Shown piece by piece: positions 1-64,000 of a stretch of DNA of 64,000 nucleotides. Source of the stretch: Natronomonas salsuginis (GTDB lineage: Archaea > Halobacteriota > Halobacteria > Halobacteriales > Haloarculaceae); NCBI RefSeq assembly GCF_005239135.1, contig NZ_QKNX01000004.1:1-64000 (forward strand), given 5' to 3'. The position numbers and the translations under genes were made by a program. Positions within the stretch are counted from its first letter, which is position 1. Every line of letters starts with the position of its first letter. The notes beneath the pieces were generated by a model. The model had not been told where the DNA came from. It did no database searches and saw nothing but the letters and a program-made list of their open reading frames with translations.

Positions 1-858
1 ATCGGGATGGAGCTGTCGACGATGCTCGCGAAGCTCGGGACCGAGGTGACGGTTGTCGAGATGCTCGACGACATCCTGCCGGGGTACGACGAGGACGTCA
101 CGCGACTGGTTCGCAAGCGCGCCGAGGGGTTGGGGATCGAGTTCCACTTTGGGGAGGCCGCCCAGGGGTGGGAGGAAGTAGCTGCCGCGGCGCGGGTGAG
201 GACCGAGACGGAGGACGGCGAGGGCCGCGAGTACACGGCCGAACGCGTCCTCGTCGCCGTCGGCCGCCAGCCCGCCTCCGATACCTGCAACGTCGAGGCC
301 GCCGGCGTCGAGTCGACCGACCGAGGGGTCATCGAGACGGACGACGCGGCGCGGACGACCGTCGAACACATTTACGCGGTGGGCGACGTGGCCGGGGAGC
401 CGATGTTGGCGCACACGGCGTACCGGGAGGGCCACGTTGCCGCGGAGGTGATCGCGGGGGAGCCGTCGCGGCTGGATTATCAGGCGATTCCGGCGGCCGT
501 CTTCACGGATCCGGAGATCGGGACCGTGGGATTGAGCGCCGCGGAGGCCGAGGCGGAGGGGTTCGAGCCGGTGGTCGGTGAGATGCCGTTCCGAGCGTCG
601 GGGCGGGCGCTGACGCTCGGTATCGAGGGGGGGTTCGTGCGGATCGTCGCCGACGCTGAGACGGAGTTCGTGTTGGGCGGGCAGATCGTCGGGCCGGAAG
701 CGTCGGAGCTGATCGCCGAGGTCGGACTGGCGATCGAGATGGGGGCGCGCCTCGAGGACATCGCGGCGACGATCCACACGCATCCGACGCTGTCGGAGGC
801 GGTCGGGGAGGCGGCGGCGAACGCGCGCGGTGCGGCGACCCACACGCTCAACCGGTAG
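1..858 (+). CDS. lpdA: Dihydrolipoyl dehydrogenase, 3' part (window edge)
   Basis: C-terminal 285 codons of the FAD/NAD disulfide oxidoreductase (E3) that reoxidises lipoamide in 2-oxoacid dehydrogenase complexes. The reading frame is open from base 1 (I-G-M-E-L), so the FAD-binding N-terminus and redox-active disulfide lie outside the window. Visible are the end of the NAD-binding domain (VAVGRQPASDT), the second FAD motif (IYAVGDVAGEPMLAH) and the dimerisation domain ending with the catalytic HTHPTLSEAV motif. It stops with TAG. The family call is strong. Lipoamide rather than another disulfide substrate is inferred from the His-Pro-Thr motif and general similarity. Confidence 0.93.
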   Translation: MGMELSTMLAKLGTEVTVVEMLDDILPGYDEDVTRLVRKRAEGLGIEFHFGEAAQGWEEVAAAARVRTETEDGEGREYTAERVLVAVGRQPASDTCNVEAAGVESTDRGVIETDDAARTTVEHIYAVGDVAGEPMLAHTAYREGHVAAEVIAGEPSRLDYQAIPAAVFTDPEIGTVGLSAAEAEAEGFEPVVGEMPFRASGRALTLGIEGGFVRIVADAETEFVLGGQIVGPEASELIAEVGLAIEMGARLEDIAATIHTHPTLSEAVGEAAANARGAATHTLNR

Positions 859-899
859 CGACGTCACGCCGATCTCTCCTGTGTACTCGGTAAATAGGC

Positions 900-1685
900 T
901 TAATTTAGCGTTCCGGATTCATGTGCTTGTCGTAGATCAGCTTCTAACGCTTGTTTTTTGTCGAGTAGTTTGTTCGGAATTTGCTCGAAGAGTCGATCAT
1001 CATTAATTCGATACGCCGGCCCACCGACGCCAAGGGCTCCGAAGACCGAGCCGTCCGGATAAGTAATCGCTACCCCGACCGACCGCATTCCTTTGACCAA
1101 CTCTTCATCGGTTATTCCGAACCCTTGCTCCCGTACTTTGTTAATTTCGTTTAACAGAGTCTCTCGATCAGTGATCGTACTACTCGTCGACGCTGGAAGC
1201 CCCCATCGATCGATGATCTCGTTCACTCGATACCTCGGTAATTCTGCGAGTACAGCCTTCCCGCCAGCCGAATTATGCAGGTCGAAACGGCGTCCGACCT
1301 GAAAGTTCGGATCCTCGATACTTTCGACGTCATTATAGATGGTGAATAACTTCCCCTGCTCTTGGACAGTGAAATCCGCGCCTTCTCCCAACTCGTCGGC
1401 TATCTGGAATACGTATTTGCGAGCAAGCGGATAATATTTGTTCCTCGATTTGGCACATTCACCGAGATGTAACAATTGAAGCCCGAGGACGTACTCTGGG
1501 CCGTGTTTGACCAACAACCCGGATTTTTCTAGAGTAAATAAATACCCGTACGCTGTACTCTTTGCCATATCGAACTGCTCGATCACGTCGTCCATTCGAA
1601 CACCTCCCGATTCCTTCACGAATTCAACTATCTCGAGAGAGTTCTCTAATGTTTTTAATTTCCGGCCCTCTGGATCGCCAGACAT
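900..1685 (-). CDS. IclR-family transcriptional regulator
   Basis: A 261-residue protein of the usual IclR length. Residues about 10-75 form a winged helix-turn-helix (LENSLEIVEFVKESGGVRMD, then MAKSTAYGYLFTLEKSGLL). The rest is the IclR effector domain, including HNSAGGKAVLAELP and the conserved late segment TDEELVKGMRSVGVAI. Such proteins repress or activate catabolic operons in response to small ligands. Base composition is clearly more AT-rich than the flanking lpdA gene, and the gene abuts an IS cluster, which suggests acquisition with the mobile region or reduced constraint. The target operon is not evident. No partner catabolic gene lies adjacent, and lpdA ends convergently 41 bp away. 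Confidence 0.9.
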   Translation of the reverse strand: MSGDPEGRKLKTLENSLEIVEFVKESGGVRMDDVIEQFDMAKSTAYGYLFTLEKSGLLVKHGPEYVLGLQLLHLGECAKSRNKYYPLARKYVFQIADELGEGADFTVQEQGKLFTIYNDVESIEDPNFQVGRRFDLHNSAGGKAVLAELPRYRVNEIIDRWGLPASTSSTITDRETLLNEINKVREQGFGITDEELVKGMRSVGVAITYPDGSVFGALGVGGPAYRINDDRLFEQIPNKLLDKKQALEADLRQAHESGTLN

Positions 1686-1825
1686 CCTAATACATCAATA
1701 GCATACTGCGGGATAAAGGTTCTTCGTCGTGTCTTCTCCGATATAATTTAAAATGTAGGTTGGGGCACTGGGTACTGTTTAGATAAGCAGTTTGAGAAAC
1801 GAGCAGATCAATGGTTTAGGTGTTC

Positions 1826-1898
1826 ATGCTCAACCAAGATCTGCTCAAAGAAGCGTTAGATACGGCGAATGTTGAATGTTGGGAGCATGAGCGGGGCG
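1826..1898 (+). pseudogene. 5' fragment of outer IS6-like transposase
   Basis: From ATG 1826 the frame reads MLNQDLLKEALDTANVECWE, then HERG, before it runs into the left inverted repeat of the inner element at 1899. The sequence resumes in style at 2587 (YRERTATPVRAFAVR). The paired motifs HERG and RERT at the break suggest these are two parts of one transposase gene, or of two close copies recombined through the inner element. It cannot encode a working product alone. Confidence 0.6.
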
Positions 1899-2586
1899 GT
1901 GTTCAGATAAGAATGAAGAGTGAGGCGGTTCGTTTTCTGAGTGATCTATGCCCGAAAACGACCGCCTCAACGGCTGTTTGGACGAGATCGAGTTAGGTTT
2001 TGTGGAACGAGAAGCGACACCGAAATTTCTGATGAAGCTCGGTATTCAACTCCATCTTGCCGGTCTATCACGTTCGAATACTGTTTCTATTCTTGAACTA
2101 TTCGGTGTCAATCGCGCTCAATCTATCGTACACAACTGGGTTCACAAGGCAGAACTACAGCCCGAATCTGGTCGAAATCCGGATCACGTCGCCGTCGACA
2201 AGACTGTGATCCAACTCAATAACGAGCAGTATTGGCTGTACGCTGCTGCCGATCCGAAACAAACGAATTACTTCATACACGGCTTGAACCAACCACAAAC
2301 AGCGTAATCGCTCACACGTTCTTTGCTGAACTCCGCGAGAAACACGACGTTGGCAACGCCGTGTTTCTCGTTGATGGTTCGCACTCGTTGAAAGATGCCT
2401 GTCGCCGACACGGCCTCAATTTCAGACACGAAAAACATGGAAATCGGAACAGTATTGAACGTATCTTTCGAGAGATAAAACGACGAACTACCAGCTTCTC
2501 AAACTGTTTCAGCAACGCCGAAGCAGAAACTGCTGACGATTGGCTTCGATCTTTCGCCTTCGCATGGAATCAGCTTATCTGAACAC
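1899..2586 (+). mobile_element. IS6-family element with perfect terminal repeats
   Basis: The element is bounded by perfect 13-bp inverted repeats, gtgttcagataag at 1899-1911 and its complement cttatctgaacac at 2574-2586. Its length of 688 bp and its single transposase gene filling the element are typical of the haloarchaeal IS6 (ISH15-like) group. The flanking eight bases do not match (gcggggcg versus taccgtga), so no target-site duplication is preserved. Confidence 0.85.
1948..2582 (+). pseudogene. IS6-family DDE transposase, frameshifted
   Basis: The first frame (1948-2307) carries the N-terminal helix-turn-helix (LGIQLHLAGLSRSNTVSILE) and the first catalytic Asp region (DHVAVDKTVIQLNNEQYWLY). 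Continuation in another frame (to 2582) gives LREKHDVGNAVFLVDGSHSL with the second Asp and NSIERIFREIKRRT with the Glu. The switch lies at the A-run 2257-2259. Adding one A restores DPKTNELLHTRLEP, so a single-base deletion disabled an otherwise full-length gene of about 211 codons. The break is recent, because the rest is intact. Programmed frameshifting is not typical for this group. Confidence 0.85.
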
Positions 2587-3207
2587 TACCGTGAGCGGAC
2601 GGCGACGCCTGTTCGGGCGTTCGCCGTCCGTCCCCAAGCGACCGGTTGTTCTCTTCGAGGGATACAAGAAATTCTTCGACTCTTCGGCGTGGAACGCTCT
2701 CACTAAGCGATCTGGAAATGGGTACATCAAGTTGCTGACAGCGTTCTCGACCCACCTGAGGCGAAGCCGAAGCGGGTCGCGGTTGACGAAACCGCTGTCA
2801 ACATTAACGGCGAGCTGTGTTGGGTGTATGCTGCAATAGACCTTGACTCAAAATTTATTCTCGACGCTGAATTGTTCGGACGACATGGCACTGATCCGGC
2901 GGCTGCGTTTCTTCATCGCCTTGCCGAGAAACACGATCTCTCTGAGACCGTGTTTCTCGTCGACGGATTCGGATATGAGACTGTGTTTGCCCGATTAGGA
3001 TTGAGCGGTCGGCGGAACTATACCGGCCGAAACCTCATCGAAACGTGGTTTCAAATCTTGGAACAACGTATCGACCGCTTCTACCACTCATGGGTGGACA
3101 GTCGGCGAAGCGTTCGACAATGGATTGAACAATTTGTACACTATTATAATCACCAACGACCCCATCAATCACTTCAAAATCGACCGCCAGTTGAAATCCT
3201 TAACTAG
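2587..3207 (+). pseudogene. IS6-like DDE transposase, 3' part with nonsense codon
   Basis: This is the large remaining part of the outer IS transposase. The frame reads GCSLRGIQEILRLFGVERSH, then TAA at 2704-2706, then AIWKWVHQVADSVLDPPEAK, VAVDETAVNINGELCWVYAA, FLVDGFGYETVFARLGLSG and, at the end, HYYNHQRPHQSLQNRPPVE. CAA to TAA (Gln to stop) is the simplest change. The catalytic Asp-Asp-Glu residues are retained downstream (VDET, FLVDG, NLIETWF), so the gene looks inactivated by the split and the nonsense codon, not by erosion of the active site. Confidence 0.8.
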
Positions 3208-3212
3208 ACAGT

Positions 3213-3614
3213 CCTAGATTGGATATTTGTCACTTTACGAATATTAAAAATGTCTAATTATACTTGTTTGAGGGACGAGAAGGCCGTTGAGTTGGTTCAG
3301 TATGATGCTCGTGAACTCGAATCAATGAGTGCTTTGTGGCGGCTTTAGAAGAATAGTGGAAGCAGGTGCAGGGTCATATTGGAACGAATAAGCAAGTGAG
3401 GGTGATTTCAGCCGATTCATAACAAATATAAATTGCCTCGACGATCGTCACGACAGGGCCGAGTTAGATCGTGCGGGGCGAGAGTGAACGACATCGAGCG
3501 AACTGATGGAGCTCAACGCTCCCTTCTACGTGCCAAAAATATCTATTTTGAATACAATTAATTAATTATATGATTTTGTGTCGAGCCCTCATAAAAATGC
3601 GTTACTTACGGGTG
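3213..3614. other. AT-rich interval without recognised gene
   Basis: About 400 bases between two IS remnants. Base composition is markedly more AT-rich than the chromosome average. The only short frame of note starts at ATG 3249 and runs 33 codons (MSNYTCLRDEKAVELVQYDA...) with no recognised family. It may be a fragment of a lost gene. No repeats, tRNA or clear promoter were recognised. Confidence 0.5.
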
Positions 3615-4049
3615 CAAAAAGTCGATCCAGCTCGCTAGCGACGCCTACCTGAACGTCGTTGCGCTCGATGAAACAGTGGAACAAATCAACGGCTAAACGT
3701 TTTGGCTGTTTACAGTTCTCGCCCCGGAACAAATACACTTCTGCAGGCACGTTATTTATAATAACGACAACGGCATTAACACTGCAACCTCTGCGGTGAC
3801 TTCGCAAGAAACACGACGTTGAAAATACCGGGTCTCTCGTTGATTATGCGCAGTATCTCGCGGTTGTATTACAGGTCTCTGTACTCAGATCTTAGGCGAT
3901 TCAGTATATATTCTAAACATCTTTGAGCATGTATTTTGATATATCTGATGACATACGTAGTCGTTTACAAACAGCTTTAGTCACGTCGATCGCAATACTG
4001 GCGAAACGTGGTTGCGAGGCTTCGCAGTCTGAGGAACTCGCGTAATTGA
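3615..4049 (+). pseudogene. Decayed IS6-family transposase remnant
   Basis: Read piecewise in shifting frames, this stretch matches the IS6 transposase layout of the 1948-2582 gene: ASDAYLNVVALDETVEQING followed by a stop and TFWLFTVLAPEQ; then, after a shift, LREKHDVENTGSLVDYAQYL; and near the end SFSHVDRNTGETWLRGFAV. One missing base after that would give WRNSRN and a stop at 4047-4049. The N-terminus is absent and there are several stops and indels, so this is an old copy. An unrelated minus-strand open frame over 3589-3807 is its shadow. Confidence 0.75.
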
Positions 4050-4278
4050 ACACGATGCACTATATTGTGTATAGTTGACAATTCTTATACTAGTTTGCCA
4101 ATTGGCTATGATTGTTCCTATTGTGGGGCCGTTCGAGCACCAACGAGACGAGCGTCCTAGCCGACGACTGAGCGCCGACGCCCTCGACACTCAAATCCTG
4201 CTTTCACAATCATTCACTTTCTTACCCTGGTCCGACAAACGTTCGGCGGAGCCGCCCTGAATCCGGCTCCGTGATACC

Positions 4279-4932
4279 ATGGATATCGACCAGTTCAAAT
4301 CCCAACACGCTCCCACCGACTCGGACGACACGTTCCAACTGGAGAACAGCTACACGCTCGACGTCGCCGTCGACGGCTCCGTGATGGCGAAAGCTGGCTC
4401 GATGATCGCTTACACGGGCGATCTCTCCTTCACCGGGTAGGCGACGCCCGAAGGCGGTCTCACCGGCTTTCTCAAAGAGGCCGCGACCGGCGAAGGTACT
4501 CCCATCATGAACGTCGAGGGCGACGGACACGTCTACCTCGCCGACCACGAGAAGAAGGTGCAGACCCTCTATTTGGACGCCGGCGACGCACTCACCGTCA
4601 ACGGCGAGGATATCCTCGCGTTCGAGTCACAAATTTCCTATGAGATCAGCTCCATCGACAGCCTCGCGGGGGCGCTCGCGGGCGGCTTCACCAATGTCTA
4701 TCTAGAGGGCCCCGGACACGTCGCGATCACCACCCACGGCGATCCGGTCGTCTTCGAACCGCCCGTCACGACCGATCCGAGCGCGACCGTCGCGTGGAAC
4801 AACACCGCCCCGAACGTCGAGGTCAACCGGAACCTCTCAGACATGATCGGCCAAGAGTCCGGCGAACGCTTCCAGATGACGTTCGGCGGGACGGACGGGT
4901 TCGTCGTCGTCCAGCCGTACGAGGAACACTGA
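4279..4932 (+). pseudogene. AIM24-family protein interrupted by amber codon
   Basis: From ATG 4279 the frame reads MDIDQFKSQHAPTDSDDTFQ and continues to SMIAYTGDLSFTG, then TAG at 4438-4440, and resumes in the same frame as ATPEGGLTGFLKEAATGEGT through to VVVQPYEEH at 4932. Both sides belong to the AIM24 (beta-helical, Trp-RNA-binding-attenuator-like fold) family, and the whole would be a normal 217-residue protein. CAG to TAG is the simplest mutation. A short product could begin at ATG 4507. The function of prokaryotic AIM24 proteins is poorly defined. It lies just downstream of an IS cluster. Confidence 0.82.
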
Positions 4933-4960
4933 CTTCCGCGCTAGTCGCCTCACGCACCGG

Positions 4961-5221
4961 TCAAAAGAGGTCGAGCACGTCCAACACCCGTTCGATGTAC
5001 GCGTCGTACTTCCCATCGGTCCGCTCCTCGTCAGCGTCCGCGCTCTTCGGCTTGTCGTCGGCCACGCGGCGCGCTTCGAGCGTGCCGAGGGTGAATCTTC
5101 CGCGATCCCCCGCTCCGGTCGAAACCGCGTTCACGTGCGGATGATCGACGGCGATGTACGCCGATCGAACGGCGCGGTATCCGCGTTCGATCGCGACGGC
5201 TCGTTCGCTCCCACCGATTAT
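4961..5221 (-). other. Possible degenerate small coding frame, no start codon
   Basis: On the minus strand a frame of about 86 codons reads with haloarchaeal-style composition: IIGGSERAVAIERGYRAVRS, then AYIAVDHPHVNAVSTGAGDR, and ends ERTDGKYDAYIERVLDVLDL-F-stop at 4961. It is open back to a TGA near 5229 but offers no ATG or well-placed GTG. An ATG one frame away (MGERYI) would join it after a one-base shift. It may be a frameshifted small gene divergent from the YihY gene. No family recognised, so confidence is low. Confidence 0.35.
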
Positions 5222-6511
5222 ATGTACCGCTCACCCATATCCGCGAACGTGAAGGGGTACGTCGACCGGACGGTGGCGATTGTACGCGGCGTCGCCGCTG
5301 GCGCGCGGTCCGATCGCGTGACGTTCATCGCCGCGGGGTTGGCCTACTACGCGTTCATCTCCCTCATCCCGCTGTTGCTGTTGGTGCTCGTCGTCACCTC
5401 CCTGTTCGGCGATTCCCAACTCGTCGGAACCTTCGTCGCCGCGATCACGAACGCCCTCGGCGACGAGGCCGGCCTGGCGATCGCCAACGCCCTCAGCGGA
5501 GCGGCTGGTCGCGGCGGCGCGACGGTCTTCGGTGTCGCGGCTCTGCTGTGGTCTGGGCTCAAACTCTTCCGAGGGCTCGACGTCGCCTTCTCCGAGGTGT
5601 ACGGCCACCCGGGACCGAAATCATTCGTCGCCCAGATCCGAAACGCCGTCGTTACGCTCGGCGGCGTCGGCGTCGCCGTGACCGCGACGGTCGTCGTCGG
5701 CTCGCTCATCGCCGGACTGGGCATCGGCTCGATCGTCGAGACACCCACTGGGATCGGACTCGTCGGCAACGTCGGGCTCGTCGTCGGGCTCTCTGCGGCC
5801 TTCCTGCCGCTGTACTACGTCCTCCCCGGCGTCGACCTCCCCGTTCGTGAGGCGATCCCGGGAGCGGTGTTCGCCGCGATCGGCTGGACCGCACTCCAGA
5901 CGGGGTTTCGCATCTACGTGACCGTCGCCGGCAGCTACGAGGCCTACGGCGTCATCGGCGGCGTCCTGTTGCTCGTCACCTTCCTGTATTTCGGCGCGCT
6001 CGTCCTCCTCGTGGGGGCCGTCCTCAACGCCGTGTTGGCCGGGCGGGCGGACGAGCGGACCGGACTCGCTGCTCCACCCGAGGAATCGACGCCCGAACCG
6101 ACCGCGGTACTCTCAAGAATTATGACACGTGACCGACCAGACGACGAGGCATCGGCCGAGGAACTCCGCGACGAACTCGAACAGCTGTACGACGAACTCG
6201 ACCGGTTCGAAGACCGGATCGACGATCGGACGATCCACCGCGAGGAGATCGAGCGCGACCTCAAGCGCTACGTCCGCGCCCGAATCCGCCGCGGAAAGGC
6301 CCGCGGCTGGGGGCCGTACCTCGTTCTCCTGTACGGCACCGCGATGACGCTCGGGGCCTTCTATTTCCTGTCGAGCGGCTGGGCGATTCTCGCCATGCTC
6401 GTCATCTGGCTGTCGACGCTCGGTCTCTACGCGCTGATGCTCGTCGTCGGAACCACCGTGACGGTCGCCGGCCTTCCGGGACGATTGAAGGACCGCTTCG
6501 ACAGCCGATGA
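5222..6511 (+). CDS. YihY/BrkB-family integral membrane protein
   Basis: About 430 residues from ATG 5222. An in-frame ATG upstream at 5135 would add residues unlike the family. The N-terminal half is the YihY/UPF0761 domain with about six membrane helices and the family motif AAGLAYYAFISLIPLLLLVL, then GRGGATVFGVAALLWSGLKL. After residue 300 there is an acidic charged segment (EELRDELEQLYDELDRFEDR), probably coiled coil, and two more hydrophobic segments. Despite the old name RNase BN, the family is not a nuclease, and its role in the envelope is uncertain. It overlaps the next gene by four bases (ATGA), so the two are probably cotranscribed. Confidence 0.88.
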   Translation: MYRSPISANVKGYVDRTVAIVRGVAAGARSDRVTFIAAGLAYYAFISLIPLLLLVLVVTSLFGDSQLVGTFVAAITNALGDEAGLAIANALSGAAGRGGATVFGVAALLWSGLKLFRGLDVAFSEVYGHPGPKSFVAQIRNAVVTLGGVGVAVTATVVVGSLIAGLGIGSIVETPTGIGLVGNVGLVVGLSAAFLPLYYVLPGVDLPVREAIPGAVFAAIGWTALQTGFRIYVTVAGSYEAYGVIGGVLLLVTFLYFGALVLLVGAVLNAVLAGRADERTGLAAPPEESTPEPTAVLSRIMTRDRPDDEASAEELRDELEQLYDELDRFEDRIDDRTIHREEIERDLKRYVRARIRRGKARGWGPYLVLLYGTAMTLGAFYFLSSGWAILAMLVIWLSTLGLYALMLVVGTTVTVAGLPGRLKDRFDSR

Positions 6512-7398
6512 CCCGGGAGCTCGGTGCGGTCGAGTTCGCCGCTGGACTGCCCGATTCGGTCGTCGTCGCGGCGGCGCTCGTGACGGCGCTCGGCGACGTC
6601 TGGTTCGTCTTCTTGCTGCTCGGGACGCTGTACTGGTTCGGGACCGCGCTCCCGGCTCGCCTCTCGCTCTCGCGTCGTCGCGCCGCCTTCGCCATCGCGC
6701 TGGCGTTCGGCGGCCTCGCCGCGACGACGGCGCTCAAAGAGACGTTCCGGTTCCCCAGGCCGCCCGGCGCGGCCGAACCGGCCGCAGCCGGTCTGATACC
6801 GGACGCGCTGCTCCCACTGTACGCCGAGATCGGGGCGTCGTCGGGCTTCGGCTTCCCCAGCGGCCACGCCGTCTCGGCGGTCGTCGTCTACGGCGGGCTC
6901 GCGCTGTTGATCGGTAGCACTCGGAGCTACGCCGTCGGCGCGGCGCTCTGCGCCGTGCTCCCGCTCACTCGGGTCGTCCTCGGGGTACACTATCTCGTCG
7001 ACATTCTCGCCGGGGTGGCGTTCGGGGCGGCGTACCTCGGCCTCGTCCACCGGCTCTGTGGTCGCGGTTCAAATCCGGGACGGGCGATGATGATCGCGCT
7101 CGTCGTCGCGGTCGTCGGGGCCGGCGTGGGCTACACAGCCGACACGATGCTCGCGTTGGGCGGCGCGCTCGGCGCTCGGATGGCGTGGGGGGCCATTGGC
7201 GGCGCAGTCCTGGACGAGTCCGCGACGCGACTCGGCGGCGCGCTCGGGGCGGCGGTCGGGCTCGCGTTCGCCGGACTCTTCGCCGTCGTCTACGCCGTCG
7301 ATCCGGCCCCCTATCTCTCCTTTATCGGGATGTTCGTCGTCATCTGGGGCGTTCTGGCCGCGCCGCTGGCCGGCGAGTCGCTCGCCCGACGCGTCTGA
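6508..7398 (+). CDS. PAP2-family membrane phosphatase
   Basis: A 296-residue polytopic protein with the three phosphatidic-acid-phosphatase motifs in order: KETFRFPRPPG (K-x6-RP), PSGHAVSAVV (PSGH) and RVVLGVHYLVD (SRxxxGxHxxxD-like). These form the phospho-His active site for lipid phosphates or isoprenyl diphosphates at the membrane. A C-terminal extension of several extra hydrophobic helices follows (residues about 190-296). Translationally coupled to the YihY-family gene. The substrate is not determinable here. An undecaprenyl- or dolichyl-type diphosphate is one plausible option. Confidence 0.9.
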   Translation: MTRELGAVEFAAGLPDSVVVAAALVTALGDVWFVFLLLGTLYWFGTALPARLSLSRRRAAFAIALAFGGLAATTALKETFRFPRPPGAAEPAAAGLIPDALLPLYAEIGASSGFGFPSGHAVSAVVVYGGLALLIGSTRSYAVGAALCAVLPLTRVVLGVHYLVDILAGVAFGAAYLGLVHRLCGRGSNPGRAMMIALVVAVVGAGVGYTADTMLALGGALGARMAWGAIGGAVLDESATRLGGALGAAVGLAFAGLFAVVYAVDPAPYLSFIGMFVVIWGVLAAPLAGESLARRV

Positions 7399-7453
7399 AT
7401 CGGTCGGCAACTCTTAGGAAGATACTTCCGACTCGCGCGACGTATTATGTGGT

Positions 7454-7627
7454 ATGAGTGAGTTCACAGTACGGGGTCGCTATCCCGCCCGCTACGGACA
7501 ACAGGCGTTCGAGACGACGGTCGACGCACCCAACGAGAACGTGGCCGAGGAGCGCGTCTACGCGAACTTTGGCTCTCAGCACGGACTGAAACGAACCCAG
7601 ATCGAGATCGACGGGGTGGACGCATGA
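7454..7627 (+). CDS. rpl18a: Large ribosomal subunit protein eL20 (LX/L18a)
   Basis: A 57-residue basic-to-acidic small protein, MSEFTVRGRYPARYGQQAFE through GLKRTQIEIDGVDA, which is the full length of haloarchaeal LX. It is a component of the archaeal 50S subunit. Its TGA stop overlaps the ATG of the prefoldin alpha gene (ATGA at 7624-7627), placing it first in the LX-prefoldin-FtsY operon that is widely conserved in haloarchaea. Confidence 0.93.
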   Translation: MSEFTVRGRYPARYGQQAFETTVDAPNENVAEERVYANFGSQHGLKRTQIEIDGVDA

Positions 7628-8082
7628 GCCTCGGTGGCGGCGGCGGTCAGATGCAGCAGCTCCAAGAGCAGATGCAGGCGCTCGAACAGGAGAAACAGGC
7701 GATCCAAGCCGAGGTTCAGAACCTCCGCGGCGAGCAGGGCGAGATCGACGAGGCGATTGAGGCGATCGAGACGCTTGAGACCGGTTCGACGGTGCAGGTG
7801 CCGGTCGGCGGCGACGCGTACGTCCGCGCAGAGATCCAGGACATCGACGAGGTCATCGTCACGCTCGGCGGCGGCTACGCAGCCGAACGCGACAGCGACG
7901 GGGCGATCGACTCCCTCGAGGACAAACAGGACGCGCTGGACGACCGCATCGAGGAGCTGCAGGGTGAGATCGAGAAGGTCGAATCCGAGACCGCCAACCT
8001 CGAGGCCAAAGCCCAACAGGCCCAACAGCAGCAGATGCAGCAGATGCAACAGCAGATGCAACAACAGCAGGACGACGAGTAG
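7624..8082 (+). CDS. pfdA: Prefoldin subunit alpha
   Basis: A 152-residue chaperone subunit that forms the hexameric jellyfish-shaped prefoldin, delivering unfolded proteins to the thermosome. The layout is a coiled coil (MQQLQEQMQALEQEKQAIQA), a beta-hairpin region (TVQVPVGGDAYVRAEIQDID, VTLGGGYAAERD) and a second coiled coil (EDKQDALDDRIEELQGEIEK). The C-terminal tail is unusually Gln/Met-rich (AQQAQQQQMQQMQQQMQQQQ) before DDE. Between LX and ftsY, with seven bases to the latter. Confidence 0.93.
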   Translation: MSLGGGGGQMQQLQEQMQALEQEKQAIQAEVQNLRGEQGEIDEAIEAIETLETGSTVQVPVGGDAYVRAEIQDIDEVIVTLGGGYAAERDSDGAIDSLEDKQDALDDRIEELQGEIEKVESETANLEAKAQQAQQQQMQQMQQQMQQQQDDE

Positions 8083-8088
8083 GGGCCG

Positions 8089-9153
8089 ATGTTCGACGGA
8101 CTGAAAGAAAAGCTCGGCCGGTTCAAGAGCGACGTCGAGGCCGAGGCGGAGACAGAGGCGGAAACGGAAGCCGACGCTGACGCGGCGGCCGACGCCGACA
8201 GCGTTGCGACCGGGTCCGCCGAGCCGGACGCGACCGGCACAGACGACTCGGATGACGACGGCCCCGGGCTGGCCAAGAAGGCCGCCCTCGCCGCGACCGG
8301 CCGGACGATCATCACCGAGGAGGAGCTCGAAGCGCCGCTGGAGGCGCTCGAACTCGAACTGCTGAGCGGCGACGTCGAGATGGGCGTCGCCCGCGAGATC
8401 ACCGAACGCATCCGCGAGCAGCTCGTCGGCGACACCCGAAAGCAGGTCGAATCGGGCGAGCAGGTGATCGAGCGGGCGATCGGCGACGCGCTGCGCGAGG
8501 TCATCGGCGTCGGCCAGTTCGACTTCGAAGACCGGATCGCCACGGCGGATAAACCGGTCGTCATTGTCTTCACCGGCGTCAACGGCGTCGGCAAGACGAC
8601 CTCGATCGCGAAGCTCTCGCGGTGGCTCGAAGAACGTGGCTACTCGTCGGTGATGGCCAACGGCGACACCTACCGGGCCGGCGCGAACGAGCAGATCGAA
8701 GAGCACGCCGAGGCGCTCGGCACGAAGATCATCACCCACCAGCAGGGCGGCGACCCCGCGGCGGTCATCTACGATGCTGTCGAGTACGCGGAGGCGAACG
8801 ACATCGATGTCGTGTTGGGCGACACCGCCGGCCGTCTCCACACCTCCAACGACCTGATGGCCCAACTGGAGAAGATCGACCGCGTCGTCGATCCGGACAT
8901 GACGCTGTTCGTCGACGAGGCGGTCGCCGGCCAGGACGCGACGAACCGCGCGCGGGAGTTCAACGACGCCGCTGAGATCGACGGCGCAATCTTGACGAAG
9001 GCCGACGCCGACTCACAGGGCGGCGCGGCGATCTCGATCGCTCACGTCACGGGCAAGCCGATCCTCTTTCTCGGCACCGGACAGGGCTACGACGACCTCG
9101 ATCGGTTCGACCCCGACGAGATCGTCGACCGACTCCTCCGCGACGAGGCGTGA
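8089..9153 (+). CDS. ftsY: Signal recognition particle receptor FtsY
   Basis: A 354-residue SRP GTPase that docks ribosome-SRP complexes at the membrane. The first ~60 residues are a very acidic, low-complexity A domain (EAEAETEAETEADADAAADA). The NG domain follows, with P-loop GVNGVGKTTSIAKL, G2-like DTYRAGANEQ, G3 DTAGRLHTSNDLMAQL and G4 TKADADSQGG, ending GQGYDDLDRFDPDEIVDRLL, which matches FtsY rather than SRP54 (no M domain). Third gene of the LX-prefoldin-FtsY operon. Confidence 0.96.
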   Translation: MFDGLKEKLGRFKSDVEAEAETEAETEADADAAADADSVATGSAEPDATGTDDSDDDGPGLAKKAALAATGRTIITEEELEAPLEALELELLSGDVEMGVAREITERIREQLVGDTRKQVESGEQVIERAIGDALREVIGVGQFDFEDRIATADKPVVIVFTGVNGVGKTTSIAKLSRWLEERGYSSVMANGDTYRAGANEQIEEHAEALGTKIITHQQGGDPAAVIYDAVEYAEANDIDVVLGDTAGRLHTSNDLMAQLEKIDRVVDPDMTLFVDEAVAGQDATNRAREFNDAAEIDGAILTKADADSQGGAAISIAHVTGKPILFLGTGQGYDDLDRFDPDEIVDRLLRDEA

Positions 9154-9156
9154 GCC

Positions 9157-9546
9157 GTGCGTGACAGCACCGCAATCGCGGCGGTGCTCGTCGCCGTCGC
9201 GGCCGTCGTCACCGGACTCTGGTTCGTCACGGCGGAACTGTCGGCCGACGACCCGCCCGACGCGATGTTCGAGGTAATGGGCGACGCCTCGGCCGGCGAA
9301 CTCACCGTCCAACACGTGGGCGGCGATTCGGTCGGCTCCGAATCGCTCCGAATCCTCGTCTACGAGGATCGGCCTATCGTCCCCGACCGGACGGTCCACG
9401 GGACGATCTGGGAGACGGAGACGGGGCTGATTCGGCCCGACAACCGAATCACGTTGGAGGATCGGCGGTTCGAGCCCGGACAGCGACTCGTCGTGCGCTG
9501 GTTCGGCGACGACGGGCAGGAGTCGATCTACGAGACGACGATCTGA
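9157..9546 (+). CDS. Secreted pilin-like/hypothetical protein
   Basis: 129 residues from a GTG start three bases after ftsY. Residues 5-27 are a single hydrophobic segment (STAIAAVLVAVAAVVTGLWF), and the rest is an extracellular beta-rich domain: ELTVQHVGGDSVGSESLRIL, then FEPGQRLVVRWF. The pattern resembles the C-terminal domains of haloarchaeal type IV pilin-like (DUF1628-type) proteins. No clear prepilin peptidase site is visible, so it may be simply membrane-anchored. Possibly cotranscribed with ftsY. Confidence 0.6.
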   Translation: MRDSTAIAAVLVAVAAVVTGLWFVTAELSADDPPDAMFEVMGDASAGELTVQHVGGDSVGSESLRILVYEDRPIVPDRTVHGTIWETETGLIRPDNRITLEDRRFEPGQRLVVRWFGDDGQESIYETTI

Positions 9547-9553
9547 GCCGGCG

Positions 9554-9979
9554 CTACTTGCCCTCCCAGTAGTCCACGTTCGAGTCCATCGGGTAGTAGC
9601 CATAGATCGTCCGCTCCTCGCGGCCGCCGGGTGGGGACTCGACGAAGACGCTCAGCTTTTCCGAGTCCGGGCGCACCGTCACTTCGGGATCGTTTATCAT
9701 CGAGAACACGAGACATCGGAGCGGTTCCTCGGCGTCGTTGGCGATCTTGTGCCCGCCGCTTCCGCCCGCTGGGAACGCGACGTACTCGCCTGCGGTGAGT
9801 CGATGCGTCTCGTCGGCCAATCGGAGCGTTCCCGTCCCCAAGAGCACGTACGCGGCCTCCTCGTTCGCGGTGTGGTAGTGATAGGGCAACGACTCCTCGC
9901 CCGACGGGAGTTCGTAGAGGCTACAGCCGAGCCCCTCGCCTCCCGCGGCCTCGCCCAGTTGTTTCCGTCGGACGCTCAT
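9554..9979 (-). CDS. Cupin-domain protein
   Basis: 141-residue single-domain cupin with metal-binding motif 1 LPYHYHTANEEAAYVLLGTG (His, His, Glu) and motif 2 containing FPAGGSGGHKIAND (His). Such proteins range from isomerases to oxygenases and sensors. No substrate can be assigned. A C-terminal extension (SVFVESPPGGREERTIYGYY) resembles other haloarchaeal cupins of this length. It is convergent with the pilin-like gene (7 bp apart) and followed upstream by a mobile-element hairpin. Confidence 0.85.
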   Translation of the reverse strand: MSVRRKQLGEAAGGEGLGCSLYELPSGEESLPYHYHTANEEAAYVLLGTGTLRLADETHRLTAGEYVAFPAGGSGGHKIANDAEEPLRCLVFSMINDPEVTVRPDSEKLSVFVESPPGGREERTIYGYYPMDSNVDYWEGK

Positions 9980-10035
9980 CTCCCCGCTCCCGATCTCCGT
10001 CCGCTCGATCTAGTCTTCGTTCACAAAGGTGCAAG

Positions 10036-10066
10036 GAGGAAGCCCACGGCTTTAGCCGTGGGAGGA
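10036..10066 (+). mobile_element. Solo IS200/IS605-type right-end hairpin
   Basis: The sequence ggaagcccacggctttagcc then gtgggagga contains the stem cccacggc/gccgtggg (10043-10062) with a TTTA loop. This is the shape and flanking context (gaag before, gagga after) of the right end of haloarchaeal IS605-type tnpB elements, where it also forms the 3' portion of the guide-RNA scaffold. No tnpA or tnpB frame accompanies it, so it is a remnant or a MITE-like end. Compare 38165-38182 and 47773-47792. Confidence 0.55.
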
Positions 10067-10187
10067 ATCCGACTGGTCCCATAGCATACCCGAGGCGTGC
10101 CGAGTAGATGAAAACCGAGGCCGCCCCGATTTCGCTCGCGTCAGAAAACCCCCAAACCTATCTCCCCCTGCAAAGTATGCCCATACC

Positions 10188-11285
10188 ATGCCTGCCGAGT
10201 CATTCACGCTCGCGGCCGCACAGATCGAACCGGTCTACCACGACAAGGAGGGGACGCTGGATAAGACCTGCAGATACATCGAGAAGGCCGGAAAACAGGA
10301 CGTCGACCTCGTCGTCTTCCCGGAGACGTACTTCCCCGGCTACCCGTACTGGCGTGGGAGCGTCTCCATCCCGCGATGGACTGACCTGATGGTCGATCTC
10401 CAAAAGAACAGCCTCTCGGTCGACGACGAGGCCATGGACGTCCTCGGCGACGCGATCGACGACGCCAACCTCAACGTCGCCCTCGGCACGAACGAACTCA
10501 GTGACCGCGCAGGTAGCGAGACGCTGTACAACTCGATCTTCTACTTTGATCGCCACGGCGAGCTGATGGGCCGCCACCGGAAGCTGATGCCGACCCAGGA
10601 GGAACGGGCGATCTGGGGCCGCGGCGATCCGTCGAGTCTCGCCACCTACAACACGGACATGGGGACGCTCGGCGGGCTGATCTGCTATGAGAACCACATG
10701 CTGCTGCCCAAGGCGGCGCTGGCGGCGATGGGCGAGGAGATACACGCGGCCGTCTGGCCGGGGTTTTGGGAGCAACACGGCCATCCGGGCGACAAGACTC
10801 GCGCCGAGAGCGCAGACGCCATCGAGACGTGTGATCAGTACCCCGCGATGCGCGAGTACGCCTTCAGCACGCAGTCGTTCGTCGCCGCCTGTTCGGCGTA
10901 CATGGGCGACGACGTCCCCGAGGGGTTCTCCGAGGACGAACTCGGATGGAACATCGCTGCCGGCGGGAGCATGCTCATCAACCCCGCCGGGATCGTCAAG
11001 GCCGGGCCGCTCATCGGCGAGGAGGGGCTGTTGACCGCCGACTTCGAGCGCGACGAGCGCCGGGCGACGAAGGCATACTTCGACGCGATGGGCCACTACA
11101 GCCGGTGGGACGCGGTCTCGCTCGACGTCAGCGACGAGACGCTCTCGCCGTTCTCCGAGGGGTCACGCGGCCACCACGGGCGCTGTCTCTCCGCCGCGGC
11201 CGCCCAGGAGATCGCCGAGGAGTACGAGATCCCGATCGACGCCGTCGAGGACGTCGCCGACGCGGTGTCCGAACGGAACGTCTGA
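10188..11285 (+). CDS. Nitrilase (carbon-nitrogen hydrolase superfamily)
   Basis: 365 residues, the length of true nitrilases (longer than amidases of the superfamily). The catalytic triad is visible: Glu46 in VVFPETYFPGYPYW, Lys132 in GRHRKLMPTQEE and Cys166 in GGLICYENHMLLPK. Motifs AAVWPGFW and MLINPAGIVKAGP also fit. The expected reaction is hydrolysis of a nitrile to a carboxylate and ammonia. It points toward the hydantoinase genes and ends 17 bp from hyuB, suggesting a nitrogen-scavenging island, though the operons are convergent. Confidence 0.9.
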   Translation: MPAESFTLAAAQIEPVYHDKEGTLDKTCRYIEKAGKQDVDLVVFPETYFPGYPYWRGSVSIPRWTDLMVDLQKNSLSVDDEAMDVLGDAIDDANLNVALGTNELSDRAGSETLYNSIFYFDRHGELMGRHRKLMPTQEERAIWGRGDPSSLATYNTDMGTLGGLICYENHMLLPKAALAAMGEEIHAAVWPGFWEQHGHPGDKTRAESADAIETCDQYPAMREYAFSTQSFVAACSAYMGDDVPEGFSEDELGWNIAAGGSMLINPAGIVKAGPLIGEEGLLTADFERDERRATKAYFDAMGHYSRWDAVSLDVSDETLSPFSEGSRGHHGRCLSAAAAQEIAEEYEIPIDAVEDVADAVSERNV

Positions 11286-11301
11286 GAAAGGGGCTTTTCA
11301 G

Positions 11302-12909
11302 CTACTCGTCGTCCGATTCGGTTTTCCCGTCCGCGAGGTCCGCCTCGATCGCCTCCGGGTCCCGCTCGATGGGGTCACCGTGGCCGCCGCCGCCGGGCGT
11401 CCGCACGGTGATCGTCGTGTCCGCGGGCACGTCGACGGTCGTCTTCGCGCCGACCGCCTCGCCGTCGATCAGGTTCTCACCCGTCGCGCCCGGCCCGCCG
11501 CCGTCGATCCCCTGCGGCGCGAACCGTCTGCGCTCGGTTAGAAGCGACACCGTCGCCTCCACTTCAGTTCGGACCGTCCGTTCGAGACCTAACCCGCCGC
11601 GGAACCGACCCTCGCCGCCGCTTCCGGGCCGGAAGGCGTACCGCTCGACGAACAGCGGATACTCCGCCTCGAGCGATTCAATCGGCGTGTTGAGCGTGTT
11701 CGTCATCCCGACCTGCACGCCGTCCATCCCGTCCTTCGCCGCCCGGCCGCCGAACCCGCCGCCGATCGTCTCGTAGTAGGCGAACGAGCCGTCTCGGCCG
11801 CCGATGGTGAGGTTGTTCATCGTCCCCTGACTCGCCGCCGGCACGCGCTCGGGGGCCGCCGCCCCGAACGCCGCGAGCGTCACGTCGGTGACGCGCTGGC
11901 TCGTCTCGACGTTGCCGCCGACGACCGCGGCCGGCGGGGTCGGATTCAACACCGACCCCTCGGGCGCGTCGACCGTTATCGGCGCGTAACAGCCAGCGTT
12001 CGGCGGGATCTCCGGATCGGTCACGCAGCGAACGACGAAGTAGACCGCGCTCTTCGCGACCGCTCGCGGCGCGTTGAGGTTGCCGTCCACCTGCGCGCCC
12101 GTTCCGGCGAAATCGACGGTCAGCTCGTCGCCGTCGATCGTCACGCCCGCGACGATCGGGATCTCCGTCTCCGTGATCCCATCGCCCTCGAGGGCGTCCT
12201 CGGCCTCGTAGACGCCGTCCGGGAGCGATTCGATCTCCGCGGTGATCCGCTCGCGCGAGTACTCGATCACGGCATCGAACGACCGGACGACGAGCTCGAA
12301 GCCGTGCTCGTCGATCAGGTCCCCGAGGCGTCGCTCGGCCCGCTCGTTCGCCGCAAGCTGCGCGCGGAGGTCCGCCCGCCGCTCCGTCGGGTTTCGAACG
12401 TTCGCGAGGAGCAGATCGAACACCTCCTCGTTCCGCTCGCCGGCGTCGACCAGCCGCGTCGGGGGGATCCGAAGCCCCTCCTGGTAGATCTCTCTCGCGC
12501 CCGCGGGCATGCTCCCCGGCGTCATCCCGCCGACATCGGCGTGATGAGCGCGGGAGACGGCGAAGCCGATGATTTCGCCGTTTCGCTCCATCGCCGAGAC
12601 GAGCGTCACGTCGGGCAGGTGCGTCCCGCCCGCGAACGGGTCGTTGACCGCGAACACGTCGCCGGGTTCGGGATCGCGGTCGAGGACGGCCTCGACGGCC
12701 TCTGGCATTGCGCCGAGGTGGACCGGGATGTGTTCGGCCTGCGCGACGAGCCGGCCGTCGGCGTCGAACAGCGCCGTCGAGCAGTCCTGTCGCTCCTTGA
12801 TGTTCGGCGAGTACGCCCCGCGGATCAGCACCTGCCCCATCTCCTCGGCGATGCCTTCGAGCTGGTTTCTGAGCACTTCGAGCGTAATGGCGTCGATTTG
12901 ATCGGTCAT
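11302..12909 (-). CDS. hyuB: Hydantoinase/oxoprolinase family subunit B
   Basis: 535-residue HyuB-family subunit: EVLRNQLEGIAEEMGQVLIR at the N-terminus, DPFAGGTHLPDVTLVS, SRAHHADVGGMTPGSMPAGA (the His-rich metal/active-site region) and RPGSGGEGRFRGGLGLERTV near the end, with the glycine-rich TVRTPGGGGHGDP. Together with HyuA it forms an ATP-dependent amide-ring hydrolase (hydantoin, 5-oxoproline) or an acetone-carboxylase-like enzyme. Substrate is not predictable from sequence. Its ATG overlaps the hyuA stop (ATGA), so translation is coupled. Confidence 0.93.
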   Translation of the reverse strand: MTDQIDAITLEVLRNQLEGIAEEMGQVLIRGAYSPNIKERQDCSTALFDADGRLVAQAEHIPVHLGAMPEAVEAVLDRDPEPGDVFAVNDPFAGGTHLPDVTLVSAMERNGEIIGFAVSRAHHADVGGMTPGSMPAGAREIYQEGLRIPPTRLVDAGERNEEVFDLLLANVRNPTERRADLRAQLAANERAERRLGDLIDEHGFELVVRSFDAVIEYSRERITAEIESLPDGVYEAEDALEGDGITETEIPIVAGVTIDGDELTVDFAGTGAQVDGNLNAPRAVAKSAVYFVVRCVTDPEIPPNAGCYAPITVDAPEGSVLNPTPPAAVVGGNVETSQRVTDVTLAAFGAAAPERVPAASQGTMNNLTIGGRDGSFAYYETIGGGFGGRAAKDGMDGVQVGMTNTLNTPIESLEAEYPLFVERYAFRPGSGGEGRFRGGLGLERTVRTEVEATVSLLTERRRFAPQGIDGGGPGATGENLIDGEAVGAKTTVDVPADTTITVRTPGGGGHGDPIERDPEAIEADLADGKTESDDE

Positions 12910-14927
12910 CGGTCTGCCTCCGTGTCAGCGGCGTCATCCGCCACCCGTTCCAACGAGAGCGCGCCGTCCGTGCGGATTCGCCCGCGCCAGCCCGGTTGGA
13001 CGACGGTCGTGCTCTCGGCGCGTTCGAGGATCGCCGGTCCCTCGATCTCGGTGCCCGGTGCCATCGCGGCTCGGTCGTAGACACCCGTCTCAACCGTTCC
13101 CACATCGGGGAACACCGCTTCTCTGGTGTCGATCACGCCGTCGCCGCCACCCGCTCTGGAGACGGACGGTGGTTCGGTGCCGATGGCTGCGGTCACCCGC
13201 AGCGTGACCGCTTCGACCGGCGCGTCGAGCCGATAGCCGTAGGCGCGCTCGTGCGCCGCCTCGAACCGCTCGGCGACTCGCTCGGGGTCGAACGTCTCGA
13301 CGGGGACGGTCAACTCGAAGCTCTGACCGGCGTACCGGCAGTCGGCGGCCCGTTCGAGTCGAGCCTCGTCGGGGTCGGACACGGCTTCGATGACGGTCGA
13401 TTCGAGGTCGCCGTACACCGCGATCCCCTCACTGGGATCCGACGCCCCGAGCGGGAGTCGAACCGTCCGGAGCGTGTCGTGCGTCTCGTCGGCCGCGAGC
13501 AGCCCGTACGCTGAGAGGACGCCGGCCGGCCCCGGGATGACGACGCGTTCGATGTCGAGACGATCCGCGAGCGCGGTCGCGTGCATCGGTCCCGCGCCGC
13601 CGAAGGCGACCAGCCCGAAGCTCCGCGGGTCGTGGCCGCGCTCGACGGTCACCGAACGGATCGCCCGCGTCATCGTCGCGTTCGCCACACGGTAGACGCC
13701 CCGGGCGGCGTCCTCGGCGTCCTCGAGGCCGGCCTCGTCGGCGAGGCGCTCGAGCGCCGCGTGGGCGGCGTCGGCGTCGATCGTCAACTCGCCCCCCAGC
13801 GCCGCCTCCGAGCCAATGTAGCCCAACACGACGTTCGCGTCGGTGACGGTCGGTCGCTCGCCGCCGTGGCCGTAACAGGCTGGACCGGGGTCCGCGCCGG
13901 CCGACTCGGGGCCCACGCGGAGCGCGCCGCCCGCGTCGACCCATGCGATCGAGCCGCCACCCGCACCGACCGTCTCGATGTCGACCATCGGCGTCCGGAT
14001 CGGGACGCCGCCGATCTCGGTGTCGGAGCTCCGCTCGGCGTCGCCGTCGCGGACGAGGCTCACGTCGCTGGAGGTGCCACCCATGTCGAAGGTGACGACG
14101 CCGGCCCGCTCGGAGCCGGCGGTCGTGGCGGCCCCCACGACGCCCGCGGCGGGCCCCGAGAGGACGGTCGTGACGGCCTGTGAGCGGACCGTTTCGATGT
14201 CCGCGACGCCGCCGTTGGACTTCATGATTCGTGGCTCCGGCAGCCCCTCCTCGCGCGAGCGGTCGAGGAGTCGACCCAGGTAGCCGCCGATCCCCGGGGC
14301 GACGTAGGCGTCGGCGACGGTTGTCGCCGTCCGCTCGAACTCGCGGAACTCCGAGAGAACCTCGTGGGACGCCGAGATGGGCACGTCGAGCTCCTCGCGG
14401 AGCGTCTCCGTCACCACTCGCTCGTTCTCCGGGTGCGCGTACGCGTGGAGCAGGCTGACTGCGACGCTCTCAGCGCCCGTCGATTCGATCGCCGCCGCGA
14501 CGTCTCGAACCTCGTCCTCGTCAACGGGGACGTCTATGCCTTCAGGTGTCGCCCGTTCGTCGAGTTCGAACCGGCGGCGTCGCGGCACGAGCGGCGTCGG
14601 CTTGTCGACGTCGAGGTCGTATAGGTCGGGGCGGGCCTGCCGACCAATCTCGAGGACGTCCCGGAAGCCGGCCGTCGTGACGAGCGCGGTCTCGGCGCCC
14701 GCGCGTTCGAGTAAGGCGTTCACGGAGACGGTCATCGCGTGCGCGAAGTGGTCGACGCTCTCCGGCTCGATCCCGGCCTCGTCACAGGCCTTCCGGATGC
14801 CGTCGAGGACGCCGACGCTCTGATCGCCCGTCGTCGGTACCTTCGCCGTCACCAGATCGTCGTCGACGACGAGCGCTACGTCGGTAAACGTGCCGCCGAC
14901 GTCGACGCCGATCCGTGCATCTGTCAT
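12906..14927 (-). CDS. hyuA: Hydantoinase/oxoprolinase family subunit A
   Basis: 673-residue HyuA with the actin-like ATPase fold. N-terminal phosphate-binding motif IGVDVGGTFTDVALV, a second motif VTFDMGGTSSDVSLV, and GGAGPMHATALADRLDIERV. The C-terminal domain (QSFELTVPVETFDPERVAER, then ERAYGYRLD) is family-typical. First gene of a two-gene operon transcribed leftward, with a TATA-like box 24-33 nt before the start, consistent with a leaderless transcript. Confidence 0.94.
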   Translation of the reverse strand: MTDARIGVDVGGTFTDVALVVDDDLVTAKVPTTGDQSVGVLDGIRKACDEAGIEPESVDHFAHAMTVSVNALLERAGAETALVTTAGFRDVLEIGRQARPDLYDLDVDKPTPLVPRRRRFELDERATPEGIDVPVDEDEVRDVAAAIESTGAESVAVSLLHAYAHPENERVVTETLREELDVPISASHEVLSEFREFERTATTVADAYVAPGIGGYLGRLLDRSREEGLPEPRIMKSNGGVADIETVRSQAVTTVLSGPAAGVVGAATTAGSERAGVVTFDMGGTSSDVSLVRDGDAERSSDTEIGGVPIRTPMVDIETVGAGGGSIAWVDAGGALRVGPESAGADPGPACYGHGGERPTVTDANVVLGYIGSEAALGGELTIDADAAHAALERLADEAGLEDAEDAARGVYRVANATMTRAIRSVTVERGHDPRSFGLVAFGGAGPMHATALADRLDIERVVIPGPAGVLSAYGLLAADETHDTLRTVRLPLGASDPSEGIAVYGDLESTVIEAVSDPDEARLERAADCRYAGQSFELTVPVETFDPERVAERFEAAHERAYGYRLDAPVEAVTLRVTAAIGTEPPSVSRAGGGDGVIDTREAVFPDVGTVETGVYDRAAMAPGTEIEGPAILERAESTTVVQPGWRGRIRTDGALSLERVADDAADTEADR

Positions 14928-14950
14928 GCAACACCCTGCGGCGTCCGGGG

Positions 14951-14960
14951 TATAGTATCC
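14951..14960 (-). promoter_or_regulatory. TATA-like box of hyuA
   Basis: On the minus strand ggatactata lies 24-33 nt before the hyuA ATG (14927), the distance expected for a haloarchaeal leaderless promoter. Confidence 0.5.
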
Positions 14961-15285
14961 ACCGCTGTCTGTGAACGGGACGGACCGAAAACGCTTCCGA
15001 GCGTCGAACCAGATTCCCAGCAGTTTCTCGCCGACACCGCATCGAACGAGCGTCGTATCGATGGCGAATATCTGTGAAAAGCTGGTTGGTATCTCTCTTA
15101 TCTTGCACGATGGTCACGCCAGTCTGCGCGGTCGACGAATCGATGTACGACAGCGGCCTAGCTCGGAGGATTAAAAGCGGGGTGGGGGGTGGGGATGCAC
15201 CCAAACGGGTGCGTATGCGCATTAAAACCCCGTCTATATCAATCTTCTGGCAAAGCCGCTTTCTGCTGGTACTTTCTCGGTGCAG
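14961..15285. other. Long intergenic region between hyuA and rimI
   Basis: About 400 bases separate the divergent genes. It holds a G-rich stretch (ggggtggggggtgggg near 15179-15194) followed at once by the inverted repeat gcacccaaacgggtgc (15196-15211) and then an AT-rich tract. Short open frames are present, but none resembles a known protein. No riboswitch or tRNA was recognised. Confidence 0.45.
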
Positions 15286-15317
15286 TTTATAAATACGCCG
15301 TCGAGGCGTATATAATC
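15286..15317 (+). promoter_or_regulatory. TATA-like elements before rimI
   Basis: tttataaata (15286-15295) and gtatataatc (15308-15317) precede the rimI start at 15331. The first, 36-45 nt upstream, fits a short-leader transcript. The second lies too close unless translation begins at the in-frame GTG 15358. Confidence 0.45.
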
Positions 15318-15330
15318 GCCCGACAGGGCT

Positions 15331-15822
15331 ATGTTCGCCACGGCGGTACGTCGACGCGTGACGAGCACCGATCCACGCGCCGCACCGGAGGTGCGTACGG
15401 CCGTCCGCGCCGACCTCCTCTCGGTGTTTCGAATCGAGAAGCGCTCGTTCGGTCAGCCGTGGCCGTACGCGGCGTTCGAGGGGTTTCTCGGCGCGCCCGG
15501 GTTCTTGGTCGCCGAGGTCGACGACTCGATCACCGGCTACGTGGTCGGTGACACCGTCGACGCCTACGGTGCCCCGGTCGGGCATATAAAGGACCTCGCG
15601 GTCGCCCCCGAACACCGCCGGCGTGGCATCGGCCGGACGCTGCTGTCGCGCGGTCTCGTCGCCCTCGCGTCCGCCGGCGTCGACCGCGTCAAACTCGAGG
15701 TCAGGCGGACCAACGAGGCCGCCCGATCGCTGTACGCCGAATTCGGCTTCGAACCACACCACGTTGTTCCAGCGTACTACGACGACGGCGAGGACGCTTT
15801 TGTCATGGTCAAACACTTCTAA
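15331..15822 (+). CDS. rimI: GNAT N-acetyltransferase, RimI-type
   Basis: 163 residues. A GNAT domain begins at about residue 20 (VRTAVRADLLSVFRIEKRSF) with acetyl-CoA motif A HIKDLAVAPEHRRRGIGRTL, and then LEVRRTNEAARSLYAEFGFE. This is the archaeal Rim/Ard1-like N-alpha-acetyltransferase group, which modifies nascent protein N-termini. GTG 15358 is an alternative start that would remove nine residues. A stand-alone gene with its own TATA boxes. Confidence 0.88.
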   Translation: MFATAVRRRVTSTDPRAAPEVRTAVRADLLSVFRIEKRSFGQPWPYAAFEGFLGAPGFLVAEVDDSITGYVVGDTVDAYGAPVGHIKDLAVAPEHRRRGIGRTLLSRGLVALASAGVDRVKLEVRRTNEAARSLYAEFGFEPHHVVPAYYDDGEDAFVMVKHF

Positions 15823-15869
15823 CGGCCGCCGTGCGCAGGCGTTTTGACGCTGGCGCGCCGACGGCCGGT

Positions 15870-16403
15870 ATGGGATACGCCTGCCCCGTCTGTTCGGATC
15901 CGCAAGCCGACGCGGGACACCTCGCGAACCACCTCGCGTTCACCGCGATGCTGCGCGCCGACGGCCACGAGGCGTGGCTCGACGAACACGCCGCCGGATG
16001 GAGCGACATGGGCGAGCGTGAACTCGCGGCCGTCATCGCGGATCTGGTTGAGGAGACGGAGTTCCCGCAACTGTTCGAGGACACCGTCGGCGGCCTTGAT
16101 GAGAACTCGGAGCCGCTCGAAGAACGCTCCGGGGCGCTGTTCGACGACGGGCCGGGGCACGACCACGCCGGCCACCACCACGACCACGGCGCTCACGACC
16201 GCGACCACGACGACCGCCGCGATTCGGCCGGCCCGGTCGACACCTCGGGTCCGATGGACGCCGAGACGGCCGAGGTACTGGAGGAGGCGAGAGAGATGAC
16301 GCGTCGGATGCGCGAACCCCCCGCCGACGAGTCCGCGGAGGCTGCCGACGGCGACGCTGCGGGCGACGCGGACGGCGCTTCGGGAGACCGCGATGACGAG
16401 TGA
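15870..16403 (+). CDS. DUF5810 zinc-ribbon protein with His-rich segment
   Basis: 177 residues from ATG 15870. The N-terminus MGYACPVCSDPQADAGHLAN is a CxxC...H-type zinc knuckle, and HLAFTAMLRADGHEAWLDEH follows, as in the haloarchaeal DUF5810 family. Residues about 93-115 are strikingly His/Asp-rich (GHDHAGHHHDHGAHDRDHDD), likely metal-binding or disordered. The last third is acidic low complexity. It overlaps the next gene (DUF5809) by 11 bp, a conserved pairing in haloarchaea. Function unknown. Confidence 0.82.
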   Translation: MGYACPVCSDPQADAGHLANHLAFTAMLRADGHEAWLDEHAAGWSDMGERELAAVIADLVEETEFPQLFEDTVGGLDENSEPLEERSGALFDDGPGHDHAGHHHDHGAHDRDHDDRRDSAGPVDTSGPMDAETAEVLEEAREMTRRMREPPADESAEAADGDAAGDADGASGDRDDE

Positions 16404-16857
16404 AAACGCCGCCGAATCCGGCGACGTGGAGCGTCGCGGTTCCGTCACACCGGACTCGTGGGCCGACGCCGAGGCCCGATACGACGCGCTCGGTCCCACC
16501 GCTCAAGCCGTCGTCCGCGAGGTCGCGCGCGCGATGGCGTTCGACCGCGAGGAGTACGACGAGCGGGTCACGGGCAACGTCGTCGAGACGGCCCGGCAGG
16601 CGCTGTTCGCCGAGACGCTCGCTGTTCGAGTGGGATCGCGCGCGGCGTTCGACGCGTGGCGCGAGACGTACCCCGACGACGTCCGCGTCGCCGGCAGCGA
16701 CAACGTCGACCGCGTCGCCTGGCACGTTTCGCCCGCCGCGGGGGCCGCTGTCGCTGCGACGTTCCAAAACGAGCCGGACGCGGCGGTCGCGACGGTGCGC
16801 CGGATGGCGTTCAATCGCCTGTACCGCGAGCGGTTGACCACGGGTGGGGCGGAGTGA
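16393..16857 (+). CDS. DUF5809 family protein
   Basis: 154 residues, all-helical prediction. Core segment ALGPTAQAVVREVARAMAFD, then EEYDERVTGNVVETARQALF, and the conserved Trp-containing NVDRVAWHVSPAAGAAVAAT. It belongs to the haloarchaea-specific DUF5809 family, which typically sits next to DUF5810, as here. No catalytic motif is evident. Its TGA overlaps the GTG start of the Nudix gene, so the three genes form one transcription unit. Confidence 0.82.
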   Translation: MTSENAAESGDVERRGSVTPDSWADAEARYDALGPTAQAVVREVARAMAFDREEYDERVTGNVVETARQALFAETLAVRVGSRAAFDAWRETYPDDVRVAGSDNVDRVAWHVSPAAGAAVAATFQNEPDAAVATVRRMAFNRLYRERLTTGGAE

Positions 16858-17495
16858 CCGACGACGCCGACGATGGGACTCGAAGGTCCACCTCGACCCT
16901 CGACCTGAGTCCCACGGAACACGAGTGGCCGGTGCTCGAATCGGTCGTCGAGTACGAGACGGGGTGGTACACCGGCGGGTACGATCTCGTCGAACTCCCC
17001 GACGGGCGGACGAAGCGCTACTACTGGGCCGAACTGCCGCCCGCGGTGGTCGTCGTCGCCGTCGTCGACGATCCGTCCGGCTTCGGGCTCCCCGTTCCCG
17101 AGACGGACGCGCCCGCCGGCCCCGCGGTCGTGATGGTCGAGCAGTACCGGCCGCCGATCGGCGAGCTCTGCTACGAACTCCCGGCCGGGATCGTCGAAGG
17201 CGACGAGGGCTACGCCGACGCCGCCGCGCGTGAACTCGAAGAGGAGGTCGGACTCGTCCCCGAGTCGATCGAGCTCCTCGAGGACTTTTGGTGTTCGACC
17301 GGCGTGCTCAGACACCCCCGTGGGATCGTGTGGGCCGAGGGGTTCAGCCGCGGCGAGCGGAAACTCGACGGGAGCGAGTTCCTCGACGTGGTCACCGTTC
17401 CGGTCGAGGGGGCGCTCGACGTCGCGCGGCGCGATCCGGCCAACGACGCGACCATCGAGGGGCTGCTGTTGGCGCGCGCCGACGGCCACCTCTGA
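16854..17495 (+). CDS. Nudix hydrolase (ADP-ribose pyrophosphatase-like)
   Basis: 213 residues from GTG 16854, chosen because it overlaps the upstream stop (GTGA) and gives a family-like N-terminus. The Nudix box is complete at residues 112-134: GIVEGDEGYADAAARELEEE then VGL, matching G-x5-E-x7-REUxEExGU. The preceding VVMVEQYRPPIGELCYELPA is typical of the ADP-sugar/ADP-ribose pyrophosphatase subgroup. Expected to hydrolyse a nucleoside diphosphate linked to another moiety. Confidence 0.9.
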   Translation: MTDDADDGTRRSTSTLDLSPTEHEWPVLESVVEYETGWYTGGYDLVELPDGRTKRYYWAELPPAVVVVAVVDDPSGFGLPVPETDAPAGPAVVMVEQYRPPIGELCYELPAGIVEGDEGYADAAARELEEEVGLVPESIELLEDFWCSTGVLRHPRGIVWAEGFSRGERKLDGSEFLDVVTVPVEGALDVARRDPANDATIEGLLLARADGHL

Positions 17496-17508
17496 CCGCG
17501 ACGACAAT

Positions 17509-17517
17509 TTCTATAAG
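17509..17517 (+). promoter_or_regulatory. TATA-like box of the rhodanese gene
   Basis: ttctataag lies 23-31 nt before ATG 17540, the spacing of a leaderless haloarchaeal promoter, which supports that start over further-upstream codons. Confidence 0.55.
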
Positions 17518-17539
17518 CCCTCCAGGGCGTACGAACGGT

Positions 17540-17899
17540 ATGGACGGCGAAATCACCGCCGAAGAACTCCGGGAACTGCTCGATTCGGACGTCGATCTCT
17601 GTATCGTCGACATCAGGTCACCAGGGCAGTTCCGCCGCAGGCACATCCCCGGCAGCGAGAACGTCCCGTTTCCGGAGCTGACGGCTCGGATCGAGGAGTT
17701 CCCCGAGCGCGACCGCGTCGTGACGGTCTGTCCGCACGGCCAATCGAGCGTGCAGGCGGCGCGGCTCATCGCCTCCTACGAGGGGTTCGACGGGCGCGTC
17801 GAGTCGCTCAAACCCGGCATCGACGGGTGGCCCTACGACCTCGAAACGGACGCGGAGCCGACGGCTACCTCGGCGGACGGTCCGGACGCACCGTTTTAA
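17540..17899 (+). CDS. Rhodanese-like sulfurtransferase domain protein
   Basis: 119-residue single rhodanese domain: CIVDIRSPGQFRRRHIPGSE then NVPF is the CH2A-like motif, and the active-site loop is VTVCPHGQSSVQAARLI with catalytic Cys64. It ends KPGIDGWPYDLETDAEP plus a disordered tail. Likely transfers sulfur or acts in redox/sulfur trafficking. Partner unknown. The start at 17540 is preferred because an upstream frame extension overlaps the Nudix gene and lacks homology. Confidence 0.9.
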   Translation: MDGEITAEELRELLDSDVDLCIVDIRSPGQFRRRHIPGSENVPFPELTARIEEFPERDRVVTVCPHGQSSVQAARLIASYEGFDGRVESLKPGIDGWPYDLETDAEPTATSADGPDAPF

Positions 17900-18035
17900 T
17901 TCGGTACCGAATCGCGCCTCCTCGACGGAGCACAAGTCCTCCAAACCGACCGTGTGTCGTTTCGCTGCGCTCACAGCGGCGGCTTCCCAGCGAGAAATTT
18001 GCACAGAAAAGGAGGTCGATGGCGGTTAGAGGGCG

Positions 18036-18329
18036 TTAGGCGACATTGAACCCCTTCTCCCGAAGGAACTCCTCGATCCGACCGAGGTGGTTGCCCTGGA
18101 GTTCGATCGAGCCGTCCTCGACGGTGCCGCCGCAGGCGAACTTCGATTTGAGATCCGACGATAACGAATCCATGTCGACGTCCCGCGGATCGAACCCTTC
18201 GATGACCGTTACCTCCTTACCGTATCGGCGCTCGTCGATGCGGATGTTGATCTCCTGAGACTCCTTGGCGACGTCCTCGCAGACGCAGAGCTCCTCAGGG
18301 AGTCCACACGTCGAGCAGACTTCCGACAT
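18036..18329 (-). CDS. Translation initiation factor aIF1 (SUI1 family)
   Basis: 97 residues. N-terminal zinc knuckle [19 protein letters not shown] with Cys 5, 8, 15 and 17, then the SUI1 domain: [56 protein letters not shown]. It promotes start-codon selection on the 30S subunit. Monocistronic, with a TATA-like box 25-33 nt upstream. Confidence 0.95.
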
Positions 18330-18353
18330 TACAGTTCGCGTTACACGACGGCT

Positions 18354-18362
18354 GTATTAAAC
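18354..18362 (-). promoter_or_regulatory. TATA-like box of the aIF1 gene
   Basis: Minus-strand gtttaatac is centred about 29 nt before the start codon at 18329, fitting a leaderless transcript. Confidence 0.5.
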
Positions 18363-18363
18363 A

Positions 18364-20595
18364 CTATCGGGACCCCCTGCCGGGCTTTCGCAGCCGGCCG
18401 GCCAGTTTCGACCGGTCCGCGCGCACCGCGTCGAGATCCACCCGAACGCGGGCAGCCGCCGTCTCGTCGACGCCGGGGCCGTAGCGTGCGCGTTCGTACG
18501 CCCGTTCGATCCGCCGCAGGCGCTCGTCGGCGTCGGCGAAGAACTGCCTCGGCGTCTCGCCCGGTGGTTTCGCCCGTCCGTCTCGCGATTCGAGGTAGAC
18601 GGCGCGGCGATACGCACCCGCCACGACCGCCTCGGGCGACCCCTTCGGCAGTCGGCGGAGCCACCACTCGCGGTACAGTCGGGTCACCACACCGCTGCGA
18701 CGAGCGCCCACGAGCGCGAGTATCGCGACGCCGAGTCCGAACCCGAGTTGCTCACCGCTCGGTAGCGGGACCGACGCCAACGGCGACGTCGACTCCCCGT
18801 CGGCGTCCGCCTCCCGGTCGCCGATGTCGGGTCCGTCAGCCACGGTCGCCGTCGGTTCTTCACCCCCAGCGGCGGGCGTTTCGGTCCCCGTCTGTTCGGG
18901 CGTTTCCGTCCCCGATTCGGGGTCCGTTTCGGTTCCGTTCGTCGTCCCATCGGCTGAGAGGCCGCTACCCGCTCCCGCGCTCTCGCTTCCGTCGCGGACC
19001 TGTTGTGCGGCCTCCTCGCGCGGTTCCGAGGGTGTGGGGTCGAACTCGATCCAGCCGTGTTCGGGGAAATACACCTCGACCCACGCGTGCGAATCGTAGC
19101 CGCGGACGACCCACTCGTCGTCGCCGACCTGCTCGCCGGGCGTGTAGCCGACCGCCATCCGCGCGGGGATCCCCTGCGTTCTGAGCATCGCCGTCATCGT
19201 CGTCGCGAAGTACGTACAGTAGCCCGCGGCCATCTCGAAGAGGAACGCGTCGGCGATGTCACCGCGCGGTCGATCGACGTCGAGACTGTACTCGTACTCC
19301 GTGCGGAACCAGTATTCGAGGACGCGAGCGGTGTCGTAGGGGTTCTCGGCGTTCGCGGTGAGTTGGTCCGTTCGCTGTGTGACTCGATCCGGCATGTCGG
19401 TCGGGAGCTGGGTGTATCGAGACTCGACGTCGTCCGGATAGTCCGTCCCCGCGTTTCGGAGTTCGTCCGCGGACGCCACGGGGATTTCGCTTTCGACGGT
19501 GTACGACTCGCCCGCCTGTAGCGTGCTGGTCGGCTCGAAACTCCCGCCCGGCGTGACCTGCACCGGCACCGGGACGCCGTCGATCCGGATCGGTTCTCTC
19601 GCCGCCGGAAGCGTCGCGATCGTGGACTCCGCCGTGTACTCCTGTTCGAGTCGCCGCGTGTCACCGGGTGGCCCCGGAAGCCGACCGTCGTATCCGCTCG
19701 ACGACCCGCTCCGAACCCAGCCGCCCCCCGTGTAGCGATCGTACGTCCCGACTCGCCAGTAAGCGGGCTCGTCGGCCTCGACGGTGTATCGCCGCTCGGA
19801 GGTGAGTTCGACGGGGCCGGTGACGGCGACGCTGTCCCCGGCGTACACCAGGCTCGATTCGATCGTCGACCCGGACTCCCCGAAGTCGCTCTCGGGAAGC
19901 ACCGCTCCGATCGCCCCTGGGACGACGCCGACGAAGAGCGTCAGCGTGACCATCGCGGCGACGGCGACGGCGACGGTGTCGACGTTCCCGAACCGCTCGC
20001 CGCGGCGCTCACAGTCCCCGATCGCGACGGCGATAGCGACGCCGACCACTCCCACGAACGTCTCGCCGTTGGTCGCGTCGCCGGTCAGGACGACGAGTCC
20101 CAACGCGACACCGCCCACCACGCTCGCGGCGACGTATCGCCGCCGGACGGCGAGATACCACGTCAGAAACACCGGTCCGGGGGCGATCGCCAGCGCCCAC
20201 ACGTCGGCGTTGACGATCCGGAGTACCGACAGCCCCGAGAGCAACGCCGTGATGTCGTCGAGAATCGGTTCGGCGAGCACGAGGAAACTGCCGCCTCCCG
20301 GTAGCGATCTGATGTACAGATACGTCCCGACGGTTCCGGCCGCCACCGAGACGACCGTCGCCGTCCGGGGACGGATCACCCGCGCGGCGACCGTTCCGAC
20401 GACGACCGAGCCCACCACCGCGTAATACAGCGGCGTCGGATCGCCGGTAATGACGCTGATCCGGTGTAACACCGATAGAAACGCGCCGAGAACGACGACG
20501 ATGCCACCGAGCGCGATGGCTCGCAGCAGCGGCAATCGTCCGACGGCGGCGGACGCGCCGCCGACGATCCTCGCTCTCGGGTCAGCGACGCTCAT
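18364..20595 (-). CDS. Transglutaminase-like membrane protein (DUF3488/DUF4129)
   Basis: 743 residues: about six N-terminal membrane helices (DUF3488-like, residues 15-230), an extracellular region with the transglutaminase-like Cys-His-Asp core (AAGYCTYFATTMTAMLRTQG; then GYDSHAWVEVYFPEHGWIEF), a low-complexity Thr/Glu linker, one more membrane helix near 630, and a cytoplasmic DUF4129-like tail. Last gene of a MoxR-DUF58-transglutaminase operon found widely in bacteria and haloarchaea, with unknown precise function, probably envelope protein maturation. Its ATG overlaps the upstream stop (ATGA). Confidence 0.92.
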   Translation of the reverse strand: MSVADPRARIVGGASAAVGRLPLLRAIALGGIVVVLGAFLSVLHRISVITGDPTPLYYAVVGSVVVGTVAARVIRPRTATVVSVAAGTVGTYLYIRSLPGGGSFLVLAEPILDDITALLSGLSVLRIVNADVWALAIAPGPVFLTWYLAVRRRYVAASVVGGVALGLVVLTGDATNGETFVGVVGVAIAVAIGDCERRGERFGNVDTVAVAVAAMVTLTLFVGVVPGAIGAVLPESDFGESGSTIESSLVYAGDSVAVTGPVELTSERRYTVEADEPAYWRVGTYDRYTGGGWVRSGSSSGYDGRLPGPPGDTRRLEQEYTAESTIATLPAAREPIRIDGVPVPVQVTPGGSFEPTSTLQAGESYTVESEIPVASADELRNAGTDYPDDVESRYTQLPTDMPDRVTQRTDQLTANAENPYDTARVLEYWFRTEYEYSLDVDRPRGDIADAFLFEMAAGYCTYFATTMTAMLRTQGIPARMAVGYTPGEQVGDDEWVVRGYDSHAWVEVYFPEHGWIEFDPTPSEPREEAAQQVRDGSESAGAGSGLSADGTTNGTETDPESGTETPEQTGTETPAAGGEEPTATVADGPDIGDREADADGESTSPLASVPLPSGEQLGFGLGVAILALVGARRSGVVTRLYREWWLRRLPKGSPEAVVAGAYRRAVYLESRDGRAKPPGETPRQFFADADERLRRIERAYERARYGPGVDETAAARVRVDLDAVRADRSKLAGRLRKPGRGSR

Positions 20596-21629
20596 GCGAT
20601 CGTCCCCGTCTCGGTCGGTGCGATCGATTCCGTACGCTCTTGGCGATTCGAGTCCCGCTCGGGTCCGATCTCGAGTCGCCGGCCGGCCACCGTGGCGGTC
20701 ACGTCGTCACCCTGCCCGCGAACGTACACGTCTGCTCGGTCGCGCTCTCCCGCGGCCACCGTCCCGCCGCCAGTCCGCGCGAGCAGTCGAAGCGCGGTGA
20801 CCGACCCGCCCGGACGGCTCGTACACTCCCCGTCGGCGACGACGACGGTGGCGGTGCGACCCATCGCGTCCAACCGGGTGAGGAGGCTCGTGACGGCCGA
20901 CGCCATCGCGTCGGCGTCGTCCGAATCGGATTCGCCGACGATCATGACGCGGTCGCGCGTCGTGCGTCCCCCGTACTCGGCGACGAGGAACTCCTCGTCG
21001 GGTCGCTTCGCGCTCGCCCGCCAGTGGATGTCGCCCATCGTATCCTCGGTGGTGTACTCGCGCAACCGCTCGAACATCGATCGATCGGTACCGCCACCGC
21101 CGCTCGTGAGCCGGGACAGCGCTCGCGCCTCGACGTCGTACACGGTCGGATACACGAGGACGGTCTCGGCTTCCTCCTCCCCAGTGACCGCCGAGAACAG
21201 CCCGAACGAGTCCGAGATCCGACACCGAGCCGGTCCGACGCGGTGTTCGCCGCGGCGATCGAGTTCGACGGTGTACTCGAACTGACCGCCGTGACCGATC
21301 GCTTCAGTCACGGGATTCGTGGTCCCCTCGGGTACCGCGAGTCCGTCTCCCACCGGTTCGACGACGGTGCAGGGCGCGCTTGACTCGACGGTGACGCGCA
21401 CCGTTCGGCGGTCGCCCGGGAAGCCGGCGTCGATACTGGCTCGGTCGACCTTCGGGGCGTCCGCCCGAAGCGTCTGTACCGCACCGATGAGGAGCGCGGA
21501 CGCACCCGGGACGACGACGGCACCGAGCGAACGCATACCGAACGCGCTCCCGAGCGCGAGCGCGAGGCCGACGACGGCCGCGGCTCCGAGCCCCCGCCGC
21601 GTCGGTCGAAGCTGTCGGAGGGCCGCCAT
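20592..21629 (-). CDS. DUF58 domain protein
   Basis: 345 residues. Two hydrophobic segments near the N-terminus (GLGAAAVVGLALALGSAFGM, then VVVPGASALLIGAV) precede a beta-rich region and the DUF58 (vWA-like) signature REYTTEDTMGDIHWRASAKR followed by RDRVMIVGESDSDDADAM. DUF58 proteins partner with MoxR ATPases encoded alongside, as here, two bases downstream of the MoxR gene. Confidence 0.9.
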   Translation of the reverse strand: MAALRQLRPTRRGLGAAAVVGLALALGSAFGMRSLGAVVVPGASALLIGAVQTLRADAPKVDRASIDAGFPGDRRTVRVTVESSAPCTVVEPVGDGLAVPEGTTNPVTEAIGHGGQFEYTVELDRRGEHRVGPARCRISDSFGLFSAVTGEEEAETVLVYPTVYDVEARALSRLTSGGGGTDRSMFERLREYTTEDTMGDIHWRASAKRPDEEFLVAEYGGRTTRDRVMIVGESDSDDADAMASAVTSLLTRLDAMGRTATVVVADGECTSRPGGSVTALRLLARTGGGTVAAGERDRADVYVRGQGDDVTATVAGRRLEIGPERDSNRQERTESIAPTETGTIA

Positions 21630-21631
21630 CG

Positions 21632-22603
21632 CTACCCCTCGACCGGCACCGTTTCGAGCGCGTTCGAGACGAGCGATTCGGCGTCGGGGTCGCCCGGGCG
21701 CGTCCGTATCCGGTGGGCGAACACCACGGATGCGGCCGCCTGTACGTCGTCGGGGATCACATACGACCGTCCGTCGAGGATCGCTCGTCCCTGCGCCGTG
21801 CGGACCAGCGCGATAGAGCCGCGGGGACTGACGCCCAACTCGGCGTTCTCCCGCGTGTAGCGGGCGAGGCGAGTGACGTACTCTCGGATCGGCTCGCTGA
21901 CGTCGACCGAAGCGGTCGTCGCCCGGATCGCGCGAAGATCGTCGACCGAGGCGACCGGGGTGAGCGCCCCGATCGCGTGCCCGCCGATCGCCCGTTCGAT
22001 GATCGCCGTTTCGTCGTCGGCGTTCGGATAGCCGAGACGCAGTTTCAGCATGAACCGATCCAGCTCCGCTGCGGGGAGTTCGTACGTCCGCTCGCGCTCG
22101 ATCGAGTTCTGCGTCGCGATAACGACGAACGGGGACGAGATCCCGTGCGTGCGGCCGTCGACGGTGACCTGCTGTTCCTCCATGGCTTCGAGCATCGCCG
22201 CCTGGGTCTTCGGCGGGGCGCGATTGATCTCGTCGCCCAACACGACGTTCGCGAAGATCGGCCCGGGGCGGAACTCGAACTCCTCGGTTTTCCGGTCGTA
22301 GACGTTCGTCCCCGTGATGTCAGCGGGCAACAGATCCGGGGTGAACTGCACGCGCTTGAACGAGCAGTCGAACGACGACGCGATGGCGCGCGCGAGCATC
22401 GTCTTTCCGACGCCGGGGACGTCCTCCAAGAGAATGTGTCCTCCACCGAGCAGTCCCGCAACGAGCTGTTCGATCGACGCTCGGTTGCCGACGATAACGC
22501 TCCCGGCATTCTCGATGACCGCCCGCGCGACGTCGCCGGCCCACTCCGCGTCGGCCGGTCGCCCGTCACCGCCCACGGTCCGCGGATCGGTCGCATCCGT
22601 CAT
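21632..22603 (-). CDS. MoxR-type AAA+ ATPase
   Basis: 323 residues with Walker A GVGKTMLARAIA (in LLEDVPGVGKTMLARA), Walker B VVLGDEINRAPPKTQAAMLE and the sensor region FVVIATQNSIERERTYELPA. The C-terminal lid (SPRGSIALVRTAQGRAILDG) is typical of MoxR. These ATPases act as chaperones that activate or insert cofactors in vWA-domain partners. The downstream DUF58 and transglutaminase genes are the likely clients or partners. First gene of the operon. Confidence 0.94.
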   Translation of the reverse strand: MTDATDPRTVGGDGRPADAEWAGDVARAVIENAGSVIVGNRASIEQLVAGLLGGGHILLEDVPGVGKTMLARAIASSFDCSFKRVQFTPDLLPADITGTNVYDRKTEEFEFRPGPIFANVVLGDEINRAPPKTQAAMLEAMEEQQVTVDGRTHGISSPFVVIATQNSIERERTYELPAAELDRFMLKLRLGYPNADDETAIIERAIGGHAIGALTPVASVDDLRAIRATTASVDVSEPIREYVTRLARYTRENAELGVSPRGSIALVRTAQGRAILDGRSYVIPDDVQAAASVVFAHRIRTRPGDPDAESLVSNALETVPVEG

Positions 22604-22756
22604 GGACTAAACACGATCGGCCGACCGATCGGACGGTCACTCCGCGGCTCCGGTGCATCGCTGCGTGTCATTACCGACCGAACGGGTCCCACGGACGTAA
22701 GCACTACGGCGGTACACGTCGGGTCGCCGGGCGTCCGGTCGATCGAGACGATCGCG

Positions 22757-23047
22757 CTATCTGACGGTGAACACCGGCTCGGAGACGCTCTCGCTCTTAC
22801 ACGTCGGGCATCTCGACGGCCGATTGATCAGCGAATCGAACCCGTCGAACCCGCAGTCGCGACACTCGGGTGGTGCCGCGAGCAGCCGTTCGTCGGTTCC
22901 GTCGAGCGACTTCGAGATGTGTTCGACGTGCGTCAGCGCCGCCGCGGTCGTGATCTCGAACTCGGTCGCGATCTGGCCGGCTTCGGCGGGTCGCTCGCGG
23001 AGAAACGAGGCGATGCGCTGTCGGGTGGTCCGCTCTGCACCCTGCAT
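22757..23047 (-). CDS. Small HTH plus zinc-ribbon regulator (COG3357-like)
   Basis: 96 residues: a winged helix (TTRQRIASFLRERPAEAGQI, then TTAAALTHVEHISKSLDG) followed by a zinc ribbon with two CxxC knuckles (ECRDCGFDGF and SRCPTCKSES). This fusion is a predicted archaeal transcription factor type. No ligand or target is known. A monocistron between the MoxR operon and the nucleotidyltransferase. Confidence 0.85.
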   Translation of the reverse strand: MQGAERTTRQRIASFLRERPAEAGQIATEFEITTAAALTHVEHISKSLDGTDERLLAAPPECRDCGFDGFDSLINRPSRCPTCKSESVSEPVFTVR

Positions 23048-23131
23048 ACTCCGCGTTCGAGGTCACTGCACAAAACGGTACTGCCGACACCGGCGGTTCG
23101 CGGCCGTTCACCGCCCCCGCACCGCCGGAGA

Positions 23132-24097
23132 TCACTCGCCGTTCGTCAACTGGGTGTGCGCACCGATGAGCGCGCCGGCGAGGTCGATGTCCTCGATGCG
23201 GGTCCCCTCGTCGATGATCGTCTCGTGGATCTCACAGCCGTCGATCGTCGCGCCCTCGAAGACGATCGATCGGTCGAGCGTCGAGTCAACGATCTCCGCG
23301 TCGGCCATCACGTGGACGTTCTCGCCGATCGTCGACCGCTCGACTGTCGCCGATTCGGCGATCACGCTGTCGCCGTTCAGCTCCCAGGCGATCGCCTCGA
23401 GGTACGACCGCGGCGTCCCGATGTCGAACCACGGCTCCTCGAAGGTGAACGCGTGGACCGGCTCGCGGCTCTGGAGCCACTGGAGGAACCACCCGGGCTC
23501 GTCGGGGTTGTGCCCGTCCTTGAGGTACTCCTCGAATCGGAGCGACCTTCGTGGGAAGCCGTAGCAGGCGATCGAGACGAGCGTGCTGTTCGGCTCCTCG
23601 GGTTTCTCCTGGAACTCGACGACACGGTCGCCGTCGAGTTCGACGAGTCCGTAGGATTTTGCCTTCTCCCGGTCCCCCACGTCGTACGCCGCGAGCGCGG
23701 CGCTCCCGCGATCCTCGAAGAAGTCCACGAAGTCGGACAGATCGAAGCCAATGAGATTGTCGCCCGCCACGACGAGGAGGTCGTCGTCGATCCCCTCGCG
23801 GTCGACGAGCTGCCGAAGCGCGCCGACGACGCCGAACTTCTCGTCTTCCTCGACCGTCTCTTCGACCGAGAGAACCGGCTTCTCGAACGCGCTCTCTGCC
23901 AAATGCCTCTCGAACTCCTCGGCGAACCGCTCGTTCGTCGAGACGTACACCTCTTCGATCCGATCGTCGGCTTCGAGCGCGCCGAAGATTCGGTCGATGA
24001 CCGTCGTCTCGCCGATCGGTAACAGCATCTTCGGCCGATGCTTCGTGATGGGCCACAGCCGCGTCGCATAGCCCCCCGCGAGTACGACAGCTTTCAT
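23132..24097 (-). CDS. Sugar-phosphate nucleotidyltransferase
   Basis: 321 residues from ATG 24097. N-terminal nucleotidyltransferase signature MKAVVLAGGYATRLWPITKH then RPKMLLPIGETTVIDRIF, and LLVVAGDNLIGFDLSDFVDF with the metal-binding Asp. The C-terminal third shows left-handed beta-helix hexapeptide repeats (SATVERSTIGENVHVMADAE). It makes an NDP-sugar, probably dTDP- or UDP-glucose-like, for glycan or S-layer glycosylation. Sugar and base are not assignable. A longer frame continues 5' to 24640 but lacks homology and overlaps dph6. Confidence 0.9.
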   Translation of the reverse strand: MKAVVLAGGYATRLWPITKHRPKMLLPIGETTVIDRIFGALEADDRIEEVYVSTNERFAEEFERHLAESAFEKPVLSVEETVEEDEKFGVVGALRQLVDREGIDDDLLVVAGDNLIGFDLSDFVDFFEDRGSAALAAYDVGDREKAKSYGLVELDGDRVVEFQEKPEEPNSTLVSIACYGFPRRSLRFEEYLKDGHNPDEPGWFLQWLQSREPVHAFTFEEPWFDIGTPRSYLEAIAWELNGDSVIAESATVERSTIGENVHVMADAEIVDSTLDRSIVFEGATIDGCEIHETIIDEGTRIEDIDLAGALIGAHTQLTNGE

Positions 24098-24149
24098 TAC
24101 CCCGACAGACAGAGCGAGCGGGTAAGTGCTTTTTTGTCTCGCCCACGCA

Positions 24150-24159
24150 TTTATATACG
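24150..24159 (-). promoter_or_regulatory. TATA-like box upstream of the nucleotidyltransferase
   Basis: Minus strand cgtatataaa lies about 52-62 nt before the ATG at 24097, implying a short 5' leader of about 25-30 nt rather than a leaderless mRNA. Confidence 0.4.
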
Positions 24160-24335
24160 ATCGTGGGGCCATCGACGGCATGCCCTGACCGAGGCGGCGG
24201 CCCGCCCAGGCGGTTGCGGGAGCGTGGGCACCTCCCGATGCGACCGGACTCGATCGGCGTCGATTCCGCGAGCACGGCACACGGGTCGCCACGATCGAGC
24301 GTGCCGTCTGTTCGCCAGTCCACCCGACACCCCGC

Positions 24336-25067
24336 TCACCGACTATCGGAATCGCCCAGCCATGCGTCCGTGATCTGCAAACTTCCTCGAACTCCGTCGA
24401 ATTCGGTCTCGTATTCGAGGCGAATCGGCCGCTCCATGTGCGGCCCGTCGGTGACAAGCGTCTCGAACTCCCCGCCTTCACCGAGAATGTGGATCCCGTA
24501 GGCCTCGTTGAGTTCTTCCAGCTCCGCGAACGCCTCGGCGTCCAATCGCCGACCGAGCCACGACTCGTCGAGCCCCGCCGCGGCGACCCTGACGATCGTG
24601 ATCTCGAAGCCTGCATCGAGCATCGAGTCGGCCAACTCACGGGGGTTCGCCCGCCACAGCGGCGCGAACAGCTCCGCGTCGAGCCGCTCGCACATCGCCT
24701 CGATCCGATCGGTCTGGTAGCTGCTCTCGATCGCGCCGGCGGTGACGCCGCCGATCCCGCCTAGCTCCTCGGCCAGCGCTTCGAGCGCGGCTTCGAGCGG
24801 TTCGAGTTCGCGGTCGCCACGAGCGCCCGAATCCTCGTCGTCGGTGGCGCCCGCCTCGAAGTCGGCCGGTCGAACGTCGACCAGCGGGATCCCGATGCTC
24901 TCGGCCGCGAGTTCGGCCAGCTCGGTCGCCGGCATGTGGTACATGAACGACTCGCCCGACGGATGGACGGTGACGAGTCGTTCGACGGGAGCGTCGCGCT
25001 CCAGCGCTCGATACAGCGCCCACGCCGAGTCCTTCCCACCCGAAAAGAGGCTCACCCACGGATCCAT
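24336..25067 (-). CDS. dph6: Diphthine--ammonia ligase
   Basis: 243 residues. The PP-loop ATP-pyrophosphatase motif is at residues 7-13 (LFSGGKDSAWALYRAL), followed by GVTAGAIESSYQTDRIEAMC and LFAPLWRANPRELADSMLDA, with GIHILGEGGEFETLVTDGPH, which are signatures of the MJ0570/Dph6 family. It completes diphthamide on elongation factor aEF2. The start MDPWVSLFSGG is family-typical. Confidence 0.93.
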   Translation of the reverse strand: MDPWVSLFSGGKDSAWALYRALERDAPVERLVTVHPSGESFMYHMPATELAELAAESIGIPLVDVRPADFEAGATDDEDSGARGDRELEPLEAALEALAEELGGIGGVTAGAIESSYQTDRIEAMCERLDAELFAPLWRANPRELADSMLDAGFEITIVRVAAAGLDESWLGRRLDAEAFAELEELNEAYGIHILGEGGEFETLVTDGPHMERPIRLEYETEFDGVRGSLQITDAWLGDSDSR

Positions 25068-25109
25068 ACGATGGCTATTCGATCGGTGAGTAAATGGCCG
25101 TCGGTTGGT

Positions 25110-26234
25110 CTACTCGGGAAACTCCTCGAACGGCCGGTCGTTCGCCATCCGCGAGGTGAATGCGACGCCGATCAGACTGACGAGGATACCCGCCGCGACG
25201 TAGACCACGAGCCGACCCCAAATCGAGACGATGAATCCGTCGACCGAGACCGCCCCGGCCGTGACGGCCGGAACGACGACCGGATCGAGGAGGTCGGCGC
25301 GCTCGAGGAAGTAGCCGGTGAACCCACGAACGACGAGCCCGACCGCGACGATGCCGAACGGCAGGTTCATCAGCGCGCTCGATACGCCGTCTTCGGCCAA
25401 CAGCTCGTCGATGAGCCGCCCCGTCGCCGCGGTGAGCGCGGCCACGGCGAACCACGGGACGCTGTAGAAGAGGAATCGCAGGCCGATCAACAACTCCGCG
25501 GTCTCGTCCGTCCCGGCCGCGCTGATCCCGCCCGCGAAGACGCCGATGAGCGCCAGTCCGGCGCCGACGACATACGTGACCAGCGATACCTGCCCCGAGT
25601 AGAACCCGTCGCGAATGACCGCCGGAAGTCTCGACACGAGTGAGTCGATCCCGAGGCCCTTGTAGAGCAAGAACATCCCGATGACGCCGACGATGGCCGA
25701 CAGCGCGACCGCGACGTTGTCGGCGAGAAAGAGCAGGATCGGGAATGCCAGGAGTGCGGCACCGATCGGGACGAGAACCGTTCCCCGTAGCTGTTCGTCG
25801 CCGAGAAACTGCTTCAGCAGGTAGTAGGTCGACTGGATGTCGTGCGACTGACGGACGACGACGCGGTCGACCGCGTCGACGCGGATTCGGCTTTCGATGA
25901 CCGGGACGAGCCGTTCGTCGCCGGCCGAGTCGATGACGACGACCGCGGCATCGAGGTCGTACTCTCCGATCAGCTGATCGATGCCGCGGGCGACCTCTCG
26001 GTCGGTTTTGATCCCCTCGCCGTCGCCCGGAATGACCGCGACGACCGTCTCCTCGCCGCCGTCGCTGAGATCACGAGCCACGTGGAGCGTCTCGAGCAGA
26101 CAGTTGACGCGGCTGTCCTCGGGGTCCTCGAGGCCGATATCCGTGACGAGCGCCTGCACGGCCTCCCACCCGACCGTGGTGCCGTCGTGTCGACCTCCCC
26201 TGTCGCGATCGACGTACACGACTAGCGTACTCAC
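25110..26234 (-). CDS. DUF373 family membrane protein
   Basis: 374 residues from GTG 26234 (VSTLVVYVDRDRGG). An ATG nine codons upstream is possible but lengthens the N-terminus beyond the family norm. The N-terminal third is a soluble Rossmann-like domain (VVAVIPGDGEGIKTDREVAR, then GIDQLI). From residue about 150 there are roughly seven membrane helices. DUF373 proteins are archaeal-specific and uncharacterised. They commonly lie near translation genes, as here near prf1 and dph6. Confidence 0.88.
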   Translation of the reverse strand: MSTLVVYVDRDRGGRHDGTTVGWEAVQALVTDIGLEDPEDSRVNCLLETLHVARDLSDGGEETVVAVIPGDGEGIKTDREVARGIDQLIGEYDLDAAVVVIDSAGDERLVPVIESRIRVDAVDRVVVRQSHDIQSTYYLLKQFLGDEQLRGTVLVPIGAALLAFPILLFLADNVAVALSAIVGVIGMFLLYKGLGIDSLVSRLPAVIRDGFYSGQVSLVTYVVGAGLALIGVFAGGISAAGTDETAELLIGLRFLFYSVPWFAVAALTAATGRLIDELLAEDGVSSALMNLPFGIVAVGLVVRGFTGYFLERADLLDPVVVPAVTAGAVSVDGFIVSIWGRLVVYVAAGILVSLIGVAFTSRMANDRPFEEFPE

Positions 26235-26298
26235 GAGGGACCATTTCGCGGCGGTGGGCAAAAAGATTCAGGGGGTCGGTGCGTCGAGGCCGCTTCGT

Positions 26299-27540
26299 TC
26301 ACACGCCGGTCGAGTACCGGAGGATCCCGGCGATCCCGCCGAACGCTGTCAGGAGCTGTTCGCCCTTCTCGAAGTCCGTCGAGATGAACTTCACGTCCGA
26401 GCCGCGCTGTTCGGCCAGTTCGATGAGGTGGTCGATCGCGTCCTCGCGCTCGATCACCTCGGCCTCCTGTCCGTTCTCGCAGGTGTGCGTCGGCGTGTTC
26501 GCCCGCCGGTCGACGAGTTCGTACTCGTCGCGCTCGCCGCACTCGTAGGTGACGACGTCCTGACGAAGGTCTTCGCTGATGAGGAGGCGATCGACCGAGC
26601 CCATGACCAGATTCCGCCGCGTCGCGTCGAACCCGTAGGTCGCCTTGCCGCCGTCGTGGAGCTGCTCGAAGAACTCCTCCATCTCGGATTTGTCCTTCAT
26701 CACCTCCGTCTCGGCCAGCACGTCTTCGGCGGCGTCGACGAGGTCGTACAGCCCCGATTCGTCGGTGTAGGAGACGTCGAACTTCCCGAGCACCATGTCG
26801 CCGATCTCGTGGTGGAGATACTCGCCGTCGAGGAACTCATCCTTCGTCGGCGATGGCCCGCCGACCAACACGCCGTCCATCTCGTGGCGCTTCGGGACGA
26901 ACAGGTCGTTCGCCATCCCCGCGACCTCCTGATAGAAGTTGTCGATGGCCTCGAGTCGGAGGCGGGCGAACCGCTGGGCCGACTGGCCACCCTTTCGCTG
27001 CTTGCCGGGCACGAGCGAGGAGGCCGACTTGACCGGCTCGACACGCTTGCCCTTCAGCCAGCCGACGTTCGCCTCCCGGCGATCGAGGACGACGAGGCCG
27101 TACAGCCCCTTGTCGCCCAGCATCTCCTGGAGCGGCTCGGTCAAAAAGTGCGAATCGCAGTGATAGCGGAACGACTCGATGGGGTCCGGCGGCGATTCGA
27201 GCACCTCAGTCACCATCGTCGTCTGGCCGCCACCCGAATCGACCGCGCCCGAGAAGAGAACCATTCCGTTCTCCGGTGGATGCACGTCGTAGTACTTCAG
27301 CCGGTCCTTGATGCTCTTCAAGGCGTCCTGCACCGCGGTTCTGGTCTGTTTGGACTTGATGTTCGACGCCTCGCTGTGTTCCTGTGTGACGTGCGCGACT
27401 ACGTCGCTTATCAGCCGGTCCTCCGGGATGTAGATCGAGACGAGCTGGGTTCCCGAGCCCGAGTAGTCGTCGAGCTCTTCGATCACCTTCTGGAACTCGT
27501 ATTTTTGTTTGTCGGACGGCTCTCCGTCGTCTTCGCTCAT
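26299..27540 (-). CDS. prf1: Peptide chain release factor aRF1
   Basis: 413 residues from ATG 27540. A 27-codon upstream extension is rejected as non-homologous. The stop-codon recognition motif NIKS is at 60-63 (EASNIKSKQTRTAV), and the catalytic GGQ is at 184-186 (PGKQRKGGQSAQRF). The C-terminal domain carries the zinc-ribbon-like region (VVTYECGERDEYELVDRRAN, then TCENG). As the single omnipotent archaeal release factor it should read UAG as stop, which is relevant to the amber-interrupted genes in this window. Confidence 0.96.
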   Translation of the reverse strand: MSEDDGEPSDKQKYEFQKVIEELDDYSGSGTQLVSIYIPEDRLISDVVAHVTQEHSEASNIKSKQTRTAVQDALKSIKDRLKYYDVHPPENGMVLFSGAVDSGGGQTTMVTEVLESPPDPIESFRYHCDSHFLTEPLQEMLGDKGLYGLVVLDRREANVGWLKGKRVEPVKSASSLVPGKQRKGGQSAQRFARLRLEAIDNFYQEVAGMANDLFVPKRHEMDGVLVGGPSPTKDEFLDGEYLHHEIGDMVLGKFDVSYTDESGLYDLVDAAEDVLAETEVMKDKSEMEEFFEQLHDGGKATYGFDATRRNLVMGSVDRLLISEDLRQDVVTYECGERDEYELVDRRANTPTHTCENGQEAEVIEREDAIDHLIELAEQRGSDVKFISTDFEKGEQLLTAFGGIAGILRYSTGV

Positions 27541-27617
27541 TGGGGGCCCTTGATGCCGGGGCGGTAAAACTCCGTCCTTTGTCCCTCGAACGCGAGTGCC
27601 GAAGCCGGCTGAAGCGC

Positions 27618-29198
27618 TCAACCGTTGAGGCTGATGTACTTCGTCTCGATGATCCGGTCGTCGGCTTCGAGCTCCCGTCGCGCTTCCTCCGGAACCTCCT
27701 GATCGATGTTGTAGACGGTGAGCGCTTCGCCGCCGTCGACCTCGCGGGCGTTGAACATCCCCGCAATGTTCACGTCGTACTTGCCCATCACGGTCCCGAT
27801 GTGGCCGATGACGCCGGGTTCGTCGGTGTTGCGCGCGACCATCATCTGCCCGCCGGGGATCGCGTCGACCCGGTAGCCGTCGATGCGGACGATGCGGGCG
27901 TCATCGTCCGCAAACAGCGTGCCGCAGACGCCGATCTCGTCCTCGCCGTCGCTCACCGTGACGGTGACGAGCGACTGGAAGTCCTCGGACTGACGCCGTT
28001 TCGTCTCCGAGACCTCGATGCCTCGCTCCTCGGCGATCCGCGGGGCGTTGACCGCGTTGACCTGCCACTCGAGCGGCTGAAAGACGCCCTTGAGCGCCGA
28101 CGCGGTGACAATCTCGACGTCCTCCTCGGCGATGTCGCCCTCGTACGTGATCTCGACGCGCTCGACGCGGCTGTCGAGCAGTTGGACGGCGGTCTTGCCG
28201 GCCGTCTCGGCGAGATCGATGTAGGGTTCGACCCGCGGGAACGCCGACTCGTCCATCGACGGCGCGTTCAGCGCGTTCATTACGGGTTCGCCGTTGAACG
28301 CGGCGAGCACCTGTTCGGCCGTCGAGACCGCGACGTTCTCTTGGGCCGCCTCGGTCGACGCGCCGAGGTGCGGCGTGACGATGACGTCCTCGACGTCGAG
28401 CAGCGGGCTGTCTTTGGGCAGCGGTTCCTCCGCGAAGACGTCGAGAGCGGCCCCGGCGACGATACCGTCCTCGACGGCCTCGGCGAGCGCCGCCTCGTCG
28501 ATGATTCCGCCCCGGGCGCAGTTGACGACGTAGCCGCCCTCCATCTCGGCGAGCTCGGTCTCGCCGATCAAGTTCGCCGTCTCCGGCGTCAACGGCGTGT
28601 GGATGGTCAGCACGTCGGCGCGTTTGAGCGTCGTCTCCAGATCCGCGAGCTCTGCGCCGAGCTGTTCGGCGCGCTCCTCGGAGATGTACGGATCGAACGC
28701 GACGAGGTCCATCCCGATCGAGTCGAGCTTCTTTGCGACCTCCTGGCCGACCCGTCCGAGACCGACGATGCCGAGCGTCTTGCCGTTGAGCTCCGTGCCG
28801 AGGAACTCGCCTTTCGCCCACTCACCCGCTTTGAGGCGGGCGTGCGCCTGCGGGACGGAGCGCGCGGTGGCGAACGCCATCGCGACGGTGTGTTCGGCGG
28901 CCGCCCGAACGTTGCCTTCGGGCGCGTTCGCGACGATGACGCCCTGATCCGTCGCCGCCTCGATATCGATGTTGTCCACGCCGATGCCGGCCCGTCCGAC
29001 GATGACGAGTTCGGGCGCGGCTTCGAGCACCTCCCTCGTGACTTCGGTCCCCGAGCGGACGATGAGCGCGTTCGCATCGGCGACCGCGTCGAGCAGTTCG
29101 TCGCCCTCGACGTCGTAGGCCGTGACGACCTCGTGATCGGTGTCCCGGAGGACATCGATCCCGGCGTCCGCGATGGGATCCGTGACCAGTACCTTCAT
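27618..29198 (-). CDS. serA: D-3-phosphoglycerate dehydrogenase
   Basis: 526 residues from ATG 29198 (MKVLVTDPIADAGIDVLRDT). Rossmann motif GIVGLGRVGQEVAKKL, catalytic Arg in VNCARGGIIDEAAL, and His in VTPHLGASTEAAQENVA. A long C-terminal half carries the allosteric substrate-binding domain and an ACT domain (MMVARNTDEPGVIGHIGTVM). First step of serine synthesis, probably feedback-controlled through ACT. Divergent from serB 430 bp away, so the pair covers the first and last steps. Confidence 0.95.
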   Translation of the reverse strand: MKVLVTDPIADAGIDVLRDTDHEVVTAYDVEGDELLDAVADANALIVRSGTEVTREVLEAAPELVIVGRAGIGVDNIDIEAATDQGVIVANAPEGNVRAAAEHTVAMAFATARSVPQAHARLKAGEWAKGEFLGTELNGKTLGIVGLGRVGQEVAKKLDSIGMDLVAFDPYISEERAEQLGAELADLETTLKRADVLTIHTPLTPETANLIGETELAEMEGGYVVNCARGGIIDEAALAEAVEDGIVAGAALDVFAEEPLPKDSPLLDVEDVIVTPHLGASTEAAQENVAVSTAEQVLAAFNGEPVMNALNAPSMDESAFPRVEPYIDLAETAGKTAVQLLDSRVERVEITYEGDIAEEDVEIVTASALKGVFQPLEWQVNAVNAPRIAEERGIEVSETKRRQSEDFQSLVTVTVSDGEDEIGVCGTLFADDDARIVRIDGYRVDAIPGGQMMVARNTDEPGVIGHIGTVMGKYDVNIAGMFNAREVDGGEALTVYNIDQEVPEEARRELEADDRIIETKYISLNG

Positions 29199-29388
29199 GC
29201 GCGTACACTCCCGTCCGTCAGGGATAACGCTTTCTTCATCGATCCGCCTGAGCGGCGTTTTTCGACGAAATAAACCCACATATATGCATACTTTTTAACA
29301 ACCATAGCTCTCTATACTCAGAATTGTGCGACTATCTCGACCCCGACGGTAGATCCTTGGGTCGCCCCGGCGATACGGGCTTATAGCT

Positions 29389-29553
29389 CTGGATCCCGGA
29401 CTGACGCTCGCGGGCCTCATCCATGCGAACGTTGGGCGGCCTCCGCGAGAGGGCGATCGGATCGAGATCGGCCCGATAGCGCTGACGATGCTCGACCCGA
29501 CCGAGACGCGTCTCCGGCGCATTCGGCTCGAGTGGAGCGAGCGAACCGGCTAA
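29389..29553 (+). pseudogene. C-terminal fragment of a CorC/HlyC-type domain
   Basis: A frame with no start codon (open after TAG 29350-29352) reads LDPGLTLAGLIHANVGRPPR then EGDRIEIGPIALTMLDPTET, RLRRIRLE and a stop at 29551. This resembles the transporter-associated (CorC_HlyC) domain that ends CNNM/CorC-like and some K+/H+ antiporter proteins. Only about 55 codons remain, so it looks like a 3' remnant of a lost gene between serA and serB. Family call is moderate. There is no membrane part left to confirm it. Confidence 0.45.
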
Positions 29554-29625
29554 TCGGGTGCCACGCGACCCCCGCCCACGACCGAGTACGATAACCCCTA
29601 TGACCCCCCGCGACGCAGGACGAGT

Positions 29626-30258
29626 ATGCTCATCGCGTTCGACTTCGACGGGACGCTCTCGGACTCTGAGATGACGGTGCTGCTCGGCGAGGAAGCCGGC
29701 GTCGCCGACGAGATCGACGAGATCACCGAACGGGCGATGAACGACGAGATCTCCTACGCCGAGAGCCTCTACGCCCGCGCGGAACTGCTCGACGGCCTCG
29801 AGGAGCCCCACGTCGAGGTGGGCTTCGATCGCGTCAGTTTGCGCCCTGGCAGCGCCGACGTGATCGAGGCGCTCTCGGCGGCCGGCCACCACGTCGCCAT
29901 CCTAACCGGCGGCTTCGATCGCGGCGTCGAGAAGGCCCTCGACGCGGCGGGGACCTCCGTCGATACGATCGTCGCCAACCGACTGCCGATCCGAAACGGG
30001 AAGCTGACCGGGAACGCCGAGGGGCCCCTCATCGAGGGGACGAAAGACGACGCGCTCGCAGCTCTCGCCGAGGACCTCGACATCCCGATGGCCGACACCG
30101 TGGCGATCGGCGACGGCGCGAACGACCTCCCGATGCTCGAAGTCGCGGGGCTCGCAGTCGGGTACGAGCCGAAACCGGCCGTCGAACCGCACTGCGACGT
30201 GCTCGTCTCCTCGATGGCGGAACTGCGCGAGGTCCTGGAAACGGAAGGCGTGCTATAA
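29626..30258 (+). CDS. serB: Phosphoserine phosphatase
   Basis: 210-residue HAD-fold enzyme. Motif I FDFDGTLSDSEM (Asp6, Asp8), motif II ILTGGFDRGVEKALDA, Lys in LIEGTKDDALAALA and motif IV IGDGANDLPMLEVAGLAVGY. This matches the SerB subfamily rather than generic HAD. Final step of serine synthesis, removing phosphate from O-phosphoserine. Paired divergently with serA. Confidence 0.92.
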   Translation: MLIAFDFDGTLSDSEMTVLLGEEAGVADEIDEITERAMNDEISYAESLYARAELLDGLEEPHVEVGFDRVSLRPGSADVIEALSAAGHHVAILTGGFDRGVEKALDAAGTSVDTIVANRLPIRNGKLTGNAEGPLIEGTKDDALAALAEDLDIPMADTVAIGDGANDLPMLEVAGLAVGYEPKPAVEPHCDVLVSSMAELREVLETEGVL

Positions 30259-30321
30259 TCTCGACTCGCGGCGACTGTCCGTCTGACGCAACTTTATTCC
30301 AACCCGAAACGTGGAGAACGC

Positions 30322-30591
30322 ATGAGCGTTCGCCGAATCGTGTTTGCGCCGCTGTATCTGCTCGCCGACTGGACCGACGACAATCCGATCAGCGCGCTCG
30401 GCGCGGTGGTAGCATTGGGTGCGCTCGCCGCGCTGCTCGTCTCCACGTCGCTCAGTAGTGGGGCAATTTCCGGCGGGCTAGCACTCGATTCGACGACTGC
30501 GGAACGGTTCGTCGACACCGCGATCGAGCGACCGGCCTACCTCGCGGCCGCCGTCGTTGGCCTCACGATGGTGGTGTTTTACGACGGGTAG
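30322..30591 (+). CDS. Small two-helix membrane protein, unknown
   Basis: 89 residues with two hydrophobic segments: ALGAVVALGALAALLVSTSL and PAYLAAAVVGLTMVVFY. No charged catalytic motif. Not recognised. Possibly a haloarchaeal conserved small protein. TATA-like acttta lies about 30 nt before the start. It ends convergently 28 bp from the sulfhydrylase gene. Confidence 0.6.
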   Translation: MSVRRIVFAPLYLLADWTDDNPISALGAVVALGALAALLVSTSLSSGAISGGLALDSTTAERFVDTAIERPAYLAAAVVGLTMVVFYDG

Positions 30592-30619
30592 ACGGTAGCC
30601 GTCCCGCCGCCTCCGCCCC

Positions 30620-31909
30620 TCAGTTCGTCGCCGCCTTGATCGCCTGATCGAGGTCCTCGATGATGCGGTCGGTGTCCTCCAGGCCGACCGACAGTCGGAT
30701 CAGGTCGTCCGTCACGCCGCTGGCTTGCTTTTCCTCGTCGGTGAGCTGTTGGTGCGTCGTCGACCCCGGGTGGATGATGAGCGTCTTCGCGTCGCCGACG
30801 TTCGCGAGCAGGCTCGCGAGTTCGACGTTGTTGACGGTCTTTCTGGCGGCTTCGTAGCCGTCCTCGAGTCCGAACGTGATCATGCCGCCGTAGCCGCCGT
30901 CGAGGTACTTCGTCGCCTCCTCGTGGGTCTCGTGGTTCTCGAGGCCGGGGTAGGTGACCCACGACGTCTCGGGGTGGTCCTGCAGGAACTCCGCGACGGC
31001 CATCGCGTTCTCGCAGTGGCGCTCCATTCGCATCGGCAGCGATTCGAGCCCCTGAATCGTGGCCCACGCGTCGAACGGGGCCTGCTGGTTGCCGAGGTCG
31101 CGGAGCCCGCGCGTCCGGGCGGCGTAGGCGAAGGCGGCCTCGCCGAACACTTCGGAGAAGTTGATGCCGTGGTAGGCGGGGTTCGACTTCGCGACTTCGG
31201 GGAACCGGTCGGCGTGTTCGTCCCACGGGAAGTTCCCGCCGTCGACGAGGACCCCGCCGATCGTCGTCCCGGAGCCGTGGATCCACTTGGTCGTCGAGTT
31301 CCACACGAGGTTCGCGCCGTGCTCGATCGGCTGACACAGCGCGGGCGTCGCGAAGGTGTTGTCGACGAACAGCGGGACGCCCGCGTCCTCGGCGATCTCG
31401 GCGAGCCGTTCGAAGTCGGGCGTCACGAGCGCCGGGTTGCCGATCGTCTCACAGTGGATGAACGCGGTGTCCTCGTCGACGGCCTCCTCGTAGGCGTCGT
31501 AATCGAGCGTGTCGACGAACCGGGTCTCGACGCCCCGGCGCTCGACGGTGTGCGTGAGGTAGGTGTAGGTGCCGCCGTACAACGACGACGCCGAGACGAT
31601 GTTGTCGCCGGCGCTCGCGAGAATGAACGTCGCCAGGTCGAACGACGCCATCCCCGACGATGTGGCGAGCGCGGCGATTCCGCCCTCCAGCGTCGCGATG
31701 CGTTTTTCCAGCACCGCGTTGGTCGGGTTCATGATCCGCGAGTAGATATTGCCCACTTCTTGGAGTCCGAAGAGGTTCGCCGCGTGCTCGGCGTCCTCAA
31801 ACTCGTAGGATGTCGTCTGATAGATCGGCGGGGCTCTCGCGCCCGTGGTCGGATCGGCCTCTTGGCCTGCGTGCAACGCGTTCGTGTAGAGGTCGTCTCT
31901 GTCGAACAT
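30620..31909 (-). CDS. metY: O-acetylhomoserine aminocarboxypropyltransferase (copy 1)
   Basis: 429 residues from ATG 31909 (MFDRDDLYTNALHAGQEADP). A longer upstream frame is rejected. PLP-dependent Cys/Met metabolism family: YSRIMNPTNAVLEKRIATLE, SGMASFDLATFILASAGDNI, and the PLP-Lys in [20 protein letters not shown]. Length and the GGNFPWDEH region favour O-acetylhomoserine (thiol)-lyase over cystathionine synthase. A second copy sits at 40729-42009 beside metX. Confidence 0.88.
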   Translation of the reverse strand: MFDRDDLYTNALHAGQEADPTTGARAPPIYQTTSYEFEDAEHAANLFGLQEVGNIYSRIMNPTNAVLEKRIATLEGGIAALATSSGMASFDLATFILASAGDNIVSASSLYGGTYTYLTHTVERRGVETRFVDTLDYDAYEEAVDEDTAFIHCETIGNPALVTPDFERLAEIAEDAGVPLFVDNTFATPALCQPIEHGANLVWNSTTKWIHGSGTTIGGVLVDGGNFPWDEHADRFPEVAKSNPAYHGINFSEVFGEAAFAYAARTRGLRDLGNQQAPFDAWATIQGLESLPMRMERHCENAMAVAEFLQDHPETSWVTYPGLENHETHEEATKYLDGGYGGMITFGLEDGYEAARKTVNNVELASLLANVGDAKTLIIHPGSTTHQQLTDEEKQASGVTDDLIRLSVGLEDTDRIIEDLDQAIKAATN

Positions 31910-32000
31910 ACGAATGAGACGCACCGCGTCGGTGTTAATACCTAGTATCGATGGCAACCCTGGCCGATATCGGTGACGTAGCCTCACAGGCTCTCGACGA

Positions 32001-32275
32001 TCAAACCGGCGGTTCGAGCGGGCGACCGACGCGGTAGAGCCGCACTCGACGGCGCAGTATCCGCCAGAGCCCGACTACGATGGCTGCTCCAGCGGCGTTC
32101 GCGAGCACGTCGCTGACGCTCGAGTATCGACGCGGCAACGCGAGCTGGAGGAGTTCCATCGCGGCCCCACGCCGATCGCGACGAGAAAGACGATCGCCAG
32201 CACCTGCCAGTCGGGCCGGGGGCTGTCAGCGAGCGCGTAGCCGAGAACCAGTGCGACCCCGGCGTAGGCTCACCC
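32001..32275 (-). pseudogene. VanZ-like membrane protein, 3' fragment with frameshift
   Basis: The minus strand reads YAGVALVLGYALADSPRPDW then QVLAIVFLVAIGVG, and, one frame over, AMELLQLALPRRYSSVSDVL then ANAAGAAIVVGLW..., a typical VanZ-like ending (ELLQ...RYSSVSDVLANAAGA). The 5' half is missing, and one shift lies near 32165-32170 in a G-run. The helicase fragment upstream reads straight into it out of frame, so the junction is a deletion scar. Confidence 0.6.
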
Positions 32276-32766
32276 ACCGAGGTATCGACAGGGTCGAAAT
32301 CGGCTGTAAGTTGGTCGCCGAAGGCGTTGGTGAGCGTGGCGTGCCACTGGTTCATCAGATCGATCGTCGGCGTCACGACGAGCGTGCTCACGCCGGCGTC
32401 GGCGATGGCCTGGAGACCGAGAAAGGTCTTCCCGCTCCCCGTCGGGAGCACGACACTCCCTTGACGTCCGTGGTTGATCCAGGCGTTGAGGGCGGCCTGT
32501 TGGTAGTCACGCGGTTCGATGTGAAGTGCCGGCGTAAGTTCGAGGTCTGGGTAGCCCCGGGCAGCATCCTCGCAGGCTGCACCGAATCCATCGAGGAGTG
32601 TGGCTTGGTCGTCGTTGCCCGTCCATGTGCCGGCCCATTCGAGGAGGGCTCGATATCGATATGCCTGTGTGCGATGCTCGTCGATGCGGTCGTCCCACTC
32701 CGCGTGGGGCACATTCTCGGTCGCGTCACGGAGTAGGAGAGTTCCGTCGTCGAGTTCGATCCGCAT
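32276..32766 (-). pseudogene. Rad25/XPB-type helicase, 5' fragment
   Basis: From ATG 32766: MRIELDDGTLLLRDATENVP, then a Rad25/XPB-like N-terminal region and helicase motifs RDYQQAALNAWINHG (Q-like) and VVLPTGSGKTFLGLQAIADA (motif I, Walker A), with TLVVTPTIDLMNQW (motif Ia). After about 163 residues homology stops and the frame continues as noise over the VanZ-like remnant to 31984. Motif II (DEAD/DEVH) and the second RecA domain are lost, so no active helicase can be made. Confidence 0.75.
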
Positions 32767-32974
32767 TCGCTATGTAGATGTATGCGACCGGCCGGATTCA
32801 ATCTGTGGGTCGCGTTTGAGTGGTTCCTGTGACTTGAGCTGAAGGCTTCGGTGCCTCATACTCTTCCCTCGAAACCGGGTGTCGTAGAAACCCGATAAAA
32901 TGGTTCCACTATCATCGGTCAGTGCCTTGCCCGAACAGTTGAGGTTCTTCGCGTCCTATTGGTAGTAGAAACCC

Positions 32975-34228
32975 GTGTCATCTACAACAAACAACTACGA
33001 TATCGTGGTCTGGGGAGCCACAGGATTCGCTGGCCAACTCGTCGCCGAACATCTCACCAGTCACTACCCCGCTGCTGAACTGTCTGTTGCTATTGGTGGT
33101 CGAAATGAATCTGAGCTCCGCCGACTCGCAGAAGGGCTTGCAGATGAGTCTGATCGAGAGGAGATCGCCATTGTTGTCGGTGATGCCACCAAACCGGCGA
33201 GCCTCCGTGAGATGGCCAGCCAAACGAAGGTCGTCTGTACGACAGTCGGGCCCTACACGACATACGGGACACCACTCGTCGAAGCCTGCATTGAGGCTGG
33301 AACCGACTACTGTGATCTCACCGGGGAGATTAATTGGGTCCGAGAGATGATCGACCGCTATCACGACGATGCTGTGGCTGCCGACGTGAAAATCGTCCAC
33401 AGCTGTGGGTTCGATTCGATCCCATCCGACCTCGGGGTCAAACTGCTGCAATCGTACGCTACCGAGGCGTTTGGAGACCCTTGTGAGTTCGTTCGTATCT
33501 ATCTCGAAGATGGAGAGGGTGGGGTGAGTGGCGGAACCTTAGCCAGTGCGGCCGAATTATTCGAAGCCGCTGCAACTGATCCGATTGCCCGAGAAACAGT
33601 ATCGAATCCGTACTCGTTGGCTCCACCGGGCGAACGCTCCGGTGTCGATACAGGCGAACAACGACGACCACAGCGAGATTCCATTCGCTCGATATGGACG
33701 GCTCCCTCGCCGATGGCAGCCGTCAACGAACGGGTGATCCGACGGAGCAATGCCCTCTTGGAGTATCCGTGGGGCCGAGAGTTTCGGTGTACAGAGGTCG
33801 TTCCAACCAGTTCTGGGATCGGCGGTGCCGCAGCAGCTGGCGGGATCGCACTCGGCTTGGGTGTCGGAACCGCTGCGATGAAGAGTCGGCTGCTTCGGCG
33901 TGGATTGCGTCGGTTCGTGTTCCCTGAGCCGGGCACAGGGCCCTCGGAAGCGAAGATTAAATCAGGTCACTTCTTGATTCGTGTCATCGGCCGAGGGACA
34001 ACGACCGATGGGCCGTTCACTGTGGTAAGTGAGATCGGAGCCGAACTGGATCCTGGCTATGGCGCAACCGCCCGGATGCTCGGAGAGGCTGGGATGTGCT
34101 TGCTGCGGGGTGAGACGGAGTCACCGCTAGACGGTGGCATTCTGACGCCCGCTTCGGGGATTGGTGATCCACTCGGTGATCGACTTCGGGATGTTGGCTT
34201 CACCGTGACCGCTGGTGCGTGGCAATGA
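32975..34228 (+). CDS. Saccharopine dehydrogenase-like / trans-acting enoyl reductase
   Basis: 417 residues from GTG 32975. N-terminal NAD(P)-binding fold YDIVVWGATGFAGQLVAEHL, then TVGPYTTYGTPLVEACIEAG then TDYCDLTGEINWVREMIDRY and HSCGFDSIPSDLGVKLL, the signature of the trans-acting enoyl reductase/saccharopine dehydrogenase-like family. It ends with a conserved GYGATARMLGEAGMCLLRGE. Likely acts on a lipid or polyketide enoyl group; substrate unknown. Base use is slightly lower in GC than neighbours. Confidence 0.88.
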   Translation: MSSTTNNYDIVVWGATGFAGQLVAEHLTSHYPAAELSVAIGGRNESELRRLAEGLADESDREEIAIVVGDATKPASLREMASQTKVVCTTVGPYTTYGTPLVEACIEAGTDYCDLTGEINWVREMIDRYHDDAVAADVKIVHSCGFDSIPSDLGVKLLQSYATEAFGDPCEFVRIYLEDGEGGVSGGTLASAAELFEAAATDPIARETVSNPYSLAPPGERSGVDTGEQRRPQRDSIRSIWTAPSPMAAVNERVIRRSNALLEYPWGREFRCTEVVPTSSGIGGAAAAGGIALGLGVGTAAMKSRLLRRGLRRFVFPEPGTGPSEAKIKSGHFLIRVIGRGTTTDGPFTVVSEIGAELDPGYGATARMLGEAGMCLLRGETESPLDGGILTPASGIGDPLGDRLRDVGFTVTAGAWQ

Positions 34229-34258
34229 GCTCGTGACGTTGCCCGTTACGCCGAATCG

Positions 34259-34471
34259 TTGGCTGAGCACAAGGAGCGGAACCCCCGGCTCGAAGAAGCG
34301 TCAGATGACCCCGACACCGTAGACCGTCCCGAAGATCTCCCGGAAGACGTCCCGACAAAAACGACGGTCACCATCAAGGAGATCAACGATAACCGCTACT
34401 ACTACTGGCAGTGGCGGGAGGGAGACAAAATCAAGTCCAAGTGCAAGGGTCCAGTCAGTCCCAACGAGTAG
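34259..34471 (+). pseudogene. DUF6788-like C-terminal fragment
   Basis: A frame starting at TTG 34259 at best (open since the stop at 34228) encodes a charged segment and then TVTIKEINDNRYYYWQWREG then DKIKSKCKGPVSPNE, matching the DUF6788 beta-hairpin pattern (YYYWQWREG...K.KGPV). The upstream part is absent. It may be a truncated gene or a short leaderless protein. Pseudogene is preferred because no good start exists and debris follows. Confidence 0.5.
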
Positions 34472-34698
34472 GAGGGATAGCTAGCGTGGAATTGAATGGA
34501 CGATCTCTCGTGTACGAGATGAAATCCCCAAGAGGATAGACAAAATCGAGGGGGATAAGAGCTCGTCATCAAACGAGAGGAGCCGCGAACGGATAAAAAA
34601 GCCGGTAATGGGTCCATACACGAAATTCGAGCTAGCGTACGTTCTCTCAGAAGGGACTGATCCAGAGGGTGTTGAGGCTGATCTCGGTGCATTCACTG
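34472..34698. other. Gene-debris interval
   Basis: A frame of about 80 codons without an early start codon ends MGPYTKFELAYVLSEGTDPE then GVEADLGAFTDADRDRRR at 34724 (ATG 34608). Its composition is coding-like but no family was recognised. It overlaps the beginning of the GlmS tail in another frame. Probably another truncated gene. Confidence 0.35.
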
Positions 34699-34976
34699 AT
34701 GCCGATCGTGACCGGCGACGGTGAGATGGCACGGAAGACGATTGGAAGCCTCAAGGGGGTCGAAGCCCGCGACGCGCCCGTAGTCGCGGTGACGGACGGC
34801 CAATCCGACGTCGAGCGCTACGCCGACCACGTGCTTCGGGTGCCGGAGACCTATCCCCAGGCCGCGGCGGTGCTCGCGAACGTCCAGTTACAGTTGGCGT
34901 CGTATCACGTCGCGAACCGACGCGGTCGATCGACAAGCGTCGGAACCTCGACAAGAGCGTGACGGTGGAGTGGGCG
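34699..34976 (+). pseudogene. glmS: GlmS (glucosamine-6-phosphate synthase) C-terminal fragment
   Basis: MPIVTGDGEMARKTIGSLKG then VEARDAPVVAVTDGQSDVER, YADHVLRVPETYPQAAAVLA and NVQLQLASYHVANRRGRS match the end of the second SIS domain of haloarchaeal GlmS. After GRS the frame is lost. Re-reading in the next frame gives IDKRRNLDKSVTVEW, the normal ending, so about four bases (a TCGA unit) were lost near 34932. The glutaminase domain and first SIS domain are absent here, so this is a 3' remnant. Confidence 0.75.
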
Positions 34977-35132
34977 GACGTTCGAATCCCGACTGAACAA
35001 CATCGGTAGCACTGTGTCGTGTGTCGACCGAGTCGAGAGGCGACCCTGAGTGTTCGACGCCCTATGGCAAGGGAAGCGGAGGTCAGCCAACAAGAAATCG
35101 GGTGGCTGGTGTGAAAGCTGGTGATCGAACAG

Positions 35133-36353
35133 TCAGTGAACGACGGTGCCGTCTTTGAGGACTGTCTCGACGAGCGCGCCGTCGTACTTGTACGGCAGGT
35201 GTCTGTACGTCGGTGCATCGAGGACGACCAGGTCGCCGGGTGCACCAGTGCGAAGGGTACCGCGGCCGTCAGTGCGGTCGAGTGCAGCGGCACCACGTTC
35301 AGTGATGCCGCGAATCGCCTGAGCGGGCGTCATCCCGACGCCGACGCAGGCGAGCGTCGCCGCGAATCCGAGCGTCGGCGCGTAGCAGTTGGGGTTGAAG
35401 TCGGTCGCAATTGCCGGAATCGTTCCGCGCTCCTCGAAGGGTGCAAGCCTCGGATACTCACCGTCGAGTCCGAAGGCAGTTCCCGGGAGGAACGTGGGGG
35501 TGACGCCGTTGTCGACGAGGCTGGCCGCGTCCTCGGGCGTCGACTGGAGCAGGTGGTCGGCGCTGGCTGCCGACAGTTCCGCGGCGAGCTGTGACCCACC
35601 GAGGCGGGCGAACTCGTCGGCGTGAATCTTCGGGGTGAGGCCGTGTTCCTGCCCAGCGGTGAGGATGCGACGGGACTGCTCGACGGAGAAGACGTCGGCT
35701 TCACAGAACACGTCACAGAACTCGGCGATGCCCTGGTCTGCCACCGTGGGAAGCTGCTCGGTGACGACCGACTCCGTGTATGCCTCGCTGGTAGTGTCGT
35801 CGGGGACAGCGTGTGCGCCCATGAATGTCGGGACGAGGCCGACGGGGTGGTTCTCGTTCACTCGGTCGATGACAGCGAGCATCCGGAGTTCAATGTCGGT
35901 GTCCAGTCCGTAGCCGGATTTTACCTCCGCTGTGGTCGTCCCGTTTGCAAGCATCACGTCGAGGTGGGTACGGAGTTGGGCTGCGAGTTCGCCGTCGGTC
36001 GCCTCGCGGACGTTGCGGACGGTGCGGAGAATGCCACCGCCATCGGCGAGAATTTCTTGGTAGGACTTGCCCGCGAGTTTGGCCTCGAACTCGTCGGAGC
36101 GGTCGCCGACGAACAGCGCGTGGGTGTGGGAGTCGACGAAGCCGGGGAGGATGCAGTTCCCGCTGGCGTCGACGGCTGTCTCGGCGTTTGCAGGCGGGTA
36201 CTCGGCGGTAATCTCCGCCGACGGCCCGACGGCACTGACCGTCCCGTCCTCGATGACCACGGCCGCGCCGGTCTCGGTCTGGAGCGTCTCGCTGTCCTCG
36301 TCGGCCGGGCCCGTGACGATCTCAGTGGCGTCGTGAACGACGGTGTAGGTCAT
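35133..36353 (-). CDS. hutI: Imidazolonepropionase
   Basis: 406 residues from ATG 36353. Metal-dependent amidohydrolase of histidine degradation, converting imidazolonepropionate to formiminoglutamate. Metal site GFVDSHTHALFVGDRSDEFE, then TTTAEVKSGYGLDTDIELRM, and KIHADEFARLGGSQLAAELS with ATDFNPNCYAPTLGFAATLA near the end. The gene looks intact and full length. Upstream, 31 bp away, is a gene whose 3' end derives from hutU, so the hut operon is partly deleted (no hutH or hutG seen in the window). Confidence 0.95.
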   Translation of the reverse strand: MTYTVVHDATEIVTGPADEDSETLQTETGAAVVIEDGTVSAVGPSAEITAEYPPANAETAVDASGNCILPGFVDSHTHALFVGDRSDEFEAKLAGKSYQEILADGGGILRTVRNVREATDGELAAQLRTHLDVMLANGTTTAEVKSGYGLDTDIELRMLAVIDRVNENHPVGLVPTFMGAHAVPDDTTSEAYTESVVTEQLPTVADQGIAEFCDVFCEADVFSVEQSRRILTAGQEHGLTPKIHADEFARLGGSQLAAELSAASADHLLQSTPEDAASLVDNGVTPTFLPGTAFGLDGEYPRLAPFEERGTIPAIATDFNPNCYAPTLGFAATLACVGVGMTPAQAIRGITERGAAALDRTDGRGTLRTGAPGDLVVLDAPTYRHLPYKYDGALVETVLKDGTVVH

Positions 36354-36384
36354 GCGTGCCCCCTGAAAGCGACTTGCGTCGATG

Positions 36385-37206
36385 TCATTCGCCCTCAGTT
36401 GCGTCTCGCATCGGGATTGGGACGTCGGACTCGTTGGCCTCCGCAAGCGCCTCCTCGTAGCCAGCGTCCGCGTGGCGGATGACTCCCATTCCTGGGTCGG
36501 TGGTGAAGACGCGACGGGCTTTCTCGGCGGCCATCTCCGAGCCGTCGAGGACGACGTGGTTGTTCGTGTGCAGCGAGTTGCCGATGCCGACGCCCGCGTC
36601 GTTGCTCGTGAGTTTCGTCCCCTGCTCGATGTGCAACTCGACCCAGGAGTCCCAGTGCGCCGCATCGATGGTGTCCTCGCCCGCAAAGCCGATGCGCTCC
36701 AAGTGAGTGGCGAGGGAGACCCCCTCGTCGTCGGTCAGTGAGAGCGCTTCGGATGCCGTACGTTGTCCTGTCGCCACTGACGAACCGAGCGTGCCGACAC
36801 CGAAGCGAGCGCCCTCCTCTTCGGTGAAACAAACGACCTCGATCGGGCGGGCGGGAGAGACCTCTGCCGCCTGCATGGCGCGGACGCTCTCGAGTGCGCC
36901 ATAGGTTCCCAGCGGCCCGTCGAAAATCCCACCGCGGGGGACGGAATCGAAATGGCTGCCGACGGCGACCGGGGCAGCATCCGGGTCACAACTCGGAGGT
37001 ATCCAGCGACCGACGATGTTGCCAACGGCGTCGACGCGGACGGAGAGACCTGCCGCGGAGAGTCGCTCGACGAATCGCTCTCTCACTTGCTTGTCTGCGT
37101 CGCTGCCGGTGAGGACGGTTCGAGCCGGCCCCTCGCTCGCATCGACCGCCCCGAACTGCGCGTTCGCCTCGATATCCGCACGCAGACGCGCCGCGTCAAC
37201 GTTCAT
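36385..37206 (-). pseudogene. In-frame chimera: M20 carbamoylase-like N-term fused to HutU C-term
   Basis: 273 codons from ATG 37206. Residues 1 to ~202 are the N-terminal two-thirds of a hydantoinase/carbamoylase-type M20 amidohydrolase: VAVGSHFDSVPRGGIFDGPL (His85, Asp96), EVVCFTEEEGARFGVGTLGS and SWVELHIEQGTKL (His192). From about residue 205 the sequence is the end of urocanate hydratase: GVGIGNSLHTNNHVVLDGSE, then RRVFTTDPGMGVIRHADAGY and EEALAEANESDVPIPMRD. The joint lies near 36590-36605. The M20 half lacks its last His and dimer closure, and the HutU part lacks its NAD domain, so neither activity is expected. Confidence 0.8.
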
Positions 37207-37324
37207 GTTCCAATACTCTGTGTAGCCACTGATAAAGGCGCAACCACCGTGTGGGCGGTCTGCCCTATTCGAGCTCCGCTGGGTTCGCGTTTGTGCTGAG
37301 GATGGCGAGAGAGAGGCAAACAGG

Positions 37325-38045
37325 TCACCACATCTCAAACACATCGCGCTCAACCGTGTCGATTCGCTCGGCCAGCTCATCGACACGGAGTTCTTCGCCC
37401 GCGTAGGTCACTTGTCGATTGCTGCGGAGCGGGCCAATCCAGTCCTTGCCGTACGATTCGATCTGTTTGGGGAGGTCGGAGTCGTGAGCGAACCACGAAT
37501 CGAAGAGGTAGGTATCCGCAGGCACACCTACCTCTTCTTCGAGCTCCGTAACGATCTCTCTGGCTAGATCGTATTTCGTATCGCGGTCGTCGTCCTCGTC
37601 ATCTTGCTGTTCGTAGAGGCGGAAGGTGAGCGGCTAGGCGGTTTTGTCGTCAGCGTAGAAGGCGTAGATGAGGTCTTGGCCCCAGACAGTGTCACCTTCA
37701 GCGTGATCGTAGAACCGGCCGACGCCGGGGACTTCGTCCCCGGCTTTCTCGGTGATCGTGTCGTCAAGGATGATGTAGCCATCTTTCGACCAGCGCGTTT
37801 CACCGTGTTTCTGAAGCTCTTCGAGGCGTTCGTGGTTGAACTCCTGGTCGTCCCAATCGGACTCGGTGAGGAACTTATCGAGAGCGCGTTTTCCGCTGGC
37901 TGGAAGAACTTCGCGTGCGATGCCCGCCACAGGTCTTGTTGCTGGCCGCAACAAGACCTGTAGCGTAGGTTTTGGCGTGGTGTCGTTGTGCTGGAGACAG
38001 CGACTCGAACACACGCGTACACGACAGGAAGCCCGTGATCGGCAT
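37325..38045 (-). pseudogene. IS701-like transposase, broken
   Basis: From ATG 38045: MPITGFLSCTRVFESLSPAQ then RHHAKTYATGLVAASNKT; one extra base near 37933 shifts the frame; then VAGIAREVLPASGKRALDKF, GYIILDDTITEKAGDEVPGV and YDHAEGDTVWGQDLIYAFYA then DDKTA. TAG at 37634-37636 interrupts, and the same frame resumes PLTFRLYEQQDDEDDDRDTK and YLFDSWFAHDSDLPKQIESY. It ends prematurely at 37325 (ERDVFEMW). TAC to TAG fits the usual KTAYPL. Frameshift, nonsense and 3' truncation make it inactive. Confidence 0.75.
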
Positions 38046-38164
38046 CATCCGTCTTTGCCACCGCCTACGTCACGCTCTACTTCAACGTGCAAAGCTGAGT
38101 TATTTACTGAATCGTGTAGGAGTCTGCCTGTCATCTAGAGTGCGTCGGCGTCGTCGGCTTCCTC

Positions 38165-38182
38165 CCACGACTGAAGTCGTGG
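38165..38182 (-). mobile_element. Solo IS200/IS605-type right-end hairpin
   Basis: Stem ccacgact/agtcgtgg with a GA loop. On the minus strand it reads as the typical accacgacttcagtcgtggg-agga-agcc element end, the same architecture as 10036-10066. No tnpB is attached. It sits beside the IS701-like remnant. Confidence 0.5.
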
Positions 38183-38384
38183 TTTTCGGTCTTACTATTC
38201 TATGAGCGAATCGGGTGGCACGAATCGACCGTCAGTCGGCGGGCTGTTCGAGAGGATCTCATCACCCGACTCACCTGGTCGGCCTCGCTGACAACTGATC
38301 GCAGTCACGACGTGCCGGTCGACAACCCAGATACGTTCAGGGTAAAACCTGCTCGAAAGCTCCGGATGCACTGACCTAGGCGAG
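38183..38384. other. Non-coding interval before the palindrome
   Basis: Together with 38385-38530 this makes about 350 bases without a recognised gene between an IS end and the DUF7342 gene. A minus-strand open frame over 38195-38458 has no family resemblance and spans the palindrome, so it is not called. Confidence 0.4.
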
Positions 38385-38425
38385 TTAACCAACAATTCTC
38401 TGAGTCCGGGGCTATTGTTGGTTAA
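38385..38425. promoter_or_regulatory. Perfect 12-bp inverted repeat, possible operator
   Basis: ttaaccaacaat (38385-38396) and attgttggttaa (38414-38425) are perfect complements separated by 17 bases. The arms are AT-rich and the loop is not U-tailed, so it looks more like a protein-binding palindrome than a terminator. It lies 106 bp before the ATG of the winged-helix gene at 38531, which is a plausible binder (autoregulation). Confidence 0.55.
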
Positions 38426-38530
38426 TATCGTGCTTCTCTCGAAGCCAACAGCCGACACCCAGTACGCTACTCTTATCGGGAAACTATTCCCCTAAGTAAG
38501 AACTATATCCTTCAACCTACAATCTCGAGT

Positions 38531-39064
38531 ATGTCCGAAACAGACGCCGCCGATGGGCCGCCCCCCTTCGATGACGCGTTTAGTAGCGACGACGTCGAAC
38601 AACGCATCTACGGCACCATCCTGCAGACCCGCGAGCCGACGACTGCAACCGCGATCGCCGACAGCGTCGACTGTGACCCCAAGACCGCCCGGAAGTACCT
38701 TGGCTGGTTCGACGATTTGGGAATCGTCACTCGACACGATGGCCATCCGGCCACCTACGAACGAAATGACGCATATTTTGAGTGGCGACGCATCAATCAG
38801 CTCGCAGCCGACCAGTCCGTCGAGGACCTGCAGGATCGCGTTCGTGAGCTGACGACGCGCATCACCGAGTACGAGGCGACGTACGACGCCGCGTCACCGG
38901 CCGCAGTCGACGCCGTCGCCGCTGCAGAGGACAGCGACGAGCGGACCATCGACGACGTGTACAGCGACCTCGGCGACTGGGCGACTGCCCGCGAGGAGCG
39001 CGACCGCTACGAACGCGCCCGCCAGCAACGCACGAGTGGCGAGCGCGAACAGGCGTCCGGGTAG
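38531..39064 (+). CDS. DUF7342 winged-helix protein
   Basis: 177 residues. Winged helix at about 20-75: DDVEQRIYGTILQTREPTTA, IADSVDCDPKTARKYLGWFD then DLGIVTRHDGHPATYERNDA. Next comes a coiled-coil segment (VEDLQDRVRELTTRITEYEA) and an Arg/Glu-rich helix at the C-terminus. It matches the haloarchaeal DUF7342 family, usually found on mobile or accessory DNA and often followed, as here, by a small gene (8-bp gap). Likely the DNA-binding, antitoxin-like or repressor partner. Confidence 0.75.
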   Translation: MSETDAADGPPPFDDAFSSDDVEQRIYGTILQTREPTTATAIADSVDCDPKTARKYLGWFDDLGIVTRHDGHPATYERNDAYFEWRRINQLAADQSVEDLQDRVRELTTRITEYEATYDAASPAAVDAVAAAEDSDERTIDDVYSDLGDWATAREERDRYERARQQRTSGEREQASG

Positions 39065-39072
39065 CCCGCTCG

Positions 39073-39507
39073 ATGGTGCCACCGACAGGCGATGGTGGGA
39101 GTCCTGCCCCCATCGATCGTTCCATCCTCGAGTTCCTCCAGACGCGGCTCCAAGCGACGAGGCAAGTCTCACGAGCAACCGTCACGGATACAAGCGGTCA
39201 TCTGGAACTCCACGTCGTCTTTGCCCCGTCGTACTACCCAGCAGCCGTCGACGAGGCGCAGTTGACGGTCCGTTGGTACACAAACGACGATTTCAAACTC
39301 CACTATCGAGAGCAGCACCCGGACCACGCCTGGGAGTGCCGGTGGGACCGACACCCGAATCCGCACAATACACGAGACCACTTCCATCCCCCGCCCACCA
39401 CCCCGACGCCCGGCCAGGACGCATCGTGGCCAGACGACCATCGTGACGTCGTTGCGCTCGTCCTCGACGAGATCGAAGACCGGATCACAGCCCTTTGGAG
39501 CGAGTAA
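39073..39507 (+). CDS. Small partner protein of DUF7342, candidate toxin
   Basis: 144 residues from ATG 39073. The core is beta-rich: LELHVVFAPSYYPAAVDEAQ then LTVRWYTNDDFKLHYREQHP, and then a distinctive segment WECRWDRHPNPHNTRDHFHP then PPTTPTPGQDASWP rich in His, Arg and Asp, ending in a helix (DVVALVLDEIEDRITALWSE). The pattern recalls TumE-like small toxins (DUF6516-like). That link is tentative. Invariant-looking His/Arg residues could be catalytic. Coupled with DUF7342, suggesting one module. Confidence 0.6.
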   Translation: MVPPTGDGGSPAPIDRSILEFLQTRLQATRQVSRATVTDTSGHLELHVVFAPSYYPAAVDEAQLTVRWYTNDDFKLHYREQHPDHAWECRWDRHPNPHNTRDHFHPPPTTPTPGQDASWPDDHRDVVALVLDEIEDRITALWSE

Positions 39508-39526
39508 TATACCCGGCGTTCCTCGC

Positions 39527-40732
39527 TCAGTCCGAAAACAGGCTCGTGTGGACCGGCGCGAACTCGTCGCCCTCGTCGGTTTCGACGGTGTCGGAGACGG
39601 CCTTCCCGCGGATGCCGTCCTCCAGGAAGTCCGCGACGGGCGGGCCGACCCGATCGGGTTCGACGAGGAACGCGTCGTGGCCGTGATCGGAGTCGATGAC
39701 GTGGTGGGCGGTGTCGGCGTCGGTCTCGCGGAACGACGCCGCGAGCGCCTCCGACTGCTCGACGGTGAAGTGCCAATCGCCGGTGAACGAGAGCAGCAAC
39801 GCCTCGCCGTCGAACGCGGCGAGCGCGTCCGCGTCGTCGTCGTAGCCCGAGGCGAGATCGTAGTTGTCCATCGCCCGCGTCAAGTACAGATACGAGTTAG
39901 CGTCGAAGCGCGTCGCGAACTTCTCACCCTGATAGTCGAGGTAAGACTCGACCTCCCGATAGGGAAAGAAGCCGGCGGCGGGGTCCATCTGGAACGTGTC
40001 GCGCCCGGCGTCCATACCCGCGGAGCGCCGACCGAACTTGTCGTCCATCGACGACTTCGAGAGGTACATCACGTGGCCGATCTGGCGGGCGAGCGCGAGC
40101 CCCTCGGTCGGCGGTTCGCCCCCGTAGTAGTCGCCGCCGTTCCACTTCGGATCCGTGGTGATCGCCCGCTGGGCGATCGCGTCGAGGGCGAGACACTGGG
40201 GGTCGAGGCGGGCCGCCGCGGCGATCACGACGACACGGTCGGCGTGATCCGGGTGGCGTTTGGCCCACTCCAGCACGTTCATGCCGCCGACGGAACCGCC
40301 GACGACGGCGTGAAGGTTCGGGATGCCGAGGTGGTCGAGCAGGCGGCGCTGCGCGCGCGTCCAGTCGGTGACCGTCACCGCCGGGAACCGGGTCCCCCAC
40401 GGCTCGCCCGTCTCGGGATCGATCGTCGGCGGGCCCGAGGAGCCGTAGCACGAGCCGGGGATATTGGCGCAGACGACGTAGTAGTCGGTCGTGTCGACGG
40501 CCTTGCCCGGCCCGACGATGTCGTCCCACCAGGCGTGTGCCTGCCCTGCGGTGTCGGTGCGGCGGCGGCCGCCCGCGACGTGTGCGCTGCCTGTGAGGGC
40601 GTGACACACCAAGACGGCGTTGTCGCCGGTGAACTCACCATAGGCCTCGTAGGCGATCTCGAGGTCGGGGATCGACTCGCCACACTCGAAGGTGAACTCC
40701 CCCAGCGAGGCGGTTTCGGGCCCGTCGCTCAT
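39527..40732 (-). CDS. metX: Homoserine O-acetyltransferase
   Basis: 401-residue alpha/beta hydrolase. Nucleophile elbow [20 protein letters not shown] with Ser147 (Val replaces the usual Met after Ser), oxyanion-region [10 protein letters not shown], and C-terminal catalytic His in [36 protein letters not shown] is the MetX family signature. Makes O-acetylhomoserine, the substrate of the adjacent sulfhydrylase, whose stop overlaps this ATG. Downstream it ends 20 bp from the DUF7342-pair stop. Confidence 0.93.
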
Positions 40733-42009
40733 AGTGCCCCCTCGAGGTCAGCGATGATATCTCCCACGTTCTCGATGCCGACCGACAGTCGGACCATCTC
40801 GGGGGCGACGCCGCCAGCTCGCTGTTCGGCCTCGCTCAGTTGCGCGTGCGTCGTCGAGGCGGGGTGGACGATCAACGTCCGGGCGTCGCCGATGTTAGCG
40901 AGGAACTTCGCCACTGCCGTTTCCTCGCACAGCCGCTTTGCGGCCTCGTAGCCGCCTTCGAGGCCGAGCGCGACCATACCGCTGTAGCCTCCCTCGAGGT
41001 ATCTCGACGCGAGGTCGTGCGTCTCGTGGTGTTCGAGGCCGGGGTAGGCGACCCATGAGACGGCGGGGTGCTCGTCGAGGTACTCGGCGACGGCCAGCGC
41101 GTTCTCGCAGTGGCGCTCCATTCGCAGCGGGAGCGTCTCGACGCCCTGCATCGTCACCCACGCGTCGAAGGGTGACTGCTGATCGCCGAGGCTCCGGGCC
41201 CCGCGCTGGCGGGCGGCCATCGTCAGCGCGCGATCGCCGAAGCGTTCGGTGAACGTCACGCCGCCGAAGGCGGGGTTCGGGGCGGCGATCTCGGGGTACT
41301 TCTCTGGGTGCGATTCGAACGGGAAGGAGCCGTCAGTGACGAGGATGCCGCCGAGGGTCGTCCCGGAGCCGTGGATCCACTTCGTCGTCGAGTCCCACAC
41401 GATGTCCGCGCCGTGTTCGAGCGGCCGACAGAGCGCGGGCGTCGCGAAAGTGTTGTCGACGAACAGCGGGACGCCCGCCTCGTGGGCCACCTCGGCGATC
41501 TCCTCGAGCGGCGGCGTCACGAGCGACGGGTTGGCGACCGTCTCGCAGTGGACGTAGGCGGTGTCCTCATCGATCGCCTCGGCGTACGCGTCGGGGTCGA
41601 GCGTGTCGACAAACCGGGCCCCGATTCCGCGGCGAGCGGCGGTGTGAGAGAGGTACGCGTGGGTACCGCCGTACACCGAGGACGCACAGACGACGTTGTC
41701 GCCGGCCTCGGCGAGGACGAGCGTCGCGGCGTCGAGTGCGCCCATCCCGGAGGCAGTCGCGAGCGCGTCGACGCCGCCTTCGAGCGAGGCGAGCCGCTTC
41801 TCGAGAGCGCGAACCGTCGGATTCGAGATGCGGGAGTAGACGTTGCCCTCGTCCTCGAGCGCGTATCGGGCAGCCGCGGTCTCCGCGTCGGGAAACTCGT
41901 AGGAACTCGTCTGATAGATCGGCGGCGCGGCGGCCCCTGTCGTCGGATCGGGGCCCTGTCCGACGTGGAGACATCGCGTGCCGAAGCCCAGCTCCTCCTC
42001 GGTGGTCAT
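40729..42009 (-). CDS. metY: O-acetylhomoserine aminocarboxypropyltransferase (copy 2)
   Basis: 426-residue PLP enzyme: [60 protein letters not shown] and the PLP-Lys segment [20 protein letters not shown]. Operon with metX (ATGA overlap), so it most likely uses O-acetylhomoserine and sulfide for homocysteine synthesis. Closely similar to the 30620-31909 copy but with a different N-terminus. A TATA-like box lies 23-33 nt upstream. Confidence 0.92.
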
Positions 42010-42031
42010 GTATGTGGTGCATATATCTCTA

Positions 42032-42042
42032 CATATCTATAA
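42032..42042 (-). promoter_or_regulatory. TATA-like box of the metY-metX operon
   Basis: Minus-strand ttatagatatg is 23-33 nt before ATG 42009, in an AT-rich stretch unlike the GC-rich surroundings. Confidence 0.5.
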
Positions 42043-42080
42043 CTGTGAGTTACGGCAAGAATTGCCTTACGGTCGGCTGA

Positions 42081-42911
42081 TCAGATCCCACGCCACCCGG
42101 CGAGGCCGAGCGCGGCCCCGATACCGCCGAGAACGACCGCAGCGTACAGGCGAATCGCCGGTTCGTCGATCGAGACGGACGCCAGCGCCGCCACGCCGAG
42201 AAACAGTGCGCCGCCGATCAGGAGAACCGTCTGGACCGCCCGATCTGGCGGTTCGATCGCCGGGTCAGCGTCGACGCCCGCGTCGAGTCGATCGAGTACG
42301 GCCTCCCGTTTCGACCGGGGAACGACGAACAACCGCGGGACGAACAGGCCGGTCCGTTCGACGTACGAGAGCCAGACGACGGTGTGATCTCCCAGGCGAG
42401 CCGACCTGACGCGTCGAAGGCGTGCCAGCGGAACCTCGGTGCGGTTGATAGCGAGCCCCTCGCCGTCGAGTTCTCCCCGCGTCGTGGCCATGGCGACGAG
42501 GATCGGCGAGAAGACGCAGACCACGACCAGCCAGTAGACGACCTCGAACGGGACGCCGACGACCACCAGTCCGAGGATCACGACCGCCCCCGATGCGGCG
42601 GCGATCGAGACGCTCCGAACGCTGAACGGAAACCCCTCCGCTCCCGCGAACTCCGCAGTGCTCGGCCGCTGCTCTGGATCGGTGAGCATCGGCCACAGGT
42701 ACGCCAGCGAGAACGGCCCGCCGATGACGAGCAGCAGCAGCAAAACCAGGCCGGGGCCCGAAAACAGCACCGTCGGGTTGGTGACCACGAACACGAGTCC
42801 CGCGCCGAGCACCAACAACAACGCGCCGCCCAGCGCGGCCGGCGAGAGGTGGGCGACGGTGCGGAGAGGCCGGGAGGTCGAGGCGTCGATCGACCACTCG
42901 AGGGAGGGCAT
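42081..42911 (-). CDS. Haloarchaeal membrane protein, unknown function
   Basis: 276 residues with two N-terminal helices (GGALLLVLGAGLVFVVTNPT; then FSGPGLVLLLLLVIGGPFSL), two central ones (SGAVVILGLVVVGVPFEVVY), a cytoplasmic PH-like stretch (LAINRTEVPLARLRRVRSAR, then VVWLSYVERTGLFVPRLFVV) and two C-terminal helices. The pattern resembles other uncharacterised haloarchaeal membrane proteins with a bPH-like domain. No enzyme motif. Confidence 0.75.
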   Translation of the reverse strand: MPSLEWSIDASTSRPLRTVAHLSPAALGGALLLVLGAGLVFVVTNPTVLFSGPGLVLLLLLVIGGPFSLAYLWPMLTDPEQRPSTAEFAGAEGFPFSVRSVSIAAASGAVVILGLVVVGVPFEVVYWLVVVCVFSPILVAMATTRGELDGEGLAINRTEVPLARLRRVRSARLGDHTVVWLSYVERTGLFVPRLFVVPRSKREAVLDRLDAGVDADPAIEPPDRAVQTVLLIGGALFLGVAALASVSIDEPAIRLYAAVVLGGIGAALGLAGWRGI

Positions 42912-42935
42912 GGTCGGAATACAGCGCGTTAGCGC

Positions 42936-43835
42936 TTAATCGCGGCGCTTGACCTCGTGGCGACCGAAGCCGTATCGAAGCCGGTTCGCGAGCCGCCGGG
43001 AGAACTTCCCGTCCTCGACGCGCGAGTCGAATCGCTCCCCGAGCGCCTCGTAGATGAGCGGGACGGCGACCTCCTGTTCGAGCGCCTCTTTGACGGTCCA
43101 CGTTCCCGTCGAGCCGCCCGCGACGTGGTCGTCGACGTCGCCCAAATCGGAGCCCTCCTCGCGGAACGCCTCCTCGCAGAGTTCGAGCAGCCACGAGCGG
43201 ATCACCGCGCCGTTGTTCCACGTGCGGGCCACCGACTCCATGTCGAGATCGTACCGGCCCTCGCTGAGCAGCTCGAACCCCTCGCCGTACGTCTGCATGA
43301 GCGCGTACTCGACGCCGTTGTGGACCATCTTGACGTAGTGGCCCGACCCCTGCGGCCCCATCCGGTCGTGGCCGTCGGGTCCGGTCGCGACGGCATCGAA
43401 GACCGGCACCAGCGCCTCGTAGGCCTCGGCGGGCCCGCCGATCATGAGCGAGAAGCCGAGCTCTGCCCCCGCGGGACCGCCGGAGGTCCCGCAGTCGAGA
43501 TACGCCGCCGAGAGCGACTCGCCGCGCTCGATCGACCGCTCGAAGTGCGAGTTCCCGCCATCGACGACGACGTCAGCCTCGTCGAGGAGCGGATCGAGTT
43601 CCGCGAGCGTCGCGTCGACGGCGTCGCCCGCGGGCACCATCAGCCAGATCCGCTTGTTCTCGGGGAGCGTTTCGACGAGTTCCTCGATCGAGTCTGCGGG
43701 GGTCGCGCCGGCCGCTGCGGCCGCGTCGACCGCCTCGGAATCGAGGTCGAACGCGACCACGTCGTGGCCGTCGCCCAGCACGCGGTCGACGACGATCCGT
43801 CCCATCCGGCCGAGGCCGATCACACCCAGTTGCAT
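42936..43835 (-). CDS. gnd: 6-phosphogluconate dehydrogenase (decarboxylating)
   Basis: 299 residues, the short (GntZ/YqeC-like) form. Nucleotide fold MQLGVIGLGRMGRIVVDRVL, VVDGGNSHFERSIERGESLS, LDCGTSGGPAGAELGFSLMI and the active-site GPQGSGHYVKMVHNGVEYAL then MQTYGEGFELL. Converts 6-phosphogluconate to ribulose-5-phosphate with NAD(P) reduction; haloarchaea use it to make pentoses. A monocistron. Confidence 0.94.
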   Translation of the reverse strand: MQLGVIGLGRMGRIVVDRVLGDGHDVVAFDLDSEAVDAAAAAGATPADSIEELVETLPENKRIWLMVPAGDAVDATLAELDPLLDEADVVVDGGNSHFERSIERGESLSAAYLDCGTSGGPAGAELGFSLMIGGPAEAYEALVPVFDAVATGPDGHDRMGPQGSGHYVKMVHNGVEYALMQTYGEGFELLSEGRYDLDMESVARTWNNGAVIRSWLLELCEEAFREEGSDLGDVDDHVAGGSTGTWTVKEALEQEVAVPLIYEALGERFDSRVEDGKFSRRLANRLRYGFGRHEVKRRD

Positions 43836-43884
43836 ACCCGTGGGTCGACGGCCCGGTAGGTGAGGGTTGTGATTCGCTCGGTCG

Positions 43885-44433
43885 TTACAGCCCGAACCGA
43901 GCGACCGTTCGATACGTCGGCCCGTCTCCGGTCAGCGTGCTCTCCTTCAGTCGGAGTTCGTCGATGTGAACGGGTCCGACCTCGGGCGGGTCTTCGCGGA
44001 GGAACGCTTGCACGTCGGCCTTCGCCGCCGCGTGCTCCATCCGGGCGAGCGTGACGTGCGGCGTGAACTCGTGGCTTTCCGCGTCGTATCCGAGCGCCGT
44101 CGTTTCGGCTTCGAGGCGGCGGTGTAACGCCGTCAGCGGTTCGGCCCCTCGCCCGACGCCGAGCCAGACGACGCGGATGTACGCCGTCGAGGGAAACGCG
44201 CCGACGCGATCGAACGTCGCCTCGAACGCCCCGACATCCGCCTCGTCGATCGCCGCGTCGATCGCGTCCGAGAGGGCGTCGAGATCGTGGTCGCCGTCGC
44301 CGAGAAACTTCATCGTCACGTGGGCGTCCGCGGAATCCGTGAGACGAAGTCCCGAAAGCTCCGCGAGCGGTGCTTGGAGCCGGTCGATCTCCTTCCCGAG
44401 CCCGCCCAGATCGACGCTGACGAACAGTCGCAT
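43885..44433 (-). CDS. thpR: RNA 2',3'-cyclic phosphodiesterase (ThpR/LigT)
   Basis: 182 residues from ATG 44433 (MRLFVSVDLGGLGKEIDRLQ). A ten-codon extension upstream is not family-like. Both HxT motifs of the 2H superfamily are present: HVTMKFLG at 38 and HVTLARM at 126. Cleaves 2',3'-cyclic phosphate ends of RNA, historically linked to tRNA splicing. Confidence 0.9.
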   Translation of the reverse strand: MRLFVSVDLGGLGKEIDRLQAPLAELSGLRLTDSADAHVTMKFLGDGDHDLDALSDAIDAAIDEADVGAFEATFDRVGAFPSTAYIRVVWLGVGRGAEPLTALHRRLEAETTALGYDAESHEFTPHVTLARMEHAAAKADVQAFLREDPPEVGPVHIDELRLKESTLTGDGPTYRTVARFGL

Positions 44434-44558
44434 ACTCCCGTTTGGGCCGAAGCGAAAATACACTCGTTGACGATGCCCGAACTGCGGGCCGAGCCGTCTG
44501 TCTCCCCCGCGCGATCAGCACCCGCCGACCGAGCCCGACGTCGATCCGTCGCGAGCGG

Positions 44559-44978
44559 TCACCCGGTTTCCTCGACTCGGATCGGGAACATCCCGTCCTC
44601 CAGCGTCTTGTCCTCGAGGCGGCGAAGCTCGCGGTCGGACGTCCGGAGCTTCGCGACGTGGTTCCCCGCGAGTTCGCCGGCCGGACTCTTGAAACAGGTC
44701 GGGCCACAGGCGATGAGTATCTCCTGATCGTTTCGGTATCCCGGATACAGCAGAATGTCTCCCCTCGAGGGGTAAACCGTGTGGTTCTCTCGCGGTATCT
44801 CCGGCAACTCGATCTCGTCGATGTTGATCTACGTCGCGTGTCCGCTCCAGCGAACGTGCATCAGGTCCGACTCGAGCGGTAGGATCTCCCGGAGCGCCGC
44901 GACGGATTCCGGTGCCGCCTCCTCGAGGAGGTCCGCGACGTATCGCTGCCCGTCGACTCGTAGTTCGATCTGACTCAT
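44559..44978 (-). pseudogene. DUF3830 family protein interrupted by amber codon
   Basis: From ATG 44978 the minus strand reads MSQIELRVDGQRYVADLLEE and on to ESDLMHVRWSGHAT, then TAG (44829-44831), and continues in frame INIDEIELPEIPRENHTVYP to the end at 44559 (PIRVEETG). The two parts make a complete 139-codon DUF3830 protein, a cyclophilin-fold family often linked to amidohydrolase or amide catabolism. TGG to TAG (Trp to stop) is the simplest change. A truncated product could begin at the Met just before PEIPREN. Confidence 0.8.
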
Positions 44979-45096
44979 CAATTCGACCGTCTCCGACCGG
45001 TTATTTAAAATTTCGTCACACGTGACGCCGTGGCGGACAATACCCGACTACGCACGCCCGCGGCACGCTTTAGTTCGTGCCTCGTGACCTTCCGAT

Positions 45097-45780
45097 ATGT
45101 CGTTCGATCCAGATGCGGTGGCGACCGTCACCGTCGATTCCTACGGAACGCTCGTCGACCCCTCCGCGGCGGTCGACGCGCTCGACGCCCACGTCGAGGA
45201 CACGGATTCGATCTCCGATCTCTGGCGGACCAAATCGATCGAGTACACGATGGTCGGCAACTTCGTCGATGCTTATCAGCCGTTCTACGACATGAACCGC
45301 GACGCGCTTCGCTACGCGCTCTCGGCCCACGGCGTCGACCTCGACGACGAAACCGTCGAGGAGATCCTCGCCGTCTACCACGAACTGGAGGTCTTCGAGG
45401 ACGTTCGCGACGGCATCGAGCGCCTGATCGACGGCGGCTACCCGGTGTACGTCGTCTCGAACGGCAATCCGGAGATGCTCGACTCGATGGTCGACCACGC
45501 GGAGATCGGCGATCTCATCGAGGACGCGATCAGCGCCCACGAGGTCCGGACGTTCAAACCCGACGTCGAGATTTACCGCCACGCCGCCGCGCGGACTGGG
45601 ACGCCGATCGAATCGATCGCCCACGTCGCCGGCCCGCCGTTCGATATTCAAGGATCCAAACACGCCGGCATGCAGGGCGTACGACTCGACCGGACCGGCG
45701 ACCCGTGGGGATCGTTCGGGGCGGAGCCGGATCTGACCGTCGAGAGCTTCTACGAGTTCGCGGACGCGCTGGGCGTGTAA
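45097..45780 (+). CDS. HAD-superfamily hydrolase, haloacid dehalogenase type II-like
   Basis: 227 residues. Nucleophile motif VTVDSYGTLVDPSAAVDALD with Asp14 followed by Tyr-Gly-Thr as in 2-haloacid dehalogenases. Motif II VVSNGNPEMLDSMVDHAEIG, Lys in VRTFKPDVEIYRHAAARTGT and a late Asp in GPPFDIQGSKHAGMQGV. The cap is the helical C1 type. Could act on haloacids or be a phosphatase, as many type II-like proteins are. Confidence 0.85.
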   Translation: MSFDPDAVATVTVDSYGTLVDPSAAVDALDAHVEDTDSISDLWRTKSIEYTMVGNFVDAYQPFYDMNRDALRYALSAHGVDLDDETVEEILAVYHELEVFEDVRDGIERLIDGGYPVYVVSNGNPEMLDSMVDHAEIGDLIEDAISAHEVRTFKPDVEIYRHAAARTGTPIESIAHVAGPPFDIQGSKHAGMQGVRLDRTGDPWGSFGAEPDLTVESFYEFADALGV

Positions 45781-46059
45781 GCCGAGCGCGTCGGACGCGC
45801 CGCTGATGCTGCGACGCCCGCCGAAACGCGGCTCCGATGGTTTATATACCAACAGGCGGCCAGACCGCCTATGAGCTGATCGATGGCCGGCAGTCCGCCA
45901 GGGCGGGAGTGCGGCGTACGGACTGTCGGACGGAGGCGCCGCCTGTTCGCAATCGGATAACCGTTCGGGGAGCCGCGCCGCCGGTCGAGACGCTCGTTCG
46001 CCGCCACGGTCATGTTCCGAGGCCGGAGCGGGAGAGCGCCGAACACTGATCGGGCTCCG

Positions 46060-46410
46060 TCAGTCGAGCCCGAGTATCTCTCTCGCCTGCGCCGGCGTCG
46101 CGACCGCCCGCTCCAGCGTCCCGGCCAGCTCCGCCGCCCGCGCGACGAGCTGTTCGTTCCCGGTCGCCAACTCGCCGCGACGGTAGTAGACGTTGTCCTC
46201 TAGCCCGACGCGGACGTGCCCGCCCAGTATCGTCCCGAGCGCCGCGAACGGCAGCTGATGGGGACCGAACCCGAGCGTGTTGAAGATCGTGCCTTCCGGG
46301 AGGTTACGGAGAATCGAGGAGAAAGCCTCGCGCGTTAGCGCGGGGATGAATCCGACACTACCCTTCACAGTCCACCGTTCGATGGCACGGCTGGATATTC
46401 CACGCTGAGC
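46060..46410 (-). pseudogene. BKACE (DUF849) family C-terminal fragment
   Basis: The minus strand encodes RWTVKGSVGFIPALTREAFS, then SILRNLPEGTIFNTLGFGPH and GTILGGHVRVGLEDNVYYRR, ending ATPAQAREILGLD at 46060. This is the C-terminal third of a beta-keto acid cleavage enzyme (3-keto-5-aminohexanoate cleavage type), which normally has about 280-300 residues. The catalytic N-terminal part, including the zinc-binding His residues, is missing. The break coincides with the left end of a tnpB element, and the missing half is not found on its other side. Confidence 0.8.
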
Positions 46411-46451
46411 AAATACACAGCTTCAAGTAAGTTGACCTACATAGGTTACGT

Positions 46452-47732
46452 ATGGCGAAACAGGTCGTTACTCGCACCTATACTGCTTCCATACGGAACC
46501 AGTCTCGGGTGCAAGACGACCTTGATTCGCTCGGGTTCGCAGCCAGTAAGATCTGGAACGTCGGACGGTGGACGTGTAGTCGGATCTGGGATGAAATCGA
46601 TCACATTCCCAACCACAACGAGCTCACCACGTACCTCAAAACCCACGACCGCTATGATGATCTGCATTCGCAGTCAAGTCAGCGAGTCCTTCAAGAACTC
46701 GCTGAGGCGTTCAACGGCTGGTACGGCAAACGACGTAACGGAGACACGAGAGCGAACCCGCCCGGCTATCGTAAACACGGCGATGAACACCCTCGTTCCA
46801 CAGTCACGTTCAAAGCCGCTGGCTTCAAACTCGACACCCAGTACAACCGCGTCCGACTCTCAAAAGGATCGAACCTGAAAGAGTACTGGTCGGATTTTGT
46901 CCTGTGTACGTACCAAACTCGTCCCGACGTTGACCTCTCCGCCGTGGAGAACGTCCAACAAGCCAAGATTGTGTGGACGGGCGACGAGTGGGAACTACAC
47001 TTCGTCTGTAAGGTCGAAATCGATGTGACTGAAGCTCCCGGTGAGAAGACTGTGGGTGTTGATCTCGGGATCAACAACTTTGCCGCGCTCGCCTACGAGG
47101 ACGGCCACAGCGAGCTGTACCCGCTGAACTGTTTGAAGCAGGACGACTACTACTTCAGCAAGCGAATCGCTCGGTGTGACGGCTCGAACTCCGAGCAGGC
47201 CACCCGGCTGAACCACAAGAAGTCGGCTCGCCGTACCCACTATTTCCATACGCTCTCGAAACACATTGTTGAACGGTGTGTTGAGGAAGACGTTGGAACG
47301 ATCGTAGTGGGAGATCTCTCGGGAGTCCGCGAAGATGACGACGCTAACGAGTCGAAAAACTGGGGGAAACACGGCAACCTCGACTTGCACTCGTGGGCAT
47401 TCGACCGGTTCACCGACCTCCTCGAATACAAGGCGGAGATGGAAGGTATCACCGTCGAAGAAGCCTCCGAGGAGGACACGTCGAAGTCGTGTTCTTGCTG
47501 TGGTCGCAAACGTGACTCGAACCGTGTCGAACGTGGGTTATACGTGTGCGATGAATGCGGTACAGTGGCGAACGCTGACGTGAACGGGGCCGAGAATATC
47601 CGACAAAAAGTATCTCCGAGTCCCGCCACGGATGGCGGTGATAGGAGTAACGGCTGGTTGGCACAGCCATCGACGTTCCTGTTTGACAACGAAACTGGTG
47701 TATTCGCACCTCAAGAACAGGTTACGTCGTAA
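46452..47732 (+). CDS. tnpB: TnpB-type RNA-guided nuclease homologue
   Basis: 426 residues, full length. N-terminal helix-rich domain (MAKQVVTRTYTASIRNQSRV), RuvC-I GVDLGINNFAAL with Asp204, RuvC-II position VGTIVVGDLSGVRE, a zinc finger CSCCGRKRDSNRVERGLYVC (Cys347, 349/350 and 366/369) and RuvC-III NADVNGAENI with Asp376. TnpB family members cut DNA guided by RNA from the element's right end, promoting retention. Residue 287, where most TnpBs carry the catalytic Glu (x-E-D-L), is Gly here (V-G-D-L). Haloarchaeal relatives may share this. Confidence 0.9.
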   Translation: MAKQVVTRTYTASIRNQSRVQDDLDSLGFAASKIWNVGRWTCSRIWDEIDHIPNHNELTTYLKTHDRYDDLHSQSSQRVLQELAEAFNGWYGKRRNGDTRANPPGYRKHGDEHPRSTVTFKAAGFKLDTQYNRVRLSKGSNLKEYWSDFVLCTYQTRPDVDLSAVENVQQAKIVWTGDEWELHFVCKVEIDVTEAPGEKTVGVDLGINNFAALAYEDGHSELYPLNCLKQDDYYFSKRIARCDGSNSEQATRLNHKKSARRTHYFHTLSKHIVERCVEEDVGTIVVGDLSGVREDDDANESKNWGKHGNLDLHSWAFDRFTDLLEYKAEMEGITVEEASEEDTSKSCSCCGRKRDSNRVERGLYVCDECGTVANADVNGAENIRQKVSPSPATDGGDRSNGWLAQPSTFLFDNETGVFAPQEQVTS

Positions 47733-47772
47733 ACCACAATATCCCAACCTAGCGGCGCGGTGCCGTGGGAAT

Positions 47773-47792
47773 CCTCGCGCTTCAGCGCGGGG
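47773..47792 (+). ncRNA. Right-end hairpin, likely 3' part of guide (omega) RNA
   Basis: cctcgcgc-ttca-gcgcgggg forms a stem with one wobble pair, 40 bases after the tnpB stop, followed by aggatgtcaac. In IS605-type elements this end is the transposase-recognition hairpin and the 3' scaffold of the omega RNA, with the guide just beyond the element end. The RNA boundaries cannot be set from sequence alone. Confidence 0.5.
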
Positions 47793-47945
47793 AGGATGTC
47801 AACATCCGCGTGTAGTGGTTAAAACCCCGCGCGTCGTTCCGAGACCGAAAGTCGACGAGGAGTGACGCTCGAACGCGCGTCCCGGAGCCGAAACGCCGAT
47901 AGCTCAGGAGCCAGTACCGATCACCGACCGATCACTTCACCGCCC

Positions 47946-48356
47946 ATGACGCCAGCTATCACCGATCGATCAATACTCGCGGCTTCCACCCTCGTCGCGA
48001 CCGTCGCGACCGCCGGAAGCCTCTACTTCAGCGACGTGATGGGACTCGTCCCCTGCGAACTGTGCTGGTTCCAGCGTATGGGGATGTACCCGCTGGTCGT
48101 CGTGTTGGCCGTCGCGACGTACGAGGATCGGATCGCAGCTTGGCGAGCAGCGCTGCCGCTGTCCGTCGGGGGTGCGGTCGTCGCGGCGTATCACTCCGCT
48201 TTGCAGTTACGGTCGGGGGGAACCTGCTCGCTTGGTGGCGGGTGCGGCAGCGTCCAGTACGAACTGTTCGGAATACTCTCGATCCCAAATCTGTCGCTGC
48301 TCGCGTTCGCGTTGATTTCCGTCGGCCTCGCGGCAGGTGCGCTTCGGGATCGGTAG
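47946..48356 (+). CDS. Disulfide bond formation protein DsbB/BdbC-like
   Basis: 136 residues, four membrane helices. First redox pair Cys37-x-x-Cys40 in GLVPCELCWFQRMGMYPLVV and second pair Cys94/Cys100 in GGTCSLGGGCGSVQYELFGI, the four-Cys pattern of DsbB/BdbC quinone-coupled oxidases. ATG 47946 is chosen; the frame upstream is non-homologous. Reoxidises a DsbA-like thiol oxidase outside the membrane. Confidence 0.9.
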   Translation: MTPAITDRSILAASTLVATVATAGSLYFSDVMGLVPCELCWFQRMGMYPLVVVLAVATYEDRIAAWRAALPLSVGGAVVAAYHSALQLRSGGTCSLGGGCGSVQYELFGILSIPNLSLLAFALISVGLAAGALRDR

Positions 48357-48400
48357 CGCGCGGCTGGAACGCTCCGTACACCGATCGCTCGCTGTCCCGA

Positions 48401-49072
48401 TCACCGCACGGCGCGAATCAACTCGATCAACTCGTCGCGAAGGTACACCCGATCGATCCTCGGCGTCCGAACCCCTACCGCATCGAGACGCGCCTCCAGC
48501 CCGTGCGTCGGATACGCGCCGCCGGCGATCCGGAACGATCCGTCCGTCACCCACACCGCGAGCCACCCCTCCGCGTCGATCCGTTCGGGACCGCGCTCCG
48601 CTGCGATCGGTAGGTGCGCGGTGAACTGTCGGAGCCGAGTCCGATCGCCGGATTCGGTTCGGACCCGTTCGCGCCGTCCGCTTTCGACGCCCTCGAACCC
48701 ACGCCCCTCGAGTTCGTCGACGAACGTCCGCCGCGCCTGCCTCGCGACGGTCGGACGGATCGACACGGTCCCGACCATCGGTGCCAACGGCGGTCGAAAC
48801 GACAGCGCCGTGGCGAAGAAAAAGCGCCACGACCCGCCGTCGCCGTCGTCACCGACCCGGTCGTCGACCTCGGCGTCGCCAACGATCGCCGCCACGCCGG
48901 CCGCTTCGATCGCCGCCCGCAGGTCAGCATCGTCGTACAGCAGCGTGCGCCCGGTCACCTCCATCCCCGGCATCCGAAAGACCGTCCGCTCGCGCTTCGA
49001 TCGCAGCTCCCAGCCGTCGGCGAGCAGTCGGTCGTGCGGGACCGACGGATAGCCATCCGCGCTCCCGGTCAC
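48401..49072 (-). CDS. Conserved haloarchaeal protein, unknown
   Basis: 223 residues if started at GTG 49072; the frame is open further upstream, but that part overlaps the duplicated malic-enzyme tail. Contains DGWELRSKRERTVFRMPGME, then SWRFFFATALSFRPPLAPMV and DAEGWLAVWVTDGSFRIAGG then AYPTH. No membrane segment or known motif. The composition and internal conservation pattern look real, but no family was recognised. Downstream it ends 44 bp from dsbB (convergent). Confidence 0.65.
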   Translation of the reverse strand: MTGSADGYPSVPHDRLLADGWELRSKRERTVFRMPGMEVTGRTLLYDDADLRAAIEAAGVAAIVGDAEVDDRVGDDGDGGSWRFFFATALSFRPPLAPMVGTVSIRPTVARQARRTFVDELEGRGFEGVESGRRERVRTESGDRTRLRQFTAHLPIAAERGPERIDAEGWLAVWVTDGSFRIAGGAYPTHGLEARLDAVGVRTPRIDRVYLRDELIELIRAVR

Positions 49073-49162
49073 GGGATTCTCCCCCACCGGCCTCCGATCG
49101 CCTCGAACATACCACGCGTTGTGGCTTCGAGGGTATGAATCTGTGCGACGTCCGGTTCGATT

Positions 49163-49210
49163 AGTCGTCCTGTGCGTCGACGACGGCGACGCCGGCGAGG
49201 TTGACGATAT
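49163..49210. repeat. Direct repeat, upstream copy of malic-enzyme 3' tail
   Basis: 48 bases match 49307-49354 with one difference (tgcgtcg versus tgcatcg). On the minus strand both encode [14 protein letters not shown] followed at once by a stop (TAA here, TGA in the gene). This copy is outside any intact gene, 144 bases beyond the gene's own stop. Confidence 0.85.
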
Positions 49211-49304
49211 GCTTCCAGCCGTTTCCCGCTCGGGGTTCACGTTCGCTCACCGTCGCGGCAAACTCCTGGACCGAAAAGGCCGCTCGGCCCGATGGGCCTC
49301 GCGG

Positions 49305-51554
49305 TCAGTCGTCCTGTGCATCGACGACGGCGACGCCGGCGAGGTTGACGATATCTTTGACCTCGTCGCCGCGCTGGAGGACGTGGACGGGTTTGTCCAT
49401 GCCGACGAGCATCGGGCCGATGGCTTCGGCTCCGCCGAGTCGCTGCAAGAGCTTGTACGCGATGTTGCCCGCCTCCAGGTTCGGAAACACCAACACGTTC
49501 GCCGGCTCGTCGAGTTCCGCGAAGGGGTAGTCCTCGGTCAACAGCTCCTCGACGACGGCGGTGTCGGCCTGCATTTCGCCGTCCACTGGGAAGTCGACCG
49601 TCGAGTCCTCGCGCAGCAGCCGGGCCGCCTCCCGCGGTTTGTACGTTCCCTCGTTGTCGACCGTCCCGAAGTCGGAGTACGACAGCATCGCCACGCTCGG
49701 GTTGACGTTGAACTGCCGGGCGAGCTCGGCGGTGTGTCTGGCGACCTCCGCGAGCACGTGCTCGTCGGGGGCCTGATTGACGGTGGCGTCGGCGACGAAG
49801 ACGACGCGGTTTTTGAACGTCAGCATGTACACGCCCGCGGCGTACTCCGAATCGGCGTCCGTGCCGACGATCTGCAATGGCGGCCGAAGCGCCGTCGGAT
49901 AGTGGTTCGTCAGCCCGGTAAGCATCGCGTCGGCGTCGCCCATCTCCACCATCACGCTCGCCAGATAGTTGCCGTTGTGGACTAGCCCCTCGGCTTCCCG
50001 TCGGGTGACGCCCTTCCGCTGGCGGAGCTCGTACAGTCGGTCGGCATACGGCGATAGTTCGTCGCTCACCGGATCGACGATCTCCGGTTCGAAGTCCAAT
50101 CCGAGCTCGGCCGACTGCTCCCAGATCGATCGCTTGTCGCCGATAAGCACGGGTTCGGCGATCGACTGCTCGATCAACTGATACGCGGCTCGGATCATCT
50201 TCGGGTCGTCGCCCTCGGCGAGGACGAGGCGTTTGGGATCGCTTTTGGCCTTGTTGAGCACGACCCGCATCATCTCTCTGGACTTCCCCAACCGCGCCTC
50301 CAGTTCCTCGCGGTACGCGTCGAGGTCGAGTTCCTCGCGCGCGACGCCGCTTTCCATCGCGGCCCCCGCGACGGCCCCCGACACCTCGAACAGTACACGC
50401 GAATCGAGCGGTTTGGGGATGATGTACTCGGGGCCGAACTGCAGCGGTTGGTCGCCGTAGGCTTTGACGACGGCGTCGGGGACGTCCTGTTTGGCGAGGT
50501 CGGCCAGCGCCTCGGCGGCCGCCACTTTCATCTCCTCGTTGATCTCCGTCGCCCGCACGTCGAGCGCGCCGCGGAAGATGAACGGGAAGCCGAGTACGTT
50601 GTTCACCTGATTCGGATAATCCGAGCGTCCCGTTGCCATGATCACCGTGTCGTCGCGCGCGTTCTTGGCCGTCTCGTAATCGATCTCTGGCTCCGGATTC
50701 GCCATGGCGAAGATGATGGGGTCATCGGCCATCGAGCGGACCATCTCCTCGGAGACGATCCCGCCGACCGACAGCCCGACGAACACGTCCGCACCCGCCA
50801 TCGCGTCCGCCAACTCCCCGCCCGTCGGACTCGCGAACGCCTCGACGTAGGTGTGTGGATCGCCGTCCGCGACCCGAGCCTCGGTGATGATGCCGTCGAT
50901 GTCGCACATGGTGACGTTGTCGGCCCGGACGCCGAGCGACCGGTAGAAGTGTGCCGTCGCGGTCGCGGCTGCCCCCGCGCCGGAGAAGACGATCTGGAGT
51001 TCGTCGAGCGATTTGCCGGTGATCTCGGCGGCGTTCAACAGCGCCGCCCCGGAGATGATCGCCGTGCCGTGTTGGTCGTCGTGAAACACCGGGATGTCCA
51101 TCTCCTCACGCAGCCGTGACTCGATCTCAAAACACTCCGGTGCTTTGATGTCTTCGAGGTTGATCCCCCCGAACGTCGGCTCCATTCGCGCGACCGATTC
51201 GGCGAACTCGGTCGGATCGTCCTCGTCTATCTCGATGTCGAAGACGTCGATGTCAGCGAAGCGCTTGAACAATACGCCCTTGCCCTCCATCACGGGTTTG
51301 GATGCTTGCGCGCCGATATCGCCGAGACCCAATACAGCGGTCCCGTTCGAGACGACGCCGACCATGTTCCCTTTGCTCGTGTAGGTGTACGCCTCCTCGG
51401 GAGTTTTTGCGATCTCGTTGCACGGGGCCGCAACGCCCGGTGAGTACGCCAGCGACAGATCCCGTTGGGTGTTCGTCGGCTTCGTGGTCGAAATTTCGAT
51501 CTTTCCCGGCGGGTCGATCCGGTGATACTCCAGTGAATCCTCGTCCAATCCCAT
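49305..51554 (-). CDS. maeB: Malic enzyme with C-terminal phosphotransacetylase domain
   Basis: 749 residues from ATG 51554 ([20 protein letters not shown]). Malic enzyme part (1 to ~430): [60 protein letters not shown] and [23 protein letters not shown]-like part (430-749): [40 protein letters not shown] and [20 protein letters not shown]. Decarboxylates malate to pyruvate; the PTA domain usually regulates by acetyl-CoA rather than catalysing. Confidence 0.94.
49307..49354. repeat. Direct repeat, copy inside the malic-enzyme gene
   Basis: The 3' end of maeB, repeated with 47 of 48 identical bases at 49163-49210. Confidence 0.85.
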
Positions 51555-51676
51555 ATCGATATTCGCAACGTGCAGCCTAAAGAGTGATCGCTTCTCGAAT
51601 CCGCCATTGTCGGCGCATATTCCGTGCGTATCGATCGCACATGTCTGGAAAATCGGACGGATGTTGAGACTTCGAT

Positions 51677-52011
51677 TCACCGGTCGTCGACGTGGAATTC
51701 GAAGCGCACGCCGCCGTCCTCGCCGCCGGTGATCCGGATGGGCCAGCCGTGGCTGTCGGCGACCGCGTCGACGATCGCGAGCCTGATGCCGGCCCCATCG
51801 CCGCCTAAGTAGCCGGATTTCAGCACCGCGTCGAGTTCGGATTCGGGGATCCCGGGACCGTCGTCCTCGACGTAGAAGCCATCGTCGAGCCGATCCAACG
51901 CGGCGGCTGGCCCGGGGGCCGTGACGACATCGAAGTCCTCCCGCTCGAGGTACTCCGCCGAGAGCGACCGGAACGCGTCGTCGGCCCGCAGAACGCGAAT
52001 TTCGGGAGCCG
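51677..52011 (-). pseudogene. Collapsed two-component sensor: receiver N-term joined to HATPase C-term
   Basis: The minus strand reads IRVLRADDAFRSLSAEYLER then EDFDVVTAPGPAAALDRL, the first 40 residues of a response-regulator receiver (IxVLxxDD), and then directly YVEDDGPGIPESELDAVLKS, LGGDGAGIRLAIVDAVADSH then GWPIRITGGEDGGVRFEFHV, the N, G1 and G2 boxes of a histidine-kinase ATPase domain. The phospho-acceptor Asp of the receiver, any PAS domains, the His box and the first part of the HATPase are gone. No start codon is obvious. Confidence 0.7.
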
Positions 52012-52104
52012 AACGGGTGTGTTTTCCGAATCCGCAGTTAAACCTTCGCGTCTTTTCGCCCCGGTCGATCGACGGTCGTCTCGCCCCGTCGGCTCGCAGC
52101 CGAG

Positions 52105-53355
52105 TCAGGGCCGGGTGACCAACACGACTGCGATTGCCCCGGCCGTCGCCGCGATGCCTGCGAGGACGACGAACATGACCGAGACGGAGGCGTACGTCAA
52201 CACCGTCCCCGTGATGGCGGCCCCGAGCGCGCCGATGCCGAAGATCGCGAGGTACGTGTACCCGAACGACAGTCCCCGAGACTCGGGGACGGAGTACTTC
52301 GTGATCGTCGCCTGCGTGAGCGGCTGCATCGCGAACAGCGTGAATCCGAGGGCGACGCTCGCGACGACCAGCCCGCCGAGTCCCGCCCGGGCGGCCGGAA
52401 CGAAGGCCAACGCGATAACGCACAGCGACGACAGCATGACGATCAGTCCGCGGTCGGGTTCGATCCGTTCGGTGAGTCGCCCGCCGAGATACTGACCGCC
52501 GATCCCGACGGTGAGCAACCCCGCGTAGAGGTAGCTCGACAGGTCGAACTCCTCGGCGACCGCGCTGTCCGGATCGAAGAGCCCGAGTCGGACGTCGCCC
52601 ACCGCCGCGGTGAGAAAGTCCCCGAGCAGATCCGGCAGGAACGTCAGCGCCCCCCGGTAGTACAGCCCGTTCAGCGCGACGACGACGAACACGAGCGCGA
52701 ACCCGGCGGTGAAAAGCGTCCGGCTCTGGTCGACGAACGCCGAGAGGCTCTCGGGGCCCGTGCTTTTGTCGAGCGTCTCCGCGTCGCGCTCGTCGATCGC
52801 CGCCGTCGGGTCGAACTCGATCCGAAGCCCGACGGCCGCGGCGACGAGCGCCGGCGCGGCCAACAGCATGGCGACGGTCTGCCAATCGAACGCCAAGAGC
52901 AACAGCGCCGTCACGAGCGGGCCGCCCGCGATCCCGGCGTTGCCGGCCATCCCGTGGAAGGCGAAGCCGCGACCGCGGTCGACGACGCCGTTGCTGATGA
53001 GCGTGAGCCCCGCCGGGTGATAGACGCTCGCGGAGATCCCCCACAGCGCGAGCGCGACGGCGATTCCGGGGATGCTCGGTGCGACGCTCAAGACGAGGAA
53101 CGACAGCCCCATACCGGCGAGACAGCCGACGACGAGCGTCCGAGAGCCGTAGCGATCGACCAACAGCCCGCCCGGTAGCGCGCCGACGCCGAAGAGGCCG
53201 TAGCCGACCGCGACGACGGTGCCCAACAACGCCGCCGTCGTCGAGAACTCCAACAGCCAGATCGTCATCAGGATCGGGATCGACAGCTCGTAGATGTGGA
53301 CCATCCCGTGCCCCGCCATCACGAAGCCGACGATCGACCTGTCGTTTCCGTTCAC
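52105..53355 (-). CDS. MFS transporter
   Basis: 416 residues with about 12 hydrophobic helices. Loop 2-3 motif PGGLLVDRYGSRTLVVGCLA fits MFS motif A (G-x3-D-R-x-G-x-R). A central cytoplasmic loop (AIDERDAETLDKSTGPESLS) separates two six-helix halves. Substrate not determinable; the fosmidomycin/sugar-like efflux subgroup is one possibility. Stand-alone, adjacent to a dead sensor-kinase remnant. Confidence 0.9.
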   Translation of the reverse strand: MNGNDRSIVGFVMAGHGMVHIYELSIPILMTIWLLEFSTTAALLGTVVAVGYGLFGVGALPGGLLVDRYGSRTLVVGCLAGMGLSFLVLSVAPSIPGIAVALALWGISASVYHPAGLTLISNGVVDRGRGFAFHGMAGNAGIAGGPLVTALLLLAFDWQTVAMLLAAPALVAAAVGLRIEFDPTAAIDERDAETLDKSTGPESLSAFVDQSRTLFTAGFALVFVVVALNGLYYRGALTFLPDLLGDFLTAAVGDVRLGLFDPDSAVAEEFDLSSYLYAGLLTVGIGGQYLGGRLTERIEPDRGLIVMLSSLCVIALAFVPAARAGLGGLVVASVALGFTLFAMQPLTQATITKYSVPESRGLSFGYTYLAIFGIGALGAAITGTVLTYASVSVMFVVLAGIAATAGAIAVVLVTRP

Positions 53356-53442
53356 GCTCGCGCTACTGCGAAGACGATGTTAGACCATTCGGTTTCTCGA
53401 CGTGTCTCGGTCGCGCCATCTCTTTTGGCGGCGCGAACAAGG

Positions 53443-54264
53443 TCACCGGAGGTGAGCACCGGTGAGGTTGACCTCGCATCGCTCGGCGTCGTACCCTGCC
53501 GCCGAGAGCCCATCGTCGAGCGCGAAGACGGTTTCGCCGAGCATCGCCATCGCCGCCTCCCCGCCCGCTTCGGAGACCGCACGGATGGCCTCCTCGACCG
53601 GCGACGTCAGGAGATCGGCTTCCCGTGCGAACCGCCGCGAGACTTCCATGAACGTCTCGACGGACGGCTCGGCGACGAGCGTCGACAGCGCCCGCGTCCC
53701 CGCAGCGGTCAACTCCTCGGTGTCGCCCGTCAGGATCTCTGCCGTCGACAGTTCGCCGAAGTTGACGTACTCGATCGACCGGCGGTCGGGGAGCCCGTCC
53801 ATCGCGCCGTGTGCCGGCGCACCGGGTTCGAGCCGGATCGGGAAGCCGCCGCGCGCCTGTCCGACGACGTCACCGAGTCCGGTGCCGGCCTGCACTTCCG
53901 CGCCGTGGGCGATCGTGACGAGCTCATTCTCGGAGAGCGCGCGGGCAAAGACGGCGTTCGTCGCGAGCGCGGTCCCGAGCGCGGCCGCCCCCGACACGCC
54001 GAAGCCCGCCCCGAGCGGGAGGTCGGTCTCGACGGCGACGTGGGCGGTCGCTCGAAGCGCGCCGAGCACGCGGTCGACGGCCTCGATCGTCGCGGGCTCG
54101 CCGTTGAGTTCGAGGCCGTCACCGGGTTCGAGTCGGACCACGACGCCCTCGTCGACGGTGACGCCGGCCCCGCGCGAGCCGGCAATCGTGGGATCGTCGT
54201 CCGGGTGGGCGCTGAAAAACCCGGTCACGTGTCCGGGAACGAACGCGCCCGCCGAGTGTGCCAT
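53443..54264 (-). CDS. Pantoate kinase
   Basis: 273 residues from ATG 54264 (MAHSAGAFVPGHVTGFFSAH). GHMP kinase fold: LPLGAGFGVSGAAALGTALA is motif 2 (Ser/Gly-rich ATP loop), and GTGLGDVVGQARGGFPIRLE is family-specific. With phosphopantothenate synthetase this archaeal enzyme replaces the bacterial pantothenate route to CoA. An upstream in-frame extension is rejected. Divergent from the Mrp operon (80 bp). Confidence 0.9.
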   Translation of the reverse strand: MAHSAGAFVPGHVTGFFSAHPDDDPTIAGSRGAGVTVDEGVVVRLEPGDGLELNGEPATIEAVDRVLGALRATAHVAVETDLPLGAGFGVSGAAALGTALATNAVFARALSENELVTIAHGAEVQAGTGLGDVVGQARGGFPIRLEPGAPAHGAMDGLPDRRSIEYVNFGELSTAEILTGDTEELTAAGTRALSTLVAEPSVETFMEVSRRFAREADLLTSPVEEAIRAVSEAGGEAAMAMLGETVFALDDGLSAAGYDAERCEVNLTGAHLR

Positions 54265-54344
54265 GGCGTGGGCTCGGAGATGAAGCGAGTTAAACGTGGC
54301 TAAGCGCGTCGATCGCGGCGCAGTCACGAAGGTAAACCGTTTTG

Positions 54345-55487
54345 ATGCGGGTGGACCAAGACGTGGATAGAACACTCGTGGCTGATCACACAGAGGAACC
54401 GGCGTCCGGCGGTGCGGTGCTCGTCCCCGTCGGTGAGTCGGTGACACTGCGGAACACGGTCTCGTACGCGATCGAGGCCGCCGACGAGGCCGGACTCGAC
54501 GCGGTCCACTTTGTCGCGCCGGTCGCGTGGCACGACATCAGCGACGTCGAGGCCGAGGTCAGAGAGCGGACCGAGTCGCTTTTGACTCGCGTCTCGGCGT
54601 GGGTCGACGAGGACGTGCCCGAGGGATCGCCGGCCGCCGAAACGGCGATCATCGGCGAGGACGAGTACCTGTTCAGCCCCGACGACTACGCCGACGTGCT
54701 CGCTGGGTACGCCGACGAGCACGGAATCGACCGCATCATCGTCGACCCCGAGTTCAGCCCCGGCGGCAACGTCCCGCTGTTGCGTCCGATGGAGGTCGCC
54801 CTCGCCGCGCGCGGGTTCGAGGTGTCGGAAGCGCCGACGCGACGCACCGTCCGTCGCTCACGGCTGACGCGGGCGGGCGGCGCGCTGCAGTTCGGGCTGC
54901 TGTTCGGCGTCTCGTTTCTGTTTTATCAGCTGCTCGGCGGCTTCGCCGTCGTGACCGGCGATAGCTACGATCTCGCCTACGAACTCGTCACGGGCACGCT
55001 CACCGCCGGGATCGTGGCGGGCGCGCTGTACACCGTGACGCTCTCCGAGCGGGTCCGAATCGGACGGCTCGCGATACAACTCGCGAGGTTCGCGCTGTTC
55101 GTTCCGTATCTCCTCTACGAGATCGTCGTTTCGAACCTCTACATCACGTACATAGTCCTCCACCCGAACCTCCCGATTGATCCCCGGATGACTCGGGTTC
55201 GATCGGCGGTGTGGGGCGGTCCCGCGGTGACGACGCTCGCGAACAGTATCACCCTCACGCCGGGAACGCTCACGGTCCGAACTCGCGGACAGTACCTCTA
55301 CGTTCACGGCCTCTTCGAGGGCGCACGCGATGGGATCGCCGACGGTGCGCTCGAACGCGCCGTCCGGTTCGTCTTCTACGGGCGACGGGCGATGACGATC
55401 CCCGGTCCGGCCGAGCGCGGCGACTACGAGGAGCTACAGAGTCCCCGAGCCGATGACGCGACGAAGGAGGGGAAAGACGAGTCCTGA
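54345..55487 (+). CDS. mrpE: Mrp antiporter subunit E with N-terminal USP-like domain
   Basis: 380 residues. Residues about 20-150 resemble a universal-stress-protein fold (GAVLVPVGESVTLRNTVSYA, then HGIDRIIVDPEFSPGGNVPL). From about 180 the MrpE membrane domain follows (GALQFGLLFGVSFLFYQLLG, then NSITLTPGTLTVRT). The fusion is known among haloarchaeal MrpE proteins. TTG 54342 and GTG 54378 are alternative starts. Its TGA overlaps the mrpF ATG. First gene of the antiporter operon. Confidence 0.85.
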   Translation: MRVDQDVDRTLVADHTEEPASGGAVLVPVGESVTLRNTVSYAIEAADEAGLDAVHFVAPVAWHDISDVEAEVRERTESLLTRVSAWVDEDVPEGSPAAETAIIGEDEYLFSPDDYADVLAGYADEHGIDRIIVDPEFSPGGNVPLLRPMEVALAARGFEVSEAPTRRTVRRSRLTRAGGALQFGLLFGVSFLFYQLLGGFAVVTGDSYDLAYELVTGTLTAGIVAGALYTVTLSERVRIGRLAIQLARFALFVPYLLYEIVVSNLYITYIVLHPNLPIDPRMTRVRSAVWGGPAVTTLANSITLTPGTLTVRTRGQYLYVHGLFEGARDGIADGALERAVRFVFYGRRAMTIPGPAERGDYEELQSPRADDATKEGKDES

Positions 55488-55756
55488 TGTTGACGCCCAT
55501 CTTTCTCGGGGCGGCAGCCGTCCTCGTCGTCCTCGCGCTCGTTGTGCTCTACCGGGCCGTCGTGGGGCCGACGATGCAGGATCGCGTCGTCGCGGTCAAC
55601 GTCCTCGGGACGAAGACCGTCCTCATCCTGGCGCTGTTGGCGGTGGCGCTCGACAGCGAGTCCTTCATCGACATCGCGCTCGTCTACGCGCTGTTGAACT
55701 TCCTCATGGCGGTCGCCATCTCGAAGTTCACGGTCAAGCGGGGGGGCGTCATATGA
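55487..55756 (+). CDS. mrpF: Mrp antiporter subunit F
   Basis: 89 residues, three hydrophobic helices: MLTPIFLGAAAVLVVLALVV, then RVVAVNVLGTKTVLILALLA and IDIALVYALLNFLMAVAISK. RAVVGPTMQDRVVAVNVLG is the MrpF signature. Overlaps mrpE by one base and mrpG by four. Confidence 0.92.
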   Translation: MLTPIFLGAAAVLVVLALVVLYRAVVGPTMQDRVVAVNVLGTKTVLILALLAVALDSESFIDIALVYALLNFLMAVAISKFTVKRGGVI

Positions 55757-56070
55757 ACGATCTCCGCCTCGCGGCGATCCTCGTGCTACTCGCCGCCGGG
55801 GTCTTCTTCACGCTCGTCTCCGTCGTCGGCGTGATCCGGCTGCCGGACGTCTACTCGCGCGCCCACACCGCCTCGCAGACGGACACGCTCGGCGCAGGAC
55901 TCGTCGTGGCATCCGTCGTACTCGCCTACGGCGTCGATTCCGGCGTCATCAAAGCGGTGTTGTTGCTCGTGTTCATCTTCATCACCAACCCGACTGCGGC
56001 GCACGCGATCGCACGGGCCGCGTACGAAGAGGGTATCGAACCGTGGACCGAGGGGGACGACAGACGATGA
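55753..56070 (+). CDS. mrpG: Mrp antiporter subunit G
   Basis: 105 residues from ATG 55753 (MNDLRLAAILVLLAAGVFFT). Motif VVGVIRLPDVYSRAHTASQT then DTLGAGLVV is diagnostic for MrpG/PhaG. Three membrane helices and a short charged tail. The ATG overlaps the mrpF stop. Confidence 0.93.
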   Translation: MNDLRLAAILVLLAAGVFFTLVSVVGVIRLPDVYSRAHTASQTDTLGAGLVVASVVLAYGVDSGVIKAVLLLVFIFITNPTAAHAIARAAYEEGIEPWTEGDDRR

Positions 56071-56624
56071 GCGCGGTCGGCTTCGCGCTCGCTGGGTTCG
56101 TCGTCGTCACCGCGGTCGCGACCGCGCTGTTGCGCGACACGCTCGCGGTCATCATCGTCTTCGCGGCGTACAGCCTCGGCATGGCGCTTTTGTACTCGCT
56201 GTTGCTCGCGCCGGACGTCGCGCTCACCGAGGCCGCGATCGGTGCCGGCGTGACGACGATCCTGTTGCTCGTGACGATCACGAAGACGACGCGGCCGCGA
56301 ACCGAGGAGATCTTCGCGTCGGTCAACTGGCCCGCCGCGACCGTCTCCGTCGGGCTGGCCGCCGTCCTCCTCGCGATCACCGGTGCGATCCCCGTCGAGA
56401 ACTTCCTCGGCGGCACGACGCCTGTGACGGGGGCGGCCGGGACGCCCGGTGAGGCCGTCACCGGTCACTACCTCGCGTCGTCGTACGCGGAGACCGGCGT
56501 CACGAACGCCGTCACGGCCGTGCTCGCCGGCTACCGCGGCTTCGATACGTTCGGGGAGGCCGTCGTTGTCTTCTCGGCGGGCGTCGCTGTCGTCCTCGTT
56601 CTCCGACGGGGTGAGTTCCTGTGA
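56067..56624 (+). CDS. DUF4040 (MrpA C-terminal/MbhD-like) subunit
   Basis: 185 residues from ATG 56067. The first helices (ALLRDTLAVIIVFAAYSLGM, LLYSLLLAPDVALTEAAIGA) are the DUF4040 domain, which in bacteria is part of the large MrpA subunit. The C-terminal half adds a helix pair (AATVSVGLAAVLLAITGAIP). Overlaps mrpG (ATGA) and the next gene (GTGA). Confidence 0.85.
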   Translation: MSAVGFALAGFVVVTAVATALLRDTLAVIIVFAAYSLGMALLYSLLLAPDVALTEAAIGAGVTTILLLVTITKTTRPRTEEIFASVNWPAATVSVGLAAVLLAITGAIPVENFLGGTTPVTGAAGTPGEAVTGHYLASSYAETGVTNAVTAVLAGYRGFDTFGEAVVVFSAGVAVVLVLRRGEFL

Positions 56625-57187
56625 GCGACGTCGACGCAGCCCCGGATGTCGACACCCGATCCGGGGCCGCGGCCGCCGCCGCATCGGAGTCGGCCTCGGA
56701 CGACGCCGAACAGGCCGCTCCCGAGTTCGATCCCGACCGACCCTACACGGAAAGCGAGATCATCATGACCGCCGTCCGCGTCGTCACGCCGTTCGTCCTC
56801 ACGTACGGCTTCTTTATGACCTTCCACGGCGCCGATTCGCCGGGCGGCGGCTTTCAGGGCGGCGCGCTCGTCGCCGTCGTCGTCTTCATGCTCGCCTTCG
56901 CCTTCGGCATCCGTCCCACGCGTGAATGGGTCGGGAGCGGGGTGATGACCGGACTCGCCGCCGGCGGCGTCATCGTCTTCGCGTCGGTCGGTCTCGGCGC
57001 GCTCGGGCTGGGTGGGGCCTTCCTCGAATACGGCCGCTACGCGCGCTTCATCGGTCCCGACGCCACGAAGTGGGGCATGGAGGCCATCGAGATCGGCGGC
57101 GTCGCCCCGATCGTCGCCGGCGTCATCATGGGGCTGTTCTTTCTCACCGCCGCCGGCTACGAACTCGACGGGGGTGACGAGGAGTGA
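56621..57187 (+). CDS. mrpB: Mrp antiporter subunit B (MnhB domain)
   Basis: 188 residues from GTG 56621. A disordered acidic leader (residues 1-45) precedes SEIIMTAVRVVTPFVLTYGF then FMTFHGADSPGGGFQGGALV, the classic MnhB motif, with four membrane helices. Stop overlaps the mrpC GTG. Confidence 0.92.
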   Translation: MSDVDAAPDVDTRSGAAAAAASESASDDAEQAAPEFDPDRPYTESEIIMTAVRVVTPFVLTYGFFMTFHGADSPGGGFQGGALVAVVVFMLAFAFGIRPTREWVGSGVMTGLAAGGVIVFASVGLGALGLGGAFLEYGRYARFIGPDATKWGMEAIEIGGVAPIVAGVIMGLFFLTAAGYELDGGDEE

Positions 57188-57570
57188 GTCTCCTCGCCCA
57201 GTCTGCCGTCGAGTTCCTATCGACGAGATACGCGTACGTGACGGTCGTACTCCTGCTCGCGATCGGGCTGTACATGATGATCGCGAGCCCGAACCTCGTC
57301 AAGAAGATCATCGGGCTGAACCTCTTTCAGAGCGCGATCTTCCTGTTTTTCATCGCCATGGCGTACGCCGATGGCGGATCGATACCCGTCATTCCGACGG
57401 AGGGCGGCGCGGTCGGCGAGTACGCCAGCCCGCTGCCGCAGGTCATCGTGCTCACCGCTATCGTCGTCGGCGTCAGCCTCACCGCCGTGGCGCTCGCGCT
57501 GATCGTCAGGCTCTACGCGGCGTACGGCACCCTCAACGAGGAGACGATCCGGGAGGTCGCGAATGAGTAA
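57184..57570 (+). CDS. mrpC: Mrp antiporter subunit C
   Basis: 128 residues from GTG 57184, a NuoK-like subunit: LLLAIGLYMMIASPNLVKKI then IGLNLFQSAIFLFFIAMAYA, and the last helix LTAIVVGVSLTAVALALIVR with the conserved small-residue face. Overlaps the next gene by eight bases. Confidence 0.92.
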   Translation: MSLLAQSAVEFLSTRYAYVTVVLLLAIGLYMMIASPNLVKKIIGLNLFQSAIFLFFIAMAYADGGSIPVIPTEGGAVGEYASPLPQVIVLTAIVVGVSLTAVALALIVRLYAAYGTLNEETIREVANE

Positions 57571-59086
57571 TCCCGAACTCGCCCTGTTGATCGCGATCCC
57601 GATCATCGCGGCGACGCTGCCGCTGCTCGCGGGGCTGAAGTTCGAGGCGGTCGGCTGGCCGATCGCCGCGCTCACCGCCGGCGTCGAACTCGCGCTCGCC
57701 GGCAGCGTCGTCAGCCGGGTGGTCGCCGAGGGGCGATTCGTTCACAACCTCGGGGGCTACCCGCGGACTTACGGGATCGAGCTGGTTGTCGACGAGTTCT
57801 CGGCGGTCGTGATCTCGTTGATCGCCGTCGTGACGCTCGTCGTCGTCGCGTACGCTCGGCGCGGCGGCCCCCGCGAGAACGCCTTCTACAGCGCCTTCTT
57901 GTTGCTCCTCGGCGGGCTGATGGGCGTCGGCCTCACGGGCGACGTGTTCAACATGTTCGTCTTCCTCGAGATCGTCGGCCTCGCGACCTACGCGCTGGTC
58001 GCCGCGGACAGATCGGCGCGGGCCGCGCTCGCGTCGCTGAAATATCTCATCGTCGGCACCGCCGGCGCGTCGCTGTACCTCGTCGGCGTCGGCTTCCTCC
58101 TCGTCGCTACGGGGACGCTGAACATGACCGATCTCGCCGCGACGATCCCGGAGACGGTGGGCTACACCGATCCGCTGATCGTCGCCTCCTTCTGCTTCGT
58201 CGCCGTCGGCCTGTCGGTGAAGGCGGCGATCTTCCCGTTGCACACGTGGATCTCCGACGCCTACGCTGAGTCGCCGGACACGGTCACCGCCTACATCTCC
58301 GGGCTCGCCTCGACGCTCGGCGCGTACGCGCTGGCGCGGCTCGTCTACGCGGTGTACACGCCCGCGTTCTTCGAGGCGGTGCCGCTCGCGGGCGACGCGC
58401 TCGTGGCGTTCGCGACGGTCAGCATCGTCGCCGGCTCCGTGCTCGCGGTGATCCAATCGGACGTCAAGCGCATGCTGGCGTACTCGTCGGTCGCGCAGTT
58501 CGGCATGATCGTCGCCGCCTTTGGACTCGCCACGGAACAGGCGCTTGTGGGCGGGATCGTCCACCTCGTCGGCCACGGGCTGATGAAGACCGCCCTCTTT
58601 CTCGGTGTCGGCGTCATCGCCTCAGCGTACGGGATCAGAACCGTTCGGCAGTACGCCAATCTCGGCTACCGCTCGCCGGTGGCCGTCGCGGCGATCGCGG
58701 CGCTGCTTCTCGGCCTGGTCGGCGTTCCGCCCTCGATCGGCTTCCTTGGCAAGTGGTACATCGCCTGGGGCGCGATCGAGGCGGGCGCGCCGATCGTCGC
58801 CGCCGTCGTCCTGTTCAGCACGCTGTTGACGCTTCTGTACGTCGCTCGCCTGCTGGAGACGATGTACTTCCAGCCGGCCGACGACATCGAGGGCGCGGTG
58901 ACGGCCGACGGTCGCGGTGTCCGATTGCTGTCGGATGGCGGCTCGGGTGACGACGACGACGAGCGCCCGGTTTCGTTCGGCATGGTGTTCGTCGTCGCCG
59001 CCCTCTCGGTCGCTGCGGTCGCGCTCGGGTTCGCGGGGCCCGTCTTCGAAGCGTTCCTCGACCCGTTCTTGGAGGCCGTACTATGA
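57563..59086 (+). CDS. mrpD: Mrp antiporter subunit D, first paralogue
   Basis: 507 residues, about 14 helices, NuoN/NuoM/NuoL-like. Proton-path Glu in TGDVFNMFVFLEIVGLATYA, Lys in VAVGLSVKAAIFPLHTWISD, and Lys/His in AVIQSDVKRMLAYSSVAQFG then HLVGHGLMKTALFLGVGVIA. Ends with a longer charged loop (RGVRLLSDGGSGDDDDERPV) and a final helix. ATGA overlap with the next gene. Confidence 0.92.
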   Translation: MSNPELALLIAIPIIAATLPLLAGLKFEAVGWPIAALTAGVELALAGSVVSRVVAEGRFVHNLGGYPRTYGIELVVDEFSAVVISLIAVVTLVVVAYARRGGPRENAFYSAFLLLLGGLMGVGLTGDVFNMFVFLEIVGLATYALVAADRSARAALASLKYLIVGTAGASLYLVGVGFLLVATGTLNMTDLAATIPETVGYTDPLIVASFCFVAVGLSVKAAIFPLHTWISDAYAESPDTVTAYISGLASTLGAYALARLVYAVYTPAFFEAVPLAGDALVAFATVSIVAGSVLAVIQSDVKRMLAYSSVAQFGMIVAAFGLATEQALVGGIVHLVGHGLMKTALFLGVGVIASAYGIRTVRQYANLGYRSPVAVAAIAALLLGLVGVPPSIGFLGKWYIAWGAIEAGAPIVAAVVLFSTLLTLLYVARLLETMYFQPADDIEGAVTADGRGVRLLSDGGSGDDDDERPVSFGMVFVVAALSVAAVALGFAGPVFEAFLDPFLEAVL

Positions 59087-61008
59087 TCGACACCTTCCCC
59101 CTCTACGCCGTGTTGGTATCGCTCGTCGGAATGTTCTGCATCTTGGCCGCCCACCGCCGACCGAACCTTCGCGAAGCCGTCACGATCATCACGGCGTTCG
59201 CGAAGTTCGCGATCGTCGCCGCGATGTTGCCGGGCGTCCTCGCCGGCGAGACGTACGTCTTCTCGGCGGGCGAGTTCGTCGCCGGGATCGAGTTCGTCCT
59301 CCGCGCCGATTCGCTCGGCATGCTCTTTGCGTTCCTCGCGAGCCTGCTGTGGATCGTCACCTCCTTTTACAGCATCGGCTACATGCGCGGACTGGACGAG
59401 CACGGCCAGACCCGCTATTTCGCCTCCTTCGCCGCCTCCCTGTCGGCGACGATGGGGATCGCCTTCGCCGGCAACCTCGTGACGATCTTCCTGTTTTACG
59501 AGCTGCTCTCGGTGGCGACGTACCCGCTCGTCGCCCACGACGAGACCGCCGAGGCGCGCTCGGCGGGCCGGAAGTACCTCGCGTACACCATGTTCGGCGG
59601 CGGCGTGTTGGTCCTCGCCGGAACCGTCTTGGTCTTTTGGCTCGCCGGCACGGTCACGTTCACCCCCGGCGGGATCGAGGGCCTGGCCGCGGTCGCGAAC
59701 TCGAACGGGACGGCGGTCCAGGTCGCGTACCTCCTCCTCGCGGTCGGCTTCGGTGTCAAGGCCGGGCTGATGCCGCTGCACCAGTGGCTGCCGACTGCGA
59801 TGGTCGCGCCGACGCCCGTCTCGGGGCTGCTCCACGCCGTCGCGGTCGTCAAGTCCGGGGCGTTCGGCGTCGCCCGCGTGACCCTCGACGTGTTCGGCCC
59901 CGAGGTGGCCTACCAGCTGGGGATGGGCCTCGTCATCTCCGTACTCGCCGCGTTCACGCTGCTCGCGGCGTCGTTCATCGCGCTCCGAAAAGATCACCTC
60001 AAACAGCGCCTCGCGTACTCGACGGTTTCGCAGCTCTCGTACATCGTGCTCGGGCTGGGGCTGTTCGGCCCCTACGGGCTGATCGGCGCGCTCTTGCACA
60101 TCCCCGCCCACGCGTTCATGAAGCTCACCCTGTTCTTCTGTGCGGGCGCGGTCCACGTCGAGACGCACACCGATCACATCTCCGAGATGGCGGGTATCGG
60201 CAAGCGGATGCCGGTCGTCTTCGGGGCCTTCGCGCTCGCCGCCGCCGGGATGGCGGGCATCCCGCTCTTTGCGGGCTTCGTCTCGAAGTACTACCTGCTC
60301 ATCGGCGGCATCGAGATGGGGGCGACCCTCACGCCCGTCGGCTACTATCTCGCGGGGGCGCTGTTGGTCTCCGGCGTGCTCAACATCGCGTACTTCTGGC
60401 CGGTCGTCTACACGGCCTTCTTCGAGGCCGAGGACGACCACGATGCCAAACCGCTCGTGGACTTCCGCCTTGGCGGCGAGCGGCGGTCGATACTGCCCGC
60501 GACCGACGGCGGACGACCGATCGACGACGCCGAGGACTCGACGGCGGACGGCAACCAAGATGCCAGATCGGCAGACGCTGACGCCGACGAGTCGCCAGAC
60601 ATCGACCCTGCGGACCTCCAGCCGGACTTCTCGAGCACGGCGGAACGTCGCGATTACAGCGAGCCCGCGCCGCTCGTCGACGGCGAGTACGCGGTCGATC
60701 GAAAGCCGAGCGATCACACAGTGTCCGACGACGAAGACCACGCTGTCCACGACGATAGCCGCGCGGATCACGACTCACACGCCGACCACGACACCCACCA
60801 CGAGGGGCCGCCGCCCGGCGGCTGGCGGCGACTCACGCCCGCCGAGGCGCTCCGCGGCGAGGAGACGACGTGGTTCATGCTCGCCCCGATCCTCGCGGCG
60901 GTGACCGGCGCGATCCTGGTGGGGATCGTCCCCTACGAGGTCGTGTTCCTCGAACTCGTCGAGGTCATCGTCGAGGGCGTCCTCGCGGGCACGGAGGTGG
61001 CCCCGTGA
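59083..61008 (+). CDS. Mrp/NuoL-like antiporter subunit, second paralogue
   Basis: 641 residues. NuoM/MrpD-like core: FLFYELLSVATYPLVAHDET (Glu in helix 5), VGFGVKAGLMPLHQWLPTAM (Lys), RKDHLKQRLAYSTVSQLSYI and IPAHAFMKLTLFFCAGAVHV. Residues about 470-585 form a long acidic insertion ending in a His/Asp-rich run (VHDDSRADHDSHADHDTHHE), then one last helix (TWFMLAPILAAVTGAILVGI). The insertion is probably cytoplasmic or extracellular and disordered; metal binding is possible. Confidence 0.88.
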   Translation: MIDTFPLYAVLVSLVGMFCILAAHRRPNLREAVTIITAFAKFAIVAAMLPGVLAGETYVFSAGEFVAGIEFVLRADSLGMLFAFLASLLWIVTSFYSIGYMRGLDEHGQTRYFASFAASLSATMGIAFAGNLVTIFLFYELLSVATYPLVAHDETAEARSAGRKYLAYTMFGGGVLVLAGTVLVFWLAGTVTFTPGGIEGLAAVANSNGTAVQVAYLLLAVGFGVKAGLMPLHQWLPTAMVAPTPVSGLLHAVAVVKSGAFGVARVTLDVFGPEVAYQLGMGLVISVLAAFTLLAASFIALRKDHLKQRLAYSTVSQLSYIVLGLGLFGPYGLIGALLHIPAHAFMKLTLFFCAGAVHVETHTDHISEMAGIGKRMPVVFGAFALAAAGMAGIPLFAGFVSKYYLLIGGIEMGATLTPVGYYLAGALLVSGVLNIAYFWPVVYTAFFEAEDDHDAKPLVDFRLGGERRSILPATDGGRPIDDAEDSTADGNQDARSADADADESPDIDPADLQPDFSSTAERRDYSEPAPLVDGEYAVDRKPSDHTVSDDEDHAVHDDSRADHDSHADHDTHHEGPPPGGWRRLTPAEALRGEETTWFMLAPILAAVTGAILVGIVPYEVVFLELVEVIVEGVLAGTEVAP

Positions 61009-62801
61009 TCGAGTCCGTTCCGCCGTTCGCGTACGTGCTCTTTGCGGCGTTCGCTGTCGCGATCCTGCCGCGGTTGCCGGGTCATCTGCTCGCGGGGCTC
61101 GCGACGGCGGCGGTCGGCGTGCAGGCGCTCCTGTTGGAGAACGGGACGTACGTCGACGCGCGTTTCCTCGGCTTCGACGCGGTCTTTCTCAACGTCGACG
61201 ACCCCGCGCGGCTCGTCGCGGTCGCCGTCTCCATCCTCGCGACCGCGGCGGTCGTCTACGCTTACGAGACCGACGCGACGCGCACGCAGACCGCCTTCGC
61301 GATGAGCTACGTCGCCAGCACCGTCGGCGTCGTACTGGCCGGCGACTGGCTCTCGATGATCTTCTTTTGGGAGCTGATGGCGGTCACCTCGACGCTCCTC
61401 GTGTGGCATCACGGCGGGACGGCGGTCCGGGCCGGCTACCGCTACGCGCTGTACCACGGGATCGGCGGGACGATCCTCCTTGCGGCCGTGATCGTCCACT
61501 TCGTCGAAGTCGGATCGTTCCGCTACGCCGCGACGCTCGGGATCGCCGACGCCGCCATCCCGCTGGCCGCGGTCGGGATCGGGATCAACTGCGGGTTCAT
61601 CTTCCTACACTCGTGGCTGCCCGACACGTACCCGCGACCGCACGTCGCGGCGTCGGTGTTCCTCTCGGTGTTCACGACGAAGACCGCCGCCTACGTCATG
61701 TTCAGAGCGTTTCCGGAGGGCGGGATGTGGCTCGCGTACATGGGCGGCGCGATGGCGGTCTACGGGGCCTTCTTCGCGCTGTTACAGTACGATCCGCGCC
61801 GGCTCCTCTCGTATCACATCCAGGCGCAGGTCGGCTACATGCTCGCGGGGATCGGGCTCGGCACCGAGATCGCCGTCGCGGGCGGGCTCGCTCACCTGTT
61901 TAACAACGTCCTCTACAAGGCGCTTTTGTTCATGGCCGTCGGCGTCGTGGTCTACCGGACCGGCGAGGAGAACATCAAGCAGCTAGGCGGCCTCTGGAAC
62001 GTGATGCCGCTGACCTTCCTCGCGTACCTGCTCGGCGCGGCCTCGATCACGGCCATTCCCGGCACCAACGGCTTCGTCTCGAAGGGGATGATCCTCGACG
62101 AGGCCCACCACGTCCACACCCTCGAGCTGGGCATCGAGGGAACCGCGGCCTACGGCGACGTCCTCTGGTGGCTGCTCATCCTCGGTGCGATCGGGACGTT
62201 CATGTCGTTCATCAAGCTCGGCTACTACGTCTTCTTCCACGGCGAGAACACCGTCGAGCCGGCGGACGCCACGATCGGCCAGACCGTCGCCATGCTGACC
62301 GTCGGCGGCTTCTGTCTGCTCTACGGGCTGGCACCGGGACTCCTCTTCGAGTTGCTCCCTTCGACGGAGCTCCTCGCCGCGGAACTGCACCCCTACAGCG
62401 CGAGCCACCTGACGGAGAGTGCCGTCCTGCTCGTCGTCGGCTTCGCGGCGTTCTTCGGGCTGAGGGGGCCGATCACCCGGCTGGCGTGGCTGCCGGACGT
62501 CGATCGCGTCCTCTTTCCGGCGGCCTTCTACTCGGGCCGGGGGCTCGTCTGGGTCGTCACCGAACTGTGGGCCGCAGTCGACCGGGCCGTCATGGCGACT
62601 GCGGGCGGCGCGATGGCGGTCGGCCGCGATCCAGGTCGGTACGCCTACCGGGCGGCCGAACGGCTGCCGGGCGTCGACCTCGATTCGCTGCCGGCGGATC
62701 ACGAAGCCGAAACGGTCCGCCTGAAAGCCTCGTCGGGGACGAGCATCTTCTTGCTCACCGTGGCACTGCTCGGCGCGCTCGTCGTGTTGGTGCTGCTGTA
62801 G
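61005..62801 (+). CDS. Mrp/NuoL-like antiporter subunit, third paralogue
   Basis: 598 residues from GTG 61005 (overlap GTGA). About 14-15 helices: MIFFWELMAVTSTLLVWHHG, NCGFIFLHSWLPDTYPRPHV, QYDPRRLLSYHIQAQVGYML and LAHLFNNVLYKALLFMAVGV. It lacks the usual GLSVKAP-type Lys segment (VGIGINCGFIFLHSW instead), so its ion path may differ. Last gene of the nine-gene operon. Confidence 0.88.
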   Translation: MIESVPPFAYVLFAAFAVAILPRLPGHLLAGLATAAVGVQALLLENGTYVDARFLGFDAVFLNVDDPARLVAVAVSILATAAVVYAYETDATRTQTAFAMSYVASTVGVVLAGDWLSMIFFWELMAVTSTLLVWHHGGTAVRAGYRYALYHGIGGTILLAAVIVHFVEVGSFRYAATLGIADAAIPLAAVGIGINCGFIFLHSWLPDTYPRPHVAASVFLSVFTTKTAAYVMFRAFPEGGMWLAYMGGAMAVYGAFFALLQYDPRRLLSYHIQAQVGYMLAGIGLGTEIAVAGGLAHLFNNVLYKALLFMAVGVVVYRTGEENIKQLGGLWNVMPLTFLAYLLGAASITAIPGTNGFVSKGMILDEAHHVHTLELGIEGTAAYGDVLWWLLILGAIGTFMSFIKLGYYVFFHGENTVEPADATIGQTVAMLTVGGFCLLYGLAPGLLFELLPSTELLAAELHPYSASHLTESAVLLVVGFAAFFGLRGPITRLAWLPDVDRVLFPAAFYSGRGLVWVVTELWAAVDRAVMATAGGAMAVGRDPGRYAYRAAERLPGVDLDSLPADHEAETVRLKASSGTSIFLLTVALLGALVVLVLL

Positions 62802-62819
62802 TGTACCCGTTCGCCGCGC

Positions 62820-63485
62820 TCAGTAGACGACGAGCGCGAGGTACAGCTGCCCGATCCCGGCGACGATCATCACGACGCCCGCAAGCCGCTTGAGCCACCC
62901 CGAGTACGCCGTCAGCCGGCTCGCGTTCGTCACCAGCCCCATCCCGGTCGCGACAGTCGTGGCGACCATCAGCGCGGCGACGCTGCCGGCGTACGTCGCG
63001 AGGACGAGCGCGGCCACGTCGCTCGGCAGCGAGGCGGCGCGGGCCGTGACCGCGATGAATATCGGGGCGACACAGCCCGCCCCGGCGAGCGCGTAGCCCG
63101 CGCCGAACACGCCGAAGCCGAGCACGCTCGCGCGGCGCTTCGGCAGCGGGATCGACAGCGACGGCGCGCGCCCGATCACGACGAGCACGCCGAAGCCGAT
63201 CAACAGCGCCCCGACGAGCGTTTCGAAGAGCGTGATGTTCTGGAGCGTCGAGTGCCCGACGAACAGCGTCGCCCCGGTGAGCGCGCCGAACGTGGCGAGG
63301 ACGCCGATCCCGGCGACGATCCCCCGGACGCCCGCCCCGCCGAGCGACGCCTCGTTCGCCTCCGTCTGGTTCACGTAGAAGCCGACGTAGCCAGGCAACA
63401 GCGGGTACGCGCAGGGCGAAAAGAAGGTCGCCACGCCCGCGGTGAGCGCGAACGACAGGTTCGTCGCGAGCGTGACGTCACTCAT
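62820..63485 (-). CDS. ccdA: CcdA-family thiol transporter (cytochrome c biogenesis)
   Basis: 221 residues from ATG 63485 (MSDVTLATNLSFALTAGVAT). Six helices with the two redox Cys in FFSPCAYPLLPGYVGFYVNQ and ALAGAGCVAPIFIAVTARAA, the CcdA/DsbD-core pattern. Moves reducing equivalents across the membrane to extracytoplasmic thioredoxins. Overlaps the TlpA-like gene by eight bases, which is its probable partner. Confidence 0.92.
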   Translation of the reverse strand: MSDVTLATNLSFALTAGVATFFSPCAYPLLPGYVGFYVNQTEANEASLGGAGVRGIVAGIGVLATFGALTGATLFVGHSTLQNITLFETLVGALLIGFGVLVVIGRAPSLSIPLPKRRASVLGFGVFGAGYALAGAGCVAPIFIAVTARAASLPSDVAALVLATYAGSVAALMVATTVATGMGLVTNASRLTAYSGWLKRLAGVVMIVAGIGQLYLALVVY

Positions 63486-64000
63486 CGTCGAGGGCACGCT
63501 CGATCCCGGCGACGAGCTCGTCTGTCGTCTTGACGCCCGATTCGGACCACTGGACGGTTCCCGACGCGTCGATCGCGACGGCGGAAGGGTAGCCGCCAGC
63601 GAGATACCGAGCGGCGAGCTCGGCGGTCGAATCGACGCCAACCGTCCAGCTCCCGTCGTGCTCAGCCCACCAGTCAGCGACGTACTGTTCGCTGACGGCC
63701 CCGCCGACATCCTCGGTCGTCACCGAGACGAACCGCACCTCGTCGCCGAGTCGGTCGTGCGCTTCCACGAGCGCCGGCATCTGCTCCTCGCAGGGCGGAC
63801 ACCACGTCCCGAAGAAGTCGACGAACGACGGCTCGCCCGTCGACGGAAGCGAGATCGTCCCCTCGTGGCTGCCCGGGGCGTCGATCGTCTCGATCTCGAT
63901 GGGTTCGCGTGATTCGCCGTCGCCCTCGTTCGCGGTGCCGGATTCGCCGCCCGGCGACGGGAGCCCGCGAATCGCGATCGCGCCCGCCGCGCCGAGCGCG
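63478..64000 (-). CDS. TlpA/ResA-like thioredoxin (5' end outside window)
   Basis: At least 173 codons, with the 5' end beyond 64000. Visible: the end of a signal/anchor (ALGAAGAIAIRGLP), a linker, then FVDFFGTWCPPCEEQMPALV with the WCPPC redox site, EVRFVSVTTEDVGGAVSEQY and AARYLAGGYPSAVAIDASGT with the cis-Pro (Gly-Tyr-Pro). An extracytoplasmic thiol-disulfide reductase fed by CcdA. Confidence 0.92.
   Translation of the reverse strand, partial: ALGAAGAIAIRGLPSPGGESGTANEGDGESREPIEIETIDAPGSHEGTISLPSTGEPSFVDFFGTWCPPCEEQMPALVEAHDRLGDEVRFVSVTTEDVGGAVSEQYVADWWAEHDGSWTVGVDSTAELAARYLAGGYPSAVAIDASGTVQWSESGVKTTDELVAGIERALDDE

What the first reader, a model, noticed from the sequence alone, without database searches (positions are those of the whole stretch)
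46452..47732. Solo TnpB with Gly in place of the RuvC-II Glu
The RuvC-I (D204) and RuvC-III (D376) aspartates and the zinc finger are intact, but the usual x-E-D-L reads V-G-D-L (G287). If the alignment is right, this TnpB may be nuclease-impaired and act as an RNA-guided binder, as in TnpB-derived repressors, or a haloarchaeal clade uses another acid. The element lacks tnpA.
Basis: partly seen in the sequence, partly recalled or inferred. Interest (0 to 1): 0.5.

Follow-up and report, generated by a model that had tools for sequence, protein, structure and literature searches.

The report
TnpB with relocated catalytic glutamate
This is an ordinary mobile-element RNA-guided DNA cutter of salt-loving archaea whose third catalytic acid sits at a different, already described place in the protein, so it looks intact rather than dead.

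Summary
The sequence facts hold: window 46452-47732 encodes a 426-aa TnpB with D204, D376 and the zinc finger intact and G287 where RuvC-II usually has Glu; no tnpA. A nuclease-impaired binder is not supported. E340, with six residues between it and the first zinc-finger Cys, fits the published alternative glutamate (Ealt) of Fanzors and some TnpBs (PMC10711439). In 236 alignable TnpBs the two columns swap without exception: 108 have G287 and E340 (query included), 128 have E287 and no E340, none has both or neither. A second sample, chosen by a DNA motif, gave 24 and 47, three gapped rows, no exception. The model puts E340 in the loop after strand 334-339. The gene is under purifying selection (dN/dS 0.079-0.135 in 32 pairs). 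The element (TTAC, then 46308-47802) is complete, carries the Rfam omega RNA sot0042 (194.8 bits), and its guide has no TTAC-flanked target in its own genome at the stringencies tried. Best reading: a TnpB with a rearranged but probably working RuvC site, a new member of a known kind. Cleavage and active-site distances were not tested.

The parts
46304..46307 (+). TTAC target/TAM-like tetranucleotide immediately left of the element
   Evidence: Position. TTAC (44) or TTAT (4) within 16 nt of the left-end box in 48 of the 51 loci where that box was found, out of 80 examined (3 without, 29 loci with no box found).
46308..46368 (+). Left end of the element, with a subterminal hairpin
   Evidence: Conserved from TTAC|GGAG onward with variable DNA before it in relatives; similar stretches recur in own and same-genus genomes.
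46452..47732 (+). tnpB, 426 aa; D204, E340 and D376 as proposed catalytic triad, G287 at the canonical RuvC-II Glu position
47310..47312 (+). Codon of G287 (canonical RuvC-II Glu position)
47469..47471 (+). Codon of E340, proposed relocated catalytic glutamate (Ealt)
   Evidence: E340-x6-C347 fits the Ealt pattern of PMC10711439; Glu in 108 of 108 Gly-type and 0 of 128 Glu-type rows.
47608..47793 (+). omega RNA scaffold overlapping the 3' end of tnpB (Rfam RF02656 sot0042)
   Evidence: cmscan 194.8 bits, gathering 88, E 1.5e-54, model 1-174 of 174; 47608-47822 folds with z-score -4.07.
47763..47802 (+). Right-end hairpin and terminal GTCAA; element ends at 47802
   Evidence: Copies agree up to GGAGGATGTCAA and then differ; this right-end type present in 74 of 80 loci.
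47803..47822 (+). Predicted guide segment of the omega RNA (flanking DNA)
   Evidence: Inferred from the right-end boundary; genome searches.

Best explanation
A complete solo-TnpB element of IS200/IS605 (IS1341-like) organisation in a haloarchaeon (placement inferred from nearest relatives). TnpB binds the omega RNA made from its own 3' end and right flank, finds a TTAC-flanked match to the guide and cuts it. The RuvC metal site is D204-E340-D376: the glutamate has moved from the strand at 287 (now Gly) to the loop just before the zinc finger (340), as published for Fanzors and the Ealt group of TnpBs. Shown here: sequence, conservation, reciprocal swap, intact ends, omega RNA match, purifying selection. 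Inferred: that E340 binds metal and that the protein cuts DNA in vivo.
For: E340-x6-C347 fits the published Ealt spacing. Of 237 distinct rows, 236 had letters in both columns: 108 G/E, 128 E/non-E, 0 E/E, 0 G/non-E. In a sample picked by a right-end DNA motif, 74 frames gave 24 G/E, 47 E/non-E, 3 with a gap, no exception. Of the query's Asp/Glu that are acidic in at least 97% of Gly-type rows, those in the RuvC region (195-386) are only D204, E340 and D376 (108/108 each) and E381 (106/108). AlphaFold2 model (pLDDT 81.1, pTM 0.72; blocks 281-290 and 331-340 at 87 and 89): strand 281-288 holds G287, strand 334-339 ends just before E340. PMC11423790 section 7 puts the catalytic Glu on the loop between the fifth strand and the TNB domain. 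VIA-align Z 20.1 to ISDra2 TnpB 8exa and 19.0 to Fanzor2 9b0l. dN/dS 0.079-0.135 in 32 pairs. In SpuFz1, E541, D383, N385 and D606 hold the metals (PMC10432273 passage).
Against: No cleavage data. No coordinates, so no distance from E340 to D204 or D376 was measured. PMC11423790 section 7 gives its loop description for Fanzor, TnpB and Cas12a alike, so it does not by itself tell Ealt from the canonical site. That SpuFz1 E541 is the Ealt residue was taken from PMC10711439's general statement on Fanzors, not checked by alignment. The swap is not many independent events: one change on one tree, two on a broader one, where starred branches force two, one origin not rejected (p-AU 0.346). The own assembly lacks a Y1 transposase, so present mobility is not shown.
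Confidence: 0.9

Rival explanations
1. A nuclease-dead TnpB kept as an RNA-guided DNA binder or repressor (TldR-like).
For: The canonical RuvC-II Glu is absent; the element is solo and no Y1 transposase matched in the genome.
Against: A fixed acid stands at the published alternative position and is missing in none of 108 Gly-type rows. RuvC-I and RuvC-III Asp are fixed in those rows and the zinc-finger Cys are invariant in the 58-row alignment. Ends intact, flanks differ between copies. No TTAC-flanked guide match in the own genome: with 16 guide bases and up to 3 mismatches only its own right flank; with 11 guide bases and up to 1 mismatch nothing. Shorter seeds and other TAMs were not tried.
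Confidence: 0.05
2. Another nearby acid (D288, E294, E336 or E337) replaces the Glu.
For: They are close in sequence.
Against: In the 33-row alignment these columns vary: 288 D/N/E, 294 E/D/K, 336 E/T/D/K/N/A, 337 Q/L/E/R/T/S, and none passes the 97% acidic filter in the 108 Gly-type rows, whereas 340 does.
Confidence: 0.02
3. A decaying copy: the Gly is an inactivating mutation of a stranded element.
For: No Y1 transposase in this genome, whereas 13 of 20 genomes searched in the genus have one (7 without, this one included); the two flanks do not join into one gene.
Against: G287 is shared by 108 rows; dN/dS 0.079-0.135; ORF, omega RNA and both ends intact.
Confidence: 0.03

Closest known systems
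Ealt TnpBs of the D-hydrophobic-G type (PMC10711439; section 23 and passages seen)
   Same: Glu six residues before the zinc finger, no Glu at the canonical site, RuvC-I motif DLG.
   Different: No difference found in what was tested; words beginning 'archaea' or 'halo' do not occur in that main text.
Halobacterium salinarum IS200/IS605 tnpB with sotRNA (Rfam RF02656 sot0042; PMC12558985 abstract and sections 3, 19 read)
   Same: Same omega RNA family in the same place over the 3' end of tnpB; a place 80.6% identical over 95% of the element query lies on an H. salinarum plasmid (H13).
   Different: Other species and guide; expression was not examined here.
Fanzor / pro-Fanzor (PMC10711439, PMC10432273, PMC11423790; passages, and section 7 of the last)
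   Same: Relocated RuvC-II glutamate.
   Different: RuvC-I is DLG here, not DPG; IS200/IS605-type ends beside TTAC rather than IS607 or eukaryotic transposons.
ISDra2 TnpB (8exa)
   Same: Overall fold, Z 20.1 over 314 residues.
   Different: ISDra2 has the canonical Glu (recalled; not looked up in a call).
TldR, TnpB-derived repressors (PMC13418256 seen as a search listing only; otherwise recalled)
   Same: TnpB ancestry, no tnpA beside it.
   Different: No loss of the triad if E340 counts, intact transposon ends, no chromosomal guide target found at the stringencies tried.

Membership tests
Ealt TnpB (PMC10711439) | E-x6-CxxC before the zinc finger, RuvC-III Asp 4-8 residues after it | tested here: met
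   Script match 340-376. The short pattern E-x6-CxxC occurs anywhere in the chain in 107 of 108 Gly-type and 2 of 128 Glu-type rows.
Ealt TnpB (PMC10711439) | No Glu at the canonical RuvC-II site | tested here: met
   G287.
Ealt TnpB (PMC10711439) | The Glu lies in the metal site of the folded protein | tested here: inconclusive
   Position after strand 334-339 agrees; no coordinates for distances.
pro-Fanzor / Fanzor | DPG at RuvC-I together with Ealt | tested here: not met
   D204-L205-G206. Residue 205 in the 108 Gly-type rows: Leu 102, Ile 4, Phe 1, Pro 1.
TnpB / NF040570 guided_TnpB | Score over the curated cut-off | tested here: met
   208.7 bits against 100.
IS200/IS605 (IS1341-like solo tnpB) | Hairpin ends, insertion beside a short target motif, omega RNA at the right end | tested here: met
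   The definition is recalled.
IS200/IS605 (IS1341-like solo tnpB) | Mobilised by a Y1 transposase | tested here: inconclusive
   None in the own assembly; 13 of 20 genomes searched in the genus carry one.
TldR repressors | Loss of RuvC catalytic acids (recalled) | tested here: not met
   Triad complete with E340.
TldR repressors | Guide matching a host promoter beside a TAM (recalled) | tested here: inconclusive
   No TTAC-flanked match in the own genome at the stringencies; shorter seeds and other TAMs not tested.
Active RNA-guided endonuclease | Guide-dependent DNA cleavage | not testable with these tools
   Needs a bench assay.

The most novel reading that the evidence does not exclude
The haloarchaeal Ealt clade, kept under purifying selection even in a genome without a recognisable Y1 transposase, serves its host or plasmid rather than transposition, and the relocated glutamate tunes it (for example less collateral cutting), so that it acts as a guide-RNA nickase or binder in vivo.
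Probability: 0.05. Interest if true: 0.5.

Novelty: new member of a known kind. Interest (0 to 1): 0.12.

Why it matters
It removes a false lead: Gly at RuvC-II in a TnpB does not mean a dead enzyme, and a scan for TnpB-derived repressors should look at the position seven before the first zinc-finger Cys before calling the triad lost. It also gives a large haloarchaeal set, with omega RNA and TTAC motif in hand, in which the Ealt site could be tested outside Fanzors.

Tried and rejected
Dead-nuclease reading: rejected on conservation and swap. Compensation by D288, E294, E336 or E337: rejected, these columns vary. Simple insertion into the BKACE gene: not borne out, joining the two flanks in a script did not give a continued BKACE frame. 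Chromosomal guide target: none found. A first TAM count was misphased by my own pattern and is not used; one search replaces it. Triad distances: no coordinate file was in the box. A residue-level alignment to Fanzor2 9b0l was not obtained: only the top five alignments are printed and it ranked lower. PMC11061315 held none of the five terms I looked for.

Limits of the counts. The 108 include the query. In one search E340 was 32 of 33; the odd row is a fragment of another TnpB on the opposite strand of L036. In one search only stop-to-stop frames of at least 250 aa without X were used; 243 hits gave 237 distinct rows, and L073 has no letters in the two columns. The sampling leans: one search gave loci to the best scorers of a general TnpB profile, and one of the two patterns (9 loci) contains the canonical Glu; the patterns touch neither column. 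In one search, 3 of 74 rows have a gap at column 287 or both. In one search only L046-L095 of exactly 7278 bases were tried: 32 pairs given, L049 and L082 left out for stops, L052 for an N. The second tree dropped rows with under 250 letters, has one long-branched row (L007), and its starred branches force two changes. Rfam sot0042 did not reach its threshold at the Gly-type loci L002, L003 and L007. The structure alignment used 57 hand-picked loci plus the query.

Full report
What is there. The ORF at 46452-47732 (+) is a 426-aa TnpB (Pfam OrfB_IS605 and Cas12f1-like_TNB; NCBIfam guided_TnpB 208.7 bits over a cut-off of 100). Solved relatives found by sequence include Cas12f, TnpB and the TnpB-like protein L79, which a structure title calls mimivirus Fanzor2.

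The missing glutamate. PMC10711439 (section 23 and passages seen) defines a canonical RuvC-II glutamate about 50 residues before the zinc finger and an alternative one (Ealt) six residues before it, in Fanzors and in TnpBs of which one clade has a D-hydrophobic-G RuvC-I motif. Its search pattern asks for E, six residues, then CxxC. The window protein has E340, six residues, C347, and DLG at RuvC-I. I recall that two other 2023 papers (PNAS and Science Advances) also describe this rearrangement; they are not held.

Test of the swap. I aligned the query with TnpBs from its own genome, relatives, named genomes, whose titles are haloarchaeal or uncultured archaeal (79 loci), its phylum and viral contigs. 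Of 237 distinct rows, 236 had letters at both columns: 108 Gly287/Glu340 (query included); 128 Glu287 with Pro 72, Arg 27, Gln 15, Ala 8, Lys 4, Ser 1, Thr 1 at 340; none with both or neither. The own genome holds both types: the window copy, L002-L004, L006 and L007 are Gly/Glu; L008-L011 are Glu/Pro; L005 is an N-terminal piece. Of the query's acidic residues in the RuvC region, only D204, E340 and D376 are acidic in 108 of 108 Gly-type rows; E381 is in 106. E85, outside RuvC, is Glu in 105 of 105.

These are not many independent events. With the two columns removed, a tree of 109 representatives (9 Gly-type) needs one change (SH-aLRT 97). A tree of 122 (19 Gly-type) with the motif-chosen rows needs two, and its starred branches force two: one group of 7 with the window protein and one of 12 viral rows; one origin is not rejected (p-AU 0.346). 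The argument rests on complete fixation within a diverse group, not on repeated convergence.

Structure. AlphaFold2 with 58 rows gave pLDDT 81.1, pTM 0.72; G287 is in strand 281-288 and E340 directly follows strand 334-339. PMC11423790 (section 7) puts the catalytic Glu on the loop between the fifth strand and the TNB domain, though it says so for Fanzor, TnpB and Cas12a alike; PMC10711439 states that the Ealt Glu is in a distinct but consistent place in its models. The fold matches Cas12f (Z up to 24.6), ISDra2 TnpB 8exa (Z 20.1, 314 residues) and Fanzor2 9b0l (Z 19.0, 341 residues). No coordinates were available, so the geometry of the triad is inferred.

The element. A left-end box was found in 51 of 80 loci, with TTAC (44) or TTAT (4) just before it in 48 and variable DNA further out. 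A right end GGAGGATGTCAA occurs in 74 of 80, after which sequence differs. Here that gives TTAC 46304-46307, element 46308-47802 (1495 bp), guide from 47803. Rfam sot0042 covers 47608-47793 (194.8 bits, gathering 88). Of 11 loci given to it also hits L046, L058, L070, L087, L113 and L125; it does not reach threshold in the Gly-type L002, L003 and L007, nor in the Glu-type L008 and L156. Sense overlapping transcripts of H. salinarum tnpB genes, generalised as RF02656 and RF02657, are treated as omega RNAs in PMC12558985 (sections 3 and 19). dN/dS to 32 relatives is 0.079-0.135.

Function. The element lacks tnpA and the own assembly has no Y1 transposase match, though 13 of 20 genomes searched in the genus do. 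The guide has no TTAC-flanked target in the genome at the stringencies. With intact ends and differing sites, this is what a mobile-element TnpB looks like rather than a domesticated repressor. The likely job is the known one: cutting the guide-matched empty site so that the element is copied back or kept. That step is inference from established TnpB work (recalled).

Verdict. Observation confirmed; dead-nuclease reading not supported; 'another acid' reading supported and already known in kind. New member of a known kind, low interest.

Noticed in passing
46060-46303, - strand: C-terminal fragment of a beta-keto acid cleavage enzyme (PF05853, 104.6 bits) that ends at the element's left end; its ORF reads on into the left end, and the right flank does not continue the gene, so a deletion or recombination probably went with or followed the insertion.
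   Followed up: partly
47762-47804 and L156:2501-2543: The omega RNA right end (43 bp) is 90.7% identical to DNA on enterobacterial plasmids (781 of 911 matching plasmid records are Klebsiella). In the one plasmid looked at, it follows a canonical-Glu tnpB split between frames. The same right-end motif goes with both active-site types in viral contigs.
   Followed up: partly
L006 and L007 (own genome): A second, very different Gly/Glu-type TnpB (27 and 28% identical to the query) with motifs GGL and SEAWTS and a longer C-terminal tail; L007 is not hit by Rfam sot0042.
   Followed up: partly
G000 C7:679-743, C2:675027-675091, C1:318537-318589, C3:16277-16330: Left-end-like sequences of this element elsewhere in the genome; some may be truncated or tnpB-less copies.
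   Followed up: no
L038, L049, L082: Some relatives carry stop codons within the matched tnpB stretch, so decayed copies coexist with intact ones.
   Followed up: no
L245: A canonical-Glu TnpB lies on a 55,145-base IMG/VR contig, the same length as halovirus ChaoS9 in a paper abstract; identity of the two not checked.
   Followed up: no
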